Assembly (NCBI GenBank): GCA_017463225.1
Contig: JAFTPO010000051.1
Span: forward strand, 1 to 64,000
Direction: 5' to 3'
Source: Lachnospiraceae bacterium
Lineage (GTDB): Bacteria; Bacillota; Clostridia; Lachnospirales; Lachnospiraceae
Length of the DNA: 64,000 nucleotides
Shown here: positions 1-64,000 of the stretch, in pieces
Layout of the letters: each line of letters starts with the position of its first letter
How positions within the stretch are numbered: position 1 is the first letter of the stretch
The notes under the pieces: model-generated
The model's input: the letters and a program-made list of their open reading frames with translations, nothing else
Database searches by the model: none
Told to the model about the DNA's origin: nothing
Position numbers and translations under genes: made by a program

Positions 1-444
1 ATCTGATGGAAATTCTTTGGTGTTCACATTTATACCGATTCCTATAACAACATAGTCAGGGCCTGCTTCTGTTAGAATGCCAACTGCTTTTTTGTTGTTA
101 ATATAGACATCGTTTGGCCATTTTATTGTAGTATTAATGTTGCAGATAGTATCAAGTGCCGTAGAAACGGCCAAGGCTGTTACAAGGGTTATGCTGGATA
201 AGTGGTTCATAGACACATTTGGTCTTAGCATAAGGCTGAAGTATAGTCCCTGATTATCTGCTGATGAGAAACTTCTTCCCATACGTCCCCTGCCTGCAGT
301 TTGACTCTTGGCAACCACAAGGCTTCCATGAACACTTCCTCTTTTTGCTAATTCTTTAGCTTTGTTGTTAGTGGAATCGATGGTGTCATAGTAGAGTACA
401 TTATTTATTATTGGAATCTGAAATAGGGTGTTATTTAGTCTCAT
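1..444 (-). CDS. birA: Biotin--[acetyl-CoA-carboxylase] ligase, partial (3' end outside window)
   Basis: Attaches biotin to the carrier lysine of biotin-dependent carboxylases through biotinyl-AMP. The 148 visible codons carry the family hallmarks in order: DSTN at about residue 23, the biotin/ATP loop AGRGRMGRSF at about 50-59, WPNDV at about 109, then KAVGIL and a GIGINVN segment. The protein begins directly with the catalytic domain and lacks the N-terminal helix-turn-helix of bifunctional BirA, so it is probably a monofunctional (group I) ligase with no repressor role. The ATG at 444 overlaps the last codons of the upstream gene by 14 bases and has only a weak GAGG before it, suggesting translational coupling. 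The C-terminus lies beyond position 1. Confidence 0.9.
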   Translation of the reverse strand, partial: MRLNNTLFQIPIINNVLYYDTIDSTNNKAKELAKRGSVHGSLVVAKSQTAGRGRMGRSFSSADNQGLYFSLMLRPNVSMNHLSSITLVTALAVSTALDTICNINTTIKWPNDVYINNKKAVGILTEAGPDYVVIGIGINVNTKEFPSD

Positions 445-892
445 CCTCATCATGCTTTATGCGAGAGTTTACAAATTCATAAATCTTCTCACAAAGCTCT
501 CCCTTCATAGTAAATGGAATAGAATATGCGTCCTTCGTTGTTTTGACGTTTAATACATAAAATATCATATTTTCATCTGCGATAACCATAGTAACAAATT
601 CAATATCATCAAAGCTATATATAGATTCGCCATAATGGTGCTTAACAGTTAAGCCATCTTCATTAAATATATAAGTTATATCAAATGCCTGCTTTCTAAA
701 AGAGGCTCTGATTAAGTATATTCCGTAGAATCCTAAAAAGGTAAGCATTAAAGCTGTAAGGAGCTTGTGCTTGCCGTAACCGTTGAGTGTGAGAAAAAGC
801 TGCGCTCCGGCAACTAAAAGAAATAGGATACCTATTAGTCTATAGGTGATACGATTGTTTTTTCTTTTGCTTACGGTGTATGTAAAACTCAT
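431..892 (-). CDS. Two-helix membrane protein with YcxB/PH-like C-terminal domain (hypothetical)
   Basis: 153-residue protein of unknown function. Two hydrophobic helices lie at about residues 16-55, separated by a short Gly/Lys loop. They are followed by about 90 residues rich in beta-strand pattern (FNEDGLTVKHHYGES, then YSFDDIEFVTMVI) that resembles bacterial PH/YcxB-like domains. The start at 892 is chosen over an upstream ATG at 934 because AAGGAG lies 8 bases before it and the added residues would be an unsupported extension. It is co-transcribed with and overlaps birA. The domain assignment is by eye and tentative. Confidence 0.7.
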   Translation of the reverse strand: MSFTYTVSKRKNNRITYRLIGILFLLVAGAQLFLTLNGYGKHKLLTALMLTFLGFYGIYLIRASFRKQAFDITYIFNEDGLTVKHHYGESIYSFDDIEFVTMVIADENMIFYVLNVKTTKDAYSIPFTMKGELCEKIYEFVNSRIKHDEDETK

Positions 893-938
893 TGGTTTAA
901 ACTCCTTTATATATAATAGATATTTTATAAACACTGTT

Positions 939-967
939 ATTTTATATTAAATATATAGATTTATCAA
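939..967 (-). promoter_or_regulatory. Candidate sigma-A promoter for the membrane protein-birA pair
   Basis: On the minus strand TTGATA is followed after 17 bases by TAAAAT, about 45 bases before the start at 892. The region is very AT-rich, so chance matches are likely. Confidence 0.35.
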
Positions 968-984
968 TTTTTTTCAAACAAAGG

Positions 985-1013
985 TTTTAAAAAATATATG
1001 TTTGTGATACAAT
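985..1013 (+). promoter_or_regulatory. Candidate extended -10 promoter of icd
   Basis: TACAAT at 1008-1013 is preceded by TGA (an extended -10 TGn). The -35 at 985-990 (TTTTAA) is poor. The position, about 40 bases before the icd start, is appropriate. Confidence 0.4.
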
Positions 1014-1054
1014 GTTAAAGATTTTTGTAGGAATATCTAGGAGGAAAGCAGAAT

Positions 1055-2263
1055 ATGGAAAAGATAAAGATGATTACTCCACTTGTTGAGATGGATGGAG
1101 ATGAGATGACTAGGATTCTCTGGAAGATTATTAAGGATGAGCTTATTTATCCATTTATCGATCTTAAGTCAGAGTATTATGATTTAGGCTTAGAGTATAG
1201 AAATGAGACTGATGATAAGGTAACCTTTGATTCAGCTTATGCTACACAGAAGTACGGGGTAGCGGTTAAGTGTGCGACCATCACACCTAATGCAGCTCGT
1301 ATGACTGAGTATAATTTAAAGGAGATGTGGAAGAGTCCAAACGGAACAATTCGTGCGATTCTTGACGGAACGGTATTTAGAGCTCCTATCGTTGTAAAGG
1401 GAATTGAGCCATGTGTTAAGAATTGGAAGAAACCTATTACCATTGCAAGACATGCATATGGTGATGTATATAAGGCAAGTGAGATGAAGATTCCTGCAGC
1501 TGGTAAGGCAGAGCTTGTTTACACTGCTGAGGATGGAACTGAGATTAGAGAGCTTATACATAACTTTGACAAGCCTGGTATTATTCAGGGTATGCATAAT
1601 GTTAATGGTTCTATTGAGAGCTTTGCAAGAAGTTGCTTTAATTATGCTCTTGATACTAAGCAGACACTTTGGTTTGCAACAAAGGACACTATTTCTAAGA
1701 AGTATGACCATACATTTAAGGATATCTTCCAGGAGATTTTCGATGCAGAGTATAAGGAGAAGTTTGATGCGGCAGGTATCGAGTACTTCTACACACTTAT
1801 AGATGATGCTGTTGCCAGAGTGATGAAGTCAGAGGGAGGATATATCTGGGCTTGTAAGAACTATGATGGAGATGTTATGAGTGATATGGTTTCATCAGCC
1901 TTTGGTTCCCTTGCTATGATGACATCAGTGCTTGTATCACCAGACGGAAAGTATGAGTATGAAGCAGCACATGGAACTGTTCAGAGACATTATTATAAGC
2001 ATCTTGCTGGTGAGGAGACTTCAACTAATTCAGTTGCTACAATCTTTGCGTGGACAGGAGCTTTAAGAAAGCGTGGAGAGCTTGATAATCTTCCAGAGCT
2101 TATGGGATTTGCTGATAAGCTTGAGGCAGCAACAATCAAGACTATTGAGGATGGAAAAATGACTAAGGATTTAGCACTTATAACTTCATTAGAGAATGTT
2201 ACTGTGCTTAATAGTGAGGATTTTATTAAGGCAATTAGAGCAACGCTTGAGGCTAGCTTATAA
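1055..2263 (+). CDS. icd: NADP-dependent isocitrate dehydrogenase
   Basis: Oxidatively decarboxylates isocitrate to 2-oxoglutarate in the cytosol, mainly to feed glutamate synthesis in an anaerobe with a split TCA pathway. The 402-residue length and motifs fit the homodimeric eukaryotic-like (type II) family, not the E. coli type. These include the isocitrate loop WKSPNGTIR at about residue 92, the metal-binding aspartates in GDVMSDMV at about 277, and [11 protein letters not shown] at about 309 with the NADP-type HGTVQRHY signature. AGGAGG lies 8 bases before the ATG. It faces the citrate synthase gene across a shared terminator; the two enzymes bracket the oxidative arm citrate to 2-oxoglutarate. 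No aconitase gene is visible here. Confidence 0.95.
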
Positions 2264-2265
2264 AT

Positions 2266-2296
2266 AAAAAATCGGTTCGAAAGAACCGATTTTTTT
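2266..2296. terminator. Bidirectional terminator between icd and gltA
   Basis: Perfect 13-bp stem (six A, then TCGGTTC) with a GAAA tetraloop and a T run on both strands. It ends the convergent icd and citrate synthase transcripts. Confidence 0.93.
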
Positions 2297-2298
2297 AT

Positions 2299-3666
2299 TT
2301 AATCTCTCTTGCTTATAGGAACATATTCTCTATTAGGAGCTATGGACATATAAGCAGGTCTTATAATCTTGTTAGCATTAATAAGCTCTTCAATTCTATG
2401 GGCACTCCATCCGGCGATTCTTGCTACTGCAAATAGTGGAGTGAAGAGCTCATGAGGTAGCTCCAGCATACTATATACGAAGCCACTGTAGAAGTCGATA
2501 TTTGGGCTAACACCTTTATATATCTTACGCTTGTCTGCAATAACCTCTTTGGCTATTCTTGCCACATTCTTATATAATGCATACTCCTCCTGACGACCCT
2601 TTTCCTCTGAAAGCTTTTTAACAAACTTCTTGAATAGATTTGCTCTTGGGTCAGAAAGTGAATATACAGCATGTCCCATACCATAGATAAGACCGGCATT
2701 ATCGAAGGCTTTTTTATCCAGGATATCACATAAATATTGTCTAATCTGTGATTCGTCATCCCAGTTGGTTACATGCTCCTTAAGGTCATCAAACATTAAT
2801 TTTACCTTAACATTTGCTCCGCCATGCTTAGGTCCCTTAAGAGAACATAGAGAAGCGGCAACGGATGAATATGTATCGGTTCCTGATGATGTAACAACGT
2901 GAGTAGTAAATGTTGAATTGTTTCCACCACCGTGCTCTGCGTGTAGCACAAGTGCAAGATCAAGAAGCTTGGCCTCTGTATCTGTGTAGGACTTGTCCTT
3001 CCTAAGCATACGAAGAAGATTTTCTGCTGTTGAAAGGTTAGCCTTTGGTGTGTGAATATACATTCCCCGTCCTAAATTATAGTGTCTATGTGCTAGATAT
3101 GCATATACCGCAAGAGTAGGGAAGTTTGCGATAAGCTCTATGCTCTGACGAAGTACATTAGGTATACTTATATCGGAAGTATTTTTGTCATATGAGCTTA
3201 GTGTAAGAATACTCTTAGCCAATGCATTCATAATATCCTTGTTAGGTGCTGTCATTATAACATCCCTGGTAAAGTTTCGAGGAAGCTTTCTATAGTGTCC
3301 TAGTAGAGCTTGGAAGTTCTCAAGGTCAGTTTGGCTTGGAAGCTCCCCAAATAAGAGAAGATACACTGTCTCCTCATATCCAAATCTATCTTCACTTGTA
3401 AATCCATCTACTAAATCATAGATATTAATTCCACGATAAAAAAGCTCACCCTCGATAGGGGTTGGAACACCGTTGATGTCGCGATATGCGTTAATAGTTG
3501 ATATTTCGGTTATACCTGTAAGTACACCCTTGCCATCTAAATCTCGGAGACCTCTCTTAACATTGTACTTAGCATACAAGCTAGTATCGATTAAGTCATG
3601 GGTCTCGCATATGTTAGCTAAGCGTACAAGCTCAGGAGTAACCTCTGAAAATTCTCTAAGATCCAT
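2299..3666 (-). CDS. gltA: Citrate synthase (Si-type family)
   Basis: Condenses oxaloacetate with acetyl-CoA to citrate. The 455-residue protein carries the citrate-synthase catalytic triad regions: HAEHGGGNNSTF with the first histidine at about 243, GMGHAVYSLSDPRA with the second at about 332, and NIDFYSG with the aspartate near 388. The N-terminal extension of about 60 residues before the conserved core is common in clostridial members. The start at 3666 is preferred over an ATG five codons upstream because AAGGAG overlaps that upstream ATG region and is correctly spaced for this one. A 2-methylcitrate synthase cannot be fully excluded by sequence reading, but pairing with icd favours citrate. 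Confidence 0.92.
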   Translation of the reverse strand: MDLREFSEVTPELVRLANICETHDLIDTSLYAKYNVKRGLRDLDGKGVLTGITEISTINAYRDINGVPTPIEGELFYRGINIYDLVDGFTSEDRFGYEETVYLLLFGELPSQTDLENFQALLGHYRKLPRNFTRDVIMTAPNKDIMNALAKSILTLSSYDKNTSDISIPNVLRQSIELIANFPTLAVYAYLAHRHYNLGRGMYIHTPKANLSTAENLLRMLRKDKSYTDTEAKLLDLALVLHAEHGGGNNSTFTTHVVTSSGTDTYSSVAASLCSLKGPKHGGANVKVKLMFDDLKEHVTNWDDESQIRQYLCDILDKKAFDNAGLIYGMGHAVYSLSDPRANLFKKFVKKLSEEKGRQEEYALYKNVARIAKEVIADKRKIYKGVSPNIDFYSGFVYSMLELPHELFTPLFAVARIAGWSAHRIEELINANKIIRPAYMSIAPNREYVPISKRD

Positions 3667-3702
3667 ACTATTCTCCTTCATTTAATTTTATGTATCTATA
3701 AT

Positions 3703-3731
3703 AATATAATATAAAATTAGATATATTACAA
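3703..3731 (-). promoter_or_regulatory. Candidate promoter of gltA
   Basis: Minus-strand TTGTAA, 17-base spacer, TATATT, about 37 bases before the start codon. Confidence 0.4.
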
Positions 3732-3779
3732 ACCTTTAATTAAAAAACTTTTTCCAAAATGTTATAATACATATATTTC

Positions 3780-3808
3780 TTGATGAAAATATTGTTGTAA
3801 GATATAAT
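3780..3808 (+). promoter_or_regulatory. Sigma-A promoter of the coiled-coil gene
   Basis: TTGATG, 17-base spacer, TATAAT, 72 bases before the start at 3881. Confidence 0.55.
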
Positions 3809-3880
3809 ATTTGTGTTGAAGGACAATAATTGTGTAATGTTTTTTTAATATTACTATTCGTTTTTAAGGAGATATATGAG

Positions 3881-4780
3881 ATGGGATTTAAAGAGGATTT
3901 ACTAGACTACGAACAGCTAAAATCCAATCGGAAGGTTTTAGAGAAAAAACTGGAAAATATGAGAAATAGTGTACTGCAAAGGCAAGCTCAGGTTGATGAG
4001 TTTAGATATCACGTGGAGAAGGAAAAACACGACTATGAGGTATTGGAAAGAAACTCTATGAAACAGATTATTACCAAGATAACTGGTAACTACGAGGCAA
4101 AGCTTGAGAAGGAGTATCGTGAATACATAACTGCAAAACAGCATTATGATGAATTAATATATCAGTTAGAATATGCAAATCAGGAAGTGCGTAATCTGGA
4201 AAATGAGATATATAATATGTCCAGTGAAGTCACAAACAAATTAAGACAGATAAAAAATCGTTATCAGTATTCACCGGAGTCACAGGATTACTATGGTGAG
4301 GTGAATAAGCTTCTGTGCAAAAGAAAGGAATATGAGGAGGCTATAAATGCTGTAAGGCAAACATTATACTACGCAGAAGAGGTTATGAAGCATTTGAAGA
4401 ACGCAAGTGATGCATCTACCTGGGATATGCTTGGCGGGGAATTGTTTGCAGATATTTTAAAGTATTCCTCACTGGATAAGGTGGGTAGCGCAGTGGCTGC
4501 AATGAAGAATTCTGCCATTAATATGGAAGCAGAATTAAGCGATATAAGTATAGTGTTTGATATGAATCTTGACTACATTGATAATAGAACAAGAACCTTT
4601 GATGTATTGTTTGATAATTTCTTTTCGGATATACAGGTAAGGGATAGAATATCAAATAACATAAACATAATGTGTGAATATATTGACAGGCTATATGAGT
4701 TAGATAACAATTTGAATAAAGAATGGACAGATATAAATAGCGAGGTTATTGCTTGGAATGAGCAGCTAAGTATAATGTGA
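3881..4780 (+). CDS. Coiled-coil protein of unknown function
   Basis: 299 residues with no recognised domain, signal peptide or membrane segment. Residues about 5-115 and 135-175 are highly charged heptad-rich helix (many Glu/Lys with Leu/Tyr spacing), typical of long coiled coils. The C-terminal 100 residues, starting near WDMLGGELFADILKYSSLDK, look like a compact helical domain. AAGGAG ten bases before ATG 3881 decides the start; the reading frame is open further upstream but without a ribosome site. The gene stands alone between its own promoter and a terminator. I do not recognise the family; a cytoplasmic scaffold is one possibility. Confidence 0.75.
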   Translation: MGFKEDLLDYEQLKSNRKVLEKKLENMRNSVLQRQAQVDEFRYHVEKEKHDYEVLERNSMKQIITKITGNYEAKLEKEYREYITAKQHYDELIYQLEYANQEVRNLENEIYNMSSEVTNKLRQIKNRYQYSPESQDYYGEVNKLLCKRKEYEEAINAVRQTLYYAEEVMKHLKNASDASTWDMLGGELFADILKYSSLDKVGSAVAAMKNSAINMEAELSDISIVFDMNLDYIDNRTRTFDVLFDNFFSDIQVRDRISNNINIMCEYIDRLYELDNNLNKEWTDINSEVIAWNEQLSIM

Positions 4781-4788
4781 TATGTAAG

Positions 4789-4821
4789 AAGAGGAGGTGA
4801 CATTTGTCATATCCTCTTTTT
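4789..4821 (+). terminator. Terminator after the coiled-coil gene
   Basis: Stem AAGAGGA/TCCTCTT with an inner TGAC/GTCA stem, one 2x2 internal loop and a five-T tail. Confidence 0.75.
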
Positions 4822-4913
4822 ACATTATTCACTTACAATGAATTGAAAATAATCGTATTATGAGTACAAGGAAAATAATAGTTACAAAATAAGAATAATT
4901 AGGAGGTAGTCAC

Positions 4914-5864
4914 ATGAGTGAGGCAGTAGTAAAGATAGAGAATTTGGTTAAAAGATACAAAGAGGTGCTTGCCCTTGATCACTTTAACTTAGAGATTAAG
5001 GAGGGTGAGGTTTTCGGACTTTTAGGACCTAACGGTTCTGGTAAGACAACGACCATCAATTGCATCTTATCACTTCTTTCCTATGATAAGGGTGAGGTTG
5101 AAGTGTTTGGTAAGAAGATGTCACCTGACAATTACGAGGCAAAGAGAAATATCGGTGTGGTAATGCAGAATGTAGCAGTTTTCGATGAGCTTACAGTATA
5201 CGAAAACATAGATTACTTCTGTGGTCTATACATAAAGGATAAGGCTAAGAGAAAGGAATATGTAGAGGAAGCAATTACATTTGTAGGACTTGAGGATTTT
5301 AAGAAGTTTTATCCTAAGAAGCTTTCAGGAGGTCTTCTTAGAAGACTTAACATAGCTTGCGGTATCGCCCATAAGCCAAAGCTTATTATTATGGATGAGC
5401 CAACAGTTGCAGTTGACCCACAGAGCAGAAATAAAATTCTTGAGGGAATCGAGGAGCTAAATCGAAATGGTGCCACAATCATTTACACCTCTCATTATAT
5501 GGAGGAGGTTGAGCAGATTTGCAGTCGAATCGCCATTATGGATAAGGGTAAGAACTTAGCACTTGGAACTAAGGATGAGCTTAAGAAGATGATTAAGAAC
5601 ACTGAGACAATCTATATAGAGAAGATTGACGTTACCAAGGAACAGCTTGAAGCAATCAGTAAAATAAATCATGTGTACAGTGCAACCATAGAGGATGGAA
5701 AGCTTCAGGTTAAGTGCAGTGGCGGAAAGCACAATCTTATTAACGTTCTTAATTACATTAACGATAACAATATTCCATGCGGTAGAGTTTACTCAGAACT
5801 TCCAACCTTAAATGATGTATTTCTTGAAATTACAGGTAAAGAGCTTCGAGATAAGGAGGCATAG
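4914..5864 (+). CDS. ABC transporter ATP-binding protein (ABC-2 exporter family)
   Basis: Energises the two membrane proteins encoded directly downstream. Visible motifs are Walker A GPNGSGKTT at about residue 38, Q-loop MQNVAVFDE at about 85, signature LSGGLLRRL at about 138, Walker B LIIMDEPT at about 159 and the switch histidine in YTSHYMEE at about 193. The C-terminal 90 residues form the extra domain usual in DrrA/CcmA-type drug or lipid exporters. AGGAGG is 8 bases before the ATG. The next gene starts 3 bases after its stop. The substrate is not predictable from sequence; association with a LiaS/LiaR-like pair suggests export linked to envelope stress or an antimicrobial. Confidence 0.9.
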   Translation: MSEAVVKIENLVKRYKEVLALDHFNLEIKEGEVFGLLGPNGSGKTTTINCILSLLSYDKGEVEVFGKKMSPDNYEAKRNIGVVMQNVAVFDELTVYENIDYFCGLYIKDKAKRKEYVEEAITFVGLEDFKKFYPKKLSGGLLRRLNIACGIAHKPKLIIMDEPTVAVDPQSRNKILEGIEELNRNGATIIYTSHYMEEVEQICSRIAIMDKGKNLALGTKDELKKMIKNTETIYIEKIDVTKEQLEAISKINHVYSATIEDGKLQVKCSGGKHNLINVLNYINDNNIPCGRVYSELPTLNDVFLEITGKELRDKEA

Positions 5865-5867
5865 CAT

Positions 5868-7013
5868 ATGTTTTGGCATAATTTTAAATATACATTTTTA
5901 ATAACACTTAGAAGTAAGGATCAGATATTCTGGAGCTTAATCTTTACAGTTATTCTTGGAACACTGTTTTATTCTACCTTTGGAAATGCTTATGAATTCG
6001 AACAGCTACAGAGCAACATTCCAGTGGTTGTATACTTAGATGATGAAGCGGTTCAGAAGAATTTTGGTGATATGATAGAAGATATTTCCATAGTTGAAAG
6101 TGGAGAAAAGCTATTAGCTGTAACCTATGTGGATTCCTTTGAAGAGGGCAAGGAGCTTCTTGTTGATGATACTATTGGATTCTTTTATTCAGAGGATGGA
6201 ATGCTAAAGCTTATGGTAAATGGTAACGGTATTCAGGAAAGTATCCTGTCAACTATAGTGGCTAATTACCACCAGATAGTAACAATTATGACTGACCTTT
6301 CCAGTAAGGGTCCTGAGGCTCAGATGGCTGCTATAGAGAAGCTTTTTAGTGAAGCTAGTAACAATGAAGGAATAAGCTTGGGCAAGAAGGCAAATATGGA
6401 TGCGTATTCAGATTATTTCTTTAACCTTATTGCAATGTCATGTCTATTCGCCAGCTTTGCAGGGGTTGCTTTTACTATTAATAACCAGGCTAATCTTTCT
6501 ACCATAGGTGCAAGAAAGAACGTATCAAATACAGGTGGCCTGACTCAGCTTATATCAGGACTTTCAGCTATATGGATATTACTTTCAGCTATGACCTGCA
6601 TAGCCTTTGGGTACCTATTATTAATAGGTGTAAATTTTGGAGATGAGATTCCAAGAATTATCTTGACTATATTTGTAGGAAATATGGTAGGTCTTACCTC
6701 TGGATTCTTTATAGGAAGTATAGGTAAGCTTTCAGAGGGAGTAAAGGAGGCTATTGCGGTAGCATATTCACTTATTAGCTGCTTTATGAGTGGACTTATG
6801 CTTCAGATGATGAAGCCTATGATTCATATGTATTGTCCTATTCTTGAAAAGATTAACCCGGCAGCCAGACTCTGTGACGCTCTATATTCTCTTAAGGTTT
6901 ACGAAACCTATGATAGATTTAACGAGAATATAATAACACTTCTTGTTATGACAGTGATATTTACGCTTGGAGGATTTTTATTAGGAAGGAGAAAGCAGTA
7001 TGCAAGTATTTAA
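5868..7013 (+). CDS. ABC-2 type permease (first subunit)
   Basis: 381-residue integral membrane protein: one helix at about residues 15-37, a large extracytoplasmic domain to about 180, then five further helices. This is the layout of ABC-2 permeases. It partners with the adjacent ATPase. The ribosome site AAGGAGG overlaps the end of the ATPase gene, and the 3' end overlaps the next permease gene by 14 bases, showing tight operon coupling. It shares architecture with the following gene, so the two probably form a heterodimer. Confidence 0.87.
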   Translation: MFWHNFKYTFLITLRSKDQIFWSLIFTVILGTLFYSTFGNAYEFEQLQSNIPVVVYLDDEAVQKNFGDMIEDISIVESGEKLLAVTYVDSFEEGKELLVDDTIGFFYSEDGMLKLMVNGNGIQESILSTIVANYHQIVTIMTDLSSKGPEAQMAAIEKLFSEASNNEGISLGKKANMDAYSDYFFNLIAMSCLFASFAGVAFTINNQANLSTIGARKNVSNTGGLTQLISGLSAIWILLSAMTCIAFGYLLLIGVNFGDEIPRIILTIFVGNMVGLTSGFFIGSIGKLSEGVKEAIAVAYSLISCFMSGLMLQMMKPMIHMYCPILEKINPAARLCDALYSLKVYETYDRFNENIITLLVMTVIFTLGGFLLGRRKQYASI

Positions 7014-8121
7014 GACATTTTTTAAGATATTAAATAAACAGAAGCATCAATTTATAATATACATCAGCATATTTGGAGTTCTCCTTGGCGTACTGTCAAA
7101 TGTAGGAGGAAATGAGAGAAAGGAATTCCAGGGAAGTAAGATGGACATAGTGGTTTTTGACTATGATAATAGTGAAGAGTCAAAGTATCTTCTGGAATAT
7201 ATGTATTCCCTACACAACAAGGTGGATGTTGAAGATGACAGAGAAGAAATACAGGATAGTTTGTATTGGCAGGTAATAGACTATGTTCTATATATAGATG
7301 AAGGGTATTCTGAAACAGGTAAGCTGTCGAACATTAAAAGAGATGGAACTAAAGCTAGTATTTATGTGGAAGAACAGATAGCAGCTTATCAAAAATCTTT
7401 TGATGCATATGTGGCAGCAGGCTACAGCTCAAAGGAGGCTAATGAGAAAACTATAGCTGCTCTTGATAGTGATGGCCTTGTAGGTTATAAGGGTAAAAGC
7501 TCTGTTGAACTTCCTAAGCTGTATTATTATTTCACATATATGACTTACATTATGATTATGCTTCTTATGAATGTTATGGCACCAATTATTATGGTGTTCA
7601 ATAAAAAAGAGATTAAGGACAGAAATTCTGTAGCACCTATGACTATAAAATCAAGAAGCACTCAGCTTATAGGAGCAACTGCAGTACTTAGTATTGCAGT
7701 ATGGGTAGCTCTTATAATTGTGGCAGCCATAATGTTTAAGGGTCAAGTATTCGTAGGTACTAATGCTCTTAATCTGTTAAGCTCATTTGTGTTCCTGCTT
7801 CTTACAGTAGGTATAGTTTGTATAGTAAGTAGCTTTAACCTTAAGGCGCCAACTATAAGTATGATATCTAATATTATAGCTCTTGGAATGGCTTTCTTAG
7901 GTGGCGTATTCGTTCCTATGGAGATATTCAGTGCTGGAATACTTAAGATAGCAAGATTTATGCCGACCTACTGGCAGGTAAAGGCTACAGAAAGCTTGTA
8001 CATAGATGGTGGTTTAGATACCTTCTTTAAATGTGTTGGAATAGAGGCACTTTTTGCAGCTGCATTTATGGCTATAGCACTTATTGTGGCTAAGGTTATG
8101 AAGGAAAGAAGAGAGGGTTAA
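7000..8121 (+). CDS. ABC-2 type permease (second subunit)
   Basis: 373 residues with the same plan as its upstream partner: helix at about 15-35, extracytoplasmic region to about 175, five helices to the end and a basic C-terminus. The N-terminal part after the first helix (VVFDYDNSEESKYLLEYM) is typical of the periplasmic-type domain of this family. The start is set by AGGAAGGAG upstream of ATG 7000, inside the previous gene. It forms the exporter with the two preceding products. Confidence 0.87.
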   Translation: MQVFKTFFKILNKQKHQFIIYISIFGVLLGVLSNVGGNERKEFQGSKMDIVVFDYDNSEESKYLLEYMYSLHNKVDVEDDREEIQDSLYWQVIDYVLYIDEGYSETGKLSNIKRDGTKASIYVEEQIAAYQKSFDAYVAAGYSSKEANEKTIAALDSDGLVGYKGKSSVELPKLYYYFTYMTYIMIMLLMNVMAPIIMVFNKKEIKDRNSVAPMTIKSRSTQLIGATAVLSIAVWVALIIVAAIMFKGQVFVGTNALNLLSSFVFLLLTVGIVCIVSSFNLKAPTISMISNIIALGMAFLGGVFVPMEIFSAGILKIARFMPTYWQVKATESLYIDGGLDTFFKCVGIEALFAAAFMAIALIVAKVMKERREG

Positions 8122-8133
8122 AGCAAATTGACG

Positions 8134-8167
8134 AAAGGGGAGTTCGCATTGAAGTGGACTCCTTTTT
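8134..8167 (+). terminator. Weak terminator-like hairpin after the exporter genes
   Basis: GGAGT/ACTCC stem with an inner TTC/GAA pairing and TTTTT. The kinase promoter overlaps its 3' arm, so some read-through into the kinase is plausible. Confidence 0.5.
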
Positions 8168-8177
8168 GTGATAATAT
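8149..8177 (+). promoter_or_regulatory. Candidate promoter of the sensor kinase gene
   Basis: TTGAAG, 17-base spacer, TAATAT, 30 bases before the start codon; it overlaps the terminator-like hairpin. Confidence 0.5.
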
Positions 8178-8206
8178 AAGGTGGATTAAGTAATCGAGGA
8201 GAAACA

Positions 8207-9298
8207 ATGACATATATAGTTGACAAGATAATTTTAATATTGTTAACAGCATTTCTATTGTACAGTAGCTGTAGCATAGACCGACTTGTAATATATCTAT
8301 TAGTTGGTATTATTTTTGCCTGTTTGAATGGTTATTTTGAAAATAAGAAGATATTAATAATACCGGGCGTGGTGTATGTGGCAGCCATTATATTCGTGCC
8401 GGAGCTGATTCTTATAGCGCCTATAGTGTGTTATGATTTGTTTGGACAGAGATTATATATACTTGAGACTATAATCGGAGTAGTATTACTTGGCACAATA
8501 GATGACATAGGAATTATCTCAATAATATTTTTGCTTGTGGTTACTTTGCTGGCTCATATTATGTACTATAAAAGCAATCGAAATGAAAATCTAAGTCAGC
8601 AAATAAAGCATATTAGAGATGACAGCGAAGAAAGGAATATTCTTCTGGCAGATAAAAATAAACATCTTATCGAGAGACAGGATCAAGATATTTATGTGGC
8701 AACACTTAAGGAGCGTAACCGTATAGCTAGAGATATTCACGACAATGTAGGGCATATGATTACAAGATCTATCCTTCAGATGGGTGCCCTTATGACTATT
8801 AATAAGCAGGAGCCCTTACATAGTCAGCTTGAGTCTGTAAAGAACAATTTAGATGTAGCTATGAATAATATTAGGGAGAGTGTTCATGACCTTCATGATG
8901 AGTCCATAGATTTAAGACAGGCAATTAGTGACTTGATGGACGAGATAAGGGATAGCTTTGAGTGTGCTGTAGATTATGATATAGGGGATAATATCGACAG
9001 AAAATACAAATATGCTATAATTGGTATTGTTCGCGAAGCAGTATCCAATATAATCAAGCATAGTAAAAGCGACAGCGTTGATATAATAATTAGGGAACAT
9101 CCCGGTATGTATCAGCTGATTATACACGATTATGTTAAGAATAAGGCACATACCAATGTTGCTGCTGCTACCAAGAATATTGGCAGAACAGACGGAATAG
9201 GAATTCAAAATATGCAGGATAGAGTAAAGTCCCTAAAGGGAAATATATCTATAGATGAAAGTAATGGCTATAAGATATTTGTAACCTTTCCCAAATAG
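8207..9298 (+). CDS. Membrane sensor histidine kinase, HisKA_3 (NarX/LiaS-like)
   Basis: 363 residues. About five hydrophobic helices occupy residues 5-125 with hardly any external loop, an intramembrane-sensing layout. The dimerisation domain has the HisKA_3 phospho-site NRIARDIHDNVGH at about 171-183, with His 178 as acceptor. The ATPase domain has the N-box VREAVSNIIKHS at about 270 and the G-box GIGIQNMQDR near 333. It is paired with the response regulator 44 bases downstream. Adjacency to an ABC-2 exporter resembles bacitracin/lantibiotic or LiaRS sensing modules, so the exporter operon is the likely target; this is inference. Confidence 0.9.
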   Translation: MTYIVDKIILILLTAFLLYSSCSIDRLVIYLLVGIIFACLNGYFENKKILIIPGVVYVAAIIFVPELILIAPIVCYDLFGQRLYILETIIGVVLLGTIDDIGIISIIFLLVVTLLAHIMYYKSNRNENLSQQIKHIRDDSEERNILLADKNKHLIERQDQDIYVATLKERNRIARDIHDNVGHMITRSILQMGALMTINKQEPLHSQLESVKNNLDVAMNNIRESVHDLHDESIDLRQAISDLMDEIRDSFECAVDYDIGDNIDRKYKYAIIGIVREAVSNIIKHSKSDSVDIIIREHPGMYQLIIHDYVKNKAHTNVAAATKNIGRTDGIGIQNMQDRVKSLKGNISIDESNGYKIFVTFPK

Positions 9299-9342
9299 CA
9301 GAATTATGTAAACTAATATAAATATATATTAGGAGGTAAGAT

Positions 9343-9963
9343 ATGAAGGTTTTAATTATAGATGATGATGCGCTAGTGGCTATTTCATTAAAGACTATAC
9401 TTGAGTCAGATAGTGATATAGAGGTGGTGGCTGTAGGTAATAGTGGTGAGGAAGCTATAGAGCTATATCCAAGCCATAATCCTGATGTACTGCTTATGGA
9501 TATTAGAATGACAGGTATGACAGGGTTGGAGGCAGGAGAGAGAATTCTAGCTGTTAACCCAGAAGCCAAGATTCTGTATTTAACAACTTTTATGGATGAT
9601 GAGTATATTGTCAAAGCCCTTAATATAGGTGCAAAGGGATATATATTAAAGCAGGATTTTGAGGGAATAATTCCGGCTATAAAGGCTGTGATGAGAGGAC
9701 AGAATGTATTCGGCCAGGATGTAGTAGAGAAGCTTCCGGAGCTTATGGCTAAGAAATGTGGTTTTGACTACAGAGCTCATGATATATCTGAAAAAGAAGA
9801 GGAAATAATAGTAGCTGTTGCTGAGGGTTATAGCAACAGGGAAATTGCAGAAAAGCTTTTTTTGAGTGAGGGAACGGTAAGAAATTATCTTAGTACTATA
9901 TTAGAAAAGCTTCAGCTTAGAGACAGAACTCAGCTTGCTATTTTTTATTATAAAAACAATTGA
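9343..9963 (+). CDS. NarL/LuxR-family response regulator
   Basis: 206 residues. An N-terminal receiver domain carries the acidic pair near residues 8-9 (IIDDDALV), phospho-acceptor Asp in VLLMDIRM at about 53 and a conserved Lys near 102. The C-terminal LuxR helix-turn-helix is EGYSNREIAEKLFLSEGTVR at about 160-180. It is the cognate partner of the upstream HisKA_3 kinase. AGGAGG is 6 bases before the ATG. The stop codon abuts a promoter-like motif for the next transcription unit. Confidence 0.92.
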   Translation: MKVLIIDDDALVAISLKTILESDSDIEVVAVGNSGEEAIELYPSHNPDVLLMDIRMTGMTGLEAGERILAVNPEAKILYLTTFMDDEYIVKALNIGAKGYILKQDFEGIIPAIKAVMRGQNVFGQDVVEKLPELMAKKCGFDYRAHDISEKEEEIIVAVAEGYSNREIAEKLFLSEGTVRNYLSTILEKLQLRDRTQLAIFYYKNN

Positions 9964-9966
9964 TTT

Positions 9967-9994
9967 TTCCATAAAAAATCAAACTTGAATCGTA
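9967..9994 (+). promoter_or_regulatory. Putative ECF-type promoter of the sigma/anti-sigma operon
   Basis: TTCCATAAAAAA (9967-9978), 11 bases, TCGTA (9990-9994). The same two blocks at the same spacing recur before the VWA lipoprotein gene (11449-11476). The CGTA block fits the -10 style of many ECF promoters, and placement 25 bases before the sigma start suggests autoregulation. Confidence 0.5.
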
Positions 9995-10018
9995 AATATA
10001 TATAAGGAGGAAATCTTT

Positions 10019-10585
10019 GTGACAGATAAGGAGTTCACATCTGCCATAAAGCAGCTTCTTAAAGGGGACAAGGATGGGCTAAGACTCATCTATGAGGCAT
10101 ATGTTAAGCTCATATACTCGGTGGTATATGACACAGTAGGCTCGAAGGAGGATGCTGAGGACATAACCTCAGACTTCTTTATAAAGCTGATAAGAGTGGC
10201 GGATACATACAAAAAGGGAAGTCCTCACAAGACCTGGTTGGTAACTATAGCAAAGAATATGGCTATAGACCATATTAGAAAAAGGTCTAGAGAGGTTCTT
10301 GAGATTGATAATAGCAATGAAGACGACGATAACGCACCAAGACAGTGGGCAGATCAATCGGCGGCAAGTGTTGAGGATAGTGTAAGCTTAAAATCTGATA
10401 TGGCTCAGGCTATGGCAACCTTGAATCCAAGGGAAAGAGAGGTTGTAGATTTAAAGCTGGTGGGACAGTTTAAATTCAAAGAGATTGCCGAGATGCTAAA
10501 TCAACCTATGGGTACAGTAACCTGGCTGTATAACCAGGGAATACAAAAATTAAGGAGGTGTCTGGTAGATTATGCAGGGGAATAA
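10019..10585 (+). CDS. ECF RNA polymerase sigma factor
   Basis: 188 residues. Region 2 spans about 22-90, with LIYEAYVKLIYSVVYD and the DAEDITSDFFIKL segment followed by THKTWL-like recognition helix residues (KTWLVTIAKNMAIDHIRKR). Region 4 is at about 130-180, with LNPREREVVDLKLVG and the helix-turn-helix KEIAEMLNQPMGTVTW. Regions 1 and 3 are absent, as expected for ECF factors. Translation starts at GTG 10019, 9 bases after AAGGAGG. The 3' end overlaps the anti-sigma gene by 14 bases, which fixes stoichiometry. A duplicated promoter-like motif marks the likely regulon. Confidence 0.93.
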   Translation: MTDKEFTSAIKQLLKGDKDGLRLIYEAYVKLIYSVVYDTVGSKEDAEDITSDFFIKLIRVADTYKKGSPHKTWLVTIAKNMAIDHIRKRSREVLEIDNSNEDDDNAPRQWADQSAASVEDSVSLKSDMAQAMATLNPREREVVDLKLVGQFKFKEIAEMLNQPMGTVTWLYNQGIQKLRRCLVDYAGE

Positions 10586-11444
10586 CAACATAACTAACAT
10601 AAATGAATACAGAGCAAATAATATGCCAGGCAATTCTGGTTTTAACATAAATGAGGCAGAGTATGCCAATCAGGTTGAGTTTGTAAGTGATGAGATGGTT
10701 AACGCATATATGCAGACAGTGGATATGCAGACACCAGATTTGTGGAGTAGGATTGAAGCAGGCTTTGAAACAGAGAATGCAGAGCTTATCAAAGAGAGGA
10801 AGCTTAAGCAGGCTAGAAACAAAAAGCTTATAGGTTTTGCGGCTGCAGCGGTTCTTATAACAGTTATAGCAATACCTATATTAAGTGCAAACAGCATAGA
10901 TAAAGAAGAGAAAATGAGCAGTGATTATAGAAATGAAGTTGTCCAGGAGATGGGCCAGTCTATGGAAAGCGAAATGGTGGCAGATGAGATGACTACGGAA
11001 GCATATTTAGAAGATAGTGCCTATGAATCTGTAAATGAATCCGGTGAGCTACAAGATGACTCATCATTTTCACAGTTGCCACATGAGGACCAGTCATCCT
11101 TTGAGGATAATGAAATCATACCTAGCGGAATTGTTTTAGGAACCGAAGAGGATGTGTTAGATGTTGAGGGAGTTCAGACAGATTCGAGAACTATTACCGT
11201 TGAAGGAGAATTTGTGTACAGTGAAGGTACTTCAGACATGTCCTTTGAGATAACAAAGGTTGGGGATAATGAATATGATGAATTGGAGATTAAGCTTGGT
11301 GATAACATCATTTTGATTAACCCGGATTACATTCATGTAATGAGTATTGACATAGGAAGGGTAAGACTGACATTTGATTCTGTAAAGATTGATGACTTTG
11401 GAAATATAATTGCAAGAATTATTGATTTAGAACATATTGAGTAA
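10572..11444 (+). CDS. Membrane-anchored anti-sigma factor
   Basis: 290 residues. The N-terminal 90 residues are cytoplasmic and contain a short helical segment (DLWSRIEAGFE). One membrane helix (LIGFAAAAVLITVIAIPIL) sits at about 92-112. The remaining 175 residues are acidic, extracytoplasmic and end in a beta-rich domain. This is the usual topology of an ECF anti-sigma factor, and it overlaps the sigma gene. No HxxxCxxC zinc anti-sigma motif is visible, and there are no cysteines in the N-terminal part. Release of the sigma factor probably needs proteolysis or a signal sensed outside the cell. The role is inferred from position and topology. Confidence 0.78.
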   Translation: MQGNNNITNINEYRANNMPGNSGFNINEAEYANQVEFVSDEMVNAYMQTVDMQTPDLWSRIEAGFETENAELIKERKLKQARNKKLIGFAAAAVLITVIAIPILSANSIDKEEKMSSDYRNEVVQEMGQSMESEMVADEMTTEAYLEDSAYESVNESGELQDDSSFSQLPHEDQSSFEDNEIIPSGIVLGTEEDVLDVEGVQTDSRTITVEGEFVYSEGTSDMSFEITKVGDNEYDELEIKLGDNIILINPDYIHVMSIDIGRVRLTFDSVKIDDFGNIIARIIDLEHIE

Positions 11445-11448
11445 ATTA

Positions 11449-11476
11449 TTCCATAAAAAACGAAATCCCATTCGTA
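11449..11476 (+). promoter_or_regulatory. Second copy of the putative ECF-type promoter, before the VWA lipoprotein gene
   Basis: TTCCATAAAAAA (11449-11460), 11 bases, TCGTA (11472-11476), identical in both blocks and spacing to 9967-9994. It overlaps the 5' arm of the terminator hairpin, so a transcript begun a few bases downstream lacks most of that arm. Confidence 0.5.
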
Positions 11477-11523
11477 TATTAACTATAAGGCAAGAAATTA
11501 TAGTTTATACGGATGGGATTTTT
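11463..11523 (+). terminator. Long-stem terminator of the sigma/anti-sigma operon
   Basis: AAATCCCAT..CGTAT..AACTATA pairs with TATAGTT..ATACG..ATGGGATTT, a roughly 22-bp interrupted stem ending in TTTTTG. It overlaps the promoter-like motif that drives the next gene. Confidence 0.8.
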
Positions 11524-11598
11524 GATTGCTGAAGTGACGAAAGAGGATAATAGAAAACATAACGAGCAATTTTAAATTAAAGAATGGAGGAATTGTTT

Positions 11599-13353
11599 AT
11601 GAGAAAGAATAGTTTGTGGAAGCGATGTGGAAAGAAAGCAGTTATAGGTGCAGTTGCTATGTCTATGCTGTTAGGATTGGCAGGCTGTGGTGATAAGGAG
11701 GAGACACAGCACAGTGCAGGAGGGGATGCAAATATCTCATATCAGCAAGGTATCACTGAAGCTACCACTGAAGCATATTACTATGAAAGTGGAGCGGCTA
11801 TGGAGTCTGCCTCACAGATTAGTGATTATGCTCCAACAAATGATATGGCTGCAGATAGCTGCTATGAGGAGTGGATAGAAGAGCCTGTTGATTATAATAC
11901 CAGTGAGTATGACGACTTATATGAGAATTCATGGTTATCGGTAAAGACGGCACCCTTATCAACCTTCGGTGCAGATGTGGATACTGCGTCGTATACCAAT
12001 ATTAGAAGCTACATAGTAAATGGATATGAGGTTCCTGCAGGGGCAGTTAGAATAGAGGAGATGATTAATTATTTCAGTTATGACTATGATGAGCCTAAGT
12101 CAGGGGAGAAGTTTGCAGTATATACAGAGTACGCAGACTGCCCATGGAATGAAGATACTAAGCTTGCGTTAGTTTCTTTGAATACGGAGGATATAGATTT
12201 TAGCGAGGCGCCGGAATCAAATCTGGTATTTCTTATAGACACATCGGGATCTATGTTCGATGAGAATAAGCTGCCTCTTGTACAGCAGTCTCTGTGTATG
12301 CTAACAGAAAACCTTACTGATAAGGATAGGGTTTCCATCGTGACATATGCAGGAGACGATACTGTTGTGCTTGAGGGTGTTAAGGGAGATGATTATAAAA
12401 CCATTTCAGCAGCCATTGAAGGTCTTGAGGCCAATGGTTCCACAAATGGCGCTGCAGGTATTGAGACAGCTTATGAATTGGCAGAGGAAAACTTTATTAA
12501 GGGTGGAAATAATAGGGTAATTCTTTGTACAGACGGAGATTTGAATGTTGGAATAACAAGCCAGAGTGACCTAGAGGAGCTTATAACAGATAAAAAGGAA
12601 AGCGGGGTATTCTTAAGTGTTATAGGTGTTGGTTATGGAAACTATAAGGATAATAAGCTGGAGACATTAGCAGATAAGGGAAATGGTAATTATTCATACA
12701 TAGATTCTATATATGAGGCTAAAAGAGCCTTAGTTGATGAAATGGGAGCGAATATGGTTACTGTAGCCAAGGATGTTAAGCTTCAGGTGGAATTTAATCC
12801 AGAGAATGTAAAGGGGTACAGATTAATCGGCTATGAGAACAGAACCATGGCAGCAGAGGATTTTTCTGATGATACTAAGGACGGAGGAGAAATGGGTGCA
12901 GGACATACAGTTACAGCTATATATGAGATAGCTTTAACTGATTCGGATTTTGAAATCAATGAGCCTGAGCTAAAGTATGATAATGATGAAACTCCTGATG
13001 ATGCAACCGCTGAGATTAAGACAGATGCACCTGAGGATGGAGATTTGATGATATGTGGTGGTGGACTTGATTCTGAATTATTTACCGTAAATGTACGTTA
13101 TAAGGAACCAGAGGAGGATAAAAGCAAGCTTAGCTCCTATGTTTGTACAGTTGATAATTATACAAAGGAAGGATCTGACAATCTTCGTTGGGCGGCAGCA
13201 GTAGCCGGCTTCGGTATGTATCTTAAGGACAGCGAATATATGGGTGACACAGACAAGAAATTAATCATCAATCTTGCCAAGTCAGTAGATGGCTGGGAAG
13301 ATGATGACTACAAGGCAGAATTCATAGACCTGGTAAAGGAGTACGAGGATTAA
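11599..13353 (+). CDS. VWA-domain lipoprotein (YfbK-like)
   Basis: 584 residues, secreted and lipid-anchored. A basic start and hydrophobic stretch lead to the lipobox LAGC at about residue 26-29. After an acidic linker comes a YfbK-type N-terminal domain (SVKTAPLSTFGADVDTASY at about 115). The von Willebrand A domain from about 200 has MIDAS motif DTSGSM, the conserved Thr region STNGAAGI and LCTDGDLNVG. A C-terminal YfbK-family domain follows. GGAGG 8 bases before ATG 11599 selects this start. It is probably controlled by the neighbouring ECF sigma factor and may bind protein ligands at the cell surface under envelope stress; that role is inference. Confidence 0.9.
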   Translation: MRKNSLWKRCGKKAVIGAVAMSMLLGLAGCGDKEETQHSAGGDANISYQQGITEATTEAYYYESGAAMESASQISDYAPTNDMAADSCYEEWIEEPVDYNTSEYDDLYENSWLSVKTAPLSTFGADVDTASYTNIRSYIVNGYEVPAGAVRIEEMINYFSYDYDEPKSGEKFAVYTEYADCPWNEDTKLALVSLNTEDIDFSEAPESNLVFLIDTSGSMFDENKLPLVQQSLCMLTENLTDKDRVSIVTYAGDDTVVLEGVKGDDYKTISAAIEGLEANGSTNGAAGIETAYELAEENFIKGGNNRVILCTDGDLNVGITSQSDLEELITDKKESGVFLSVIGVGYGNYKDNKLETLADKGNGNYSYIDSIYEAKRALVDEMGANMVTVAKDVKLQVEFNPENVKGYRLIGYENRTMAAEDFSDDTKDGGEMGAGHTVTAIYEIALTDSDFEINEPELKYDNDETPDDATAEIKTDAPEDGDLMICGGGLDSELFTVNVRYKEPEEDKSKLSSYVCTVDNYTKEGSDNLRWAAAVAGFGMYLKDSEYMGDTDKKLIINLAKSVDGWEDDDYKAEFIDLVKEYED

Positions 13354-13378
13354 GTAGTTAATAGTATAGTGGAATGAA

Positions 13379-13503
13379 ACGAAGGATGCACCGACGAACT
13401 GTATTCCAGCCACGACAGTGGTGGGGACTAAGCTGACCGTTTTAGTGTCAGCGTGGACCCACCCTAGGCAGGCTGGCCGATATATAAATTGGTGCATCCT
13501 TCA
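13379..13503 (+). ncRNA. Nested-hairpin structured RNA element of unknown class
   Basis: A 125-base segment, clearly richer in GC than its surroundings, folds as one long rod of four nested stems. The outer stem is GAAGGATGCACC with GGTGCATCCTTC (12 bp perfect); the second is CCAGCC with GGCTGG; the third is GGTGGG with CCCACC; the innermost is GCTGAC with GTCAGC around a 9-base loop. Internal loops are purine-rich and roughly symmetrical. It has no ORF and lies between the lipoprotein gene and the amylase promoter. It could be a processed 3'-UTR RNA, an elaborate terminator or a MITE-like palindrome. I do not recognise a named riboswitch or RNA family. Confidence 0.55.
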
Positions 13504-13517
13504 TTATATTTACACAC

Positions 13518-13546
13518 TTTACTCCTTTGCAGTTTCGTGCTATAAT
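13518..13546 (+). promoter_or_regulatory. Promoter of the alpha-amylase gene
   Basis: TTTACT, 17-base spacer, TATAAT with an extended TGC immediately before the -10; 38 bases before the start codon. Confidence 0.65.
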
Positions 13547-13584
13547 ACTTTATGATATTAAAGTGTGAAATCGGAGGTTATGAA

Positions 13585-15036
13585 ATGGCACTTAACGGAA
13601 TGATGATGCAATACTTTGAATGGGAGCTTCCTGCAGACTCCACATTGTGGAATACACTTAAGGCGGATGCAGCTAAGTTAAAGAACGCAGGTGTTACAGC
13701 AGTATGGCTTCCGCCGGCATATAAAGGAGCAAATGGAGTAGAGGATGTAGGCTACGGAGCTTATGATTTATATGATTTGGGAGAGTTCGACCAGAAGGGT
13801 AGCGTGGCTACAAAGTATGGTACTAAGGCTGAATACCTGGCGGCTGTTAAAGCTCTTCATACAAAGGGTATAAATGTGTATGCGGATGTGGTTCTTAATC
13901 ATAAGATTGGAGCAGATGCCTGTGAGAAGGTTACTGCAGAGGAATTTAACTCAGGTAGCCGCAATCAGATGGTTGGTGATTCTAAGACCATTGGTGCATG
14001 GACCAAGTTTACATTCCCTGGTAGAAAAGGTAAGTACTCTGACTTTACATGGAATTGGAACCATTTCGATGGTATTGATTGGGACCAGGACAGAGCGAAG
14101 AAATCTATATTTAGATTTAAGGGCAAGGACTGGGATGCTTCAGTAGATAAGGAGCTTGGAAACTACGATTACCTTATGGGAGCTGATATTGACTTTGGCA
14201 ATCAAGAGGTTCGCGAGGAGCTTATGCGTTGGGGAAAGTGGTATGTTGAGGAAGCAAATCTAGATGGCTTCCGCCTTGATGCAGTAAAGCACATTAACAA
14301 GTATTTCTATAAGGATTTTATGAGAAGTGTCAAAGAAGCAACTGATAAGGAGTTGTTTGCAGTAGGAGAGTACTGGCATTGGGATGTAAATCTTCTTCAG
14401 GATTACATCGCAGGTACAGAAGGTGAGGTAAGTCTTTTCGATGTCCCACTTCATTTTAACTTCCATAACTGCTCTAAAGCTCATGGAAACTATGACTTAA
14501 GAACTATACTTAACGGTTCGCTGGTGCAGATTAATCCTCTTAAGGCAGTTACCTTTGTAGATAATCATGATTCTCAGCCGGGACAGTCACTAGAGTCATG
14601 GGTAGAGGATTGGTTTAAGCCTATGGCTTATGCAATTATCCTTTTGAGACAGCAGGGATATCCATGTGTGTTCTATGGAGATTACAAGGGTATACCTACA
14701 GCTAAGGTAAAGTCCAAAAAGAAGGAATTAGATAAGCTTATGAAGCTTAGACGTGATAAGGCATATGGACCTCAGCATGATTATTTTGATGATCCAAACT
14801 GTATAGGATGGACCAGAGAAGGGGATGAGGAACATAAGGATTCAGGACTTGCAGTGGTAATGTCTGACGGAACAGGCGGAACTAAGCATATGTATATTGG
14901 CAAGCAGTTTGCAGGCTGTCATTTTGCAGACGTTATGGGCAATGCAAAGTATAATATAAAGATTGATGAAGAGGGCTTTGGAGACTTCTACGTTAATCGT
15001 GATTCTGTTGCTGTGTGGGTTAGAAAAGAGAAGTAG
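13585..15036 (+). CDS. Intracellular alpha-amylase (GH13, liquefying type)
   Basis: Hydrolyses internal alpha-1,4 bonds of starch- or glycogen-like polymers. The 483-residue protein resembles bacterial GH13_5 cytoplasmic amylases. It has an early MQYFEWELP motif, conserved region I VYADVVLNHK at about 102, region II GFRLDAVKHI with the nucleophile Asp near 233, region III AVGEYW with the acid/base Glu near 263, and region IV FVDNHDSQP near 330. No signal peptide is present, so it acts in the cytoplasm, probably on storage glycogen or imported maltodextrins. GGAGG 7 bases before ATG 13585 sets the start, 11 codons inside the open frame. YerC follows after 13 bases. Confidence 0.94.
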   Translation: MALNGMMMQYFEWELPADSTLWNTLKADAAKLKNAGVTAVWLPPAYKGANGVEDVGYGAYDLYDLGEFDQKGSVATKYGTKAEYLAAVKALHTKGINVYADVVLNHKIGADACEKVTAEEFNSGSRNQMVGDSKTIGAWTKFTFPGRKGKYSDFTWNWNHFDGIDWDQDRAKKSIFRFKGKDWDASVDKELGNYDYLMGADIDFGNQEVREELMRWGKWYVEEANLDGFRLDAVKHINKYFYKDFMRSVKEATDKELFAVGEYWHWDVNLLQDYIAGTEGEVSLFDVPLHFNFHNCSKAHGNYDLRTILNGSLVQINPLKAVTFVDNHDSQPGQSLESWVEDWFKPMAYAIILLRQQGYPCVFYGDYKGIPTAKVKSKKKELDKLMKLRRDKAYGPQHDYFDDPNCIGWTREGDEEHKDSGLAVVMSDGTGGTKHMYIGKQFAGCHFADVMGNAKYNIKIDEEGFGDFYVNRDSVAVWVRKEK

Positions 15037-15049
15037 GAGCAGGTGAGAT

Positions 15050-15355
15050 ATGGGAAAATCAATTAGAAATGAAACAGTAAAAGACTTATTTGAGGCAATA
15101 CTTACTCTTGAGACTGTTGAGGAGTGTTTTGACTTCTTTGAAGACGTTTGTACAGTAAATGAAGTGCTTGCTATAGCACAGAGATTTGCTGTAGCTAAGA
15201 TGCTTAAGGAGAATAATACTTACCTTGAAGTGGCAAAAACAACAGGAGCGTCGACAGCTACAATAAGCAGAGTTAATCGTTCATTAAATTATGGAAACGA
15301 TGGCTACGAGTTAGTGTTCTCAAGATTAAACAAGGATAAGGAGGATGCAAAGTAA
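15050..15355 (+). CDS. yerC: YerC/YecD-type TrpR-family DNA-binding protein
   Basis: 101 residues, entirely a TrpR-like helical domain. The segment EVLAIAQRFAVAKML precedes the helix-turn-helix YLEVAKTTGASTATISRVNR at about 62-81. The family is widespread in Firmicutes and is named after B. subtilis YerC, a transcription regulator of the TrpR clan; the ligand and targets are not evident here. It lies 13 bases after the amylase gene and is probably co-transcribed. A strong hairpin terminator follows. Confidence 0.88.
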   Translation: MGKSIRNETVKDLFEAILTLETVEECFDFFEDVCTVNEVLAIAQRFAVAKMLKENNTYLEVAKTTGASTATISRVNRSLNYGNDGYELVFSRLNKDKEDAK

Positions 15356-15398
15356 GCATCCGGATGTTTTGTCAATACAAGTTAACATAATGTATAAT

Positions 15399-15443
15399 AA
15401 AAGCAATGCTTTATGCCTTAAAGGATAAAGTATTGCTTTTATT
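15399..15443 (+). terminator. Terminator of the amylase-yerC unit
   Basis: 16-bp stem AAAAGCAATGCTTTAT/ATAAAGTATTGCTTTT with one mismatch and a T-rich tail. A sigma-28-like promoter is embedded in its 3' arm. Confidence 0.8.
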
Positions 15444-15452
15444 TGTCGATAA
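15426..15452 (+). promoter_or_regulatory. Sigma-28 (SigD/FliA)-like promoter
   Basis: TAAA, exactly 15 bases, GTCGATAA. The flagellar sigma consensus is TAAA-N15-GCCGATAA, so 11 of 12 positions match. It lies 115 bases before the EF-hand-like gene and overlaps the upstream terminator. Confidence 0.55.
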
Positions 15453-15567
15453 AATAGATGTAAGGTTCATCCTCCGTGTAGACTGATGAGGCCTGCATAA
15501 TGTTCTTTGGTGTTGGAGAATATGGTATGCAGCAAAGGTGTTGTAGAGAAAAAGGAGGACGGATTAC

Positions 15568-16677
15568 ATGGTAATTGGAACAAGTGCAGTAAACATGGCA
15601 GCGACAGGAAGTCGGATGGTTAAGGTGAGTCGAACCAATCAAAGCCTTATGCGAAATATGGCTACAGGAGAGGTAAGATATGAAGAGAATACCTTTGAGA
15701 AATCATTTACAAGCTCCTACTCATCAGGTGAAGGAGAGTTACTTGATAATCCCAAAGAGGAGCTGGGACTTGGACAGGGAGGTACTGTAGCACCAACATT
15801 TACCAACAGACAGGAGGATAGCATGGTAAGTCTGCTTAATCAGCTTAGGAGCTTTCTTCTGGAGTTTAGAAACAGGTTAACCTTACTTATTGGACGACGT
15901 GGTTCTTATGAGGATGGTAGAGGTGTTTTGTATAACGGGTTTGTAGACAACGGAAATACTATAAATCTATCTGGTAGCGCTGAGAATGCCAATGTATGGA
16001 CTGTTACAAACTATACAGAATATACCTATCAGGAAGCAGAAACTTTGAACTACTCCACCACAGGCAAGGTGGTTACTGCAGATGGCAGAACCATTGAGTT
16101 TGGATTGGAACTGGCTATGTCAAGGGAATATGTAGAAACATCAGCCGAACTAAGCACTGGAACTAAGGTTATTTTGACCGATCCACTTGTAATTAGTCTT
16201 GATTCTAATCCTATAGGTGTAAGTGACCAGAAGTGGCAATTTGACGTCGATGGAGATGGAAGTAATGACAATATTTCAATGCTATCTAAGGGATCAGGAT
16301 TTCTTGTGTTTGATAAAAATGAGGACGGTATCATAAATAGTGGGCTTGAAATGTTTGGTGCAAAAACAGGAAATGGTTTCCGTGAGCTTATGGAGTATGA
16401 TGAAGATGGCAATGGATGGATTGACGAGAATGATTCAATCTACAACAAGCTATCTGTGTGGGCAAAGGATGATTCCGGTGAGGATAAACTGATGAGCTTA
16501 AAGGATGCTAAGGTGGGCGCAATATATCTTAAGAGTCTTGCCACAGGCTTCAACTTAAAGTCAGAGGAAACAAATGAGCAAAATGCCAGAATAAGACGAA
16601 GTGGTATGTATCTGACAGAGAGCGGAGTTGCCACAAGCATACAGCAGCTGGATTTGGTAAAGGGCTTAGTAAATTAA
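15568..16677 (+). CDS. EF-hand/calcium-loop protein of unknown function
   Basis: 369 residues. The C-terminal half holds three Asp-rich loops of calcium-binding type: DVDGDGSND at about 229, DKNEDGIINSG at about 250 and DEDGNGWIDEND at about 278. These sit in a framework (GSGFLVFD, LEMFGAKTGNGFREL, GAIYLKSLATGFNLKS) known to me from a family of hypothetical clostridial and proteobacterial proteins. The N-terminal 110 residues are Ser/Thr/Arg-rich and low-complexity, and there is no classical signal peptide. AAGGAGG 9 bases before ATG 15568 fixes the start. The sigma-28-like promoter hints at expression with motility genes. Confidence 0.75.
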   Translation: MVIGTSAVNMAATGSRMVKVSRTNQSLMRNMATGEVRYEENTFEKSFTSSYSSGEGELLDNPKEELGLGQGGTVAPTFTNRQEDSMVSLLNQLRSFLLEFRNRLTLLIGRRGSYEDGRGVLYNGFVDNGNTINLSGSAENANVWTVTNYTEYTYQEAETLNYSTTGKVVTADGRTIEFGLELAMSREYVETSAELSTGTKVILTDPLVISLDSNPIGVSDQKWQFDVDGDGSNDNISMLSKGSGFLVFDKNEDGIINSGLEMFGAKTGNGFRELMEYDEDGNGWIDENDSIYNKLSVWAKDDSGEDKLMSLKDAKVGAIYLKSLATGFNLKSEETNEQNARIRRSGMYLTESGVATSIQQLDLVKGLVN

Positions 16678-16694
16678 AAAAGTTGATTAAAACC

Positions 16695-16723
16695 TTTACA
16701 TATAGTTTTTAATACTATATAAT
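16695..16723 (+). promoter_or_regulatory. Promoter of the DUF1836 gene
   Basis: TTTACA, 17-base spacer, TATAAT; 66 bases before the start codon. Confidence 0.65.
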
Positions 16724-16789
16724 CTGTGTATGATGAAAAAAGTGGGTGTGATTTAGTCGCAGCCGCAATAACGTAGATGGAGATATGGT

Positions 16790-17467
16790 ATGGGTAGTAA
16801 AAAGGTGAATAGCTATGGCGTGACCATGGAACAACTTAAAAGTCAGATAGAGCAATGGCTGGATTTAGGATATATTAATCCTGAGGATATTCCGTCTATA
16901 GAACTATATATGGATCAGGTAACCACGTTTATGGATAGATATTTATCAAAGAATAAACGTACAGAGGAGGATAAAACTCTTACAAAAACTATGATAAATA
17001 ATTATACCAAGAATGATTTGCTTCCACCATCTAACAAGAAGAGATATTCTAAGGAACATATCATATTGCTTATATATATATACTACTTTAAGAATGTGGT
17101 CACTATCAATGACATTCAGGTAGTACTGAAGCCTCTTATTGATAACTATTATGACAATAAGAATGCGTCCCATAGCTTGGAGGACATATATGAAACCTTG
17201 TATGAATTGGAGAAAATCCAGTATGATAATACAGAGGAAAGCATTACAAAGACTTTAGAGCTTATAGAACAGGGCTTTGATGGCAAGGATGACGAGTATC
17301 TTAAAAAACTGACCTTTTTAGCACTGCTGGGCTATGATATATATCTTAAGAAGAAATTTATGGAAACTATCATAGACGATATGGCTAAGGATATGATATC
17401 AGATGAAAAGGCAGAGGATAAGCACACAAAAGAGAAAAGCAAAGAAAAAGCTAAACCTAAGAAATAA
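16790..17467 (+). CDS. DUF1836 (YkrK-like) protein
   Basis: 225 residues. The N-terminal 130 residues match my recollection of DUF1836: LGYINPEDIPSIELYMDQVTTF, then LTKTMINNYTKNDLLPPSNKKRYS, followed by a hydrophobic helix segment. The YTKNDLLPP..KRYS stretch resembles the recognition part of MerR-like winged helices, so a DNA-binding role is plausible. The C-terminal 40 residues are Lys/Glu-rich. It is monocistronic with its own promoter and terminator. The molecular function is unknown. Confidence 0.82.
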   Translation: MGSKKVNSYGVTMEQLKSQIEQWLDLGYINPEDIPSIELYMDQVTTFMDRYLSKNKRTEEDKTLTKTMINNYTKNDLLPPSNKKRYSKEHIILLIYIYYFKNVVTINDIQVVLKPLIDNYYDNKNASHSLEDIYETLYELEKIQYDNTEESITKTLELIEQGFDGKDDEYLKKLTFLALLGYDIYLKKKFMETIIDDMAKDMISDEKAEDKHTKEKSKEKAKPKK

Positions 17468-17473
17468 ATAACA

Positions 17474-17505
17474 ATAGCCTGCACCTAAACGTGCAGGCTA
17501 TATTT
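17474..17505. terminator. Terminator between convergent DUF1836 and CNNM genes
   Basis: 11-bp perfect stem ATAGCCTGCAC/GTGCAGGCTAT with a 6-base loop and ATTTTT tail on the plus strand; the minus-strand tail is weaker. Confidence 0.88.
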
Positions 17506-18786
17506 TTATGCTTCGTTATCTGATTCTTTAGGCTGGTTAATAGTGAGAAGAATTCTTTCTATACGATTCTTTTCAACCTGTGTAACCTTAAGTGTAATGT
17601 TATCGGTGGTAGCAATCTCTCCTTCGTCAGGAAGTTTGTCTAATATCTCAATAACAAGACCGCCAAGTGAATCATAATTATTGGATTTTAAAGTTGTATC
17701 AAGAGCATCATTTAAATCATCAAGCTTAATAGATGCGTCTATGTCGTATTGATTATCTGAAAGCTTTCTGATGAAATCATCCTCGTCATCATCATACTCG
17801 TCACGAATCTCACCAACTATTTCCTCAATCAAATCCTCCATAGTGATAATACCGGAGGTTACGCCGTACTCATCTAAAACGATGGCCATAGTTACCGCAG
17901 AGGTTTTTAAATCTGCAAATATCTGACTTGTCTTCTGGTACTCATGAACGAATACAGGCTTTCTTAAAATCTTTCTAACATCAAAGTCATCAAGGCTATG
18001 GGTCTCACTGTAGAAAAACAAATCTTTTAGGTACAGGATACCGATTACGTGATCCTTTGAATCTTCATATATAGGCATACGAGAGTAGGTTTCGTCCATA
18101 AAGATTTTTACAAGCTCATCATAGGATGATGTAACATCAGCGCATACAATGTCTGCTCTAGGTATCATAACATCCTTAGAAAGGGCATCACCGAAATCTA
18201 CCACGTTAGATATCATAAATTTTTCTTCCTGCTCTATAACTCCATCCTCATGGCTTACATTTACGATGGTTCTAAGCTCGGATTCAGTCATAGCACCTTC
18301 TCCGGCGTTAGGATCAACTCTAAGAATTTTAAATATAGCTCCCGTAAGGATGTTTAACACCCATATTGCTGGTGTGAATACAAACATCAGGAATGAGATA
18401 GGGTAAACAACCACCATAGAAAGACCAATAGCCTTTTGGGTGGCTAAGGTTTTAGGGGATATTTCTCCAAATATTAGAATTACAAGGGTAAGTACACCTG
18501 TAGCTATTCCAACCGCTTCATTAGCAATTTCTGTAAAAAGAGTTGTCGTAAGCGATGACGCATAAATATTAACGATGTTATTACCTATGAGTATGGTGCT
18601 GAGTAGCTTACTTGAATTCTCTGTTACCTTTAAAACCTTTGCTGCACTTTTGTTGCCATTTTCCATTAGGGAGCGAAGCTTATGCTTATTAACCGTTGTA
18701 AGGGCTGTCTCCGATGATGAGAAAAATGCTGACAGTGCTACTAAAACTACAATCACAATTAACTGAATAATGTGACTCGTGTCCAA
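17506..18786 (-). CDS. CNNM/CorC-family transporter (DUF21-CBS-CorC)
   Basis: About 426 residues, inner membrane. An N-terminal DUF21 domain with four hydrophobic helices (about residues 5-165) is followed by a CBS pair (about 205-325, including DVMIPRADIV and VTSGIITMEDLIEEIVGEI) and a C-terminal CorC/HlyC transporter-associated domain. Members mediate Mg2+/Co2+ efflux or Na+-coupled Mg2+ transport. Start choice: an ATG at 18795 abuts the AAAGGAG ribosome site with no spacer, whereas the TTG at 18786 lies 9 bases from it. TTG is therefore preferred, though the ATG cannot be excluded. Confidence 0.88.
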   Translation of the reverse strand: MDTSHIIQLIVIVVLVALSAFFSSSETALTTVNKHKLRSLMENGNKSAAKVLKVTENSSKLLSTILIGNNIVNIYASSLTTTLFTEIANEAVGIATGVLTLVILIFGEISPKTLATQKAIGLSMVVVYPISFLMFVFTPAIWVLNILTGAIFKILRVDPNAGEGAMTESELRTIVNVSHEDGVIEQEEKFMISNVVDFGDALSKDVMIPRADIVCADVTSSYDELVKIFMDETYSRMPIYEDSKDHVIGILYLKDLFFYSETHSLDDFDVRKILRKPVFVHEYQKTSQIFADLKTSAVTMAIVLDEYGVTSGIITMEDLIEEIVGEIRDEYDDDEDDFIRKLSDNQYDIDASIKLDDLNDALDTTLKSNNYDSLGGLVIEILDKLPDEGEIATTDNITLKVTQVEKNRIERILLTINQPKESDNEA

Positions 18787-18923
18787 AAAAATCATCTCCT
18801 TTGTATTAAAAATATGGTATATATTTTATATTTATTAACTTCAAGTGTCAAGTACAGATAGGGTAAAGGTTTTGGGTTATAAAATTATAAAAACATAATA
18901 CAACATAAAAGAATAAAAATAAG

Positions 18924-18952
18924 TTGACAAGTATATAATTCTATGATAAATT
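18924..18952 (+). promoter_or_regulatory. Promoter of the infC-rpmI-rplT operon
   Basis: TTGACA (perfect -35), 17-base spacer, TAAATT; the long leader follows. Confidence 0.6.
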
Positions 18953-18959
18953 ATACAAG

Positions 18960-19082
18960 GTTGTTAAAGAAGCAGAGTATCCACTCTCACCTTAGCGCGA
19001 TAGAGGCGACTTGGGTTAGCACAATTTTTCTATAAAGATTTATTGTAGCATTGCGTGGATAGTTTGTCTATCCATTTTTTTA
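18960..19082 (+). promoter_or_regulatory. Attenuator leader of infC-rpmI-rplT (probably L20-responsive)
   Basis: The 5' leader ends in an intrinsic terminator TGGATAG/CTATCCA (19056-19074) with seven T. Upstream, TATCCAC at 18978-18984 is complementary to GTGGATA at 19055-19061, so an antiterminator can compete with the terminator. A GC-rich stem region (about 18990-19020) lies between them. In Firmicutes the infC operon is autogenously controlled by L20 binding its leader; sequence position and architecture agree. The rest of the 330-base gene-free stretch is AT-rich and otherwise featureless. Confidence 0.7.
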
Positions 19083-19128
19083 TGCAACAATATGACATAT
19101 AAGGCCATAGTAGACGGAGGTGCGTATT

Positions 19129-19635
19129 ATTAGCGAGTTAATGATTAACGAACAAATCAGGGACAAAGAGGTAAGAGTTATCAGTGCAGAGGGCGAGCAG
19201 CTTGGTATTATGACTTCAAAGGAAGCTATGAAGCTTGCTGAAGAGGCAGGAGTTGATTTAATAAAGATAGCTCCTACAGCGAAGCCACCAGTGTGCAAGA
19301 TAATGGATTATGGTAAGTATCGCTATGAGCAGGCTCGTAGAGAGAAGGAAAATAAGAAGAAGCAGAAGACCATAGAGACCAAAGAGGTTAGATTGTCACC
19401 AAATATCGACACTAACGATTTAAATACTAAGGCTAATATGGCTAGAAAGTTCTTATCTAAGGGAGATAAGGTTAAGGTAACACTCAGATTCAGAGGTAGA
19501 GAGCTTGCGCATGTTAATCAGAGCAAGGTTATCTTAGATGAGTTTGCTGAGTCACTTCAGGACGTAGCAGTGGTTGATAAGCCTGCTAAGCTTGAGGGAA
19601 GAAGTATGGTAATGTTTTTAACGCAGAAACGTTAA
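19129..19635 (+). CDS. infC: Translation initiation factor IF-3
   Basis: Binds the 30S subunit, prevents premature 50S joining and proofreads start codons. The 168-residue protein opens ISELMINEQIRDKEVRVI, the typical IF-3 N-terminus, and contains the linker region KKQKTIETKEVRLSPNI and the C-domain DKVKVTLRFRGRE. The start is read as AUU at 19129, 8 bases after GGAGG. The GTG at 19120 overlaps the ribosome site itself, and the first ATG (19141) would clip the conserved N-terminus. AUU starts are a known IF-3 autoregulation device. It heads the IF3-L35-L20 operon. Confidence 0.95.
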   Translation: MSELMINEQIRDKEVRVISAEGEQLGIMTSKEAMKLAEEAGVDLIKIAPTAKPPVCKIMDYGKYRYEQARREKENKKKQKTIETKEVRLSPNIDTNDLNTKANMARKFLSKGDKVKVTLRFRGRELAHVNQSKVILDEFAESLQDVAVVDKPAKLEGRSMVMFLTQKR

Positions 19636-19672
19636 ATTAATTATAGTTTATATATTTTAAGGAGGACATAAA

Positions 19673-19870
19673 ATGCCAAAGTTAAAGACTAAAAAAGCAG
19701 CTGCAAAGCGTTTTAAGAAGACAGGAACAGGTGAGTTAAAGAGAAATAAGGCTTACAAGAGCCACATTCTTACTAAGAAGTCAGCTAAGAGAAAGAGAAA
19801 TCTTCGTAAGGCTACAATGACAGATGCAACTAACAGCAAGGTAATGAAGCAGATATTACCATATTTATAA
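19673..19870 (+). CDS. rpmI: 50S ribosomal protein L35
   Basis: 65 residues, strongly basic. It opens [20 protein letters not shown], the diagnostic L35 N-terminus, and contains [22 protein letters not shown] lies 8 bases before the ATG. It is the middle gene of the infC operon, 37 bases after infC and 22 before rplT, and assembles into the large ribosomal subunit. Confidence 0.98.
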
Positions 19871-19892
19871 GATATAATGGAGGAATACAACG

Positions 19893-20249
19893 ATGGCAAG
19901 AATTAAGGGCGGCGTTGGCGCTAAGAAGAGACATAATAGAGTATTAAAGCTGGCTAAGGGATATAGAGGAGCTAGATCAAAGCAGTACAGAATTGCTAAG
20001 CAGTCAGTTATGAGAGCATTAACTACTTCATATGCTGGTAGAAAGCAGAGAAAGAGACAGTTCAGACAGCTCTGGATCGCTCGTATCAATGCAGCAGCAA
20101 GAATGAATGGACTTTCATACAGCAAGCTTATGCACGGCTTAAAGTTAGCTGAGGTAGATCTTAACAGAAAGATGCTTTCAGAGATGGCAGTAAACGATCC
20201 AGCAGGATTCGCTAAGATTGTTGAGGTTGCTAAGTCTAAGTTAGCTTAA
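19893..20249 (+). CDS. rplT: 50S ribosomal protein L20
   Basis: 118 residues. It opens [20 protein letters not shown] and contains the helical RNA-binding segment [17 protein letters not shown] and [18 protein letters not shown]. It is essential for early assembly of the 50S subunit. In Firmicutes it is the repressor of its own operon through the leader upstream of infC. Good ribosome site (GGAGG). It is the last gene of the operon, before a strong terminator. Confidence 0.98.
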
Positions 20250-20270
20250 TAATTACCGATATAATTATAG

Positions 20271-20311
20271 AAAAGGAACGCAAACGTTATGAGTGTTGTG
20301 TTCCTTTTTTT
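20271..20311 (+). terminator. Terminator of the infC-rpmI-rplT operon
   Basis: AAAAGGAAC..GTTCCTTTT stem with interrupted inner pairing and a seven-T tail. Confidence 0.85.
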
Positions 20312-20332
20312 ATTACTTACTCACATCATTTG

Positions 20333-20361
20333 TTGATTCTTGATTGAAGTTGGTATATAAT
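20333..20361 (+). promoter_or_regulatory. Promoter of the AgrC-like regulatory cluster
   Basis: TTGATT, 17-base spacer, TATAAT; 38 bases before the start at 20400. Confidence 0.6.
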
Positions 20362-20399
20362 AAGTTGACCTACATAATACGCAAATGAGGAGTAAAAAT

Positions 20400-21626
20400 A
20401 TGTCATATGGTGATATAGTAGTTACATTTATATATGCAATGCAGATGATGATATGTGTTTTGTTTGCACTTCCCTATAAGAGAAGCAAAAAACACATTTT
20501 TTTATTGTTAATAGTTACTGTTGTAGAGTATTGCTTTGTTAAAATACCTACGTTACATGTAGAAACCTATTGGATGGCTTTTGTGGTGGAATTTTTTGGA
20601 ACCTTAATGGTTCTTGCACTGTTTAACGGTGGAAATATTTGGCGTAACTTTTTGATATCCTGGTTTAATTTTCAATGTGCAAACATATTGATAATCATCG
20701 AAAGCGCTTTGGCCAGCTATTTTGTTGAAGTTGAATCTATTATTATTTTTGGGGCATCAGGTAAGGAAGATGACTATGTTTTTGTGGAGATTCTGCTTAT
20801 GCTTTGTAATTCCTTGGTAGCTTTAGCAATATCCAGAAAAATATTTAAGATTAGATACGATAACGATGGAAAAATATATAAATATTTGGTTGCAATTGTT
20901 GTCATTCTTGGAACTGTGTTAGGTTTGAAAAAGAACTATATGATAGCAGCAGTTAGAGAAGGGTCAACCAAGGAATTATACAAATTATATGTGACTGCTG
21001 TTGCCATTATTTTAATTCTTATGTATTTGGTTAGTTATTTTTATAATTTGGCAGAAACCAGGAGATTGATTAAGGAGAGAAATCAGTTAACGCAATTAAT
21101 AAAAGACAATTATGATAAATATGAAAAAGAGATTGAAAATAATAAAGAGCTTGAAAAAGTTAAGAATGAAATTAATGAGGATGATTTTATTAAGGATACC
21201 TTTCAGATTGATGTATCTTCTATAACACTTACGGGGAATTTAACTATTGATACTATAATTTCGAAGTACTATCAGGAAGCTAAGCGAAGAAATGTAGTCT
21301 TGGAGTTAAATATACTGCCTTTGGAGAGTGATATGCATAGAGACATGAATCTTGCAACAATTATTCATGAATTGATGAGACAAGGATTTAAATACGCAAC
21401 TGACAGCAGGGAGAACTGGATTTATTTTAGGATTATTAAGAATATGAATAATTTGTTGATTAAGCTGGAATATGGTAAAACTGAGGGCGCTAAGACCAAT
21501 ACTAAGGATATGAAGCTTGTGCATAGGATTGTTACCATGGATGGAGGAATAATAAACGTTTCTGACAAAAGCAGGGAAACTCATGTTAGTATAATGCTTC
21601 CTTTATATAATACTAATAATGCATAA
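20400..21626 (+). CDS. Polytopic AgrC-like protein with degenerate GHKL domain (pseudokinase A)
   Basis: 408 residues. About six to seven hydrophobic helices fill residues 5-215, a coiled coil spans about 220-260, then a GHKL-like module follows. The module keeps the AgrC-type TGNLTIDTII segment at about 278, but the phospho-acceptor H-box (RHD) is absent from the preceding helix. The ATP-site N-box reads IIHELMRQGFKYA in place of the canonical NLLDNAIEA type, and no GxG loop is visible. It is therefore unlikely to bind ATP or autophosphorylate by itself. AGGAG 8 bases before ATG 20400 fixes the start. A LytTR regulator, a second degenerate protein and a short intact kinase follow. Confidence 0.78.
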   Translation: MSYGDIVVTFIYAMQMMICVLFALPYKRSKKHIFLLLIVTVVEYCFVKIPTLHVETYWMAFVVEFFGTLMVLALFNGGNIWRNFLISWFNFQCANILIIIESALASYFVEVESIIIFGASGKEDDYVFVEILLMLCNSLVALAISRKIFKIRYDNDGKIYKYLVAIVVILGTVLGLKKNYMIAAVREGSTKELYKLYVTAVAIILILMYLVSYFYNLAETRRLIKERNQLTQLIKDNYDKYEKEIENNKELEKVKNEINEDDFIKDTFQIDVSSITLTGNLTIDTIISKYYQEAKRRNVVLELNILPLESDMHRDMNLATIIHELMRQGFKYATDSRENWIYFRIIKNMNNLLIKLEYGKTEGAKTNTKDMKLVHRIVTMDGGIINVSDKSRETHVSIMLPLYNTNNA

Positions 21627-21713
21627 AAAAAGGTAAAATATGCAATATATGTGTATAAAAATGCAAACTGTATTATAATGCCGTTATGTATAATGGGTAC
21701 GGAGGATAAGGAT

Positions 21714-22424
21714 ATGACACTTATAATATGTGATGATGATATAAAAGATGCGGAGAGGACTAAGGAACTGGTGGAACAGTTACCCATAGTTAAAGATTTT
21801 GATATTAAGATTAAAGCTCCACAGGATGTGAGTATAGCTGTAGAAGAAGAATTGTTTAAATGCGATATTTTGATTATGGATATTCAGTATGAGGGTGAAG
21901 ATTATGACGGTATAGATTTAACAAAGAGAATTAATGATGTTTTACCTGCCTGTCAGATTATCTTCCTGAGCAATATTCTGGACTTTGCTCCAATGGTATA
22001 TGAGACAAATCACTGTTACTTTGTTATGAAGGAAAATATGGACATTATGCTTCCAAGAGCTATAGAAAAGGCGGTAAAAAGCTTTAATAACACAGGAAAT
22101 GATATTATAGAATTCTTAAGCAACGGGCATAAAGTGTACACATCACAAAGTGAGATAGTATATATTGAAAGAGACGATAGAGTTCTTAATATTAACACAC
22201 TAAAAAAGACTTATCAATGCTATACTTCACTTAAAAAGATTGAAGAAAATCTAGGCGATTGCTTCGTGAGATGTCATGGAGGCTTTATTGTAAATCTGGC
22301 ATATGTTTCTGGGATAGATGGTAATCAGCTATACCTAAAGGATGGAACACAGATACCTATAGGTATGCGTTTCTTCGAAGATTTCAAACTCAAATATCTG
22401 ATGTTTTATTCTGATAGAATGTAG
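21714..22424 (+). CDS. LytTR-family response regulator (AgrA-like)
   Basis: 236 residues. The receiver domain has an acidic cluster ICDDDIKD at about 5-12, phospho-acceptor Asp in DILIMDIQYEG near 58 and conserved FLSN near 90. The C-terminal LytTR DNA-binding domain (about 140-232) has YIERDDRVLNI, CFVRCHGGFIVNLAYV and the usual closing strand LKDGTQIPIGMRF. GGAGG before ATG 21714 decides the start; the open frame extends 21 codons upstream without support. It is embedded between two degenerate AgrC-like genes, so the phosphate donor is probably the short kinase encoded at 23773. Confidence 0.9.
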   Translation: MTLIICDDDIKDAERTKELVEQLPIVKDFDIKIKAPQDVSIAVEEELFKCDILIMDIQYEGEDYDGIDLTKRINDVLPACQIIFLSNILDFAPMVYETNHCYFVMKENMDIMLPRAIEKAVKSFNNTGNDIIEFLSNGHKVYTSQSEIVYIERDDRVLNINTLKKTYQCYTSLKKIEENLGDCFVRCHGGFIVNLAYVSGIDGNQLYLKDGTQIPIGMRFFEDFKLKYLMFYSDRM

Positions 22425-22463
22425 ATAGTGTCAAAATTTTTACAAAAGAGAGGTTCATAATAG

Positions 22464-23759
22464 ATGCTTTCATACTATATTGTTGATATTAGCTATGCTA
22501 CCAATATGTTTTTTATACTAACTATTATGTTATCTTATAAAAGAAGTAGGAAGACCTTGCCCATAGCATTTGTACTTGGCCTGGGAATATATGTGATTCT
22601 GGATTATATTTGCATGTCAAAGATACCTGGACTAAGTATGCAGTTTAGTTTTGTTATAGCGGGATATTTTGAAATGTTTTCTACCTTTGGAATGCTTTGT
22701 CTTTTTACCAGAGGCAATATTTGGAGAAATTACACTTTTCTCATACTGGCATTTGTATTGATTAATGCATTGGTTAGCTTGATTATATCCTTTGATTCAG
22801 GGCTTGAAGAAATATTTGCTTCATATTTAGTTAATGGTGATGTGCCTACATATGCTGCAGTTGCCTTTTGTGTAATTACTGTTATAAGTGGTATTATAGT
22901 AACGTTAATTATGTCAAAACTACTGAGCAAGGAATACAAGGGTAACGGAAGAATATATATGATATTCAGCTTATTGTATGCATTATTGGGTATCGTTCAG
23001 GTAGTGTTTAAAACCAGTGCAGTTGAAGAAGGCTTAAAGCAGGATGTAATTACAGATGTCCCTAAGCTAGTGTTTGTAGTTATTGGAGTTACAACATTTT
23101 ATGTTTTTGGCTTGCTATATTATCGTTCTGAAAGGAAATCTTTAAAAAAAGAGAATGAAAAGCTGATGGAGTACATTCAGGGTAATGACGCCAGATACCA
23201 AAAGCTTGTGGAGGATAATAAGAAGCTTACAGCTGTAAAAACAGACATATTAGAATACGCAGGAAATCTAAACGGAGATAGGGACAGATTGTACAAGCAG
23301 GAGCTACAGGACTTGGCCAACGTGGTTACCGGTGTTAGCTTAACCGGAAATCTGGTTATAGATTCTCTTATTAAGGATTGTTATGATAAAGCAAAGAACA
23401 TAGGAGTAAGCTGCGAGATAATACCTGGGAATGTAACATTTGATGAAGATAATATAATTAGCTATGCAACTATAATCGAAAATCTATTGCTCATAGCAAG
23501 AGAATGCGCTTCTAAGGCTAAGAACAAATGGATGTATGTTTCATTTAAACAGAATGGAGAATTGGTATTGGTGAAAACCGAATTCTCCAAGGAAAAGAAG
23601 GATAAATTGCATATAGGCGGCAATATTTTTCAGAAGCAGACCGCCAGTTTGCATAGATTAAAGCTTATCAAGTCTATATCTGAGTTTATGAGTGGTACCA
23701 TTAATATCGTAAACAATGATGAAGAGGGAAGTATAGGAGTATTATTAAACAATATGTAG
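22464..23759 (+). CDS. Second polytopic AgrC-like protein with degenerate GHKL domain (pseudokinase B)
   Basis: 431 residues, same plan as the protein at 20400: six to seven membrane helices in residues 5-215, coiled coil to about 280, then VSLTGNLVIDSLI at about 292. The ATP-site N-box region reads IIENLLLIARECASKA; the central DN-A pair of GHKL kinases is missing, as are a clear H-box and GxG loop. Its similarity to the first copy (opening helices, KRSRKT/KRSKKH motif, ARGNIWRNY/NGGNIWRNF motif) indicates duplication. The start has GAGAGG 10 bases upstream. It is 13 bases ahead of the intact kinase gene. Confidence 0.78.
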   Translation: MLSYYIVDISYATNMFFILTIMLSYKRSRKTLPIAFVLGLGIYVILDYICMSKIPGLSMQFSFVIAGYFEMFSTFGMLCLFTRGNIWRNYTFLILAFVLINALVSLIISFDSGLEEIFASYLVNGDVPTYAAVAFCVITVISGIIVTLIMSKLLSKEYKGNGRIYMIFSLLYALLGIVQVVFKTSAVEEGLKQDVITDVPKLVFVVIGVTTFYVFGLLYYRSERKSLKKENEKLMEYIQGNDARYQKLVEDNKKLTAVKTDILEYAGNLNGDRDRLYKQELQDLANVVTGVSLTGNLVIDSLIKDCYDKAKNIGVSCEIIPGNVTFDEDNIISYATIIENLLLIARECASKAKNKWMYVSFKQNGELVLVKTEFSKEKKDKLHIGGNIFQKQTASLHRLKLIKSISEFMSGTINIVNNDEEGSIGVLLNNM

Positions 23760-23772
23760 GGGACAACGTAAG

Positions 23773-24429
23773 ATGGACATAGTAAGTGTATTGATAATAT
23801 TAGTTTTAATGCTAATAATTTTATCTCAGTTCATTCAGATGAAAAGAACAAAGGAAATAAACGAGAAGCTACGAAAGATAGTTAGCGATAGCAATGAACA
23901 ATATCAGGGTGTAGTAGAGATAAATAAGAATTTAAAGCATATAAGACATGATATAAATAAACAGAGAAGCATAGCCAGGGACATGGACGAGAATAAAAGC
24001 GTGAGTTCTATGACGGGTATAGAGGTTATAGATAGAATACTTCACTTTAAGGGAAAAGAGATGAGTGAAAAGAATATCAATTTTCGCGTAGAGACTATTC
24101 CACTAGAGGGTGTTAACATAGGGCATAGCGCACTTATAAGCATTCTTACAAATATATTCGACAATGCAATTGAAGCCTGCGAGAGAATTAATAATCCGTG
24201 GATTAGTTGTAAGGTGCAGGAAGATAAAACCTATGGTCTTCATATGATAGTGGAGAATACAAAGAGAAGCGATATAATGATTGATGTAAAAAATATATTT
24301 ACAACGAAGACTGATAGAGAGTTGCATGGGTATGGAATAACCATTATTAAAGAGTTGGTTGAAAAAAATGGAGGAGAATTGCAAATGGAAGATAAAGGTG
24401 AAGTGTTTTATTTAGAGTTTAAAGTATAA
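23773..24429 (+). CDS. Minimal GHKL histidine kinase with intact catalytic motifs
   Basis: 218 residues with one N-terminal membrane helix (about 4-22), a short coiled coil and a compact kinase. The H-box LKHIRHDINKQ is at about 56-66, the AgrC-like MTGIEVIDRIL at about 82, the N-box LTNIFDNAIEAC at about 126 and the G-box GYGITIIKELVEKNGG near 190. It lacks the multi-helix sensor of AgrC proteins but retains every catalytic element the two upstream homologues lack. This suggests a division of labour: sensing by the polytopic partners, catalysis by this protein, output by the LytTR regulator. Confidence 0.85.
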   Translation: MDIVSVLIILVLMLIILSQFIQMKRTKEINEKLRKIVSDSNEQYQGVVEINKNLKHIRHDINKQRSIARDMDENKSVSSMTGIEVIDRILHFKGKEMSEKNINFRVETIPLEGVNIGHSALISILTNIFDNAIEACERINNPWISCKVQEDKTYGLHMIVENTKRSDIMIDVKNIFTTKTDRELHGYGITIIKELVEKNGGELQMEDKGEVFYLEFKV

Positions 24430-24476
24430 AGGGATACTTCATAATTTTCGAATTTTAAAATAAATAAAAAAAGTTG

Positions 24477-24505
24477 TTGACAATACCTCTTTGAAATGGT
24501 ATTAT
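24477..24505 (+). promoter_or_regulatory. Promoter of tRNA-Leu
   Basis: TTGACA, 17-base spacer, TATTAT, about 35 bases before the mature tRNA. A small TTGAGT/ACTCAA hairpin (24516-24531) lies in the precursor leader. Confidence 0.75.
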
Positions 24506-24539
24506 CTTACTTGCGTTGAGTTACGACTCAATGGTAAAT

Positions 24540-24623
24540 GCGGGAGTGCTGGAATTGGCAGACAGGCTAGACTAAGGATCTAGTGATGGTAACGTCGTGT
24601 GGGTTCAAGTCCCATCTCCCGCA
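24540..24623 (+). tRNA. tRNA-Leu (anticodon AAG)
   Basis: 84-base class II tRNA. The acceptor stem GCGGGAG pairs with CTCCCGC, discriminator A. The D stem is CTG/CAG with a TTGGCAGA loop. Anticodon stem CTAGA/TCTAG encloses CTAAGGA, giving anticodon AAG with G37. The long variable arm and T arm GTGGG-TTCAAGT-CCCAT follow. The CCA end is not encoded. It reads CUU, and CUC if A34 is deaminated to inosine or unmodified A34 decodes broadly. Confidence 0.96.
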
Positions 24624-24640
24624 TTATTTTTTTTGAAACG

Positions 24641-24681
24641 AAAGCCTCGAATGCGTTGCATTCGGGGCTTTATTTATTTTC
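24641..24681 (+). terminator. Terminator of tRNA-Leu
   Basis: 14-bp stem AAAGCCTCGAATGC/GCATTCGGGGCTTT (one wobble), GTT loop, then ATTTATTTT. Confidence 0.88.
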
Positions 24682-24710
24682 TAATACAAATAAAGGAATC
24701 TCTTGGTTAA

Positions 24711-24739
24711 TTGCTATAATGTTTTTTAGATGATATAAT
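24711..24739 (+). promoter_or_regulatory. Candidate promoter of the hybrid kinase gene
   Basis: TTGCTA, 17-base spacer, TATAAT. The resulting 5' leader of about 140 bases contains an ATTAACC/GGTTAAT hairpin (24819-24841). Confidence 0.5.
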
Positions 24740-24882
24740 ATTCATAAAAGATTTAATATACTTATCAAATTTGATATGTTACTGTTAACAATGATGTGAA
24801 AGCAAGATATTCAGTAGGATTAACCTAAAAAAACGGTTAATTGTAGATTCGGTGTAAATTCAGATATATCTATAGAAAGGTT

Positions 24883-26748
24883 ATGATAAAAGTGCCAAGG
24901 AAAAAGAACAATCCAAATATAAACGAATATATAAATGATAAAGAATATATATGTAATAAGTACGTAATTAAGAGCTTTGCTATAACTATGTATATTTTTA
25001 CATTGGTATTATTGTTGAATTTATTAGGAATATTCACCGTTAATCAAAGGGTTATGGTTAGTGGTTATGTTGTTTGTCTTATAGTATATATTGTTATGTT
25101 GTTGGTTCTTAAGAAACTGACTCTGGATAATCCAAAGACTAAATATTTTATGCTGTTTATTATTGTGGTTATGTTTACGATTATGGGAGTATCTGTAACT
25201 TATCACGCGGTGCTCATATCTTTGTTGCAATTTTTGTATGCATCAATATATTCTTCAAAAAAGGTATTAAATTATGTTTATATATTAACAGTAATAAGCA
25301 CATTTTTAGTTGTTTATTTGGGATATTATGTAGGGCTTTGTGATGCAAATATGACATTGTTAACCACAGATCGTCTGCAGGATTATGTGGTTGATGGTCA
25401 GTTTGCATTGACGCAGGTTAATGAGAACCCAATGATTACACTGTTCTTATTCTTTGTGTTGCCTAGGTGTCTTATTTACATAGCTTATGTGTTCATATGC
25501 AATAATATATTTACTATAGTTAGCGAAAGTATAGAACGTGCAAAGCTAGCAGATGAGCTTGCTAAGGCTAAGGAGGAGGCAGATAAGGCTAATCAGGCTA
25601 AGACCAGATTTCTCGCCAGAATGTCTCATGAAATAAGAACTCCTATCAATGCTGTTATAGGTATGAATGAGATGATAATAAGAGAAAGTAAAGAGGAAAA
25701 TATCAAGAAGTATGCTTCTGACGTGAAGGACTCTTCTAATGTACTGCTTAATATAATCAATGAAATCTTAGATGCATCTAAGATAGAGTCAGGTATGATG
25801 GAGCTTGCTCCGGCTAGATACAAGCTGGATAGCTTTCTTAATGACCTGTATAATATGATTAATCTTAGAGCAACTAATAAAGGATTAAAGCTAGTTTTTG
25901 ATATTGATCCGAAGCTACCTAGTGAGTATTTTGGTGATGATAGATGTATTAGACAGGTACTTACCAATCTGCTTACCAATGCGGTTAAATATACTAACGA
26001 AGGTATGGTTAAACTTTCTGTAAGTGGAACTATTCAAGGCGATACTGCCACACTTCGTTATATAGTTAAAGATACAGGAATTGGTTTTAAACCTGAGGAT
26101 ATAGAAAACATTTATGGAGAGTTTAAGAGATTTGATCTTTCTAGAAATAGAGATGTAGAAGGTTCAGGCCTTGGCATGAATATTGTACAGTCTTTACTTA
26201 AGCTTATGGGAAGCCAGCTTAAGATAGAAAGTGAGTACGAAAAGGGAAGTGAATTTTCCTTTGTTATAGAGCAGGAAATAACCAATGCTGAGCCTATAGG
26301 AGATTACAAGAAAAGTATTGAGAAAATGGCTGTCAAGGAGGCAGATAGTATTAAGTTTGTAGCTCCAGAGGCAAGGATTCTAGTGGTGGATGACAACATT
26401 ATGAATCTCAAGGTTTTCTCTAAACTGATTAGTCATGTAGAGGCTGAAATAACAGAGGTAGATAGTGGTAAGAAATGTTTGGAGCTTCTAAAGGATAATT
26501 GCTATGACATTATCTTTTTAGACCATATGATGCCAGAGATGGATGGTATAGAAACCCTTCATCATATAAAGGAGGAAAGGCTTGCTATAGGAACCCCAAT
26601 TATTATGCTTACAGCAAATGCCATAGCAGGAGATAGGGAGATGTATCTTGAGGAAGGCTTTGATGATTTTATATCCAAACCGGTTATGCCAAAGGCTTTA
26701 GATGAGATGTTAATACAATATTTGAAGGATAAGGTGATATATCAGTAA
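24883..26748 (+). CDS. Hybrid sensor histidine kinase with C-terminal receiver
   Basis: 621 residues. About six membrane helices (residues 28-210) are followed by a coiled linker (ADELAKAKEEADKANQAKTR). The HisKA domain has the H-box FLARMSHEIRTPINAV, with acceptor His near 249. HATPase_c shows N-box IRQVLTNLLTNAVKYT near 362 and G-box GSGLGMNIVQ near 427. A receiver at about 500-615 has ARILVVDDN, phospho-Asp in IIFLDHMMPEMDG and the Lys of FISKPV. No DNA-binding output is fused, so the signal must pass to a separate protein. The ribosome site is poor (AAAGG two bases before ATG), leaving some doubt about the start. Monocistronic. Confidence 0.9.
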   Translation: MIKVPRKKNNPNINEYINDKEYICNKYVIKSFAITMYIFTLVLLLNLLGIFTVNQRVMVSGYVVCLIVYIVMLLVLKKLTLDNPKTKYFMLFIIVVMFTIMGVSVTYHAVLISLLQFLYASIYSSKKVLNYVYILTVISTFLVVYLGYYVGLCDANMTLLTTDRLQDYVVDGQFALTQVNENPMITLFLFFVLPRCLIYIAYVFICNNIFTIVSESIERAKLADELAKAKEEADKANQAKTRFLARMSHEIRTPINAVIGMNEMIIRESKEENIKKYASDVKDSSNVLLNIINEILDASKIESGMMELAPARYKLDSFLNDLYNMINLRATNKGLKLVFDIDPKLPSEYFGDDRCIRQVLTNLLTNAVKYTNEGMVKLSVSGTIQGDTATLRYIVKDTGIGFKPEDIENIYGEFKRFDLSRNRDVEGSGLGMNIVQSLLKLMGSQLKIESEYEKGSEFSFVIEQEITNAEPIGDYKKSIEKMAVKEADSIKFVAPEARILVVDDNIMNLKVFSKLISHVEAEITEVDSGKKCLELLKDNCYDIIFLDHMMPEMDGIETLHHIKEERLAIGTPIIMLTANAIAGDREMYLEEGFDDFISKPVMPKALDEMLIQYLKDKVIYQ

Positions 26749-26755
26749 TATAAGG

Positions 26756-26787
26756 AAAAGAACAGAGAAAACTCTGTTCTTTTTTTG
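26756..26787 (+). terminator. Terminator of the hybrid kinase gene
   Basis: 12-bp stem AAAAGAACAGAG/CTCTGTTCTTTT, AAAA loop, T-rich tail. Confidence 0.92.
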
Positions 26788-26805
26788 TCGAAATCCTTAT
26801 AACCC

Positions 26806-26870
26806 TTTGCCAGCCCTTAACCAAATCCATATACCCTTTAGCCACATATTTACCAACCTAATGCTATAAT
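26806..26870 (+). promoter_or_regulatory. Pho-box-like repeat array and promoter of the phosphate permease gene
   Basis: TTTGCC (26806), TTAACC (26817), TTAGCC (26838) and TTTACC (26849) recur on an 11-base helical-turn spacing, with the 26828 position degenerate. They precede an extended -10 TGCTATAAT (26862-26870) that has no good -35. PhoP boxes of Bacillus are TT-A-A repeats of the same period placed upstream of the -10. Confidence 0.5.
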
Positions 26871-26931
26871 TCAATTGGGACTAAAAATTTATTGGTAAAA
26901 AAATCATAGAGAAAGGATTACATATTAAAGT

Positions 26932-27981
26932 ATGAGCATTATGGACTTTATCAGTCAGATGGTTGCGAATCCCATGCTACTTGTGTCAACTATTCTGACC
27001 TTGGGTGTTATTTTAGTCAATGGGTGGACAGATGCACCAAATGCAATTGCTACATGCGTTTCTACCAGAGCTATAAACGTGCGAAAAGCTATTATTATGG
27101 CAGCGGTATTTAATTTTTTTGGTGTACTGATTATGACATCTATCAATGCATCTGTGGCATTTACCATATATAATATGGTAGATTTTGGTGGTGATTCTAA
27201 ATTGGCGCTTATAGCACTTTGTGCGGCTATGGCGGCCATAGTAATTTGGGCTACTGCAGCCTGGTATTTTGGAATTCCTACAAGTGAGAGTCATGCTCTT
27301 ATTGCAGGCATATCAGGGGCTGCAGTTGCTATACAAAATAGCTTTTCGGGAATCAATGGTGGAGAGTGGATAAAGGTCCTTTATGGAATAGGTTTATCTA
27401 CATTGTTGGGATTCGGTCTGGGATATGTATCATCCAAGCTTACAGTGGCTATATTTAGGAAAAAAAACCGTCTTAAATCTGAGAAATTCTTCTCAGGGGC
27501 GCAGGTTGCAGGTGGAGCTGCTATGGCATTTATGCACGGAGCCCAGGATGGACAAAAGTTTATGGCAATATTTTTACTGGGAGCGGCCATGGCTGGTGGA
27601 CAGGCTTCAGCATCTAGCTTTGTGGTTCCGGTGTGGCTTATGATACTTTGTTCTGCTGTTATGGGATTGGGAACATCCATAGGGGGGTATAGGATTATAA
27701 AGTCGGTTGGTATGGATATGGTAAAGCTTAAACCCTACCAGGGCTTTGCGGCGGATTTTTCAGCTACCATATGCTTGCTTCTTTCTTCTCTTACAGGTAT
27801 TCCTGTGAGTACTACTCACACCAAGACAACTGCTATTATGGGTGTGGGTGCTGCAAGAAGAATCAGCAATGTTAATTGGTCAGTGGTAAAAGAATTGGTG
27901 TTAACCTGGGTATTTACATTTCCGGGTTGCGGTTTGTTAGGCTTTGGAATGGCAAAGTTATTTTTGATGATATTTGCATAG
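26932..27981 (+). CDS. pit: Inorganic phosphate transporter, PiT family
   Basis: 349-residue polytopic membrane protein of the low-affinity H+/metal-phosphate symport family. The PiT signature is duplicated in inverted halves: GWTDAPNAIATCVSTRA at about 31 and MHGAQDGQKFMA near 203, plus GIPTSESHAL and GIPVSTTHTKTTAIMG, the repeated Ser/Thr-His phosphate loops. The ribosome site (AAAGGA) lies 14 bases upstream, a poor spacing, but an in-frame stop just before the ATG excludes longer forms. It is followed after 16 bases by a DUF47 protein, the usual PiT accessory. The phased repeats upstream suggest phosphate-starvation control. Confidence 0.93.
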   Translation: MSIMDFISQMVANPMLLVSTILTLGVILVNGWTDAPNAIATCVSTRAINVRKAIIMAAVFNFFGVLIMTSINASVAFTIYNMVDFGGDSKLALIALCAAMAAIVIWATAAWYFGIPTSESHALIAGISGAAVAIQNSFSGINGGEWIKVLYGIGLSTLLGFGLGYVSSKLTVAIFRKKNRLKSEKFFSGAQVAGGAAMAFMHGAQDGQKFMAIFLLGAAMAGGQASASSFVVPVWLMILCSAVMGLGTSIGGYRIIKSVGMDMVKLKPYQGFAADFSATICLLLSSLTGIPVSTTHTKTTAIMGVGAARRISNVNWSVVKELVLTWVFTFPGCGLLGFGMAKLFLMIFA

Positions 27982-27997
27982 GGAGGTTGTATTAATT

Positions 27998-28618
27998 ATG
28001 GCAAAGAAGAACAATGATTATTTTGAACTTATAAAGAAGCAGACTACTTGCTGTGTAGAGGCTTCTAATCTTTTGGAGGAGATATTGTGTAAATTTCAAG
28101 CTAGCAATATAAGTGAGTATAGAGATAGAATGCATGAGATAGAGCATAGAGCAGATGGAGTTCATCATGATATTTTGAATAAGCTTTCCACAGAGTTCAT
28201 AACTCCTATTGACCAGGAGGATATTCTTCGCTTGGTGCAGATTATAGATGACATTACAGATGCATTAGATGAGGTTATTCTCGATATGTATATGTATCAT
28301 ATAAAAATAATACCTGATAGAACAGCTGAGCTGTCTAAAATCGTAAATAGATGTGTAAAGGCCCTTGATGAGGCGGCGGCAGAGCTTAAGAACTTTAAGA
28401 AACGTGAAGCTTTACATTCCTTACTTGTAAAGGTAAATGATATTGAGACAGAGGCTGATTATGTCTATATTGAGGCTTTATATAAGCTTTTTGAAGAAAA
28501 TGTGGATGGTAAAACCTTAACAGGAGCTAAGGCAGTTTATGAAGCTTTAGAGAGCTGCTGTGATTTGTGTGAAAATGCGGCAGATATTATAGAACAGGTT
28601 GTGATTAAGAATACATAG
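27998..28618 (+). CDS. DUF47/PhoU-like PiT accessory protein
   Basis: 206 residues, all-helical, cytoplasmic. It resembles the YkaA/DUF47 family of PhoU-related proteins: MHEIEHRADGVHHDILNKL with conserved acidic/His pattern, IDQEDILRLVQIIDDITDALDEV in the centre, and a mirrored IETEADYVYIEAL and CCDLCENAADIIEQ towards the end, consistent with two three-helix bundles that bind metal ions. DUF47 genes habitually sit beside pit genes and are thought to gate them. GGGAGG 8 bases before ATG 27998 fixes the start. Confidence 0.9.
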   Translation: MAKKNNDYFELIKKQTTCCVEASNLLEEILCKFQASNISEYRDRMHEIEHRADGVHHDILNKLSTEFITPIDQEDILRLVQIIDDITDALDEVILDMYMYHIKIIPDRTAELSKIVNRCVKALDEAAAELKNFKKREALHSLLVKVNDIETEADYVYIEALYKLFEENVDGKTLTGAKAVYEALESCCDLCENAADIIEQVVIKNT

Positions 28619-28681
28619 TATAATTCTTCGAGGAAAGTTAAAACATGGTTAAGTTTATGTGAAATTCTTGTAAAATCCATC

Positions 28682-28710
28682 TTGCCACTTTTTGTCAAAT
28701 AATATAATAT
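28682..28710 (+). promoter_or_regulatory. Candidate promoter of the Na/Pi cotransporter gene
   Basis: TTGCCA, 17 bases, TAATAT (or TATAAT at 15 bases). Upstream T-rich words recur every 11 bases from 28638, loosely resembling the array before the PiT gene. Confidence 0.45.
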
Positions 28711-28744
28711 ATTGTAGCGGGGATTTTTACCAACCCGCTACAAT
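28711..28744 (+). promoter_or_regulatory. Leader hairpin of the Na/Pi cotransporter mRNA
   Basis: Perfect 11-bp stem ATTGTAGCGGG/CCCGCTACAAT with a 12-base loop. It sits at the predicted transcript 5' end, 26 bases before the start codon, and lacks a T tail. It may stabilise the mRNA or bind a regulator. Confidence 0.5.
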
Positions 28745-28769
28745 TTATTATACGAAGAGGATTAAAAGT

Positions 28770-30569
28770 ATGGATACGATTTTGATGATTATTAAGCTTC
28801 TCGGTGGTCTTGCCATGTTTTTGTATGGTATGGAGATTATGGGAGATGGCTTGAAGCAGGGTTCAGGTAATACCCTAAAGAATGTATTAGGTAAGCTTAC
28901 TCAGAACGCTTTGCTTGGAGTTGTAACAGGTGCTCTTGTTACAGCTGTTATTCAGAGTTCAACAGCAACTATAGTGCTAACAGTTGGTTTGATTGGAGCT
29001 GGAATTCTTAATCTACGTCAGGCAGTAAGCATTGTACTCGGTGCTAATATTGGTACCACTGTCACAGCTCAGATTATAAGACTGATGGATATAGATTCGT
29101 CTGGTGGTTCAATACTTACATTTTTTAAGCCAGACACACTTGCGCCTATAGCACTTATTATAGGTATTATATGTGTTATGTTTATAAAAAAAGAAGCTAG
29201 TAAGAATGTTGGTATGATAGCTTTAGGCTTTGGTATTCTATTTATGGGACTTTTGGGAATGACTGATGCTGTTGAGCCACTTTCAAGCTCTAAAGCATTT
29301 GCTGATATTCTGGGTAGATTCTCAGATATGCCATTTCTTGGTATTATCACAGGTCTTGTGCTTACTGTTATAGTACAGAGCTCATCAGCTATGGTTGGTA
29401 TACTTCAGGCACTTTCTTCTACTGGGGCTATGACCTTTGAACTTGTATATCCAATTATTATGGGTATAAATCTTGGTACTTGTGTAACTACAGCCTTGGT
29501 GTGCTCCATAGGCTCATCTAAGGATGCTAAGCGTACAGGTATTGTACATATCGTATTTAATACAATAGGAACTATACTTTTTATGATTGTTATGACAATC
29601 TTAAGAAATGTAGGCTTTATGCCTAATATGTGGGAGGGAGTAGTAGACAGTGGTATTATTGCCAACTTCCAGACTATATTTAATCTTGTAACTGCTATTG
29701 TGTTGCTTCCATTTACCGGACTTTTGGTTAAGATAGCATGTGCAATAGTATCAGATGACGAGCCAGAGCCAGAGATTGAGTATCCAGAGCTTGCTGCCCT
29801 TGATACAAAGCTTATGATGACACCAGCCCTTGCTCTTTCGGCTGTTGATAAATTCGCAATTAATATGGCTAAGATAGCTCAGGAGAACATAACACTCAGC
29901 TTAAATCAGTTCAAGGAATATGACCCTGAGGTGTCAAAGCAGATTAACTTATCAGAGGATAAGCTGGATTGCTTTACAGATAAGGCTGATAATTATCTTA
30001 TAGAATTGTCTAATCAGATAGTAAATAATAGCGATAAGCGACTTCACAGTATGCTTATGCAGTGTATACGTGATATAGAGAGAATTGGTGATTACGCTAC
30101 TAACTTTGATGAACTGGCTAAGAAAAAGTCAGAAACAGAGGTTAAGTTCTCTAAGAATGCTAAGAAGGAATTTGCAATATTAACAGATGCTATCAATGAG
30201 ATAATCAGACTTACCATTGAGGCTATGAGTGATGAGAATGATTATGTGGCAAGACGTATTGAACCTCTTGAAGAGGTTATCGATGATATGGTTCTTCTCC
30301 TTAAAAATCGTCATACAGACCGCTTATGTAAGGGTGTATGCTCCATCAATGGTGGACTAATATTTATGGATATTCTTACATATCTTGAGAGAGCGGCGGA
30401 CCAGTGTTCAACTATTGCTATGCTTTTGCTTGGTAAGAATGATGAAGAAATTGCACAGAATCATCATCTCTATATTCAAGAGCTTCATGCATCAGCTGAA
30501 CAGTCTTACCTTGCTGAGCAGGAGAATCGTAAGGCACAGTATCTTACACCACTTAAGAATTTAAAATAA
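28770..30569 (+). CDS. Na+/phosphate cotransporter (NptA family) with PhoU-like tail
   Basis: 599 residues. Two inverted membrane repeats, each with the QSSTA/QSSSA signature, lie at about residues 61-75 (VIQSSTATIVLTVG) and 200-215 (IVQSSSAMVGIL). GANIGTTVTA and GINLGTCVTTA are the matched loops. About eight helices run to residue 320. The C-terminal 240 residues are a helical PhoU-like domain (CIRDIERIGDYATNFDELA and LERAADQCSTIAMLLL). AAGAGGA before ATG 28770 is used; an upstream in-frame ATG would add residues translated from the leader hairpin. It complements the PiT/DUF47 pair in phosphate uptake. Confidence 0.92.
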   Translation: MDTILMIIKLLGGLAMFLYGMEIMGDGLKQGSGNTLKNVLGKLTQNALLGVVTGALVTAVIQSSTATIVLTVGLIGAGILNLRQAVSIVLGANIGTTVTAQIIRLMDIDSSGGSILTFFKPDTLAPIALIIGIICVMFIKKEASKNVGMIALGFGILFMGLLGMTDAVEPLSSSKAFADILGRFSDMPFLGIITGLVLTVIVQSSSAMVGILQALSSTGAMTFELVYPIIMGINLGTCVTTALVCSIGSSKDAKRTGIVHIVFNTIGTILFMIVMTILRNVGFMPNMWEGVVDSGIIANFQTIFNLVTAIVLLPFTGLLVKIACAIVSDDEPEPEIEYPELAALDTKLMMTPALALSAVDKFAINMAKIAQENITLSLNQFKEYDPEVSKQINLSEDKLDCFTDKADNYLIELSNQIVNNSDKRLHSMLMQCIRDIERIGDYATNFDELAKKKSETEVKFSKNAKKEFAILTDAINEIIRLTIEAMSDENDYVARRIEPLEEVIDDMVLLLKNRHTDRLCKGVCSINGGLIFMDILTYLERAADQCSTIAMLLLGKNDEEIAQNHHLYIQELHASAEQSYLAEQENRKAQYLTPLKNLK

Positions 30570-30586
30570 TAAAAATGTATTCATAT

Positions 30587-30630
30587 ATCCCCATTTTGTA
30601 GTATAATATGCAAAATGGGGATTTGTTTTG
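30587..30630 (+). terminator. Terminator of the Na/Pi cotransporter gene
   Basis: 12-bp perfect stem ATCCCCATTTTG/CAAAATGGGGAT followed by TTGTTTTG. A TATAAT word lies in its loop. Confidence 0.75.
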
Positions 30631-30679
30631 TGAGACAATCCCTGGGTGAGTATATTTGACTAACGAGAGGCAGATTAAT

Positions 30680-32281
30680 ATGGAATTTAAACCGAACAAC
30701 ATATGTAAAAAGATAGTCATATTGGTGTATACTTTGGCGATGTTTTGTATTTATCCCGTAATAGTAGATAATGCATATTTTAATATTACCATAACTAAGA
30801 CTAATTTTTTCTTAGGAGCAGGCAAGGTGTTTTTGGTGGCATTTATAGTTGCTGTGTTCGCAGATATGATTATACATGAGACCTTTGACATAGAGGATAA
30901 ATTCTTTATTGATGATTCTAGGAGATTCTTTATGAAACCTGGATTCTGGATGGAGCTTTTTATTCTCGCTAATGTTATGGCATGGTATATGGATGATTGT
31001 AGCAAGCAGGCTATAAGTGGAGAAAATGCCAGATACATGGGCCTTGAGATGTACCTGATAATAGGGGTAGTGTTCTTATGTATAGCTCGAATTAGTGATA
31101 TATCGAAGATTTCCATCGTTGCTTTTGCTTTTGTAACTGCATATACATATGTCGTTGGCATAGTACAGCATCTGGAGATAGATGTACAGTACTGGAGTAC
31201 AGGCAGACAATCTGTATTCGAGTTTATGCATTATAGAGAGAGACTAAGTGATAATCAATTTGACATCTATATGTCTACCTTTGGCAATATTAATATTTTT
31301 TCCAGCTTTATTGTTATTAGTTTATGCCTGTTTTTGGGATTGTTTATCTTTACAGATGTTTTGTATCTTAAGTTGGTTGCAGGAACTGTTGTTGTACTTG
31401 GGGGAACATCTCTTATGATAGCCAACTCCGATTCTGGTTATATTGGAGTGGCGGGAGCTGTTTTTGCACTTCTGTTGATTAGCTATAATGCGGAAAGAAT
31501 TAGACATTTTATTGTATCACTCATATTGCTTGCATGCGGTAACCTTTTGGTGGTTTGGCTGAACAATTACGCGGTTAGAGAATACGATAAAAGAGGTGGC
31601 TTTGCCCAGGCCTTTGATAGACTGGATTTTGCCTTGGTTATTATTCTTGCATTGGGTTTGTTGTACGTATTGGTTAGATATTTGGGAACAAAATACAATA
31701 GTAAGCTCAAGGAGGCAAATAAGAAAAAGGTTACTGGTTTTATATCTGTGGCAACTGCTGTTGTAGGACTTGTGACAATTGTTGCAGGAAATGCTATGGG
31801 TATAGGTATATTTACTTTTAATGATAAATGGGGAACCTACCGTGGCTTTGTGTGGAGCAGAGCGTGGAATATTTTCTGCGATGCACCTATAATTAATAAG
31901 CTATTTGGATATGGAAATGAAAGCTTTGGTACATATATGAATGCTTATTATTATGAGGATATGAAGGAGATTGTTGGAAGACTATATGACAACGCCCATA
32001 ATGAGTTGTTACAGTATTTAATTACGCTGGGCATATTTGGTGTAATTGCATATGTGGGATTGTTTTTATCCAGTGTGATTTATATGCTAAAATATGGAAA
32101 GCAAAACTATATGGTTTACGCTTTTCTTGTGGCAACAGTGGGATATTTTGTTCAATCGCTAATTAATCTTAATCAGCCTATTACTACACCACTTTATTTT
32201 GTAATTATGGCATTGGGTGTGGGATACACAACATATCTAAGAAAGCAGGACGGAGATTATGACCAAATTTCTAGTAAGTAA
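30680..32281 (+). CDS. O-antigen ligase/polymerase-like membrane protein
   Basis: 533 residues with roughly a dozen hydrophobic helices across the whole length. The long external loop in the second half ends in DNAHNELLQYLITLGIFGV, the His-containing motif of the Wzy/WaaL ligase superfamily. NSDSGYIGVAGAVFALL is the other conserved piece. Such proteins polymerise or transfer polysaccharide units at the cell surface; the acceptor cannot be guessed and no glycosyltransferase genes lie nearby. The start uses GAGAGG 10 bases before ATG 30680. The 3' end overlaps the CDF gene by 23 bases. Confidence 0.82.
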   Translation: MEFKPNNICKKIVILVYTLAMFCIYPVIVDNAYFNITITKTNFFLGAGKVFLVAFIVAVFADMIIHETFDIEDKFFIDDSRRFFMKPGFWMELFILANVMAWYMDDCSKQAISGENARYMGLEMYLIIGVVFLCIARISDISKISIVAFAFVTAYTYVVGIVQHLEIDVQYWSTGRQSVFEFMHYRERLSDNQFDIYMSTFGNINIFSSFIVISLCLFLGLFIFTDVLYLKLVAGTVVVLGGTSLMIANSDSGYIGVAGAVFALLLISYNAERIRHFIVSLILLACGNLLVVWLNNYAVREYDKRGGFAQAFDRLDFALVIILALGLLYVLVRYLGTKYNSKLKEANKKKVTGFISVATAVVGLVTIVAGNAMGIGIFTFNDKWGTYRGFVWSRAWNIFCDAPIINKLFGYGNESFGTYMNAYYYEDMKEIVGRLYDNAHNELLQYLITLGIFGVIAYVGLFLSSVIYMLKYGKQNYMVYAFLVATVGYFVQSLINLNQPITTPLYFVIMALGVGYTTYLRKQDGDYDQISSK

Positions 32282-33425
32282 GTTTATAAAAGATTATGAT
32301 AATGTGAAGAATACAAGGGTCAGAGAGGCTTATGGAGTGTTAAGCTCCTGGGTTGGTATAATCTGTAATATTCTTCTTTTTATAGCAAAGTTTGTTATAG
32401 GTACATTGGCCAATTCTATTTCTATTGTTTCTGATGGATTTAACAATTTGTCAGACTGTGCATCCTGTGTTGTTACTATGTTTGGTTATAAAATGGCAGC
32501 GAAGCCTGCAGATAAGGATCATCCCTTTGGACATGGCCGTATGGAATATTTGACTTCTCTAATTATAGCTATGGTAATCGTGGTAGTGGGTGTAGAGCTT
32601 TTTACAGGCTCTGTTGATAAAATACTTAATCCAGAGGATATTAAGTTTTCAATAGTTGCCTTGGTAGCATTGATTATATCAATACTTATCAAGCTTTGGA
32701 TGGGATTGTTTAATAGGAAGCTTGGACGTGCTGTTGAAAGTTCAGTTATGCTGGCAACCTCAAAGGATAGTTTAAATGACGTATTAGCCACAGCTGCCAC
32801 ATTGTTTGCTTTGGTTGCATCCTTATTTACTGATGCCCCGCTGGACGGAGTGATGGGTATTATAGTTTCTATGATGATTCTGTTGTCCGGATTTGGAATC
32901 ATTAAGGAGACCGTTGATGAGCTGTTGGGTCAGCCTGCTTCCGCTGAGATGGTGGAGGAGTTAAAGCTTTTAGTGGATGAATGTAGCTGTTCTTTAGGAA
33001 TGCATGATTTGATTATACATAGCTATGGCCCGGGAAATCTAATCGGTAGTGTACATATCGAGGTTGATGGCAAGGGGAATATTATGGACATTCACGATGC
33101 TATAGATGAGCTGGAGAGAAATATTTATGACGAGATGGGAATACGAATGACTGTTCATATGGATCCTGTGGAAACTGATAATGAGAATCTTAAGCTTTGT
33201 AAAGATATGATGGAGGTTATTCTTGCAGATATAGATAAAGAGATTAGCTTTCATGATTTTAGAGTGGTGGCAGGACCTAGTCACACAAATTTGATATTTG
33301 ATTTGGTAATACCTCATGACTGTAAATTAAGTGAGAAGGAACTTAAAGGTAAGATAGACGAGAAGCTGGCGGCTAGAGAGAAAAAATATTATGCAGTTAT
33401 TACCTTTGAGAGAAGCTATTATTAG
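32259..33425 (+). CDS. Cation diffusion facilitator (CDF) family transporter
   Basis: 388 residues; exports divalent metals such as Zn2+, Mn2+ or Fe2+ in exchange for protons. Six membrane helices occupy about residues 25-215. Metal-site motifs are SIVSDGFNNLSDC on helix 2 (Asp residues near 55 and 62) and the cytoplasmic HPFGHGRMEYLTSL near 88. The C-terminal domain (about 220-388) is unusually long, with two ferredoxin-like stretches (IHSYGPGNLIGSVHIEVD). The start has GGAG 4 bases upstream, inside the preceding gene, implying translational coupling. Confidence 0.92.
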   Translation: MTKFLVSKFIKDYDNVKNTRVREAYGVLSSWVGIICNILLFIAKFVIGTLANSISIVSDGFNNLSDCASCVVTMFGYKMAAKPADKDHPFGHGRMEYLTSLIIAMVIVVVGVELFTGSVDKILNPEDIKFSIVALVALIISILIKLWMGLFNRKLGRAVESSVMLATSKDSLNDVLATAATLFALVASLFTDAPLDGVMGIIVSMMILLSGFGIIKETVDELLGQPASAEMVEELKLLVDECSCSLGMHDLIIHSYGPGNLIGSVHIEVDGKGNIMDIHDAIDELERNIYDEMGIRMTVHMDPVETDNENLKLCKDMMEVILADIDKEISFHDFRVVAGPSHTNLIFDLVIPHDCKLSEKELKGKIDEKLAAREKKYYAVITFERSYY

Positions 33426-33434
33426 ATTTTTGGG

Positions 33435-33463
33435 TTTACAAAAGTTGTAAAATGATTTATAAT
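33435..33463 (+). promoter_or_regulatory. Promoter of the tyrS T-box leader
   Basis: TTTACA, 17-base spacer, TATAAT; begins 9 bases after the CDF stop codon. Confidence 0.75.
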
Positions 33464-33479
33464 CGACCTTGGATTTGAT

Positions 33480-33747
33480 ACAAAGGCGATGATGGGAACA
33501 AGTAGTCTGACAAGTAACGCCACAGAAAGTAGCCGGTTGATGAGAGGCGCGGAAATGTTTGGTTGGATGAATACATCCTTGAGCTGCAACCTGAAATAAC
33601 AGTAGGGCTTGACGGAGTGGCACACGTTATAGTGCTAGAGTATTGTGTGATACTTATTAAGGCAGTTATCGTGAGGTGACTGTGAATTAAGGTGGTAACA
33701 CGGAGTTTTCTTCGTCCTTAAGGTTTTTCTTAGGGACGATTTTTTTA
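33480..33747 (+). promoter_or_regulatory. T-box riboswitch leader of tyrS
   Basis: Senses uncharged tRNA and relieves termination of tyrS. Stem I carries the 5' GATGA K-turn/GA motif, AAGTAGTC, an AG-bulge region and, on the 3' side, CTGAAATAAC followed by AGTAGGGCTTGACGG. The antiterminator has AAGGTGGTAACACGG at 33689-33703, a variant of the T-box AAGGTGGTACCGCGG, whose TGGT bulge would pair with the tRNA ACCA end. The terminator stem CGTCCTTAAG/CTTAGGGACG (33713-33738) is followed by seven T. The triplet at the specifier position reads AAC rather than a Tyr codon (see findings). Confidence 0.88.
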
Positions 33748-33848
33748 TGCGCACCTCGGGGATATGAAAATAATTGCTTCGCAATACTCCTTGGGCGCTG
33801 CGAATCTCTTTGGCGAGATTCGATTAGAGTCACAAAAATTATTATCGG
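33748..33848 (+). other. Hairpin-rich spacer between T-box terminator and tyrS
   Basis: About 100 bases with no ORF. It contains ATTGC-TTC-GCAAT (33775-33787) and CGAATCTC-TTTGGC-GAGATTCG (33801-33822) hairpins. Most T-box terminators lie closer to the ribosome site, so this may be a small inserted repeat or a second regulatory structure. Confidence 0.4.
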
Positions 33849-33858
33849 AGGTATATTT

Positions 33859-35082
33859 ATGAAGCTTTACGACGAGCTTGTAGCCAGAGGACTTATTGCT
33901 CAGGTTACAAACGAAGAGGAAATCAGTAACTTAATTAATGAGGGAAAGGCTACATTTTACATCGGCTTTGACCCTACAGCAGACAGCTTGCATGTAGGTC
34001 ACTTTATGGCACTTTGTCTTATGAAGAGATTACAGATGGGTGGAAACAAGCCTATCGCACTTATCGGTGGTGGTACAGCTATGATTGGTGACCCATCAGG
34101 TAGAACTGATATGAGACAGATGATGACTGAGGAGACTATTCAGCATAATGTAGAGTGCTTTAAGAAGCAGATGAGTCGTTTTATCGACTTCTCAGAGGAC
34201 AAGGCTATGCTGGTTAATAACGCTGACTGGCTACTTGATCTTAACTATGTTGATGTTCTTAGAGAGGTTGGAGCACATTTTAGCGTTAACAGAATGCTTA
34301 CAGCTGAGTGTTACAAGCAGAGAATGGAGAAGGGCCTTTCTTTCCTTGAGTTTAACTATATGATTATGCAGAGCTATGATTTCTATGCATTATTCCAGAA
34401 ATATGGCTGTAACCTCCAGTTTGGAGGAGATGACCAGTGGTCTAACATGCTTGGTGGTACAGAGCTTATTAGACGTAAGCTTGGCAAGGATGCACATGCT
34501 ATGACTATTACACTTCTTCTTAACTCAGAGGGAAAGAAGATGGGTAAGACTCAGAAGGGTGCTGTATGGCTTGATCCTAACAAGACTACACCATTTGAGT
34601 TCTTCCAGTACTGGAGAAATGTAGCTGATGCAGATGTAATAAAGTGTCTTAAGATGCTTACCTTCCTTCCTCTTGAGCAGATTTTAGAGATGGAGAAGTA
34701 TGAGGGTAGCGAATTAAATAAGGCTAAGGAGGTGCTTGCCTACGAGCTTACGACTCTTGTTCATGGTGAGGAAGAGGGTAAGAAGGCACTTGATGCAGCA
34801 AGAGCACTTTTCTCAAGTGGTAATGCAGAGAACATGCCAACAGCTGATATTAGTGTTGATGATCTTAAGGATGGAGCTATAGATATTATCTCACTTCTTG
34901 TTAAGTCAGGCTTAGTTGCTTCAAGAAATGAAGGTAGACGTGGAGTTGAGCAGGGTGGAGTATCTGTGAATGATGAGAAGGTTACAGATATTGCGACTAC
35001 TTATACTGCAGATGATCTAAATGGTGAGCTTATTATTAAGCGTGGTAAGAAGAATTTTAGAAAGATTAACTTTGTGGGTTAA
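33859..35082 (+). CDS. tyrS: Tyrosyl-tRNA synthetase
   Basis: Charges tRNA-Tyr with tyrosine. 407 residues with the class I signature HVGH (in [11 protein letters not shown] at about 44-54), tyrosine-pocket [10 protein letters not shown], the QSYDFYALF and GGDDQWSNM motifs, and KMGKTQKG at about 234 as the KMSKS-loop variant. The C-terminal S4 domain (residues about 340-407: [21 protein letters not shown]) binds tRNA. GGAGG 8 bases before the ATG. Expression is governed by the T-box leader. Motifs clearly indicate Tyr rather than Trp specificity. Confidence 0.97.
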
Positions 35083-35097
35083 TGAAAAGTGATAATG

Positions 35098-35128
35098 GCC
35101 GGTGTATATTTGCACCGGCTTTTTTTTG
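35098..35128 (+). terminator. Terminator of tyrS
   Basis: GCCGGTG/CACCGGC stem followed by nine T. Confidence 0.92.
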
Positions 35129-35141
35129 CACTATTATTGAT

Positions 35142-35170
35142 TTTACACCTCTAAAAAGTTATACTATATA
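35142..35170 (+). promoter_or_regulatory. Candidate promoter of the membrane/charged-linker gene
   Basis: TTTACA, 17-base spacer, TATATA; 48 bases before the start at 35218. Confidence 0.5.
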
Positions 35171-35217
35171 TGTGTAATTGTGTACAAATTCCTTATGATA
35201 AACGAGGAGATTTGCCT

Positions 35218-36513
35218 ATGAAAAGAATTATCAATACATTTAAATATGGAGAGAAAAGTGTCAAGCGTGCATTGGCATTGGCTATAGCTGCCGGAGTGGC
35301 TACTTTGGCGTTTGCGGTTATGGCATTAGTGATGAGTAATATGCTTTGTTTTTTCATAGCAATTATGGCTGCATTTATCACCATTTCACTTGTGCAAACC
35401 TTTATGATAGCTGAAGGTGCCAATCCTGTGGTAGTAAGACCTGCAGACGTAGGAACAGAGTCATCAGCTCATATGGATATAAAACAGGAAATGCCTCCAG
35501 ATAAGCCTAAAGAGAAGAAAGAAAAGGTTAAAAAGCAAAAGGCCAAGAAGGAAAAAAGTGAGAGAAAACAAAGGCCAGAAAAAAAGATAAAGGAAAAGGA
35601 TGCACATAAGGTTGTAGAGCAATCCACCAGCGAAGAGCAAGAGGGTAAAATTGAGAAACAAGATTTTTCTCAGGATGATATACATCTGTATTCCCGACAT
35701 GATGCTTTAGAGGTTAGTAAGCTATTAGATGATAGCGCGTTAGATAAAAATGAAGATAATAACAGTGATGTAACTAAAAAGCAGGAAAAACGCCAGGTTA
35801 TAACTGAGGAAACAGCTAATACTTATACTAAGAAAAAAATTAAAAAGACTCTTCACAAATATAAGGTTATTAAAGACCATAGAATGGTGATGATTGACAA
35901 GTGCGCTAAGTATAATATTTATCAGACACCGGCGTATGTGTGGATTAACGAAAATCAGTTTCACATACTGCTGATTGAGGAGACACCAAGATTGTTGATG
36001 CTTCCACTGTTTAGGATAACAGAGATAACATATCTTAAGAAGCAACCGGCAGATGAGGAAAAAGACTATGCGCTGTTTAAGAAGAATACTATTTTAACAG
36101 ATAGTTTTAGACCGTACCTGCCTGATTACAATCACAGCAACAAAACCACAGATCTTACAGCGTACAAAAATTTGTATGGTATAGGACCAGGGATATACTT
36201 TACAAATAATTCTGCAAAGAATTTATTTGACTTGTTGGGAGTGGAATTTTTAGTTGATGATAAGGTGACGGCTTCTAATAAGGTTAATCTGTATTTTAAG
36301 GATGCTTACAAGGCTAATATTAAGCTTAGAGACAATGTTTTAGATGCAATTGGTTATGCAGATAGTATAACTAAGATATTAGATGACATGGCACACTCTA
36401 CTATAAGTCATAATGAATTTAAGGATACATTGAATCTAATGATAAAAAATAAACTTATAACAGACGAATATGCTAATCACTATATGGATGTTCGTAATAG
36501 TTTACGAGGCTAA
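35218..36513 (+). CDS. Membrane-anchored protein with Lys/Glu-rich linker (unknown function)
   Basis: 431 residues with three visible parts. Residues 18-62 hold two hydrophobic helices, probably an anchor. Residues about 85-215 are extremely charged and low-complexity (PKEKKEKVKKQKAKKEKSER), likely disordered. Residues about 220-431 form a folded domain (HRMVMIDKCAKYNIYQTPAYVW, then YGIGPGIYFTNNSAKNLFDLLG) that I cannot place. AGGAG 10 bases before ATG 35218 sets the start. With both helices near the N-terminus, the domain is predicted to be cytoplasmic. It has its own promoter. Confidence 0.7.
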   Translation: MKRIINTFKYGEKSVKRALALAIAAGVATLAFAVMALVMSNMLCFFIAIMAAFITISLVQTFMIAEGANPVVVRPADVGTESSAHMDIKQEMPPDKPKEKKEKVKKQKAKKEKSERKQRPEKKIKEKDAHKVVEQSTSEEQEGKIEKQDFSQDDIHLYSRHDALEVSKLLDDSALDKNEDNNSDVTKKQEKRQVITEETANTYTKKKIKKTLHKYKVIKDHRMVMIDKCAKYNIYQTPAYVWINENQFHILLIEETPRLLMLPLFRITEITYLKKQPADEEKDYALFKKNTILTDSFRPYLPDYNHSNKTTDLTAYKNLYGIGPGIYFTNNSAKNLFDLLGVEFLVDDKVTASNKVNLYFKDAYKANIKLRDNVLDAIGYADSITKILDDMAHSTISHNEFKDTLNLMIKNKLITDEYANHYMDVRNSLRG

Positions 36514-36603
36514 CAAAGATATATTTTAATAAAAAACAAGTCTTTGTACATAATAAAAATATAAAAGATGGGAGGAAGGACCTTAAAGGGTCTGAAATAA
36601 GAT

Positions 36604-37626
36604 ATGAGAATAGCATTTTATGATACAAAGCCATACGATAAGATATGGTTTGAGCCAATGGCAAAGGAGAAGGGCTTTGACATACTGTTTTTAGAGGAGA
36701 AGCTTAACAAGCACACTGCAGCATTTGCTAAGGATTGTGATGCGGTATGTATATTTGTTAATGATGATGCTAAGAAGGATACAATAATCAAGTTAAAGGA
36801 AAATGGTGTAAAGGCTATACTTCTTAGATGTGCCGGCTTTAACAATGTTGATGTTAAGCAGGCAAAGGAAGAGGGAATAGTATGTATGAGAGTGCCTAGC
36901 TACTCTCCCCGAGCAGTTGCTGAGTACGCCTTGGGTCTCCTTCTTGCGGTAAATCGTAAGATTCATAGAGCTTATGTAAGAACCAGAGATTTTAATTATA
37001 GCATCAATGGGCTTATGGGACAGGATTTAGTTGGTAAGACCATAGGTGTAATAGGAACAGGTAAGATAGGACAGGCTATGCTTTCTGTAATTAGAGGACT
37101 TGATATGAGAGTTCTTTTATACGACCCATATCCTGTTCAGGCAATTGTTGATAAGACACCGGAAGCTATAGAAAGCTTCGGAAAGAATCTTCAGTATGTA
37201 GATTTGGATACCTTGCTTAAGGAGTCAGATGTAATTACCTTACACTGTCCACTTACTAAGGATACAGACCATATGATAAACAAGAAGAGCATAGGTATGA
37301 TGAAGGATAATGTAATTCTCATTAATACATCTAGAGGTGGATTGATTAATACTGACGATTTGTTGGATGCTCTTGCCGTAGGTAAGTTTGGCGGTGTTGG
37401 TCTTGATGTATACGAGGAGGAGGATGAGTACTTCTTTGAGGATAGATCAGATGAGATAATATCAGATGCTGATTTGGTAAGACTTACATCTTATAGAAAT
37501 GTAATTCTTACTTCACACCAGGCATTCTTTACTAAGGAGGCTATGATGGCTATAGCACAGACAACTTTGGAAAATGCTGAAAATATAGATGATGCACAGG
37601 GCTCTCCTAATATAGTGTTGCCTTAG
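36604..37626 (+). CDS. D-2-hydroxyacid dehydrogenase (D-lactate dehydrogenase-like)
   Basis: 340 residues, NAD-dependent; probably reduces pyruvate to D-lactate and regenerates NAD+ during fermentation. The Rossmann loop is GVIGTGKIGQAM at about 147. Catalytic residues are Arg in INTSRGGLINT near 238, Glu in LDVYEEEDEYF near 267 and His in LTSHQAFFT near 300. The EEDEYFFE insert is typical of the D-LDH (LdhA) group. The ribosome site is unclear: GGGAGG is 28 bases upstream with a small hairpin in between. topB follows after 39 bases. Confidence 0.9.
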   Translation: MRIAFYDTKPYDKIWFEPMAKEKGFDILFLEEKLNKHTAAFAKDCDAVCIFVNDDAKKDTIIKLKENGVKAILLRCAGFNNVDVKQAKEEGIVCMRVPSYSPRAVAEYALGLLLAVNRKIHRAYVRTRDFNYSINGLMGQDLVGKTIGVIGTGKIGQAMLSVIRGLDMRVLLYDPYPVQAIVDKTPEAIESFGKNLQYVDLDTLLKESDVITLHCPLTKDTDHMINKKSIGMMKDNVILINTSRGGLINTDDLLDALAVGKFGGVGLDVYEEEDEYFFEDRSDEIISDADLVRLTSYRNVILTSHQAFFTKEAMMAIAQTTLENAENIDDAQGSPNIVLP

Positions 37627-37665
37627 TTGGTGCATTAGACGTAACAAATATTCGGAGGATATGCT

Positions 37666-39681
37666 TTGAAACAGTTATACATTGCAGAAAAGCCAAGTGT
37701 GGCGCGAGAATTCGCCAAGGCGCTTGGGTTTAATGGCCCTGCCAATGCGGGAGGTAAGGAGGGCTTTATAGAGTTCGGTGATAATATAGTAACCTGGTGC
37801 GTAGGACATCTGGTGGTTATGAGTTATCCTGATGTTTATGATCCGGCATTAAAGAAATGGGATATGGGTACCATCCCATTTGTACCGGAAGAGTATAAGT
37901 ACGAGATAATCCCTGCAGCATCAAAACAGTACAATGTTGTACAGAAGTTGCTTAATCGTTCTGATGTTGATTGCATATATGTGTGCACCGACTCGGGACG
38001 AGAGGGTGAGTACATATATAGACTTGTGGATCAGATGGCTAAGGTTGATAAAGCTAAGACCAAGAAAAGAGTTTGGATAGATTCACAGACAGAGGAAGAA
38101 ATTCTAAGAGGTATAAAGGAAGCTAAGGATTTATCAGAGTATGATAACCTTAGTGATTCTGCCTATCTTAGAGCTCAGGAGGATTACCTGATGGGTATTA
38201 ATTTCTCCAGAGCATTAACATTAAAATATAGTTATACTGTAAAAAACTATCTGGGCTTAGATAAGTGTGTTATTGCTGTGGGAAGGGTTATGACCTGTGT
38301 ACTAGGTATGATAGTCAGGAGAGAACGAGAGATACGAGAATTTGTGCCTACTCCATTTTACAGAGTATTAGCTTCAGTTGATGGCTTTGAGGCTGAGTGG
38401 AAGGCTGTAGAGGGTTCGGCATATTTTGAATCACCGCTTTTGTACAAGGAAAACGGATTTAAAAAGCGAGAGTCAGCAGAGGATCTTGTGCAATTGCTTA
38501 ATGAGAAGCCACCTGTAGAGTTAAAGGTAGCTAAGGTAGAGAAAAAGACTGAGAAAAAGGCTCCACCTATGCTATACAACTTAGCTGAGCTTCAAAATGA
38601 TTGTTCCAAGCTGTTTAAGATAAGCCCATCAGATACTCTTGCAATAGTTCAGGAGTTGTACGAGAAGAAGCTTGTTACATATCCAAGAACTGATGCCAGA
38701 GTACTGTCTACAGCGGTGGCTAAGGAGATAGGAAAAAATATAGGTGGTCTTAAGAATTATGGCCCTGTAGCTCCTTACGCAGAGCTTATTATGAATCAAG
38801 GTGCTTATAAGGGAATTGCAAAGTCAAAGTATGTAAATGATAAGCAGATAACAGATCACTATGCTATAATTCCCACAGGTCAGGGCTTTGGTGCACTTAA
38901 CTCGGTTTCAGATACTGCAAAGAAGGTATATGATATAATCGCAAAAAGATTTATCAGTATTTTCTTCCCGGCAGCAGAATATGAGAAGGTTTCCCTAACT
39001 CTAACCAGGGAGATAACTAAGTCAGGAGAGACAAAGAATGAAAGCTTCTTTGCTAACTTCAGAAGACTTAAGAAACCTGGATACCTAAATATAGTTGGTA
39101 TTCCAACAGATAAAAAATCAGAAGAGGATAAGGTTACTCCGGAGAAGCTTGAGGAGATGGCAGCCTTAAAGAAGGGTTCTACTATACCTGTTAAGGAGTT
39201 TAGTATAAAAGAGGGAGAGACTACACCGCCGAAGAGATACTCGTCAGGAACGTTGATTCTTGCTATGGAGAATGCAGGACAGCTTATAGAGGACGAAGAG
39301 CTTCGAAGCCAGATAAAGGGTAGTGGTATAGGAACCTCGGCTACCAGAGATAGTATTATTACCAAATTGGTAAATAATAAATATATTGCCCTAAATAAAA
39401 AGACTCAGATTGTGACGCCTACATTTTTAGGCGAGATAATTTACGATGTTGTATATAATTCTATATACAATCTTCTTAGGGCTGAGATGACTGCCAGCTG
39501 GGAGAAGGGTCTTGCACAGGTAGCTGATGGAACAACCACCAAAGAAAACTATACAGGACTCATGAATGATTTTGTTATTAAGAATACCAATTTAGTTAAG
39601 GGACTTAGGAATCAAAATCAGATTACGGTTCTATTTGACAAAGTAAAACCATACTATACTAAGTCCGGTTCTAAGAAATAA
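37666..39681 (+). CDS. topB: DNA topoisomerase III (type IA)
   Basis: 671 residues; relaxes and decatenates DNA by single-strand passage. It opens KQLYIAEKPSVAREFAKALG, the Toprim start of Topo III. The Toprim acidic triad is in VCTDSGREGEYIYR near 105-118. The active-site Tyr is in KLVTYPRTDARVLS near 338. The ALTLKYS/LGLDKC and GIGTSATRDSIITKLV segments are family features. Translation begins at TTG 37666, 8 bases after CGGAGG. No C-terminal zinc ribbons are present, as usual for Firmicute TopB. Confidence 0.95.
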   Translation: MKQLYIAEKPSVAREFAKALGFNGPANAGGKEGFIEFGDNIVTWCVGHLVVMSYPDVYDPALKKWDMGTIPFVPEEYKYEIIPAASKQYNVVQKLLNRSDVDCIYVCTDSGREGEYIYRLVDQMAKVDKAKTKKRVWIDSQTEEEILRGIKEAKDLSEYDNLSDSAYLRAQEDYLMGINFSRALTLKYSYTVKNYLGLDKCVIAVGRVMTCVLGMIVRREREIREFVPTPFYRVLASVDGFEAEWKAVEGSAYFESPLLYKENGFKKRESAEDLVQLLNEKPPVELKVAKVEKKTEKKAPPMLYNLAELQNDCSKLFKISPSDTLAIVQELYEKKLVTYPRTDARVLSTAVAKEIGKNIGGLKNYGPVAPYAELIMNQGAYKGIAKSKYVNDKQITDHYAIIPTGQGFGALNSVSDTAKKVYDIIAKRFISIFFPAAEYEKVSLTLTREITKSGETKNESFFANFRRLKKPGYLNIVGIPTDKKSEEDKVTPEKLEEMAALKKGSTIPVKEFSIKEGETTPPKRYSSGTLILAMENAGQLIEDEELRSQIKGSGIGTSATRDSIITKLVNNKYIALNKKTQIVTPTFLGEIIYDVVYNSIYNLLRAEMTASWEKGLAQVADGTTTKENYTGLMNDFVIKNTNLVKGLRNQNQITVLFDKVKPYYTKSGSKK

Positions 39682-39722
39682 TATGTTGAAAGGACAGGGA
39701 TAACCCCTGTGATGTGAATAAA

Positions 39723-40406
39723 ATGAGTGGATTGTTAGAACAGATTAAGATTATTAATATGTATAGCTTGGATCATACAGCTGCCAAGCCAATGCTGGAG
39801 AAGTATGAATATCCATGGGAAGCCTTGGGGGAAATATCAGACTATATATTAGAGTATGGTAAAACTTTAAGCTTAGAGGATTATGATCATCCAAGCGAGG
39901 ATGTATGGATACATAAGACTGCAAAGGTGTTTTCATCAGCCTATATAGGAGGACCTTGTATTATTGGTGCAGGTACTGAGGTTAGACAATGTGCCTTTGT
40001 AAGAGGCAGTGCCTTAGTAGGTGAGAATTGTGTGGTAGGCAACTCTACAGAGTTAAAAAATGTTATTATCTTTGATAATGTTCAGGTTCCTCATTATAAT
40101 TATGTAGGAGACTCTATTCTTGGCTACAAATCTCATATGGGGGCTGGTTCAATAACCTCAAATGTTAAGAGTGATAAAACCTTAGTTCATGTGAAGTCAC
40201 AGGATAAAACTGTGGATATTGATACAGGAAGAAAGAAATTTGGGGCTATGTTGGGAGATTACGTAGAGGTAGGCTGTAACTCGGTGCTTAATCCTGGTAC
40301 TGTAATCGGAAAGAATAGTAATATATATCCACTGTCTCCTGTAAGAGGAATTGTGCCGGAAGGTAGTATTTACAAAACAGGTGGAGCTGTGGTGAGCAAA
40401 GAATAA
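39723..40406 (+). CDS. Left-handed beta-helix (hexapeptide-repeat) transferase-like protein
   Basis: 227 residues. The N-terminal 60 residues are helical (EKYEYPWEALGEISDYILEYG). The rest is a hexapeptide-repeat beta-helix from about 62, with turns such as VFSSAYIGGPCIIGAGTEV, CVVGNSTELKNVIIF and NVQVPHYNYVGDSILG, ending GTVIGKNSNIYPLSPVRGIV. This resembles the acyltransferase half of GlmU-type nucleotidyltransferases but without the uridylyltransferase domain, so substrate and activity are open. The start is uncertain: a GTG at 39714 is also possible, and AAAGGA is separated from either by an ACAGGG/CCCTGT hairpin. Probably co-transcribed with topB. Confidence 0.8.
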   Translation: MSGLLEQIKIINMYSLDHTAAKPMLEKYEYPWEALGEISDYILEYGKTLSLEDYDHPSEDVWIHKTAKVFSSAYIGGPCIIGAGTEVRQCAFVRGSALVGENCVVGNSTELKNVIIFDNVQVPHYNYVGDSILGYKSHMGAGSITSNVKSDKTLVHVKSQDKTVDIDTGRKKFGAMLGDYVEVGCNSVLNPGTVIGKNSNIYPLSPVRGIVPEGSIYKTGGAVVSKE

Positions 40407-40414
40407 TATCAAAT

Positions 40415-40450
40415 AAAAGGACAAGGGAATATGAATTTCCCCTGTCCTTT
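40415..40450. terminator. Bidirectional terminator between convergent genes
   Basis: Stem AAAAGGACA-GGG-AAT/ATT-CCC-TGTCCTTTTT with small bulges; A and T runs serve both strands. Confidence 0.85.
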
Positions 40451-40453
40451 TTG

Positions 40454-40996
40454 CTATTTTTTGGCATCCTCTAAAGCCTCATCTATGGCTTCTAGTATTA
40501 TAATGGTGGTATATTTGTTGTCAGAGGAATATGTAATGTCTTCAATGGAGCTAACCATACCTATTTGACTGTTTATCTCATCTATGGATGGAGATATTAA
40601 AGGGTACATGGCTGTGATTGTATCGTCCAAATTGTCTATGGTAACACCTGTTACGTGATTTTCATCAACTGTAACAGACAGCTGAAGAGGAGAACCGCCA
40701 AGATTAAGCTCAGAGGTGTATACTCCGGGTACGTAGCTTGACATGGTTTCTCTGATTTCTTCGCCTGTTGTAGTGCCGGTTGATTGTGTTGTTGTGGATG
40801 GAAGCGTATCTAAAGAGTTGTCTTCTTCCACATTGGTGCCAGTGGACATACCGGATTCTTGTTCACCTTTATTCTTGTCTTCAGGGGAAAACATATAAAA
40901 AAGTAGTAATATAAGCATGATGCCCAGAAGTATGAAGATTCCGGTATAAATTAACTCTCGGGATTTCAACACAACAATTTTTGTTTTCGATGACAT
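40454..40996 (-). CDS. Single-pass exported protein, FMN-binding-domain-like C-terminus
   Basis: 180 residues. One membrane helix at about 15-36 is followed by a Ser/Thr/Gly/Asp-rich linker (about 40-85) and a domain of about 90 residues. The pattern YVPGVYTSELNLGGSPLQLS..VTGVTIDNLDD..IITLEAI-like resembles FMN-bind (NqrC/RnfG-type) domains, but I see no certain SGAT-type flavinylation site. The domain is extracytoplasmic. GAGGT 10 bases before the ATG supports the start. Function unknown. Confidence 0.68.
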   Translation of the reverse strand: MSSKTKIVVLKSRELIYTGIFILLGIMLILLLFYMFSPEDKNKGEQESGMSTGTNVEEDNSLDTLPSTTTQSTGTTTGEEIRETMSSYVPGVYTSELNLGGSPLQLSVTVDENHVTGVTIDNLDDTITAMYPLISPSIDEINSQIGMVSSIEDITYSSDNKYTTIIILEAIDEALEDAKK

Positions 40997-41097
40997 AGCT
41001 TTTTTACCTCACATATAGAATACTATATTTATATTCTGCGATTAGAAAAAAATGCTAAAAATACTTGCAAAATATGCTTCACAGGCCATATATTTTC

Positions 41098-41126
41098 TTG
41101 AAATGAGAAGGTATACATCGTATAAT
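41098..41126 (+). promoter_or_regulatory. Promoter of the fapA-addA region
   Basis: TTGAAA, 17-base spacer, TATAAT; 37 bases before the FapA-family start. Could drive the whole run of genes to 51747. Confidence 0.7.
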
Positions 41127-41162
41127 TATAACATAGGAATCTAACTTTTGGAGGAAAGCGAT

Positions 41163-43547
41163 ATGGGGGATAATAAAAAGCTGTTCAAAAGTGAATCCAC
41201 CATTCCCATTGAAGACAGACTAGAGGAATATAAAAGTCAGGGCTTTGATATGTTTCAGCTAGAGGAGATTGAGCTAGGACTTAGGGCGGGAGTGGATGTA
41301 AGGGCCTATGCCAAAAGAAGATACATTTTTCTTCAGATGGCACAGCTGAGAAAGGGACTTATTTCAGGAGTTGACATAAGTCTTTATTCTGATGTGTATT
41401 TTGACTGGTTCCAGATGAGGGAGATTAGGCGAGGCTTAGAAGAAGGAGTTGATGTTTCAGTTTATAGGGACAGAGATATCAACCATCTTATTATGCGAGA
41501 AATTAGAAAAGGGCTTGAGAATAATATTAATCTCATGCCATACGTTAAGCGTGGCCTCAATAGGTCCATATTGCAGGTGATTAGAAAGGCCAAGCTGGAT
41601 AATATAAATTTGGATAGCTTTATAGATCAGGGTTATACTTATGATCAGTTAGATGAGCTTAGAAAAGGAATCAAATATAATCTTAACATAACGGAATATG
41701 AAAATATTTTGTTATCTGGAGCCCAAATGCGAGAGATTCGTTATGGTCTGAGGGCAGGTATTGATATTTCACCATACAAAGACATTACATATAATTGGAT
41801 GCAGATGCAGGAACTTAGACTCGGTATAACCAGTGGAGTAGATGTGTTCTGGTATAGTAGCATTTGGTATTCTGCTAAGCAGATGAGGGAGATAAGACTA
41901 GGTTTAGAGGCAGGTCTTGACGTGTTTAGCTATGCTTCTCATGTGTGGAGTGGAACGGATATGCGTCGTAAGAGAGAACAACTACTTAGGGAAAGAGAGG
42001 CCGAGGAAAACGCTAAGAGAGCTACAAGTCAAAAAGGTAATGCTTCAGCTGGGGTTGAATCAAGCCAAACTGAAATTGCTGAAGAGAACAAGACACAAAT
42101 TGATGAGGGCTTTGTTGACAGAGATTTGTTTGCCAATGCTCCTGAAATATTTAAGAATGAGGATATAACAGGTGCTGACATTTATCTTGAGTTAAGTAGC
42201 GATGAGATGAAGGCGGAGCTTGTATTTCCAAAGACTACCGGACATCTCATAGTAACTAGGGCGAAGATAGAGAGACTGTTTGAAACTAACGGAGTTAAAC
42301 AGGGTATTAAGGAACAGGTAGTGGAGAGACTGGCTTCCGGCTATGTTCCGGAAAATGGAAGAATACTCGTGGCAGAGGGCACACCGGCAGTTCAGGGCAA
42401 GGATGGATATTACTATTTTATGTTTAAGACAGAGCTTCCTACCATGCCAAAGATAAAGAGTGATGGCTCTGTGGATTATAAGAATGTAGATTTGTTTGAG
42501 CTTGTTGAGGAGGGGCAGAAAATTGCTGTATTCTATCCGGCCACAAGTGGTAATTATGGATTTACTGTAAAAGGTAAGCTTATCACTCCGGTAAAGGGCA
42601 AGAATCCTCCTAGAATTACAGGTAGCGGATTTAGAATGTTAGATGATGGTGTTACATATATTGCTGCCATTAGTGGAAGTATATCATACAATAATTACAC
42701 CATAAAAATATCTAACCTATATCATGTTAAGGGAGATGTGACAGCATCCTCAGGAAATATTAGATTTAACGGAGATGTTCACATAAGCGGATTTGTTGGA
42801 AGTGGCGTTACTGTTGAAGCGGAAGGGAATATTATTATTGATGGCAACGTGGAGGCAGCTATAATAAAGGCGGGTAATGATGTGCTTATCAGATCCGGAG
42901 TTTCAGGCAGAGATGAAGGAATAATCAAGGCTGGAAGAAATATCTACGGCAAGTATTTCGAGAATATAATTCTGCGAGCTGATAATGATATTGAAAGTAA
43001 TTATATCCTAAACTGTGAAAGTATAGCTATGAATAAAATAAATGTTTCCGGAGAAAAGGGGGCTATAGTTGGAGGAACAACCTATGCGATATATGGCATC
43101 AATGCCTCTGTTATAGGTAACCAGGCCGAGATAAAGACAGTGTTTGATATAGGAGCTAACAAGTATTTTAAACAAAAGGTTAAAGACTTGGACGGTGAGA
43201 TAGAAGAGGCCAGCAAGAAAGCTATTGTTCTGAAGACTGAGATGGAAAGACTGATTGCCGCAAGAGGTACGGAGGAACTTAAAAATCTTACTTTATTCCA
43301 AAATGTTCAAGCATCTCTTGTGGGGAAGCTTCATGAATTAGAGGAGCTAAAGTCGAAGCGGGATGAGTACGTGAGAACCAAAGAAAAGGCAGTGACAGAG
43401 ATTGGCATTAGAGTCAAGAATTATGCATATCCTGGAGTTTCAATGAAAATAGATGATAAGCAGCTTAGCTTAAGTGATATTGTATGCGAGGTGTTTTTTA
43501 GAAGACAAAATGATAAAGTAGCTATGTTTAGCTTAGAGGATATGTGA
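41163..43547 (+). CDS. fapA: FapA-family (DUF342) protein with nine N-terminal tandem repeats
   Basis: 794 residues, cytoplasmic. Residues about 20-260 consist of nine tandem repeats of about 26 residues, with consensus roughly QMREIRxGLxxGVDVSxYxDxxY. They are followed by a charged low-complexity linker (about 275-325). The DUF342/FapA body from about 335 includes VPENGRILVAEGTPAV, GNYGFTVKGKLITPVKGK and a right-handed beta-helix rich in GNI/GDV turns. The end is a coiled coil (DLDGEIEEASKKAIVLKTEMERL). GGAGG 9 bases before ATG 41163 fixes the start. DUF342 proteins polymerise, and some bind anionic surfaces; the repeat array may be a binding module. Confidence 0.87.
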   Translation: MGDNKKLFKSESTIPIEDRLEEYKSQGFDMFQLEEIELGLRAGVDVRAYAKRRYIFLQMAQLRKGLISGVDISLYSDVYFDWFQMREIRRGLEEGVDVSVYRDRDINHLIMREIRKGLENNINLMPYVKRGLNRSILQVIRKAKLDNINLDSFIDQGYTYDQLDELRKGIKYNLNITEYENILLSGAQMREIRYGLRAGIDISPYKDITYNWMQMQELRLGITSGVDVFWYSSIWYSAKQMREIRLGLEAGLDVFSYASHVWSGTDMRRKREQLLREREAEENAKRATSQKGNASAGVESSQTEIAEENKTQIDEGFVDRDLFANAPEIFKNEDITGADIYLELSSDEMKAELVFPKTTGHLIVTRAKIERLFETNGVKQGIKEQVVERLASGYVPENGRILVAEGTPAVQGKDGYYYFMFKTELPTMPKIKSDGSVDYKNVDLFELVEEGQKIAVFYPATSGNYGFTVKGKLITPVKGKNPPRITGSGFRMLDDGVTYIAAISGSISYNNYTIKISNLYHVKGDVTASSGNIRFNGDVHISGFVGSGVTVEAEGNIIIDGNVEAAIIKAGNDVLIRSGVSGRDEGIIKAGRNIYGKYFENIILRADNDIESNYILNCESIAMNKINVSGEKGAIVGGTTYAIYGINASVIGNQAEIKTVFDIGANKYFKQKVKDLDGEIEEASKKAIVLKTEMERLIAARGTEELKNLTLFQNVQASLVGKLHELEELKSKRDEYVRTKEKAVTEIGIRVKNYAYPGVSMKIDDKQLSLSDIVCEVFFRRQNDKVAMFSLEDM

Positions 43548-43582
43548 CAGAGGGGCTTTTATTGGACTTATGGGGGTATATT

Positions 43583-44662
43583 ATGAATACTAATAAGAAT
43601 AGAAACATTATAATTGCAGATGGTAATGAAGAAAGAGCAAGGCAGTTACAGGAGCTTTTGTCAGGGGCATATAATGTAATTATGGTTACTGACGGTGAGC
43701 AACTTCTTAAGAGAGTTGCAGATTATTTTAAGAAGTTATCTGCTATTATTCTTGATGCTGACATTCCTAAGATTAATGCAGGCAAGGTTATGGATGCGTT
43801 AAAAGCGAAAAAAATAACCAAATATGTTCCCGTAATAGTTATGGCAGACAGAACCTCTGAGATAACCAGAATGTTTTACGACAAGGGGGCAGCAGCGTTT
43901 TTAAGACCGCCTTATAATTCACGTTCTGCGAAAGCTAAAGTGGATAATCTTGTGCAGACCTATGCTGAAAGAAAATGGCTGGAGAAGAAGGTTATACAGC
44001 AAAATCGTGAACTTGCTTACCAGGCAGATATGCTCAGGAAGCTTAATGACAATATATTGGATATGATGGGAACTATTATTGAGTTTAGAGGCATCGAGGA
44101 TAATAATCATATCAGAAGAGTTAAGGAATACACTCATATATTGGGTACTGCTGTTGCGCATTTCTTCAAAGAATACGAGCTTGATGAAGAGCAGGTTAAT
44201 TATATTGCTTCGGCATCAAGTATGCATGATATTGGAAAAATTCTTATACCTGACAGTATTGTTTTGAAAGCGGGTAAGCTTACCCCAGATGAATTTGATA
44301 TTATAAAGTCCCATACAACAAAGGGCTGTGAGATGCTTGAAGCTGTTTCAAGATATCAGGAGGAGATATATTATAGGTATAGCTACGAGATATGTAGATA
44401 TCATCATGAGAGATATGACGGATCAGGATATCCGGAGGGGTTATCCGGGGATGAAATACCTATATCTGCCCAGATAGTTTCTGTTGCAGAAGCCTTTGAC
44501 GCCCTAATGTGTGATACAGTGTATAGAAAAGCATATGACTTTGAAAAGGCTTGCCAACTAATAATGGAGGGTGAATGTGGAGAGTTTTCACCTAAGCTTA
44601 TGCAGTGTTTTAAGGTCAGTGTTGATAAGATTAAAGCTGTATCTGTAGAATTTGCAGGCTAG
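43583..44662 (+). CDS. Response regulator with HD-GYP phosphodiesterase domain
   Basis: 359 residues. The N-terminal receiver (about 8-120) has ADGNEERA acidic residues, phospho-Asp in AIILDADIPK near 57 and a Lys-equivalent in the FLRPP turn. A helical linker follows. The HD-GYP domain (about 170-340) keeps the metal His-Asp pair in SSMHDIGKILIP, HTTKGCEML, and HHERYDGSGYPEGLSG with the GYP triad, so it probably hydrolyses cyclic di-GMP. The start at 43583 is chosen because the receiver begins at residue 8. A GTG at 43544 overlapping the fapA stop would add 13 residues and cannot be excluded. Confidence 0.88.
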   Translation: MNTNKNRNIIIADGNEERARQLQELLSGAYNVIMVTDGEQLLKRVADYFKKLSAIILDADIPKINAGKVMDALKAKKITKYVPVIVMADRTSEITRMFYDKGAAAFLRPPYNSRSAKAKVDNLVQTYAERKWLEKKVIQQNRELAYQADMLRKLNDNILDMMGTIIEFRGIEDNNHIRRVKEYTHILGTAVAHFFKEYELDEEQVNYIASASSMHDIGKILIPDSIVLKAGKLTPDEFDIIKSHTTKGCEMLEAVSRYQEEIYYRYSYEICRYHHERYDGSGYPEGLSGDEIPISAQIVSVAEAFDALMCDTVYRKAYDFEKACQLIMEGECGEFSPKLMQCFKVSVDKIKAVSVEFAG

Positions 44663-44696
44663 CTATAAAATAAGCATAAGATAAAGGAGAAATATT

Positions 44697-47600
44697 ATGT
44701 CTATGCAGCTTATTGTGGGACCTTCCGGAGCAGGAAAGTCCCACTATATTTATGATTTAATAATTAAAGAATCTATGGAGAATCCCAATACCAATTATAT
44801 TCTTCTTGTACCGGAGCAGTATTCTATGGCTCTTCAGAGGAAGATGGTAATGCTTCATCCGGCAGGTGGTACACTTAATATAGATGTTATAGGCTTCAAT
44901 AGACTGGCCTATAGAGTCTTTGATGAGCTCAATGTGAAGACCGCTAAGGTATTGGAAGATTTTGGTAAGTCTATGCTTGTAAGAAGAGTTGCGGGAGAGT
45001 TGAAGGATAAGCTTAGAGTTTACCAAAACTGTCTCAATAAGAATGGGTTTATAGATGAAGTGAAGTCTTTGATGTCAGAGTTTTATCAGTATGATTTTTC
45101 TGTTGAGGAGCTTAACAATGTTATTAATTCTTTAGAGAAATCTGGAGATACAAGTGCTTTGATAGATAAGCTTAAAGATATGGAAGCTATTATTTCGTCT
45201 TTTCAGGAGAAAATTAGTGATGAGTATATTGTGGCCGAGCAGCTGACAGAACTACTTTATGACTACGTGCCTAAGTCTCAGCTTATAAAAAAGAGTGTAA
45301 TCGTTATGGATGGATTTACAGGATTTACACCTATTCAGCTTAAGCTTATAGGAAGTCTTCTAAGCTGTGCGAAAAAGGTATATAGTATTCATACTATTGA
45401 TGAGGACTCCTACAATAAGAGCTTAAACGGAAAGCTTCAGGAGCATGAGCTGTTTTACCTGACATTTAAAACATTGTCATCTTTGAGGAACCTTGCGGAG
45501 GAAAGAAAGGTATCCATAGAGTCTGATATTACATTAGGCTTTGAATGTCCTAAGAGATGGAGTGAGGATAAGCGAGATTTATTGCATCTACAAAGATATA
45601 TATTTAGATATCCCTACAAGATGTATAGGGATGAAGTGGAAAATATCTTTATTAATTCCTATCAGACTCCTCGCAGACAACTAAGAGGAGTCTGTGAGAC
45701 TATTTTTACCTTGGTTAAGGATAAGGGGTTTAGATACAAGGATATTGCAATAATCAGTGGCAGCTTTGATAAAAACATATCTGCCATATCGCAGATTTTT
45801 CCTCAGTATGATATTCCTTATTTCTTGGATTATGCCAGACCTGTAAAGAACAATCCTTGTGTGGATGCAATAGGGCACGCATTAAGAATAATACAGGAAG
45901 ATTTTTCCTATGATAGCGTATTTTCTTTTTTGAAAGCAGAGTTAATTGATGAAATCAGTACTGATGATATAGAAGAATTGGAAAACTATTGTTTAGCTAA
46001 GGGGATTAAGGGATATAGGCGTTGGAATAGAGAATGGAAAAATACAGACCTTGTGGCAAAGGATAGCTTTATGGAGATTATTAAGCCGTTTTACAGAGCA
46101 TTTAAGAAAAAGAATGGTACTGTGGGAGATTATTCTAAGGCTGTGGTGGAGCTTATGGATTTCCTTGGATACGAGGAAAAACTGAAGGAAACAAAAGGGC
46201 TGTACGATAAGCTGATTTCAATATTTGATAAGCTTGAAAATATAATGGGGCAGGACATAGTTACTGTAAGAGAGTTCAATGAGATTGTTGATGTTGGATT
46301 TAAGGAGCTTAGTCTTGGAATTATACCGACAAACTTGGATATGGTTATGGTCGGTGATATAACAAGAACCAGATTAGATGGTGTAAAGGTTTTGTTCATA
46401 ATAGATGTCAATGAAGGTATTATTCCTAAGACGGGAAGTAAGACTGGAATAATTAGTGAGAGAGAGAAGGAGAAATTGCTGGCTATGGGTGCACAGCTAG
46501 CTCCTACTGATAAAGAGAACTCCTTTGTGGAACAGATGTATCTTTATAGTATTATGGCTACGCCATCTCATAAGCTATATATTTCTTATACCAATATGAC
46601 TAGTGATAATAAGCCAATCAGTCCTTCTTATTTGATAGGAAGAGTGGAAAGCTTATTCGAAAATCTACACTGTAATGCAGATAAATCACAGGCAGTAACT
46701 ACACCGAAGGCCACAAGGGAAAAGCTTATAGATGGTATGTTAAGGCGTAAGTGGGGGGGAGCGTCTGAGATAGATCAAACAACAAGAGCTATATATCAAG
46801 CTTATAATAATGCTGATACTAAGGTGGAGATATCAGAAATTGTAGATGCTATGAATTATTCCAATGTGCCATCTAAGCTGTCAGACAAGGTGACAGAGTT
46901 GATTAGGCTTAGGATGATGAAGCAATCCATATCCAAGCTGGAGCAATATGCACAATGTGGATATTCATATTTTCTTAAGTATACATTAGGCCTTAAGGAA
47001 AGGGAACTATTTGAGGTTGACAGCAGAGAAACCGGAAACATCCTGCACCATGCTATGGAGGGTATATTTAGGCATGTGCACGACAATTTGGGCAATGATT
47101 GGAGTAGTGTACCTGATTCAGAGAGAGATGTAATGGTGGAGCGATTTGTAGATGAAGCCTGGTTAAATGAGCTTGACGGTAGAGATATAGAGGGAGGACG
47201 ATATCAACAGCTAAAGGAATCCTTGTATAGAATTGGGAAACGAACTATTAGAACGTTAAATGATATCAATGACAAGGCAGTGCTTAAGCCGGAGTATTTT
47301 GAATACAGGTTCAATCATAATATGGATATTGATGGAGACAACTCTATGACTATTAGTGGTGTGGTTGATAGAGGAGATGTAGCTTATGACGAGGTCGATG
47401 ATAAACTTACCCTTAGAATCATAGATTATAAATCAGGTAATCAGGATTTTGAGATGAATAAGCTATATGCAGGAATGCAGCTACAGCTGGCAATTTACAC
47501 AAATATTATGATAGAGTTGGCGCAGGGTAAAGGCAAACTTGATGTTGTGTCTGAGAATACACAGATAACACCTGAGGGTATGTATTATTACCGTATGAAG

Positions 47601-47981
47601 GATCCTTATGTTGAGATATCAAAGGAAGAGGAACTTGAAGCAAAGAGAATCAAGGAGCTTGAGCTTAAAGGATTTGCCAATAAGGATGATGAGACCTTTA
47701 ATACAGTATTAAAATATGCAGATATGAAGGCAAGGCAGTTGGCTGGAGAGATAACTCACGGGGAGATTCCCAAGAAGCCGTTTAGCGATGGAAGGATAAA
47801 AAGTTGCGATTACTGTCCATATTCAGATTGCTGCAGATTCGATGATAAGTATGGAGGTAATAGCTACCAGAGATTAAAATTTAGTAATGCAAAGAATAAA
47901 CAGCCTATAATCGTAGACAAAATGCGAGAAGAATTACAAAAGGACAAAAAGAAAGGGGAGGTGGCTGCAGAGGATGAGTAG
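44697..47981 (+). CDS. addB: AddAB helicase-nuclease, AddB subunit
   Basis: 1094 residues; with AddA processes double-strand breaks and pauses at Chi sites for RecA loading. The N-terminal Walker A is VGPSGAGKSHYI at about 7-18, in a UvrD-like but helicase-inactive fold. The C-terminal RecB nuclease shows GNILHHAMEG and RIIDYKSGNQDF near 900. The iron-sulfur cluster cysteines are the upstream AQCGYSYF near 757 and the cluster CDYCPYSDCC near 1035. AAAGGAG is 9 bases before the ATG. It overlaps addA by 8 bases. Confidence 0.96.
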   Translation: MSMQLIVGPSGAGKSHYIYDLIIKESMENPNTNYILLVPEQYSMALQRKMVMLHPAGGTLNIDVIGFNRLAYRVFDELNVKTAKVLEDFGKSMLVRRVAGELKDKLRVYQNCLNKNGFIDEVKSLMSEFYQYDFSVEELNNVINSLEKSGDTSALIDKLKDMEAIISSFQEKISDEYIVAEQLTELLYDYVPKSQLIKKSVIVMDGFTGFTPIQLKLIGSLLSCAKKVYSIHTIDEDSYNKSLNGKLQEHELFYLTFKTLSSLRNLAEERKVSIESDITLGFECPKRWSEDKRDLLHLQRYIFRYPYKMYRDEVENIFINSYQTPRRQLRGVCETIFTLVKDKGFRYKDIAIISGSFDKNISAISQIFPQYDIPYFLDYARPVKNNPCVDAIGHALRIIQEDFSYDSVFSFLKAELIDEISTDDIEELENYCLAKGIKGYRRWNREWKNTDLVAKDSFMEIIKPFYRAFKKKNGTVGDYSKAVVELMDFLGYEEKLKETKGLYDKLISIFDKLENIMGQDIVTVREFNEIVDVGFKELSLGIIPTNLDMVMVGDITRTRLDGVKVLFIIDVNEGIIPKTGSKTGIISEREKEKLLAMGAQLAPTDKENSFVEQMYLYSIMATPSHKLYISYTNMTSDNKPISPSYLIGRVESLFENLHCNADKSQAVTTPKATREKLIDGMLRRKWGGASEIDQTTRAIYQAYNNADTKVEISEIVDAMNYSNVPSKLSDKVTELIRLRMMKQSISKLEQYAQCGYSYFLKYTLGLKERELFEVDSRETGNILHHAMEGIFRHVHDNLGNDWSSVPDSERDVMVERFVDEAWLNELDGRDIEGGRYQQLKESLYRIGKRTIRTLNDINDKAVLKPEYFEYRFNHNMDIDGDNSMTISGVVDRGDVAYDEVDDKLTLRIIDYKSGNQDFEMNKLYAGMQLQLAIYTNIMIELAQGKGKLDVVSENTQITPEGMYYYRMKDPYVEISKEEELEAKRIKELELKGFANKDDETFNTVLKYADMKARQLAGEITHGEIPKKPFSDGRIKSCDYCPYSDCCRFDDKYGGNSYQRLKFSNAKNKQPIIVDKMREELQKDKKKGEVAAEDE

Positions 47982-50900
47982 TGTTGGTGATGAAAAGACA
48001 GTAATTAAGCTGACAGAAGGACAGCAGATGGCAGTGGAAATTAGAGATGCTAATGTGTTGGTTGCTGCAGCGGCCGGTAGTGGAAAGACGAAGGTTTTAG
48101 TGGATAGAATACTGGGGAAGGTTACAGATGAAAATAGTTCCGTAAATGTGGATGATTTCCTGGTTGTTACTTTCACTAATGCAGCTGCATCTCAGATGAG
48201 AGATAAGATTAGGGATAAGTTATCAGAAGCATTAGAGGCTAATCCTGAGAATGAGCATCTTAAGCTTCAGCAGCTTCTGATAAACAGAGCAGATATTTGT
48301 ACTATTGACAGCTTTTGTTTGAAGCTTGTTAAAGAGAATTTTAACCTTCTTGATATTGATTCCAGCTTCTCAATAGGTGACCCGGGTATGATGGAGCTGG
48401 TAAAGTCCGAGGTTATGGACAGATTATTTGAGGAACTGTATGATGGAGGGGATGAAAGCTTTAAGATATTGGTGGATATATTTGATTCTAAGAATAAAGA
48501 GGAAGATTTAAGAAAAGCTGTAAGTGATGTGTATTATAAAGCATCCAGTTATCCTGTGCCTGACAAATGGCTTGATGAGGCTAAAAAGTGTCTTCAAATT
48601 GAGTGTGAGTCGGATATAGATAGTATTCCTTGGGTCAAATATTATATGGACATAGCCCACAGCGAGCTAATCTGCTGTAAGGAAAAGGCTATGGAGATAG
48701 TAAAATTAGCTCAGCTCCCTGGGGGACCGGAAAAGTATTTAAGTGCAGTAGAAAATGATTTAGAAAGTATAGATAGGCTTTTGGCAGCACAGACCTATGA
48801 ACAGCTGTATGAGGCAGCACCATCAGCCTGGACAAGACTATCGGGTGGAAAGAAGAATGAAAGTGCCCCGGAGCTTTTGGAAAAGGCAAAAAAGCTTAGG
48901 GAGGGTTATAAAAAACAGATAAAGGAAAAGATAGCACCTAAAAAAAGTGGTGCACAGTTGCTTGATGAAATAAAACATATTGCCACATACTTAATTCCTC
49001 TTATAGAATTGGTGCAGCGATTTATGGATGAGTATATGTTAGAGAAAAAAACACGAAGAATGTTGGAATTCTCAGACATAGAGCATATGTCACATGCTCT
49101 GGTATGTAATGGCTATGACGAGAATGGCAGGCCTATACCTACTGAGTTGGCGAAGAATATATCTTCAGGCATAAAGGAGATCTATATTGATGAATATCAG
49201 GATAGTAATTATCTCCAGGAGGATATCTTAAGCTGCGTGTCAGGCACTCACAGAGGAGATAATAATATGTTTATGGTGGGAGATGTGAAACAGAGCATCT
49301 ATCGATTTAGAATGGCCAGACCGGATTTATTTATTAGCAAGTTCAACAGCTTTTCTTCAGAGGGGACTGAGGTTAAGATTCTGCTAAATAATAATTTCCG
49401 TTCAAGAGCAAACGTATTATTACCTATAAACTATCTTTTCTATCAGCTTATGGGGGATGACTTAGGAGGCATAACGTATGATTCAAGTGTAAGTCTTATA
49501 CCAACTATGAGCTTTCCTGAGCCTGAGGAGGAGATAAAGAGCAGAGTGGGTGGCGCTACAGAGATTATGGTGCTAAATTTGGAACAGACGGAGGAGGAAG
49601 AAAACGAATCTGACAATCCTCAGGAGATATTAGATGAGGATATGGAAAATGCTGAAAATCTTGAGCTGGAGGCTCATATGATAGCAGGAAGGATAAAACA
49701 GCTGATAAATAAGGATACCGGAATGCTCGTGTTGGACGAGAAGACTAAAAGTTACCGGAACGCATGTTATGGAGATGTTGTGATTCTGGTCAGAAGCATG
49801 AAGAATGTGGGAGAGAAGCTTTACAATGTGCTTAGCTCTTATGGAATACCGGTTTATGTATCTGACCCTAAGGGGTATTTTGACGCAGTTGAGGTTAGAG
49901 TTGTAATGTCAATGTTATCAGTGATTGATAACGCCAGACAGGATATACCTTTGGCAGCAGTTTTGATGTCTCCTATAGGCGGCTTAGATGAATCTGAACT
50001 TGCTATTATTTGCGATTATTCTAAGCTTAAGGATATAGAATATTTGTATCATAGATGTCAGCTTTATATGATAGACCATGACAATAGCATAAGCAAAAAA
50101 TTAAATAAGTTTTTTGAACTATTGGACATATTAAAGTCTATGAAGAATCAGGTATCCATATCTCAGTTGATTTGGGAAGTACTTGAGAGGACTGATTATT
50201 ATGCATATGTATCAGCCATGCCTATGGGGCATAGAAGAAGAGCGAACTTGGATATGCTTTTGGAGAAGGCCGATGCTTATGAGGATGGATATTACAAAGG
50301 CCTGTTTAACTTCCTTAAATATGTTGAAAAGCTTAAGGTTAATCAGGTGGATTTTGGTGAGGCAGCAGACTTTAGTGATGATGAGGATGTTGTTAGAATA
50401 ATGACGATGCACGCCAGTAAGGGGTTGGAGTATCCTATAGTTTTTGTGAGTGCTCTTGGAAAGCAATTTAACACCAGTGAGTATAAAGATAAGCTTATTA
50501 TCAATAGCGACTATTACTTAGCAATGACCTATATGGATAGAAATAAACGATACTCAAAGGAGACCTTTATCAGAGAAGCATTTAAGGAAATAAATATGTC
50601 TGAAAGTATGGCAGAGGAGCTAAGGGTGCTTTATGTAGCTCTTACTAGAGCAAAGGAGAAGCTTATTATGACAGGACACACAAAGAAGTGGACCAGTCTT
50701 ATGGATAAGCTTAGCTCTGTGGAGTGTTATAGTGATATTCTGTTATCCTATGATATTAGAAAAAAGAGTAAATGCTTTATAGATATGATTCTTGCAGCTA
50801 TGGTTAGATATAAGAATTTGGCTGAAACATATAATGTGGAAGATATGTTGGAGTTGAATGTGATAACCAAGGAAGACTTAGCCAATTCTTTATCTCACAT

Positions 50901-51747
50901 TAGAGGTGATGAAGATATGGAAGTAATTGACATGGTAGATGAGCTTAAGCGCGAGGTGGATAAACAAGTTTTGCAGGATGTTACAGACATGTTTTCTTAT
51001 GAGTATCCCTATGAAGAATATGTGCATGTGAAAGGAAAGATGACTGTCTCAGATATTAAGAAGCTTAAGGCCTATGACGGAGCAGGCTATGATGACAGCG
51101 AATTTGAATGTACACAGCTAAAAGGAGAAACATTTGAAGATCAAGAGACCATTGAAGAAATGAAAATAAAAGATACTTCAAAATCAGCGACTAAAACAAA
51201 GAAAAAGTTAGATGGTGCTGCTCGTGGTACTATAGTTCATAAGGCTATGGAGCTGGTGGATTTTGCTGCTCTTGTGGAAAACAGGGGTGAAGGCTTATAT
51301 CAGTATGCCAGAAATCATAAGAAATGGCTCGGAGAACAAGGCATATTTGATATGGACGAGCTCAAAGCCATTAATTGTAGAAAGATTGCAAATATGCTTA
51401 AATCTCAGTTGGGTCAGAGGATGATAAAGGCAGCAGCCAGAGGTGAACTTTACAAGGAACAGCAGTTTTCTATGGGATTTTTGGCCAAGGATGTGTTTGA
51501 CATTAACACTGATGTAGAGACAGATGATACTATCATAGTACAGGGTATAGTAGATGGATACTTTGTTGAAGATGGAGAGATAGTGGTTATGGATTATAAG
51601 ACCGATGCCTGTGACGAGGAAACCTTAGTTGGCAGATATAAAGCACAGCTTAACTATTATGCAGACACCCTGTCTAAGCTAAGAGGATTGCCTGTAAAAG
51701 AAAAAATAATGTATTCCTTTAGTATGGAGAAGGAAGTTCCTGTGTAG
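47974..51747 (+). CDS. addA: AddAB helicase-nuclease, AddA subunit
   Basis: 1257 residues; SF1A 3'-5' helicase plus nuclease. Motif I is AAAGSGKTKVLVDRI at about 28-42, motif Ia VVTFTNAAASQMRDK, motif II IYIDEYQDSN near 406, motif III VGDVKQSIYRFR near 431, motif V TMHASKGLEYPIVF near 813 and motif VI VLYVALTRAKEKL near 888. The C-terminal RecB-type nuclease has RGTIVHKAMELV near 1086 and VVMDYKTDACDEE near 1203. GGGGAGG lies 14 bases before the ATG, inside addB. The stop codon falls within the terminator hairpin. Confidence 0.97.
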   Translation: MSSVGDEKTVIKLTEGQQMAVEIRDANVLVAAAAGSGKTKVLVDRILGKVTDENSSVNVDDFLVVTFTNAAASQMRDKIRDKLSEALEANPENEHLKLQQLLINRADICTIDSFCLKLVKENFNLLDIDSSFSIGDPGMMELVKSEVMDRLFEELYDGGDESFKILVDIFDSKNKEEDLRKAVSDVYYKASSYPVPDKWLDEAKKCLQIECESDIDSIPWVKYYMDIAHSELICCKEKAMEIVKLAQLPGGPEKYLSAVENDLESIDRLLAAQTYEQLYEAAPSAWTRLSGGKKNESAPELLEKAKKLREGYKKQIKEKIAPKKSGAQLLDEIKHIATYLIPLIELVQRFMDEYMLEKKTRRMLEFSDIEHMSHALVCNGYDENGRPIPTELAKNISSGIKEIYIDEYQDSNYLQEDILSCVSGTHRGDNNMFMVGDVKQSIYRFRMARPDLFISKFNSFSSEGTEVKILLNNNFRSRANVLLPINYLFYQLMGDDLGGITYDSSVSLIPTMSFPEPEEEIKSRVGGATEIMVLNLEQTEEEENESDNPQEILDEDMENAENLELEAHMIAGRIKQLINKDTGMLVLDEKTKSYRNACYGDVVILVRSMKNVGEKLYNVLSSYGIPVYVSDPKGYFDAVEVRVVMSMLSVIDNARQDIPLAAVLMSPIGGLDESELAIICDYSKLKDIEYLYHRCQLYMIDHDNSISKKLNKFFELLDILKSMKNQVSISQLIWEVLERTDYYAYVSAMPMGHRRRANLDMLLEKADAYEDGYYKGLFNFLKYVEKLKVNQVDFGEAADFSDDEDVVRIMTMHASKGLEYPIVFVSALGKQFNTSEYKDKLIINSDYYLAMTYMDRNKRYSKETFIREAFKEINMSESMAEELRVLYVALTRAKEKLIMTGHTKKWTSLMDKLSSVECYSDILLSYDIRKKSKCFIDMILAAMVRYKNLAETYNVEDMLELNVITKEDLANSLSHIRGDEDMEVIDMVDELKREVDKQVLQDVTDMFSYEYPYEEYVHVKGKMTVSDIKKLKAYDGAGYDDSEFECTQLKGETFEDQETIEEMKIKDTSKSATKTKKKLDGAARGTIVHKAMELVDFAALVENRGEGLYQYARNHKKWLGEQGIFDMDELKAINCRKIANMLKSQLGQRMIKAAARGELYKEQQFSMGFLAKDVFDINTDVETDDTIIVQGIVDGYFVEDGEIVVMDYKTDACDEETLVGRYKAQLNYYADTLSKLRGLPVKEKIMYSFSMEKEVPV

Positions 51748-51762
51748 GGACTTCCTTTTTTT
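51730..51762 (+). terminator. Terminator of addA overlapping its stop codon
   Basis: AAGGAAGT-CC/GG-ACTTCCTT stem with a six-base loop that contains the start of the TAG stop, followed by a T run. Confidence 0.88.
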
Positions 51763-51763
51763 G

Positions 51764-51792
51764 TTGATATAATTTCTATATTATATTAAAAT
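51764..51792 (+). promoter_or_regulatory. Candidate promoter of queF-folC
   Basis: TTGATA, 17-base spacer, TAAAAT in an AT-rich stretch. No preQ1 aptamer is visible in the leader. Confidence 0.35.
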
Positions 51793-51865
51793 ATATTGGA
51801 TTGGAATTTAGATTATATATTGATAATACAAGATATCACAGTTGTTAGAATTTGGAGGGTGTATT

Positions 51866-52360
51866 ATGTCAAGAACAAACAAAGAAACTGAGGGAGTAAC
51901 ATTATTAGGTAATCAGAAGGTGTCATACCCTCAGGATTATTCAGCAGATATATTGGAGGCTTTTGTGAATAAGCATCCGGATAACGATTACTTTGTTAAA
52001 TTCAACTGTCCGGAATTTACCAGCCTTTGTCCTATAACTGGTCAGCCGGATTTTGCTACAATATACATTTCTTATATACCGGACAAATTTATGGTAGAAA
52101 GTAAATCCTTAAAACTATACCTTTTTAGCTTTAGAAATCATGGGGATTTTCATGAGGATTGCGTAAATATTATTATGAAGGATTTGATTAAGCTTATGGA
52201 TCCAAAGTATATTGAGGTGTGGGGCAAATTCACTCCTAGAGGAGGTATTTCTATAGATCCATACTGCAATTATGGAAGACCTGATACTAAGTGGGAGAAG
52301 GTTGCCTTTGATAGATTGGTTAATCACGATATGTACCCTGAAAAAGTGGATAATAGATAG
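51866..52360 (+). CDS. queF: NADPH-dependent 7-cyano-7-deazaguanine reductase (QueF)
   Basis: Reduces preQ0 nitrile to preQ1 amine in queuosine biosynthesis. 164 residues, the short unimodular (type I) T-fold form. The catalytic Cys is in [17 protein letters not shown] near 55. The substrate Glu and NADPH motif are in [23 protein letters not shown] near 77-95. GGAGG 8 bases before ATG 51866 sets the start. folC begins 10 bases after the stop. Other queuosine genes are not in the window, so preQ0 must come from genes elsewhere or from uptake. Confidence 0.95.
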
Positions 52361-52370
52361 AGAACAATAT

Positions 52371-53738
52371 ATGGAGAATATAACTTACGAACAGGCAGTG
52401 GAGTATATTATCAATATTCCAAGATTTAACAAATATATAGATAGTTCCTATAAGCCTAACGAAGCATTAAAATGTATATTAGAAAAACTTGGGAATCCTC
52501 ATTTAAAGGTGAGAAGTATCCATGTGGCGGGTACTAATGGAAAGGGTTCCACAGTACAGCTGGTTAAAAATATATTGGTTGAGTCGGGTTATAGAGTGGG
52601 ATGCTTTGTATCTCCTCATTTAATTCGAATTAATGAACGAATTAGTGTTTGGGATAGCCTTGATGAAAAGCTGGATAATACATATATATCTGATGAGGAT
52701 TTCGTAGAAGCGTACAAAAAAGTGAAGGTGGTTTGTGATGGTGCTGTGGAAACTGGAATGCCTAATCTGACCTTTTTTGAGTATGTATTTGCCATAGCGG
52801 CAGTTTACTTTGCGAATCAGGATTTGGACTACTGTATCTATGAGACTGGCTTAGGCGGAAGATTAGATGCCACTAACACTCTCAATCCTGAGCTTGTTAT
52901 AATCACCGCTATAGGTTTGGACCATATGAAGCTTTTAGGAGATACCATAGAGAAGATTGCTAAAGAGAAGGCAGGTATCATTAAAACAGGAGTTCCAGTG
53001 GTTTATAATACAGGCAATCAGGAGGCTGACGCAGTTATTGAGCAGGTGGCAAAAGCAAACAATTCACCATTGATTAAGGTCGAAAAAGATTGTTATAAGG
53101 TGAATGATATTGTACCTAAAAGCATTGATTTTTCTTGCTTCAGTAGTTATTATAGATACCATAATATTATTTTAAATACTGATGGTATTTACCAGGTTCA
53201 GAATGCTCATACAGCTATTTGTGCATGCAACGCTTTAATGGGAGCAGATCAGGCTATATCTGAGGATATGGTGAAGAATGCCTGTAGTAAATTTTTTTGG
53301 CAGGGCAGGATGGAGGAGTTGGATTCTCATTTGATAATCGATGGTGCTCATAATCTTAATGCCATAGTTCCATTTGTTCAAAGCGTTAAAGCCAGATTAG
53401 GCTTGTCTCGAGGAGTTAATATTTTATTTGCAGTTGCAGATGACAAGAATTATGAAGATATGATAGAATATATGTGTGATAATTTGAAGTTATCGTATGT
53501 ATATGTTACAGCTATAGAGTCTGACAGAAGGGTACAGCCGGAAAAGATTGCGGAAATATTTAGGACATACTTGAGAGATTCAGATGTGAAAATAGTTTGG
53601 AATAATGACCTTAAGAATATCTTTTCTCAAGCATATAAAAAGGCTAGGGAAGAAGATGAGATACTATATTGCGTAGGCTCTCTGTATCTTATAGGAAGTA
53701 TCAAGGAGTACTACATGGAGGAATTTAAATATGATTAA
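52371..53738 (+). CDS. folC: Folylpolyglutamate synthase/dihydrofolate synthase
   Basis: Adds glutamate to dihydropteroate and to reduced folates. 455 residues of the Mur-ligase-like family. The P-loop is HVAGTNGKGSTVQLV at about 45-60, with FVSPHLIRINERIS, the ETGLGGRLDATN folate/Mg motif near 160, and GLDHMKLLGDTIEKIAKEKAGIIK near 184. Ligase C-domain motifs WQGRMEEL and IIDGAHNLNA are near 318-333. The ribosome site is weak (AGAGA), so translation may be coupled to queF. The 3' end overlaps a 59-residue gene by 8 bases. Confidence 0.95.
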   Translation: MENITYEQAVEYIINIPRFNKYIDSSYKPNEALKCILEKLGNPHLKVRSIHVAGTNGKGSTVQLVKNILVESGYRVGCFVSPHLIRINERISVWDSLDEKLDNTYISDEDFVEAYKKVKVVCDGAVETGMPNLTFFEYVFAIAAVYFANQDLDYCIYETGLGGRLDATNTLNPELVIITAIGLDHMKLLGDTIEKIAKEKAGIIKTGVPVVYNTGNQEADAVIEQVAKANNSPLIKVEKDCYKVNDIVPKSIDFSCFSSYYRYHNIILNTDGIYQVQNAHTAICACNALMGADQAISEDMVKNACSKFFWQGRMEELDSHLIIDGAHNLNAIVPFVQSVKARLGLSRGVNILFAVADDKNYEDMIEYMCDNLKLSYVYVTAIESDRRVQPEKIAEIFRTYLRDSDVKIVWNNDLKNIFSQAYKKAREEDEILYCVGSLYLIGSIKEYYMEEFKYD

Positions 53739-53910
53739 TTTTGAAGAGGAATTAAAGAGATTTCAGCCTATACCTGAGGTTAATCAGGCAGAGCAGGCTA
53801 TATATAATAATGATTTGAAGGATATATCAGATATCGTTCAGGTTGTTACAGCCGAGATAAAGAGTAACGCTATGGGAACTTCAAATCCTGTAACAGGAAG
53901 GATTGGATAA
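53731..53910 (+). CDS. Small 59-residue protein of unknown function
   Basis: The ATG at 53731 overlaps the folC stop, with GGAGG nine bases upstream. The product begins MINFEEELKRFQPIPEV, continues with a short helix (QAEQAIYNNDLKDISDIVQV), and ends VTGRIG. It is acidic and soluble with no cysteines. The 3' end is two bases before the zinc-ribbon/TPR start, so the gene is wedged into an operon-like run folC-small-TPR. Coding is supported by spacing, ribosome site and codon pattern. The family is not recognised. Confidence 0.72.
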   Translation: MINFEEELKRFQPIPEVNQAEQAIYNNDLKDISDIVQVVTAEIKSNAMGTSNPVTGRIG

Positions 53911-53911
53911 T

Positions 53912-55057
53912 ATGTCATCTAAGAAACCAGTTGTTTGTCCTGTGTGTGGGGCACAGATAAGGAAAAGTGGATATTGTTCAAATTGCTATATGCACATTAG
54001 TATAATCAAGAAGGCTTACAATACCTCTGATTACTACTATAATATGGGATTGGATAAAGCTATTGCCAGGGATTTGTCAGGTGCTATTGAATCACTTAAT
54101 ATGTCTCTTAGGTATAATAAGAAGAACATTATGACCAGAAATCTTCTGGGGCTTATCTATTATGAGATGGGCGAAGTTGTTATGGCTCTTAGTCATTGGG
54201 TTATGAGTGTTAACTACAAATCATCCGGTAATTTGGCTACAAAATATCTAAAGGAGCTGAGGTCTAATCCGACTACATTGGCAGATGTAGACCAGATAGC
54301 TATAAAGTATAATATGGCCTTGGATTATGCGAAAAGAGATGATATTGATTTGGCTATTATACAGCTTAAGAATCTTCTCTCAAAGAATGGCCATTTTGTT
54401 AAGGGATATCTATTGCTGGCACTACTTTATATTCATTTTGGAAATTACGAGAAAGCCAGAGTTACCTTGAGACGAGTTCTCAAGATAGATAAGGCCAATC
54501 CATTGGCAATACATTATCTTCATGAGATGGGTGATACTGATATGAATATCATCCAGATGCGTATGGAGGAGGTTGAAGATGATGGCCTTTTGGAAGAGGA
54601 GTATATCGAGGAGAATGTTATAAGAAGAAATAACTCTCTTATGGATGAGGATCCTTCGGATAAGAAGAGTAATCCTATAAAAGACTTCTTTGAAAAGTGT
54701 AAAAACACATTGTTTAAGAAGAAGGTTGCGGGAGATATAAGCTTTGCAAAGTACTCAGGCGTGTATGTTTTAGTTGGTATGGTTTTGGGCGTATTAATGC
54801 TTGGTTTTATCATTGTTCCAGCTCAGAGAAAGTCACTTAGAAAGGAAAATGAGAGAATTATCAAGACCTATAGTGAGGAGATAGCAGCCAAGGAATCTAC
54901 CATTACAAGTTTAGATGCTCAGGTAAGTGATTTGAACAGGCAGATAGCAAGACTTGAGTCTAATAATTCTGATGATGTCAATCCGTTGCCGGATTACACA
55001 TACATTACAAATGGTATGACTGACGAAGATATACAGAATATGATAAATAACGAATAA
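53912..55057 (+). CDS. Zinc-ribbon/TPR membrane protein
   Basis: 381 residues. The N-terminal zinc ribbon CPVCGAQIRKSGYCSNC is at about 9-26. TPR-like helical repeats run through about 35-200 (YYNMGLDKAIARDLSGAIES, LLGLIYYEMGEVVMAL, GNYEKARVTLRRVLKIDKAN). An acidic stretch precedes one membrane helix at about 286-306. The extracytoplasmic tail is a coiled coil (ESTITSLDAQVSDLNRQIARLE). The ATG at 53912 has AGGAAGG 10 bases upstream. It looks like a membrane-tethered scaffold; the partner is unknown. It sits just before the spoIIA operon, but a terminator separates them. Confidence 0.82.
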   Translation: MSSKKPVVCPVCGAQIRKSGYCSNCYMHISIIKKAYNTSDYYYNMGLDKAIARDLSGAIESLNMSLRYNKKNIMTRNLLGLIYYEMGEVVMALSHWVMSVNYKSSGNLATKYLKELRSNPTTLADVDQIAIKYNMALDYAKRDDIDLAIIQLKNLLSKNGHFVKGYLLLALLYIHFGNYEKARVTLRRVLKIDKANPLAIHYLHEMGDTDMNIIQMRMEEVEDDGLLEEEYIEENVIRRNNSLMDEDPSDKKSNPIKDFFEKCKNTLFKKKVAGDISFAKYSGVYVLVGMVLGVLMLGFIIVPAQRKSLRKENERIIKTYSEEIAAKESTITSLDAQVSDLNRQIARLESNNSDDVNPLPDYTYITNGMTDEDIQNMINNE

Positions 55058-55096
55058 ATACTATAGATGAAATCATAATATGATTTAGCTACTAAA

Positions 55097-55127
55097 GAAA
55101 GTGGAATATTTTTATATTCCACTTTTT
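55097..55127 (+). terminator. Terminator after the TPR gene
   Basis: 12-bp stem GAAAGTGGAATAT/ATATTCCACTTT with TTTT loop and a T-rich tail. Confidence 0.85.
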
Positions 55128-55184
55128 CTTATGCAAAAAAATAAGAGGGTTAAAGAAAAAATAATATAAGTAAGAGGTAGTGAA

Positions 55185-55535
55185 ATGGATTATCAGTATA
55201 AAAATGGCGTGTTTATATATTATTTGCCAAAGGAATTAGACCACTATTATGCGGACAAGCTTAAGAGAAAAAGCCAGTCTGTGTTTGAGGATGAAAGTAT
55301 TAACTACTTAATCTTTGATTTTTCAAATACCGTGTTTATGGATAGCTCAGGTATAGGACTTATAACAGGTAGATTCAGAAAGATATTTGATAAGGGTGGA
55401 AAGGTTTATGTGGTAAATGTAAATCCTGCCATAGATAAGCTTCTGTTGCTTTCGGGCATATATTCCATAGTTAAAAAGAAGGATACCAAAGAGGACATAA
55501 TTAAGGAGATGGTTAAGGGAGGATATTATGAATAA
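55185..55535 (+). CDS. spoIIAA: Anti-sigma-F factor antagonist SpoIIAA
   Basis: 116-residue STAS-domain protein. It displaces sigma-F from SpoIIAB when unphosphorylated, starting forespore-specific transcription. The phosphoserine motif FMDSSGIGLITGRFR is at about 53-67, followed by VVNVNPAIDKLLLLSG. GAGGT lies 6 bases before the ATG. It overlaps spoIIAB by 8 bases. Gene order spoIIAA-spoIIAB-sigF is the canonical sporulation operon. Confidence 0.95.
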   Translation: MDYQYKNGVFIYYLPKELDHYYADKLKRKSQSVFEDESINYLIFDFSNTVFMDSSGIGLITGRFRKIFDKGGKVYVVNVNPAIDKLLLLSGIYSIVKKKDTKEDIIKEMVKGGYYE

Positions 55536-55995
55536 CACTAACGAAATGACAGTGACATTTAAAGCAAAGGCACAAAACGAGGCGTTTTCAAGAATGGTGG
55601 TTGCTGCTTTTATTGCAGGGACAAATCCAACGTTAGAGGAGGTGTCTGATGTAAAAACTGCAGTGTCAGAGGCTGTTACAAATTCAATAATTCATGGCTA
55701 TGGTGTCAGCAAGGATGTAAGTGAAGCAAGTTATGAACCATACATAACAATTTATGCTCAGCTATCAGGTCGGTCTGTCTACATAGAGATAAGAGATGAT
55801 GGTTGTGGAATTCCGGATATAAAAAAAGCTATGGAGCCTATGTATACCACAAAGCCCAAGGAAGATAGATCGGGTATGGGTTTTTCTTTTATGGAAGCCT
55901 TTATGGACAAGCTTGAGGTAGACTCCACTGTAGGTGTTGGGACTGTGGTAAAAATGTGGAAGGAGATTGGTGTAGTAAAGCATCATTTTGAATAG
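55528..55995 (+). CDS. spoIIAB: Anti-sigma-F factor / serine kinase SpoIIAB
   Basis: 155 residues of the GHKL ATPase fold. It binds sigma-F and phosphorylates SpoIIAA. The N-box VKTAVSEAVTNSIIHGY is at about 44-60, the G1 box EIRDDGCGIPD near 88, and the G2 region DRSGMGFSFMEAFM near 112. GGGAGG is 5 bases before the ATG. The stop TAG is followed immediately by the sigF ATG, giving strict coupling. Confidence 0.95.
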   Translation: MNNTNEMTVTFKAKAQNEAFSRMVVAAFIAGTNPTLEEVSDVKTAVSEAVTNSIIHGYGVSKDVSEASYEPYITIYAQLSGRSVYIEIRDDGCGIPDIKKAMEPMYTTKPKEDRSGMGFSFMEAFMDKLEVDSTVGVGTVVKMWKEIGVVKHHFE

Positions 55996-56721
55996 ATGAA
56001 TGAATTGAAGCTATTTGAACTAGCGAGGAATGGTGATAAAAGAGCTAAGGAAAAGATAGTTTCAGATAATGAAGGTTTGGTTTGGAGCATAGCAAGGAGA
56101 TTTATGGGGAGAGGCTATGATTTGGAAGAAATATTTCAGATAGGTTGCATAGGGTTGCTAAAGGCTATAGATAGATTCGACCAAACCTTTGAGGTTCAAT
56201 TCTCTACTTATGCAGTACCTCTTATATCCGGTGAAATAAAAAGATTCTTGAGAGATAACGGGATGATAAAGGTTTCCAGAATACTAAAACAAAATGGTTA
56301 CAAAATAAGTAAGGCTAGAGAAGAGCTTAGTGCAAGAATGTGCAGGGAGGCAACTATAGAAGAGATTGCGGGTAGTACAGGACTTTCTATAGAAGAGATA
56401 GTTATGGCTACTGAGGCAAATAGGGAGATAGAATCTATTTACCAAACTGTATATAACGATCAGGGGAATGAAATGTATCTGGTTGATAAATATGTGGATA
56501 CTGATAAGCAGGGAATGGAATCGGAAGAGGTGTTAAATAAAATGCTTGTAGCACAAGCTATGGATAGCTTGCAGGAAAGGGAGAAGAAATTGATAGAGAT
56601 GAGATATTTTCAGGACAAAACTCAAACGCAGGTAGCTAAGGAAATGGGCATAAGTCAGGTACAGGTAAGTCGTATGGAGAAAAAACTTCTACAGAATATG
56701 AGAAAAATTATTGACAACTAA
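55996..56721 (+). CDS. sigF: RNA polymerase sigma-F factor
   Basis: 241 residues, sigma-70 family group 3 (SigF/SigG/SigB type). It directs early forespore gene expression. Region 2 is NEGLVWSIARRFMGRGYDLEEIFQIG with FEVQFSTYAVPLISGEIKR. Region 3 is EELSARMCREATIEEIAGSTG. Region 4 is LQEREKKLIEMRYF and the helix-turn-helix TQTQVAKEMGISQVQVSRMEK. There is no ribosome site before the ATG; translation probably depends on termination of spoIIAB. SigG and SigF are similar, but position after spoIIAB identifies SigF. Confidence 0.95.
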   Translation: MNELKLFELARNGDKRAKEKIVSDNEGLVWSIARRFMGRGYDLEEIFQIGCIGLLKAIDRFDQTFEVQFSTYAVPLISGEIKRFLRDNGMIKVSRILKQNGYKISKAREELSARMCREATIEEIAGSTGLSIEEIVMATEANREIESIYQTVYNDQGNEMYLVDKYVDTDKQGMESEEVLNKMLVAQAMDSLQEREKKLIEMRYFQDKTQTQVAKEMGISQVQVSRMEKKLLQNMRKIIDN

Positions 56722-56724
56722 TCG

Positions 56725-56846
56725 AACTAATAGTACAATAAAAAACATATTAGTGCAAAAATAATAATCTATATAGAGTAATCAAACTATAAGTACGATA
56801 AATGAACTATAGGTGTACTCATAGTTTGATTATCGTACTGCTAGTT
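56725..56846 (+). promoter_or_regulatory. Operator-like array upstream of the TetR gene
   Basis: Four copies of a 17-base word, consensus AACTAnnAGTACrATAA. They lie at 56725-56741 (+), 56785-56801 (+), 56830-56846 (-), and, less complete, in the palindrome AACTAT-N10-ATAGTT at 56805-56826 (-). The converging copies form a large inverted repeat 18 bases before the TetR start. This suits autoregulation. The array fills the 142-base gap after sigF. Confidence 0.65.
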
Positions 56847-56863
56847 CGTTATTGAGGGGTTAG

Positions 56864-57490
56864 ATGGGCGCAAGGAAAAAAGAAGCACTTGAGCAGTTTA
56901 ATCGTGACAACATTATTACTGCAGCTAAGGAGTTGTTTGAAACCAAGGGGGTTGAGCAAACAACTATGGACGACATAGCTAAATATGCAGATTATAGTAA
57001 GTCTACGATTTATGTATACTTCAAGAGCAAGGAAGACATTTACAATTCAATAGTAGAGGATTACACAGATGTTTTAATAGGTGAGCTGGAAGTGTGTATT
57101 CAAGAATCTACAGATTTTGAAGACAGCTACTATAAGATGTGTGATTGTCTGGTTAACTTTGAAGAGAAGTACCCCAAGTACTACGCCAGTCTTATGGGAG
57201 AGGAGAAGACTACAAACAGTAGAAAGAAACCTGTTCTAAAAGATGATAAGGTTGGAAAAGAATTGAATGAGCTCATAAAGGGCTTTTTAGAAAAGGGTAT
57301 GGCCAGTAGAAAGATAAGGGCGGATATAGATATTCAACCTACAGTGCTTTATGTGTGGTCAGCTATAAGTGGAATTATTCAGGTGGCAGAGCGTAAGAAG
57401 GATGAACTTGATGAAAGTCTGAATATGAACAAAAGGGAATACTTGAGATATTCATTTAGAACATTTTATGAATCGCTTGTCAGGAGGTAG
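56864..57490 (+). CDS. TetR-family transcriptional regulator
   Basis: 208 residues. The N-terminal TetR helix-turn-helix spans about 12-58: DNIITAAKELFETKGVEQTT, then MDDIAKYADYSKSTIYVYF and KSKEDIYNSIVEDY. The all-helical C-terminal ligand domain is not diagnostic. GAGGGG 5 bases before the ATG. It is probably autoregulated by the repeat array upstream and co-transcribed with the flavodoxin-like gene starting 4 bases after its stop. The inducer is unknown. Confidence 0.92.
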   Translation: MGARKKEALEQFNRDNIITAAKELFETKGVEQTTMDDIAKYADYSKSTIYVYFKSKEDIYNSIVEDYTDVLIGELEVCIQESTDFEDSYYKMCDCLVNFEEKYPKYYASLMGEEKTTNSRKKPVLKDDKVGKELNELIKGFLEKGMASRKIRADIDIQPTVLYVWSAISGIIQVAERKKDELDESLNMNKREYLRYSFRTFYESLVRR

Positions 57491-57494
57491 GATA

Positions 57495-58238
57495 ATGGGG
57501 AACGAAGGACAAATAATGATTAATAACAAAAGTAATAAGAATATAGTTTATTATGTAACTGAACTTGAGAATACACCTCTTAAGGGACATTTTAGAAAGA
57601 TGGATGCTGAGATAGAGATAGTAAATCAGATTAAGAGGAGTATACCGGGAAGTAAAGTAATGAAGTACACAGAGTATAGTGGAGAGGTTATAGACGCGGA
57701 CAGCGTTGGAATAGTTTTTCCTGCTCATACCTGGGGAATATCTGTAGCTGTGCTAACATTTTTGTCACACCTTAAGATAAGAAGAGGTACATACATATAT
57801 GCAGTTGCGGTAGGTGAGAGTATTTCCGGTGATGTGGATTGTTCAACCTATGATACTGTAAAGCTTTTAGGACAGTTTGAAAAGATGTTTAGCAAGAAGA
57901 GCGCAGGATGTAAGTCAGATATATTTGTTAGATGTACAGATAGAAAGAGAATGCATGGAAGCACAGAAGAAAGTCTTAGATGTGAAACTGATAGGATAAG
58001 TAATATTAAGCATGTGCTTTCAGGATTATTATTCCATACTATAGATAGTATCAATACCATGGAGAAGCTGGATGAGGATGAAAGATATTATGAGGATACA
58101 AAGGAAGTAAAGGATATCAAGAGTAATATAATTCCTATTCAGGCGTATCAGTCTGCCAGAACAAGTAAGATTAGTCTTAGCAATATATTCCTTGACGAGG
58201 ATATATTTAGAGGTGTTAAGCTATGCCAGGTTATGTAA
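57495..58238 (+). CDS. Flavodoxin-like protein
   Basis: 247 residues. The first 160 read as a flavodoxin-type alpha/beta domain: a strand KNIVYYVTELENT with the usual phosphate loop poorly conserved, then VGIVFPAHTWGISVAVLTFLSHLKI and YIYAVAVGESISGDVD, the aromatic loops that stack on FMN in EFR1/flavodoxin proteins. The remaining 85 residues are polar and helix-forming with no match. The classical T/S-x-T-G-N-T loop is absent, so flavin binding is uncertain. AGGAGG 8 bases before ATG 57495 decides the start. It overlaps the next gene by 16 bases and probably belongs to the TetR-controlled unit. Confidence 0.75.
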   Translation: MGNEGQIMINNKSNKNIVYYVTELENTPLKGHFRKMDAEIEIVNQIKRSIPGSKVMKYTEYSGEVIDADSVGIVFPAHTWGISVAVLTFLSHLKIRRGTYIYAVAVGESISGDVDCSTYDTVKLLGQFEKMFSKKSAGCKSDIFVRCTDRKRMHGSTEESLRCETDRISNIKHVLSGLLFHTIDSINTMEKLDEDERYYEDTKEVKDIKSNIIPIQAYQSARTSKISLSNIFLDEDIFRGVKLCQVM

Positions 58239-58918
58239 TTCATCTTGCTGTTGCTTCTGAGATAATAGAAAGAAAAGAAATCGTTGATAAGGCATATATT
58301 AATGATTTTATACTGGGTAATATTATACCGGATTCTATGCCCAGAGAACAAAAGAAGGCCAGCCATTTCTGGGATTATGAGACATATAAAAACCTGAATC
58401 GAATTCCTAATCTGCAGGTTTTTCTGGATAAGTATGGAAATAAACTGAATGACCCGTTTGTTCTAGGATACTATTCCCATCTTATGCTGGATAATCTTTT
58501 TGTCAGTAATTACTGGGGTGAGCACTTTCAGATGCTTGATGAAGACGGCAAAGAGGAAAACTCTTATGAAGGCGTTGCTTATTTTAGGATGAAGCAAGAT
58601 GGAAGAGAGTATCCGAGAGATATGTTTTTATCGGATGAATTGTATTATGGTGACTATGATAGGATGTATCCATATATACTTGAACGATATAATATATATC
58701 TTCCAGAATTGGGAAATAAAAAAATCATACCAATAAATGAGATAGATTATTCAAACTCTTTTAGATGCTTGTCTGATATGATAAGTAAAGTACAGGATTT
58801 AAAGGATGCAGTAATCAACGGAGAGTATAACACAAAGGAAAAACTCAAGATATTTGATCTAGACCACATATATAATCTGATGGATAGTGTAGTCAGTAAT
58901 GTGTGTGAAATAATATAA
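58223..58918 (+). CDS. Zinc-dependent phospholipase C-like protein
   Basis: 231 residues. It opens MPGYVIHLAVASEI, followed by DFILGNIIPDSM, ASHFWDY and FVLGYYSHLMLDNLF. Spaced His/Asp residues in these helices match the metal-binding pattern of the Zn_dep_PLPC family (P1 nuclease/alpha-toxin fold). No signal peptide is present, so action is cytoplasmic, unlike secreted toxins. Activity on phospholipids is not implied. The start overlaps the flavodoxin-like gene. Third gene of the TetR unit. Confidence 0.78.
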   Translation: MPGYVIHLAVASEIIERKEIVDKAYINDFILGNIIPDSMPREQKKASHFWDYETYKNLNRIPNLQVFLDKYGNKLNDPFVLGYYSHLMLDNLFVSNYWGEHFQMLDEDGKEENSYEGVAYFRMKQDGREYPRDMFLSDELYYGDYDRMYPYILERYNIYLPELGNKKIIPINEIDYSNSFRCLSDMISKVQDLKDAVINGEYNTKEKLKIFDLDHIYNLMDSVVSNVCEII

Positions 58919-58919
58919 T

Positions 58920-58971
58920 AGGAGTCGAATCTTATATACTGTCGGTGACAGTGTTGTAGGTTCGACTCCTT
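58920..58971. terminator. Hairpin between convergent units, probable terminator
   Basis: Outer stem AGGAGTCGAA/TTCGACTCCT and inner stem ACTGTC/GACAGT. Tails are only moderately T-rich on either strand. Confidence 0.65.
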
Positions 58972-58993
58972 TAATGTTTGATTGAATATGAAT

Positions 58994-59965
58994 TTATCTG
59001 TTGTTAGCTATTACTTCATCAATGATAGGATCTGCCTGATCTAAGAGATTAGCCATCTCTTCGTAAACCTGACTTCTGTTTGATATATCTGTAGAAATCT
59101 GGTCTACACTCTCTGATATAGCAATGTAGTTATTCTTAGCGCTTACAATATCCTGTGATATTGCATCTGCAGCTTCATTACAGTCGTCAACACAATCTGA
59201 GATAGCTTTTTGAACTTCAATAACACCACTTACAGATTCTTTGATATTGTTGAAGAGAACAGTGGTTTGAGCAACCTGTTCCTGCTCCTTTTCAAGCATC
59301 TTTGTAGCAGTTGCCATAGACTCGTTAAGAGCTTTTGCATCTGATTTTAAAAGGCTCATATTGCTGTTAACAGCATCTACCAACTTCTTAATCTGAGAAG
59401 CTAGATCACTAACCTCTGTTGCTACAACAGCGAAGCCTAAACCGTGCTCGCCGGCTCTTGCTGCTTCGATAGAGGCATTGAGTGATAGCATATTGGTTTG
59501 GTTAGCTATTCCTATGATTCCGGACATTGTTTCCTGTATTTCATCAAAGCTTCTCTGGAACTTACTAAGTACCTTTCCAACCTGTTCGAAATCTTTTATA
59601 ACCTCAGCCGAGCTTTCTTGAATACTGTCTACATTGTCGCTGGCCTGTGCAGTGGTGTCTAATACTTCATTAACACTTCCCTCAATCTGAGAAGAAACCT
59701 CTACGATATTATTAACCTTGGACTTAATGGTGTCCATACTGTCTACAATCTGATCGGACTGTTCAAGTATAGTCTCGAAGGAATTCTGAATTTCTCCTAG
59801 CTGGTCATGTGTGCTTATATCGTGGTCAATGAGGGATTTGCGATTCTCTCTTAAGGATTTGGTTATAAAGCTTACAGGTGCTAAGCTTTCCTTGATGGCA
59901 TTTCCACTAACTGTTTCAAGAGGAACTGCGTGACTAACTTCTTGCTTTTTAAATCTACTTAACAT
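58994..59965 (-). CDS. Soluble methyl-accepting chemotaxis-type signalling protein
   Basis: 323 residues without a membrane helix. Residues about 60-320 form the long antiparallel coiled coil of an MCP signalling domain. The conserved hairpin tip is at about 150-180: [27 protein letters not shown] (read in overlapping pieces), then [21 protein letters not shown] is 6 bases before the ATG. It is encoded 11 bases after the FIST gene on the same strand, so the two form an operon. It could dock the histidine kinase CheA in the cytoplasm with FIST as the sensing partner. Confidence 0.9.
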
Positions 59966-59976
59966 TGGTGCCTCCT

Positions 59977-61065
59977 TTATTCAAATACCACATAAACTAA
60001 TGTCTGATTAACATGTTGATTCTTAATCTGTTGACCGATTCCGAGAATACCTGCAAATGTACCAAGAGAACCTATATTATTCATATAGTCGTCAAGCTTC
60101 CCTGTACCTGCTATGTATCTAAGTCTGTTAACGCTATCAAAACATAGAGAAAATGAAGTTTTTTCAAGCTGGCTGTTTATGGTATCTAAGGTTTCTTGAT
60201 TAACTTGTTCTAAATCGTCCGGTTCCATAATAAAAACTGCTTCGTTTTCAAAGATAGCTTTGCCGTTAAACATAACTCCGTTCATATCAAGGGAGTTTGT
60301 TGCAGTGATAAATACATCCTGTCCGGCACCTCTTCCCAGAGGATTAATTAGCATGTTTTCAACGATGCCTTCTTTTTCGATTCCTGTCTCGGCAGTGTAT
60401 ACTTCGTGAGCTGGTATGTCGTCAAGCTGAAAAAGAGTTTTTGTATTTCTGTCTACAAGCGTTGCAAAATGTGGATTTTCGCTGAGCTTTCTATAGATGT
60501 TCTCTTTGCCTACTATTATTCGACCTGCATTATTCTTTACGAAGGCGTACACTGCTGTATCTGCCATAAGCTTGCCGTTGTATATTATCTGATTCTTGTC
60601 ACCCAAAGGGGTTCCATATGAAGAAGAGCCTGCAAGACTTATGTCATATCTTCTTAGAACTGAATTGATGGTTGCTAAAAGCTTTTCTTCGTTTCCTGTA
60701 TTGAACTCTAAGCAAACAGTGTTATCTGCTGCCGGTTCCATAGTGTTTAATGTATCCTCAAATTCCAATATTGAGGTAACTGGTGTTTTCCTTAGGTTAG
60801 TAATAACTCCGGTGGCGACAGTTACTCCTGCTAAAGCAATTACCATGATGCCTTTATCATCAGTATTACCTGAGGTGTAAAATGCACTGGTTGTACCTAT
60901 CATAGGAGTACCAGGATATTTTTCTGCCAGATATTCGGCAGCTTTTTCGGCTTTTATAAATGGAGTCACAAGTATTAGCAAATCAGCTTTTTTTAAACCC
61001 TTGGTTGCTTGAGCAATAGCCTCGCTAATATTGTCAGACTGGCTGGTGCCAACAAAACCGCGCAT
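59977..61065 (-). CDS. FIST-domain sensory protein
   Basis: 362 residues. The FIST N-domain covers about 1-200 ([46 protein letters not shown]) and FIST C about 210-360 ([27 protein letters not shown], then [11 protein letters not shown] and [13 protein letters not shown]). FIST domains are proposed ligand sensors fused to or paired with signal-transduction proteins. AGGAGG 7 bases before the ATG. No signal peptide, so it is cytoplasmic like the MCP encoded next to it. Confidence 0.9.
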
Positions 61066-61160
61066 ATATTAAACCTCCTAATTATATTTTGAATATGGTT
61101 TTTAAAGCCAAGTAATATTTTTTTCTGCAGTGGCCTTATATAAAAGTTTGCATATACCAA

Positions 61161-61189
61161 ATTATAACATAATATTAGTAAAAGTGACA
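61161..61189 (-). promoter_or_regulatory. Candidate promoter of the FIST-MCP operon
   Basis: Minus-strand TATAAT with a poor -35 (TGTCAC) at 17 bases; about 95 bases before the start. Confidence 0.3.
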
Positions 61190-61252
61190 GAAAAATTAAT
61201 AGTATTTTTCATATATTTTAAGGACTTTTTTATAGAAATATTAAAACACCTA

Positions 61253-61270
61253 TGATATGATAACATATCA
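61253..61270 (+). promoter_or_regulatory. Palindrome in the divergent FIST / ABC-F intergenic region
   Basis: TGATATG-ATAA-CATATCA, a perfect 7-bp inverted repeat 43 bases before the ABC-F start; a possible operator. Confidence 0.35.
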
Positions 61271-61312
61271 GTGATATTATGGGAAAAATATGGGAATATT
61301 AGGAGAGATAAG

Positions 61313-62860
61313 ATGATATTAAGTGTGTCAAATTTAAGCCATGGCTTTGGTGATAGAGCGATATTTAAGGATGTATCCTTTAGGTTACTTAAGGGTGAAC
61401 ATATAGGATTTGTAGGAGCCAATGGAGAAGGTAAATCTACCTTTATGAATATAGTGACGGGAAAGCTTATGCCGGATGAGGGTACAGTAGAGTGGAATAA
61501 AAACGTAAGAGTTGGCTACTTGGATCAGCATACAGTACTTAAGTCTGGAATGACTATAGGAGATGTGCTTAGATCTGCCTTTGAATATTTATTTGCTATT
61601 GAGGCAAGAATTAATGAGATATGTGAAATATTAGGCGATGCCGGCGATGATATGGATGCTCTTATGGAGGAGTTGGGAACTCTGCAGGATTTGCTAAATA
61701 GCAATGATTTTTATATCATAGATTCTAAAGTAGAGGAGGTTGCAAGAGCCTTTGATTTGTTATCACTTGGTTTGGATACAGATGTTACAACACTAAGTGG
61801 TGGACAAAGAACAAAGGTGCTATTAGCAAAGCTTTTGCTTGAAAAGCCGGATATACTGCTTTTGGACGAGCCTACAAACTATCTGGATGCTCATCATATT
61901 GAGTGGCTTAAGAGATATCTTCAGGAATATGAGAATGCATTTATACTTATATCCCATGATATACCATTTCTAAATAGTGTTGTTAACCTTATATACCATG
62001 TTGAGAATCAGGAGCTTAATCGCTATGTAGGTGATTATGACAAGTTCCTTGAGGTTCACGAGATGAAGAAGCAGCAGCTTGAGGCGGCATATAAGAAGCA
62101 ACAGAAGGAAATTGAGGATTTAAAGGATTTTGTAGCGAGAAATAAAGCTAGAGTTGCAACAAGAAATATGGCAATGTCCAGACAGAAGAAGCTTGACAAG
62201 ATGGAGGTTATTGAGCTGGCAAAGGATAAGCCAAAGCCGGAATTTAACTTTATTAACGCAAGAGCAACGGGGAAGGTTGTGTTTGAAACTACGGATCTTG
62301 TGCTGGGTTACGAAGGCAAGGCATTGTCAAAGCCTATAAATCTCCGTATGGAAAGAGGAGAAAAGATAGCCATAGTGGGTACTAATGGTATTGGTAAGAC
62401 TACATTTTTAAAAAGTGTTTTAGGTCTTATACCGGCAGTATCAGGTAAGGCGCAGCTTGGAGATTATCTTTCCATAGGATACTTTGAACAGGAGCTGGAA
62501 GGCTCAAATAACACCTGTATAGAAGAAATATGGCAGGAATTTCCAGGGTATACACAGTACGAGGTTAGAAGTGCTTTGGCCAAGTGTGGACTTACTACAA
62601 AGCATATAGAGAGTTTGGTTAAGGTTCTATCAGGAGGAGAGCAGGCTAAGGTTCGACTATGTAAGCTTATTAATAAAGAGACAAATATCCTGCTTTTGGA
62701 TGAGCCTACAAATCATCTTGATGTAGATGCTAAGGATGAGCTAAAGAGAGCACTTAAGGAATATAAGGGTGCAGTACTTATAGTTTGTCACGAACCTGAC
62801 TTTTATGAAGGACTTGTGGATAAGGTTTGGAATCTGGAGGAATTCTCTATGCTTGTGTAA
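61313..62860 (+). CDS. ABC-F family ATPase (ribosome-associated type)
   Basis: 515 residues: two ABC domains and no membrane segment. Domain 1 has Walker A GANGEGKST near 35, signature LSGGQRTKV near 160 and Walker B LLLDEPTNYLD. The inter-domain linker (about 240-320) is basic and helical (KKQQLEAAYKKQQKEIEDL). Domain 2 has GTNGIGKTT near 360, LSGGEQAKV near 442 and LLLDEPTNHLD. ABC-F proteins bind the ribosomal E site to resolve stalled translation or protect against antibiotics. The lack of a long C-terminal arm resembles YdiF/YbiT-like housekeeping types. AGGAG 7 bases before ATG 61313 fixes the start. Confidence 0.92.
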   Translation: MILSVSNLSHGFGDRAIFKDVSFRLLKGEHIGFVGANGEGKSTFMNIVTGKLMPDEGTVEWNKNVRVGYLDQHTVLKSGMTIGDVLRSAFEYLFAIEARINEICEILGDAGDDMDALMEELGTLQDLLNSNDFYIIDSKVEEVARAFDLLSLGLDTDVTTLSGGQRTKVLLAKLLLEKPDILLLDEPTNYLDAHHIEWLKRYLQEYENAFILISHDIPFLNSVVNLIYHVENQELNRYVGDYDKFLEVHEMKKQQLEAAYKKQQKEIEDLKDFVARNKARVATRNMAMSRQKKLDKMEVIELAKDKPKPEFNFINARATGKVVFETTDLVLGYEGKALSKPINLRMERGEKIAIVGTNGIGKTTFLKSVLGLIPAVSGKAQLGDYLSIGYFEQELEGSNNTCIEEIWQEFPGYTQYEVRSALAKCGLTTKHIESLVKVLSGGEQAKVRLCKLINKETNILLLDEPTNHLDVDAKDELKRALKEYKGAVLIVCHEPDFYEGLVDKVWNLEEFSMLV

Positions 62861-62864
62861 AAAC

Positions 62865-62893
62865 TTGTAAATAGAGATATAATTTGTTATAAT
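62865..62893 (+). promoter_or_regulatory. Promoter of the penicillin-binding protein gene
   Basis: TTGTAA, 17-base spacer, TATAAT; 64 bases before the GTG start. Confidence 0.65.
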
Positions 62894-62957
62894 GTATATT
62901 TGGAGAAATTTGAATGAATTTTAATTGGGCGATTTTCATTGAAAGGGAGGTAGAACT

Positions 62958-64000
62958 GTGAGCTATTCAAAGCATGAGACAGTAAAAAAACAGAGAAAGC
63001 TGGTCTCAAAAACACAGAGAAATACAAGAAAGATACTGGTAAGCTTTTTTAAGGTTTTCCTAGTTCTGGTTGTGACAGTGGTTATAGCATGTGCGGGAGC
63101 GGGCTTTGGTATGATGAAGGGTGTGCTTGACAATGCACCGGATGTCAACGAGATAAGCATAGTGCCTAAGGGCTTTAAAACAACGCTTTACGATAAGGAT
63201 GGTAACGTAGAAAAGGAATTTTCTACCTACGGTTCTAACAGAGAATACGTGTATTATGAGGATATACCAGAGGATTTCATCAATGCAGTTGTAGCCATAG
63301 AGGATCAGAGATATTGGACTCATAATGGTATTGATGTTAAGGGTATTCTTAGAGCGGGAGTAAGAGGTATTGCCTCAGGAAGCTTCGACGAGGGTGCCAG
63401 TACCATAACTCAGCAGCTTATTAAAAACCATGTTTTCAACGTAGGTATGGACGAGAGAACATTCCTTGATAGTCTTGAGAGAAAGATTCAGGAGCAGTAC
63501 TTAGCTCTAGAGCTTGAGAAGATATATACTAAGGAGCAGATTATTGAGTATTATCTTAATACTATCTATCTGGGTAGAGGTGCTCATGGTATACAGGCCG
63601 CGTCTGAGTTATATTTTGGAAAGAGTATGGATCAGCTTACCATATCAGAGATTGCTGTTATAGCAGGTATAACTAAGAATCCTAGTCAGTTTGACCCGGT
63701 TATTTTCCCGGAGGAGAATGCAAAAAGACGTGTGGATGTACTAGATAAGATGCTTGAGTTAGAGTATATTACACAGGCTCAGTATGAAGTTGCTATGGCT
63801 GATGAGGTTTATGATCGTATTAAGATTGAGTATGACAATCAGCAGGCATCAGATACAGTTTACACATATTACGAGGATGCTATATATAATCAGCTAAGAA
63901 ATGACCTTATGGAGCTTTATGGCTGTACAGAGGATCAGGCAGCTATGATGATATATACAGAGGGTTACTCAATCTACTCAGTGCAGGACAAGGAAATTCA
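62958..64000 (+). CDS. Class A penicillin-binding protein (PBP1a-like), partial
   Basis: Bifunctional peptidoglycan glycosyltransferase/transpeptidase; the C-terminal part is outside the window. The first 347 residues show a basic cytoplasmic tail, one membrane helix at about 33-54, and the GT51 domain from about 75. The catalytic Glu is in AVVAIEDQRYWTHNGID near 115. Other motifs are GASTITQQLIKN near 148, RKIQEQYLALELEKIYTKEQIIEYY-type region near 175 and NTIYLGRGAHGIQAAS near 200. Translation starts at GTG 62958, 8 bases after GGGAGG. The transpeptidase SxxK motif is not reached. Confidence 0.93.
   Translation, partial: MSYSKHETVKKQRKLVSKTQRNTRKILVSFFKVFLVLVVTVVIACAGAGFGMMKGVLDNAPDVNEISIVPKGFKTTLYDKDGNVEKEFSTYGSNREYVYYEDIPEDFINAVVAIEDQRYWTHNGIDVKGILRAGVRGIASGSFDEGASTITQQLIKNHVFNVGMDERTFLDSLERKIQEQYLALELEKIYTKEQIIEYYLNTIYLGRGAHGIQAASELYFGKSMDQLTISEIAVIAGITKNPSQFDPVIFPEENAKRRVDVLDKMLELEYITQAQYEVAMADEVYDRIKIEYDNQQASDTVYTYYEDAIYNQLRNDLMELYGCTEDQAAMMIYTEGYSIYSVQDKEI

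Follow-up and report, generated by a model that had tools for sequence, protein, structure and literature searches.

Sensor kinases are normally one protein. CckA and GacS, the partners of DivL and RetS, are each complete sensor kinases by themselves, and the short, sensor-poor kinases of the Bce type are controlled by a transporter. DivL and RetS themselves are described in two reports as kinase-like proteins that act on a second, active kinase (PMC12189002, PMC4211667). Two further reports describe split kinases, CheA3/CheA4 of Rhodobacter and Hik36/Hik43 of Synechocystis, in which one histidine kinase function is divided over two proteins (PMC3591291, PMC7656254).

We analyzed a locus at positions 20400-24429 of the window, the whole 64,000-nucleotide stretch from a Lachnospiraceae bacterium, in which four genes on the + strand encode a receptor-like protein (A), a response regulator (RR), a second receptor-like protein (B) and a short histidine kinase (K), in that order. 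We consider it likely, with a probability of roughly 60%, that the locus encodes a split receptor-kinase two-component system in which A and B are catalytically decayed AgrC-type receptors and K is the sensor-less kinase half, acting in complexes. A sequence-only reading of this DNA had proposed such a system, with two dead receptors and one sensor-less catalytic subunit, and the two findings that it had named as refuting this, intact motifs in A or B and a gene set not shared by relatives, were both looked for and not obtained. No description of this composition was found in the open-access literature that was searched.

Gene organization and catalytic motifs

The ORF coordinates bore out the four-gene set on one strand that had been read from the letters. 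The ORF of A spans 20385-21626 with a likely start at the ATG at 20400 (20400..21626, + strand, 408 aa), and its product is predicted to contain about 6-7 helices, a coiled coil and a degenerate DHp/GHKL region without His, N-box and G-box. The ORF of the LytTR regulator RR runs from 21651 to 22424 on the + strand, with the ATG at 21714, preceded by GGAGGA, as its likely start (236 aa). B (22464..23759, + strand, 431 aa) is a paralogue of A with the same degeneration, while K (23773..24429, + strand, 218 aa) is a one-helix GHKL histidine kinase with RHD, DNAIEA and HGYG intact.

The sequence-only reading had suggested a search against GHKL profiles. Using Pfam with a cut-off of E<=1, we found that K matched the GHKL domain PF14501 (1.7e-19) and HATPase_c (5.7e-8) and that RR matched LytTR (5.7e-18) and Response_reg (1e-4, under the cut-off); A and B had no kinase domain match at this threshold. 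A and B were nevertheless homologous to each other (28%, E 3e-35), and both matched K around the last helix, the coiled coil and the TGN..ID region (E 3e-10 for A, 2e-7 for B). Aligned by hhalign, the receptor and K profiles matched over 201 columns that begin at the last helix and run through to the C terminus (99.2%, E 3.6e-19). The GHKL ATPase in the K profile matched the AgrC structures 4bxi and 6e52. No solved structure matched A/B significantly in a profile search (best E 0.41).

At the aligned motif positions, the H / N..DN..E / HGYG of K correspond to N / E..RQ..K in A and to T / N..LI..E in B, neither receptor having a G box. Across 14 genomes from four genera, the phospho-acceptor His was retained in none of 20 receptor-like proteins as against 14 of 15 short kinases, and both the second N-box Asn (N131) and Asn162 were present in 0/20 of the former and 15/15 of the latter. 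The claims that A and B lack these boxes and that only the short protein holds intact kinase motifs therefore stood: no intact set was seen in A, B or 18 relatives. Single residues did match here and there, such as the first N-box Asn in 5/20 receptor-like proteins; the isolated Gly matches in those of G032 and G012 occur in proteins so hardly alignable that motif positions there mean little. The DHp or ATPase part was further reduced in the receptors of G035, G006, G032 and G012. To see whether the receptor of G015 retains the His missing from its kinase, full-length relatives were sought in 117 genomes; the only match was the receptor itself.

When the locus was compared with an AgrC/AgrA-type system, K had the intact N and G boxes of a GHKL ATPase and RR was a LytTR regulator with its receiver Asp. 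Sensor and kinase did not occur in one polypeptide, since A/B lack the catalytic motifs and K has one predicted helix. The AgrB that stands beside the kinase in an agr quorum-sensing locus was absent from the locus contig, as had been noted earlier for the neighborhood; the three AgrB matches of the genome lie on contigs C29, C74 and C21.

Conservation of the gene set

The short kinase was present in 12 of the 37 genomes of the genus, and a polytopic partner adjoined it in 11 of these 12, one partner being cut by the contig end. This co-occurrence gave a Fisher value of 1e-6, or 8e-5 with profile matches only, over the 37 genomes and with shared ancestry ignored. The counts leave out a 492-aa receptor-profile match of G030, which was rejected as a receptor because it is an intact kinase. 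Split loci were also detected in three further genera (G209, G072 and G675), the G072 receptor having no match to the receptor profile and being assigned by eye. All 12 regulators adjoining a short K retained the receiver Asp, as did 3 of 7 aligned relatives lacking such a neighbor. Several further GHKL kinases of the short kind adjoin apparent ABC transporter genes, which is a different arrangement.

The sequence-only reading had expected a conserved four-gene set with two receptors. A set of receptor, regulator and short kinase is indeed kept in relatives, but the exact order A-RR-B-K was found in one of them only (G031), the other orders being RR-B'-B-K, A-K-RR, RR-R-K, RR-K-R, R-R-RR-K, RR-K-R-R and R-RR-K. 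Many of these loci have one receptor, so a second is not essential. Purifying selection acts on the receptors: dN/dS could be measured in a single genome pair, G035 versus G006, and was 0.18 and 0.15 for the receptors and 0.12 for K.

Four fused proteins were identified beside LytTR regulators in G062 and G213, which belong to two other genera. Their receptor half carries a His box and no ATPase, and their second half carries an ATPase and no His. In the trees, the short kinases of G209 and G675 joined those of the genus (82/93), while that of G072 was placed apart from them, with another short kinase. One common origin for every split kinase and fusion is no longer claimed, since the grouping with fused kinases in the first tree (97/97) was lost once one long branch was left out.

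Candidate promoters and a direct-repeat element

Upstream of A, a sigma-70-like promoter candidate lies at 20333..20361 on the + strand (TTGATT-17-TATAAT, 10/12 consensus); consensus matches in the region are near the chance number, which makes this candidate weak, but A may have its own promoter. Between A and RR we detected three direct repeats of RYGCA with an exact 21-bp period (units at 21618, 21639 and 21660; 21618..21679, + strand), followed by a TATAAT at 21674-21679 (+ strand) that would form a putative RR-controlled promoter of RR-B-K. The element occurs before RR or A in four genomes, that of the locus and three relatives, with no other perfect match anywhere in any of the four; it is absent in G009. 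In a de novo triplet scan with 20-22-base spacing (29 upstream regions, 100 shuffles each), 0/100 shuffles were as good as the RR promoters of the locus and of G031, the values for G013, G003 and G209 were 0.11, 0.14 and 0.10, and the other 24 regions gave 0.09 or more; only two of the five repeat regions beat all shuffles alone. The repeats are probably RR's own site. A LytTR 9-mer pattern had one reverse-strand match in 11 upstream regions.

Allowing one mismatch, the repeat pattern occurred at 8 places in its own genome versus 0 for a reversed control. The same scan gave 4-10 places in six genomes without a short K, and therefore no regulon is claimed. Near a protein kinase gene of G003 lay a further candidate element (L028, about 6084-6140), which was dropped since its spacing was wrong by eye.

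Discussion

In the split system that we favor, A and B would be AgrC-type membrane receptors with a decayed catalytic core, and K, which consists of the last helix, coiled coil, His-bearing DHp helix and ATPase domain, would be their sensor-less counterpart. We infer that A and/or B would associate physically with K through the last helix, coiled coil and TGN..ID junction common to all three, and that a ligand bound by A or B would set the autokinase/phosphatase balance of K. K would then transfer phosphate to the conserved Asp of the LytTR regulator, which would bind the three repeats, spaced by 21 bp, ahead of RR-B-K and in this way control the expression of its own operon. From the fusions and the co-occurrence we infer that A and B would feed one regulator through complexes with K, although K might act alone. 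It is an even bet that the dead receptors must borrow a minimal kinase in common, a single catalytic subunit and a single regulator then serving different receptors (two in this locus, one or two elsewhere), and that the fusions in related kinases of the same family are a mirror-image solution, with His on the receptor half and the ATPase on the other.

A less probable reading is that A and B are negative partners, or antikinases, which hold K off or divert phosphate while K is constitutively active alone. In keeping with it, RetS inhibits GacS through heterodimers according to one report (PMC12189002), and another states that AgrC cut down to TM5-6 and its cytoplasmic part was still constitutively active as an autokinase (PMC3841183), suggesting that K alone could be active. 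Sequence cannot give the sign of such an effect. The His box lies on the receptor half of the fusions, so the receptor part there would take part in phosphorylation, not only block it. That A and B are membrane proteins in binding or transport, separate from K as an orphan kinase sharing the locus, is clearly more doubtful: a separate promoter of A would agree with it, whereas A/B are kinase homologues with a coiled coil matching that of K, a polytopic partner adjoins K in 11 of the 12 K-bearing genomes of the genus, and receptor and kinase halves are fused elsewhere. Finally, it is very improbable that A and B are decaying paralogues headed for loss, as the missing catalytic motifs and further reduced domains might suggest, because the receptors that were read are open frames except where they are cut, in G025 by the end of the contig and in G209 by masked letters, dN/dS is low between G035 and G006, and dead receptors occur in several genera.

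A natural split between receptor and catalytic subunit that selection maintains in several genera, with fused versions for comparison, would allow direct tests of how a polytopic AgrC-type receptor communicates with its kinase. If the split-system reading is true, genes annotated merely as membrane proteins without a domain match include two-component receptors.

The locus resembles AgrC/AgrA in its polytopic receptor layout, GHKL ATPase, LytTR regulator and direct-repeat site, although the RYGCA core differs from the AgrA site. It departs from AgrC/AgrA in that receptor and catalytic parts are on separate proteins, the receptors are most likely kinase-dead and AgrB is missing from the contig. 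With CheA3/CheA4 and Hik36/Hik43 it would share the division of one histidine kinase function between two proteins. In those cases, however, acceptor domain and ATPase of a chemotaxis-type kinase are parted, while in this locus a membrane receptor has its sensing part separated from acceptor plus ATPase. K has His and ATPase together, whereas the G062/G213 fusions hold them on different halves and so resemble the CheA-type division. A and B, kinase homologues that have lost the catalytic motifs, would resemble the pseudo or modulating histidine kinases DivL and RetS in acting on an active kinase, but the active partner here has no sensor of its own. K also recalls the Bce-type kinases in being sensor-poor and relying on another membrane protein for input, which here would be a dead paralogue of the kinase and not an ABC transporter. 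Receptors that depend on a separate enzyme, as proposed for this group of gut bacteria, are better known from the hormone receptors of animals than from bacteria.

The locus and its protein family

Reading of the open frames confirmed the four same-strand genes described in the sequence-only reading of the window: a polytopic receptor-like protein A (20400-21626), a LytTR response regulator (RR, 21714-22424), a second polytopic receptor-like protein B (22464-23759) and a 218-residue one-helix GHKL kinase, K (23773-24429), all on the plus strand. The genome holding the window (contig C55) is 2.77 Mb. The locus is bounded on one side by tRNA-Leu (24539-24624) and on the other by a gene that, read by eye, we take to be rplT. 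No peptide gene was recognised at the window locus, where the intergenic gaps were short and the flanking gaps held only a 26-residue frame and four small unpromising ones. A hybrid histidine kinase gene, followed by apparent phosphate-transporter and PhoU-like genes, occupies window positions 24883-28618. A similar hybrid kinase also comes after the split locus (receptors without catalytic motifs, a separate short kinase and a LytTR regulator) in two of the other genomes compared (G031 and G013). Genes for Ser/Thr protein kinases, of which one has PASTA repeats, border the split locus in G003 and G013 (regions L028:889-6036 and L027:76-3715), and in G032 it sits between two very large open frames of more than 1600 aa each (L035 1-5181 and 9175-14001).

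K was an ordinary GHKL ATPase by Pfam, and its family profile matched 3a0t best among solved structures (2e-8), with the AgrC structures 4bxi and 6e52 at 1e-5 and 4.3e-5. With Pfam at E<=1, A and B had no kinase-profile match, and NCBIfam gave no convincing one; two of ten scanned receptor-like relatives, both orthologues of A, matched the GHKL profile weakly (0.018 and 0.033), short of its cut-off. By blastp the three proteins were related (A-B 3e-35, A-K 3e-10, B-K 2e-7), and profile-profile comparison of receptor and K gave 99.2% (E 3.6e-19) over 201 columns, running from the last helix through the coiled coil and TGN..ID to the ATPase region. Judged by these alignments, the three proteins form one family, with K as the counterpart of the C-terminal half of either receptor. 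This kinship, together with the lack of a kinase-profile match, indicates that A and B are kinases whose active site has decayed.

Catalytic motifs and selection

Motif residues (K numbering) were scored in 20 receptor-like proteins from 14 genomes, 15 short kinases and 12 polytopic comparator kinases, the last taking in three weakly matching kinases and one fused protein of G062. The claim that A and B lack the H-box and N-box while K is intact was borne out at H59 and N131, which were kept in 0/20 receptor-like proteins versus 14/15 and 15/15 short kinases. N127, N162, G186 and G188 were kept in 5, 0, 2 and 1 of the 20 receptor-like proteins and in all 15 short kinases; the comparators kept H59 in 11, N127 in 10, N131 in 12, N162 in 10 and both glycines in 12 of 12. 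Another motif alignment differed in single letters: one comparator lacked N131 there, and G032 and G012 showed Gly matches. The sole short kinase without the acceptor His, that of G015 (L098:6290-6970), has Lys instead, with N and G boxes intact; its polytopic neighbour is truncated by the contig end, and a search for a relative completing this neighbour found none. None of the four receptors of G035 and G006 has a DHp helix, and the receptors of G032 and G012 have a barely recognisable ATPase region.

Between G035 and G006, K had a dN/dS of 0.12 and the two receptors 0.18 and 0.15; the remaining pairs had dS of at least 2.6 or infinite, with dN/dS of 0.07-0.09 where computable. Selection maintains the receptors.

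Distribution and origin of the split loci

Counting K-profile matches with open frames below 260 aa, a short K was present in 12 of 37 genomes of the genus, and three further genomes matched through long frames only. Conservation of the gene set in relatives, which the sequence-only reading had named as a check, was observed: a polytopic partner adjoins K in 11 of the 12 (G000, G031, G013, G003, G009, G024, G019, G035, G006, G032 and G015). In the twelfth, G007, the contig stops beside K and no partner is visible. The G015 partner shows its membrane part only, so the dead-receptor evidence comes from 10 genomes, not 11. G012 and G025 have a receptor without K, on contigs of ~3.3 kb. Fisher's test on K/receptor co-occurrence (11/1/2/23) gave 1e-6, and 8e-5 when restricted to receptor-profile hits with the intact G030 kinase excluded (9/3/2/23), kinship being ignored in both.

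Beyond the genus we drew on overlapping samples of 348 family genomes (best eight or fewer candidates per genome) and 392 order genomes (best seven or fewer), and inspected 18 regions from 17 genomes, mostly for short frames, plus G067, setting aside the short frames of G416 and G251. Split loci with a motif-less polytopic partner (R) occurred in at least three genomes: G209 and G072 (both R-RR-K, the R of G072 assigned by eye) and G675 (RR-K-R). Some further short GHKL kinases in the family (L178, L180, L184, L185, L176) adjoin what by eye are apparent ABC transporter genes, most with a LytTR regulator, which suggests that the transporters are their sensors.

In a tree of 45 kinase domains, a 97/97 branch set apart the 14 split kinases known at that stage, together with one contig-end short kinase and two fused kinases. 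A second tree of 43 rows, with G675 added and duplicates and one long-branched fused kinase removed, grouped 14 of 15 split kinases (82/93); the G072 kinase fell outside with the contig-end short kinase, and the remaining fused kinase also lay outside this group. The second tree makes more than one origin of the split likely. Placement of the fused kinases is unsure. The odds on the split system itself are unchanged, since that claim is independent of a single origin.

Regulator and upstream repeats

In an alignment of 19 regulators, leaving out L102, L104, L105, L107-L111 and other genera, the receiver Asp was present in 12/12 regulators adjoining a short K and in 3/7 without one nearby, the rest having S, E, E and E (L099, L101, L103 and L106:6167-6925). 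LytTR sites repeat every 21-22 bp. Three direct repeats with an RYGCA core and an exact 21-bp period precede RR in the window, G031 and G013; in G003 they precede A. TATAAT follows the end of the third repeat after a gap of 8-9 bases. The perfect three-unit match is unique in each of these four genomes and always at the split locus; among ten other genomes it was absent in seven and occurred three times in G024, once in G023 and twice in G021. No repeat element was found in G009. A similar, weaker triplet precedes the receptor in G209, of another genus, and 10 of 100 shuffles were equally good. Upstream of the G019 regulator gene (L031 upstream of 8760) we counted by eye about three tandem copies of a ~33-base AT-rich unit. 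AgrA binds a pair of direct repeats located in front of its promoters (PMC4227749).

Fused proteins and comparison with known systems

Four proteins carry receptor half and kinase half on one chain, three in G062 (538, 590 and 600 aa) and one in G213 (564 aa). They have two membrane parts and lie at three places, each adjoined by a LytTR regulator (L249:4777-6393, L250:6437-10050 and L251:4747-6441). In the first half, a polytopic part and a coiled coil are joined by a His box, which reads QHDFANH or RHDLANH and has no ATPase after it; the second comprises a membrane stretch, another coiled coil (this one lacking His) and an intact GHKL ATPase. Pfam SPOB_a matched the first half of three of the four (E 6e-5 to 0.009, all below the family cut-off) and GHKL the second half of all four (1e-16 to 1.5e-24), and the K profile matched every chain twice, weakly at the His part (domain E 9e-6 to 1e-9) and strongly at the ATPase part. 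Fusions of this sort usually signal that proteins separate elsewhere cooperate. By their motifs, these chains divide the labour differently: the acceptor belongs to the receptor half, the ATPase to the other.

The receptors retain what a dimer partner would need, namely the membrane part, last helix, coiled coil and DHp-ATPase junction, and have lost what K would supply. A truncated AgrC comprising TM5-6 and the cytoplasmic part remained a constitutive autokinase in liposomes, and its peptide could still elicit a response of about twofold (PMC3841183). By analogy, a one-helix K is plausibly able to work, and its regulation would require partners. Split kinases such as CheA3/4 and Hik36/43 are already known (PMC3591291 and PMC7656254), as are DivL, a pseudokinase partner, and RetS, a modulating kinase (PMC12189002 and PMC4211667). 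In the portions of the open-access literature searched, no description turned up, for the AgrC/LytTR class, of a dead sensor-bearing kinase homologue that is paired with a minimal kinase lacking a sensor, in keeping with the earlier view that no named system has this composition.
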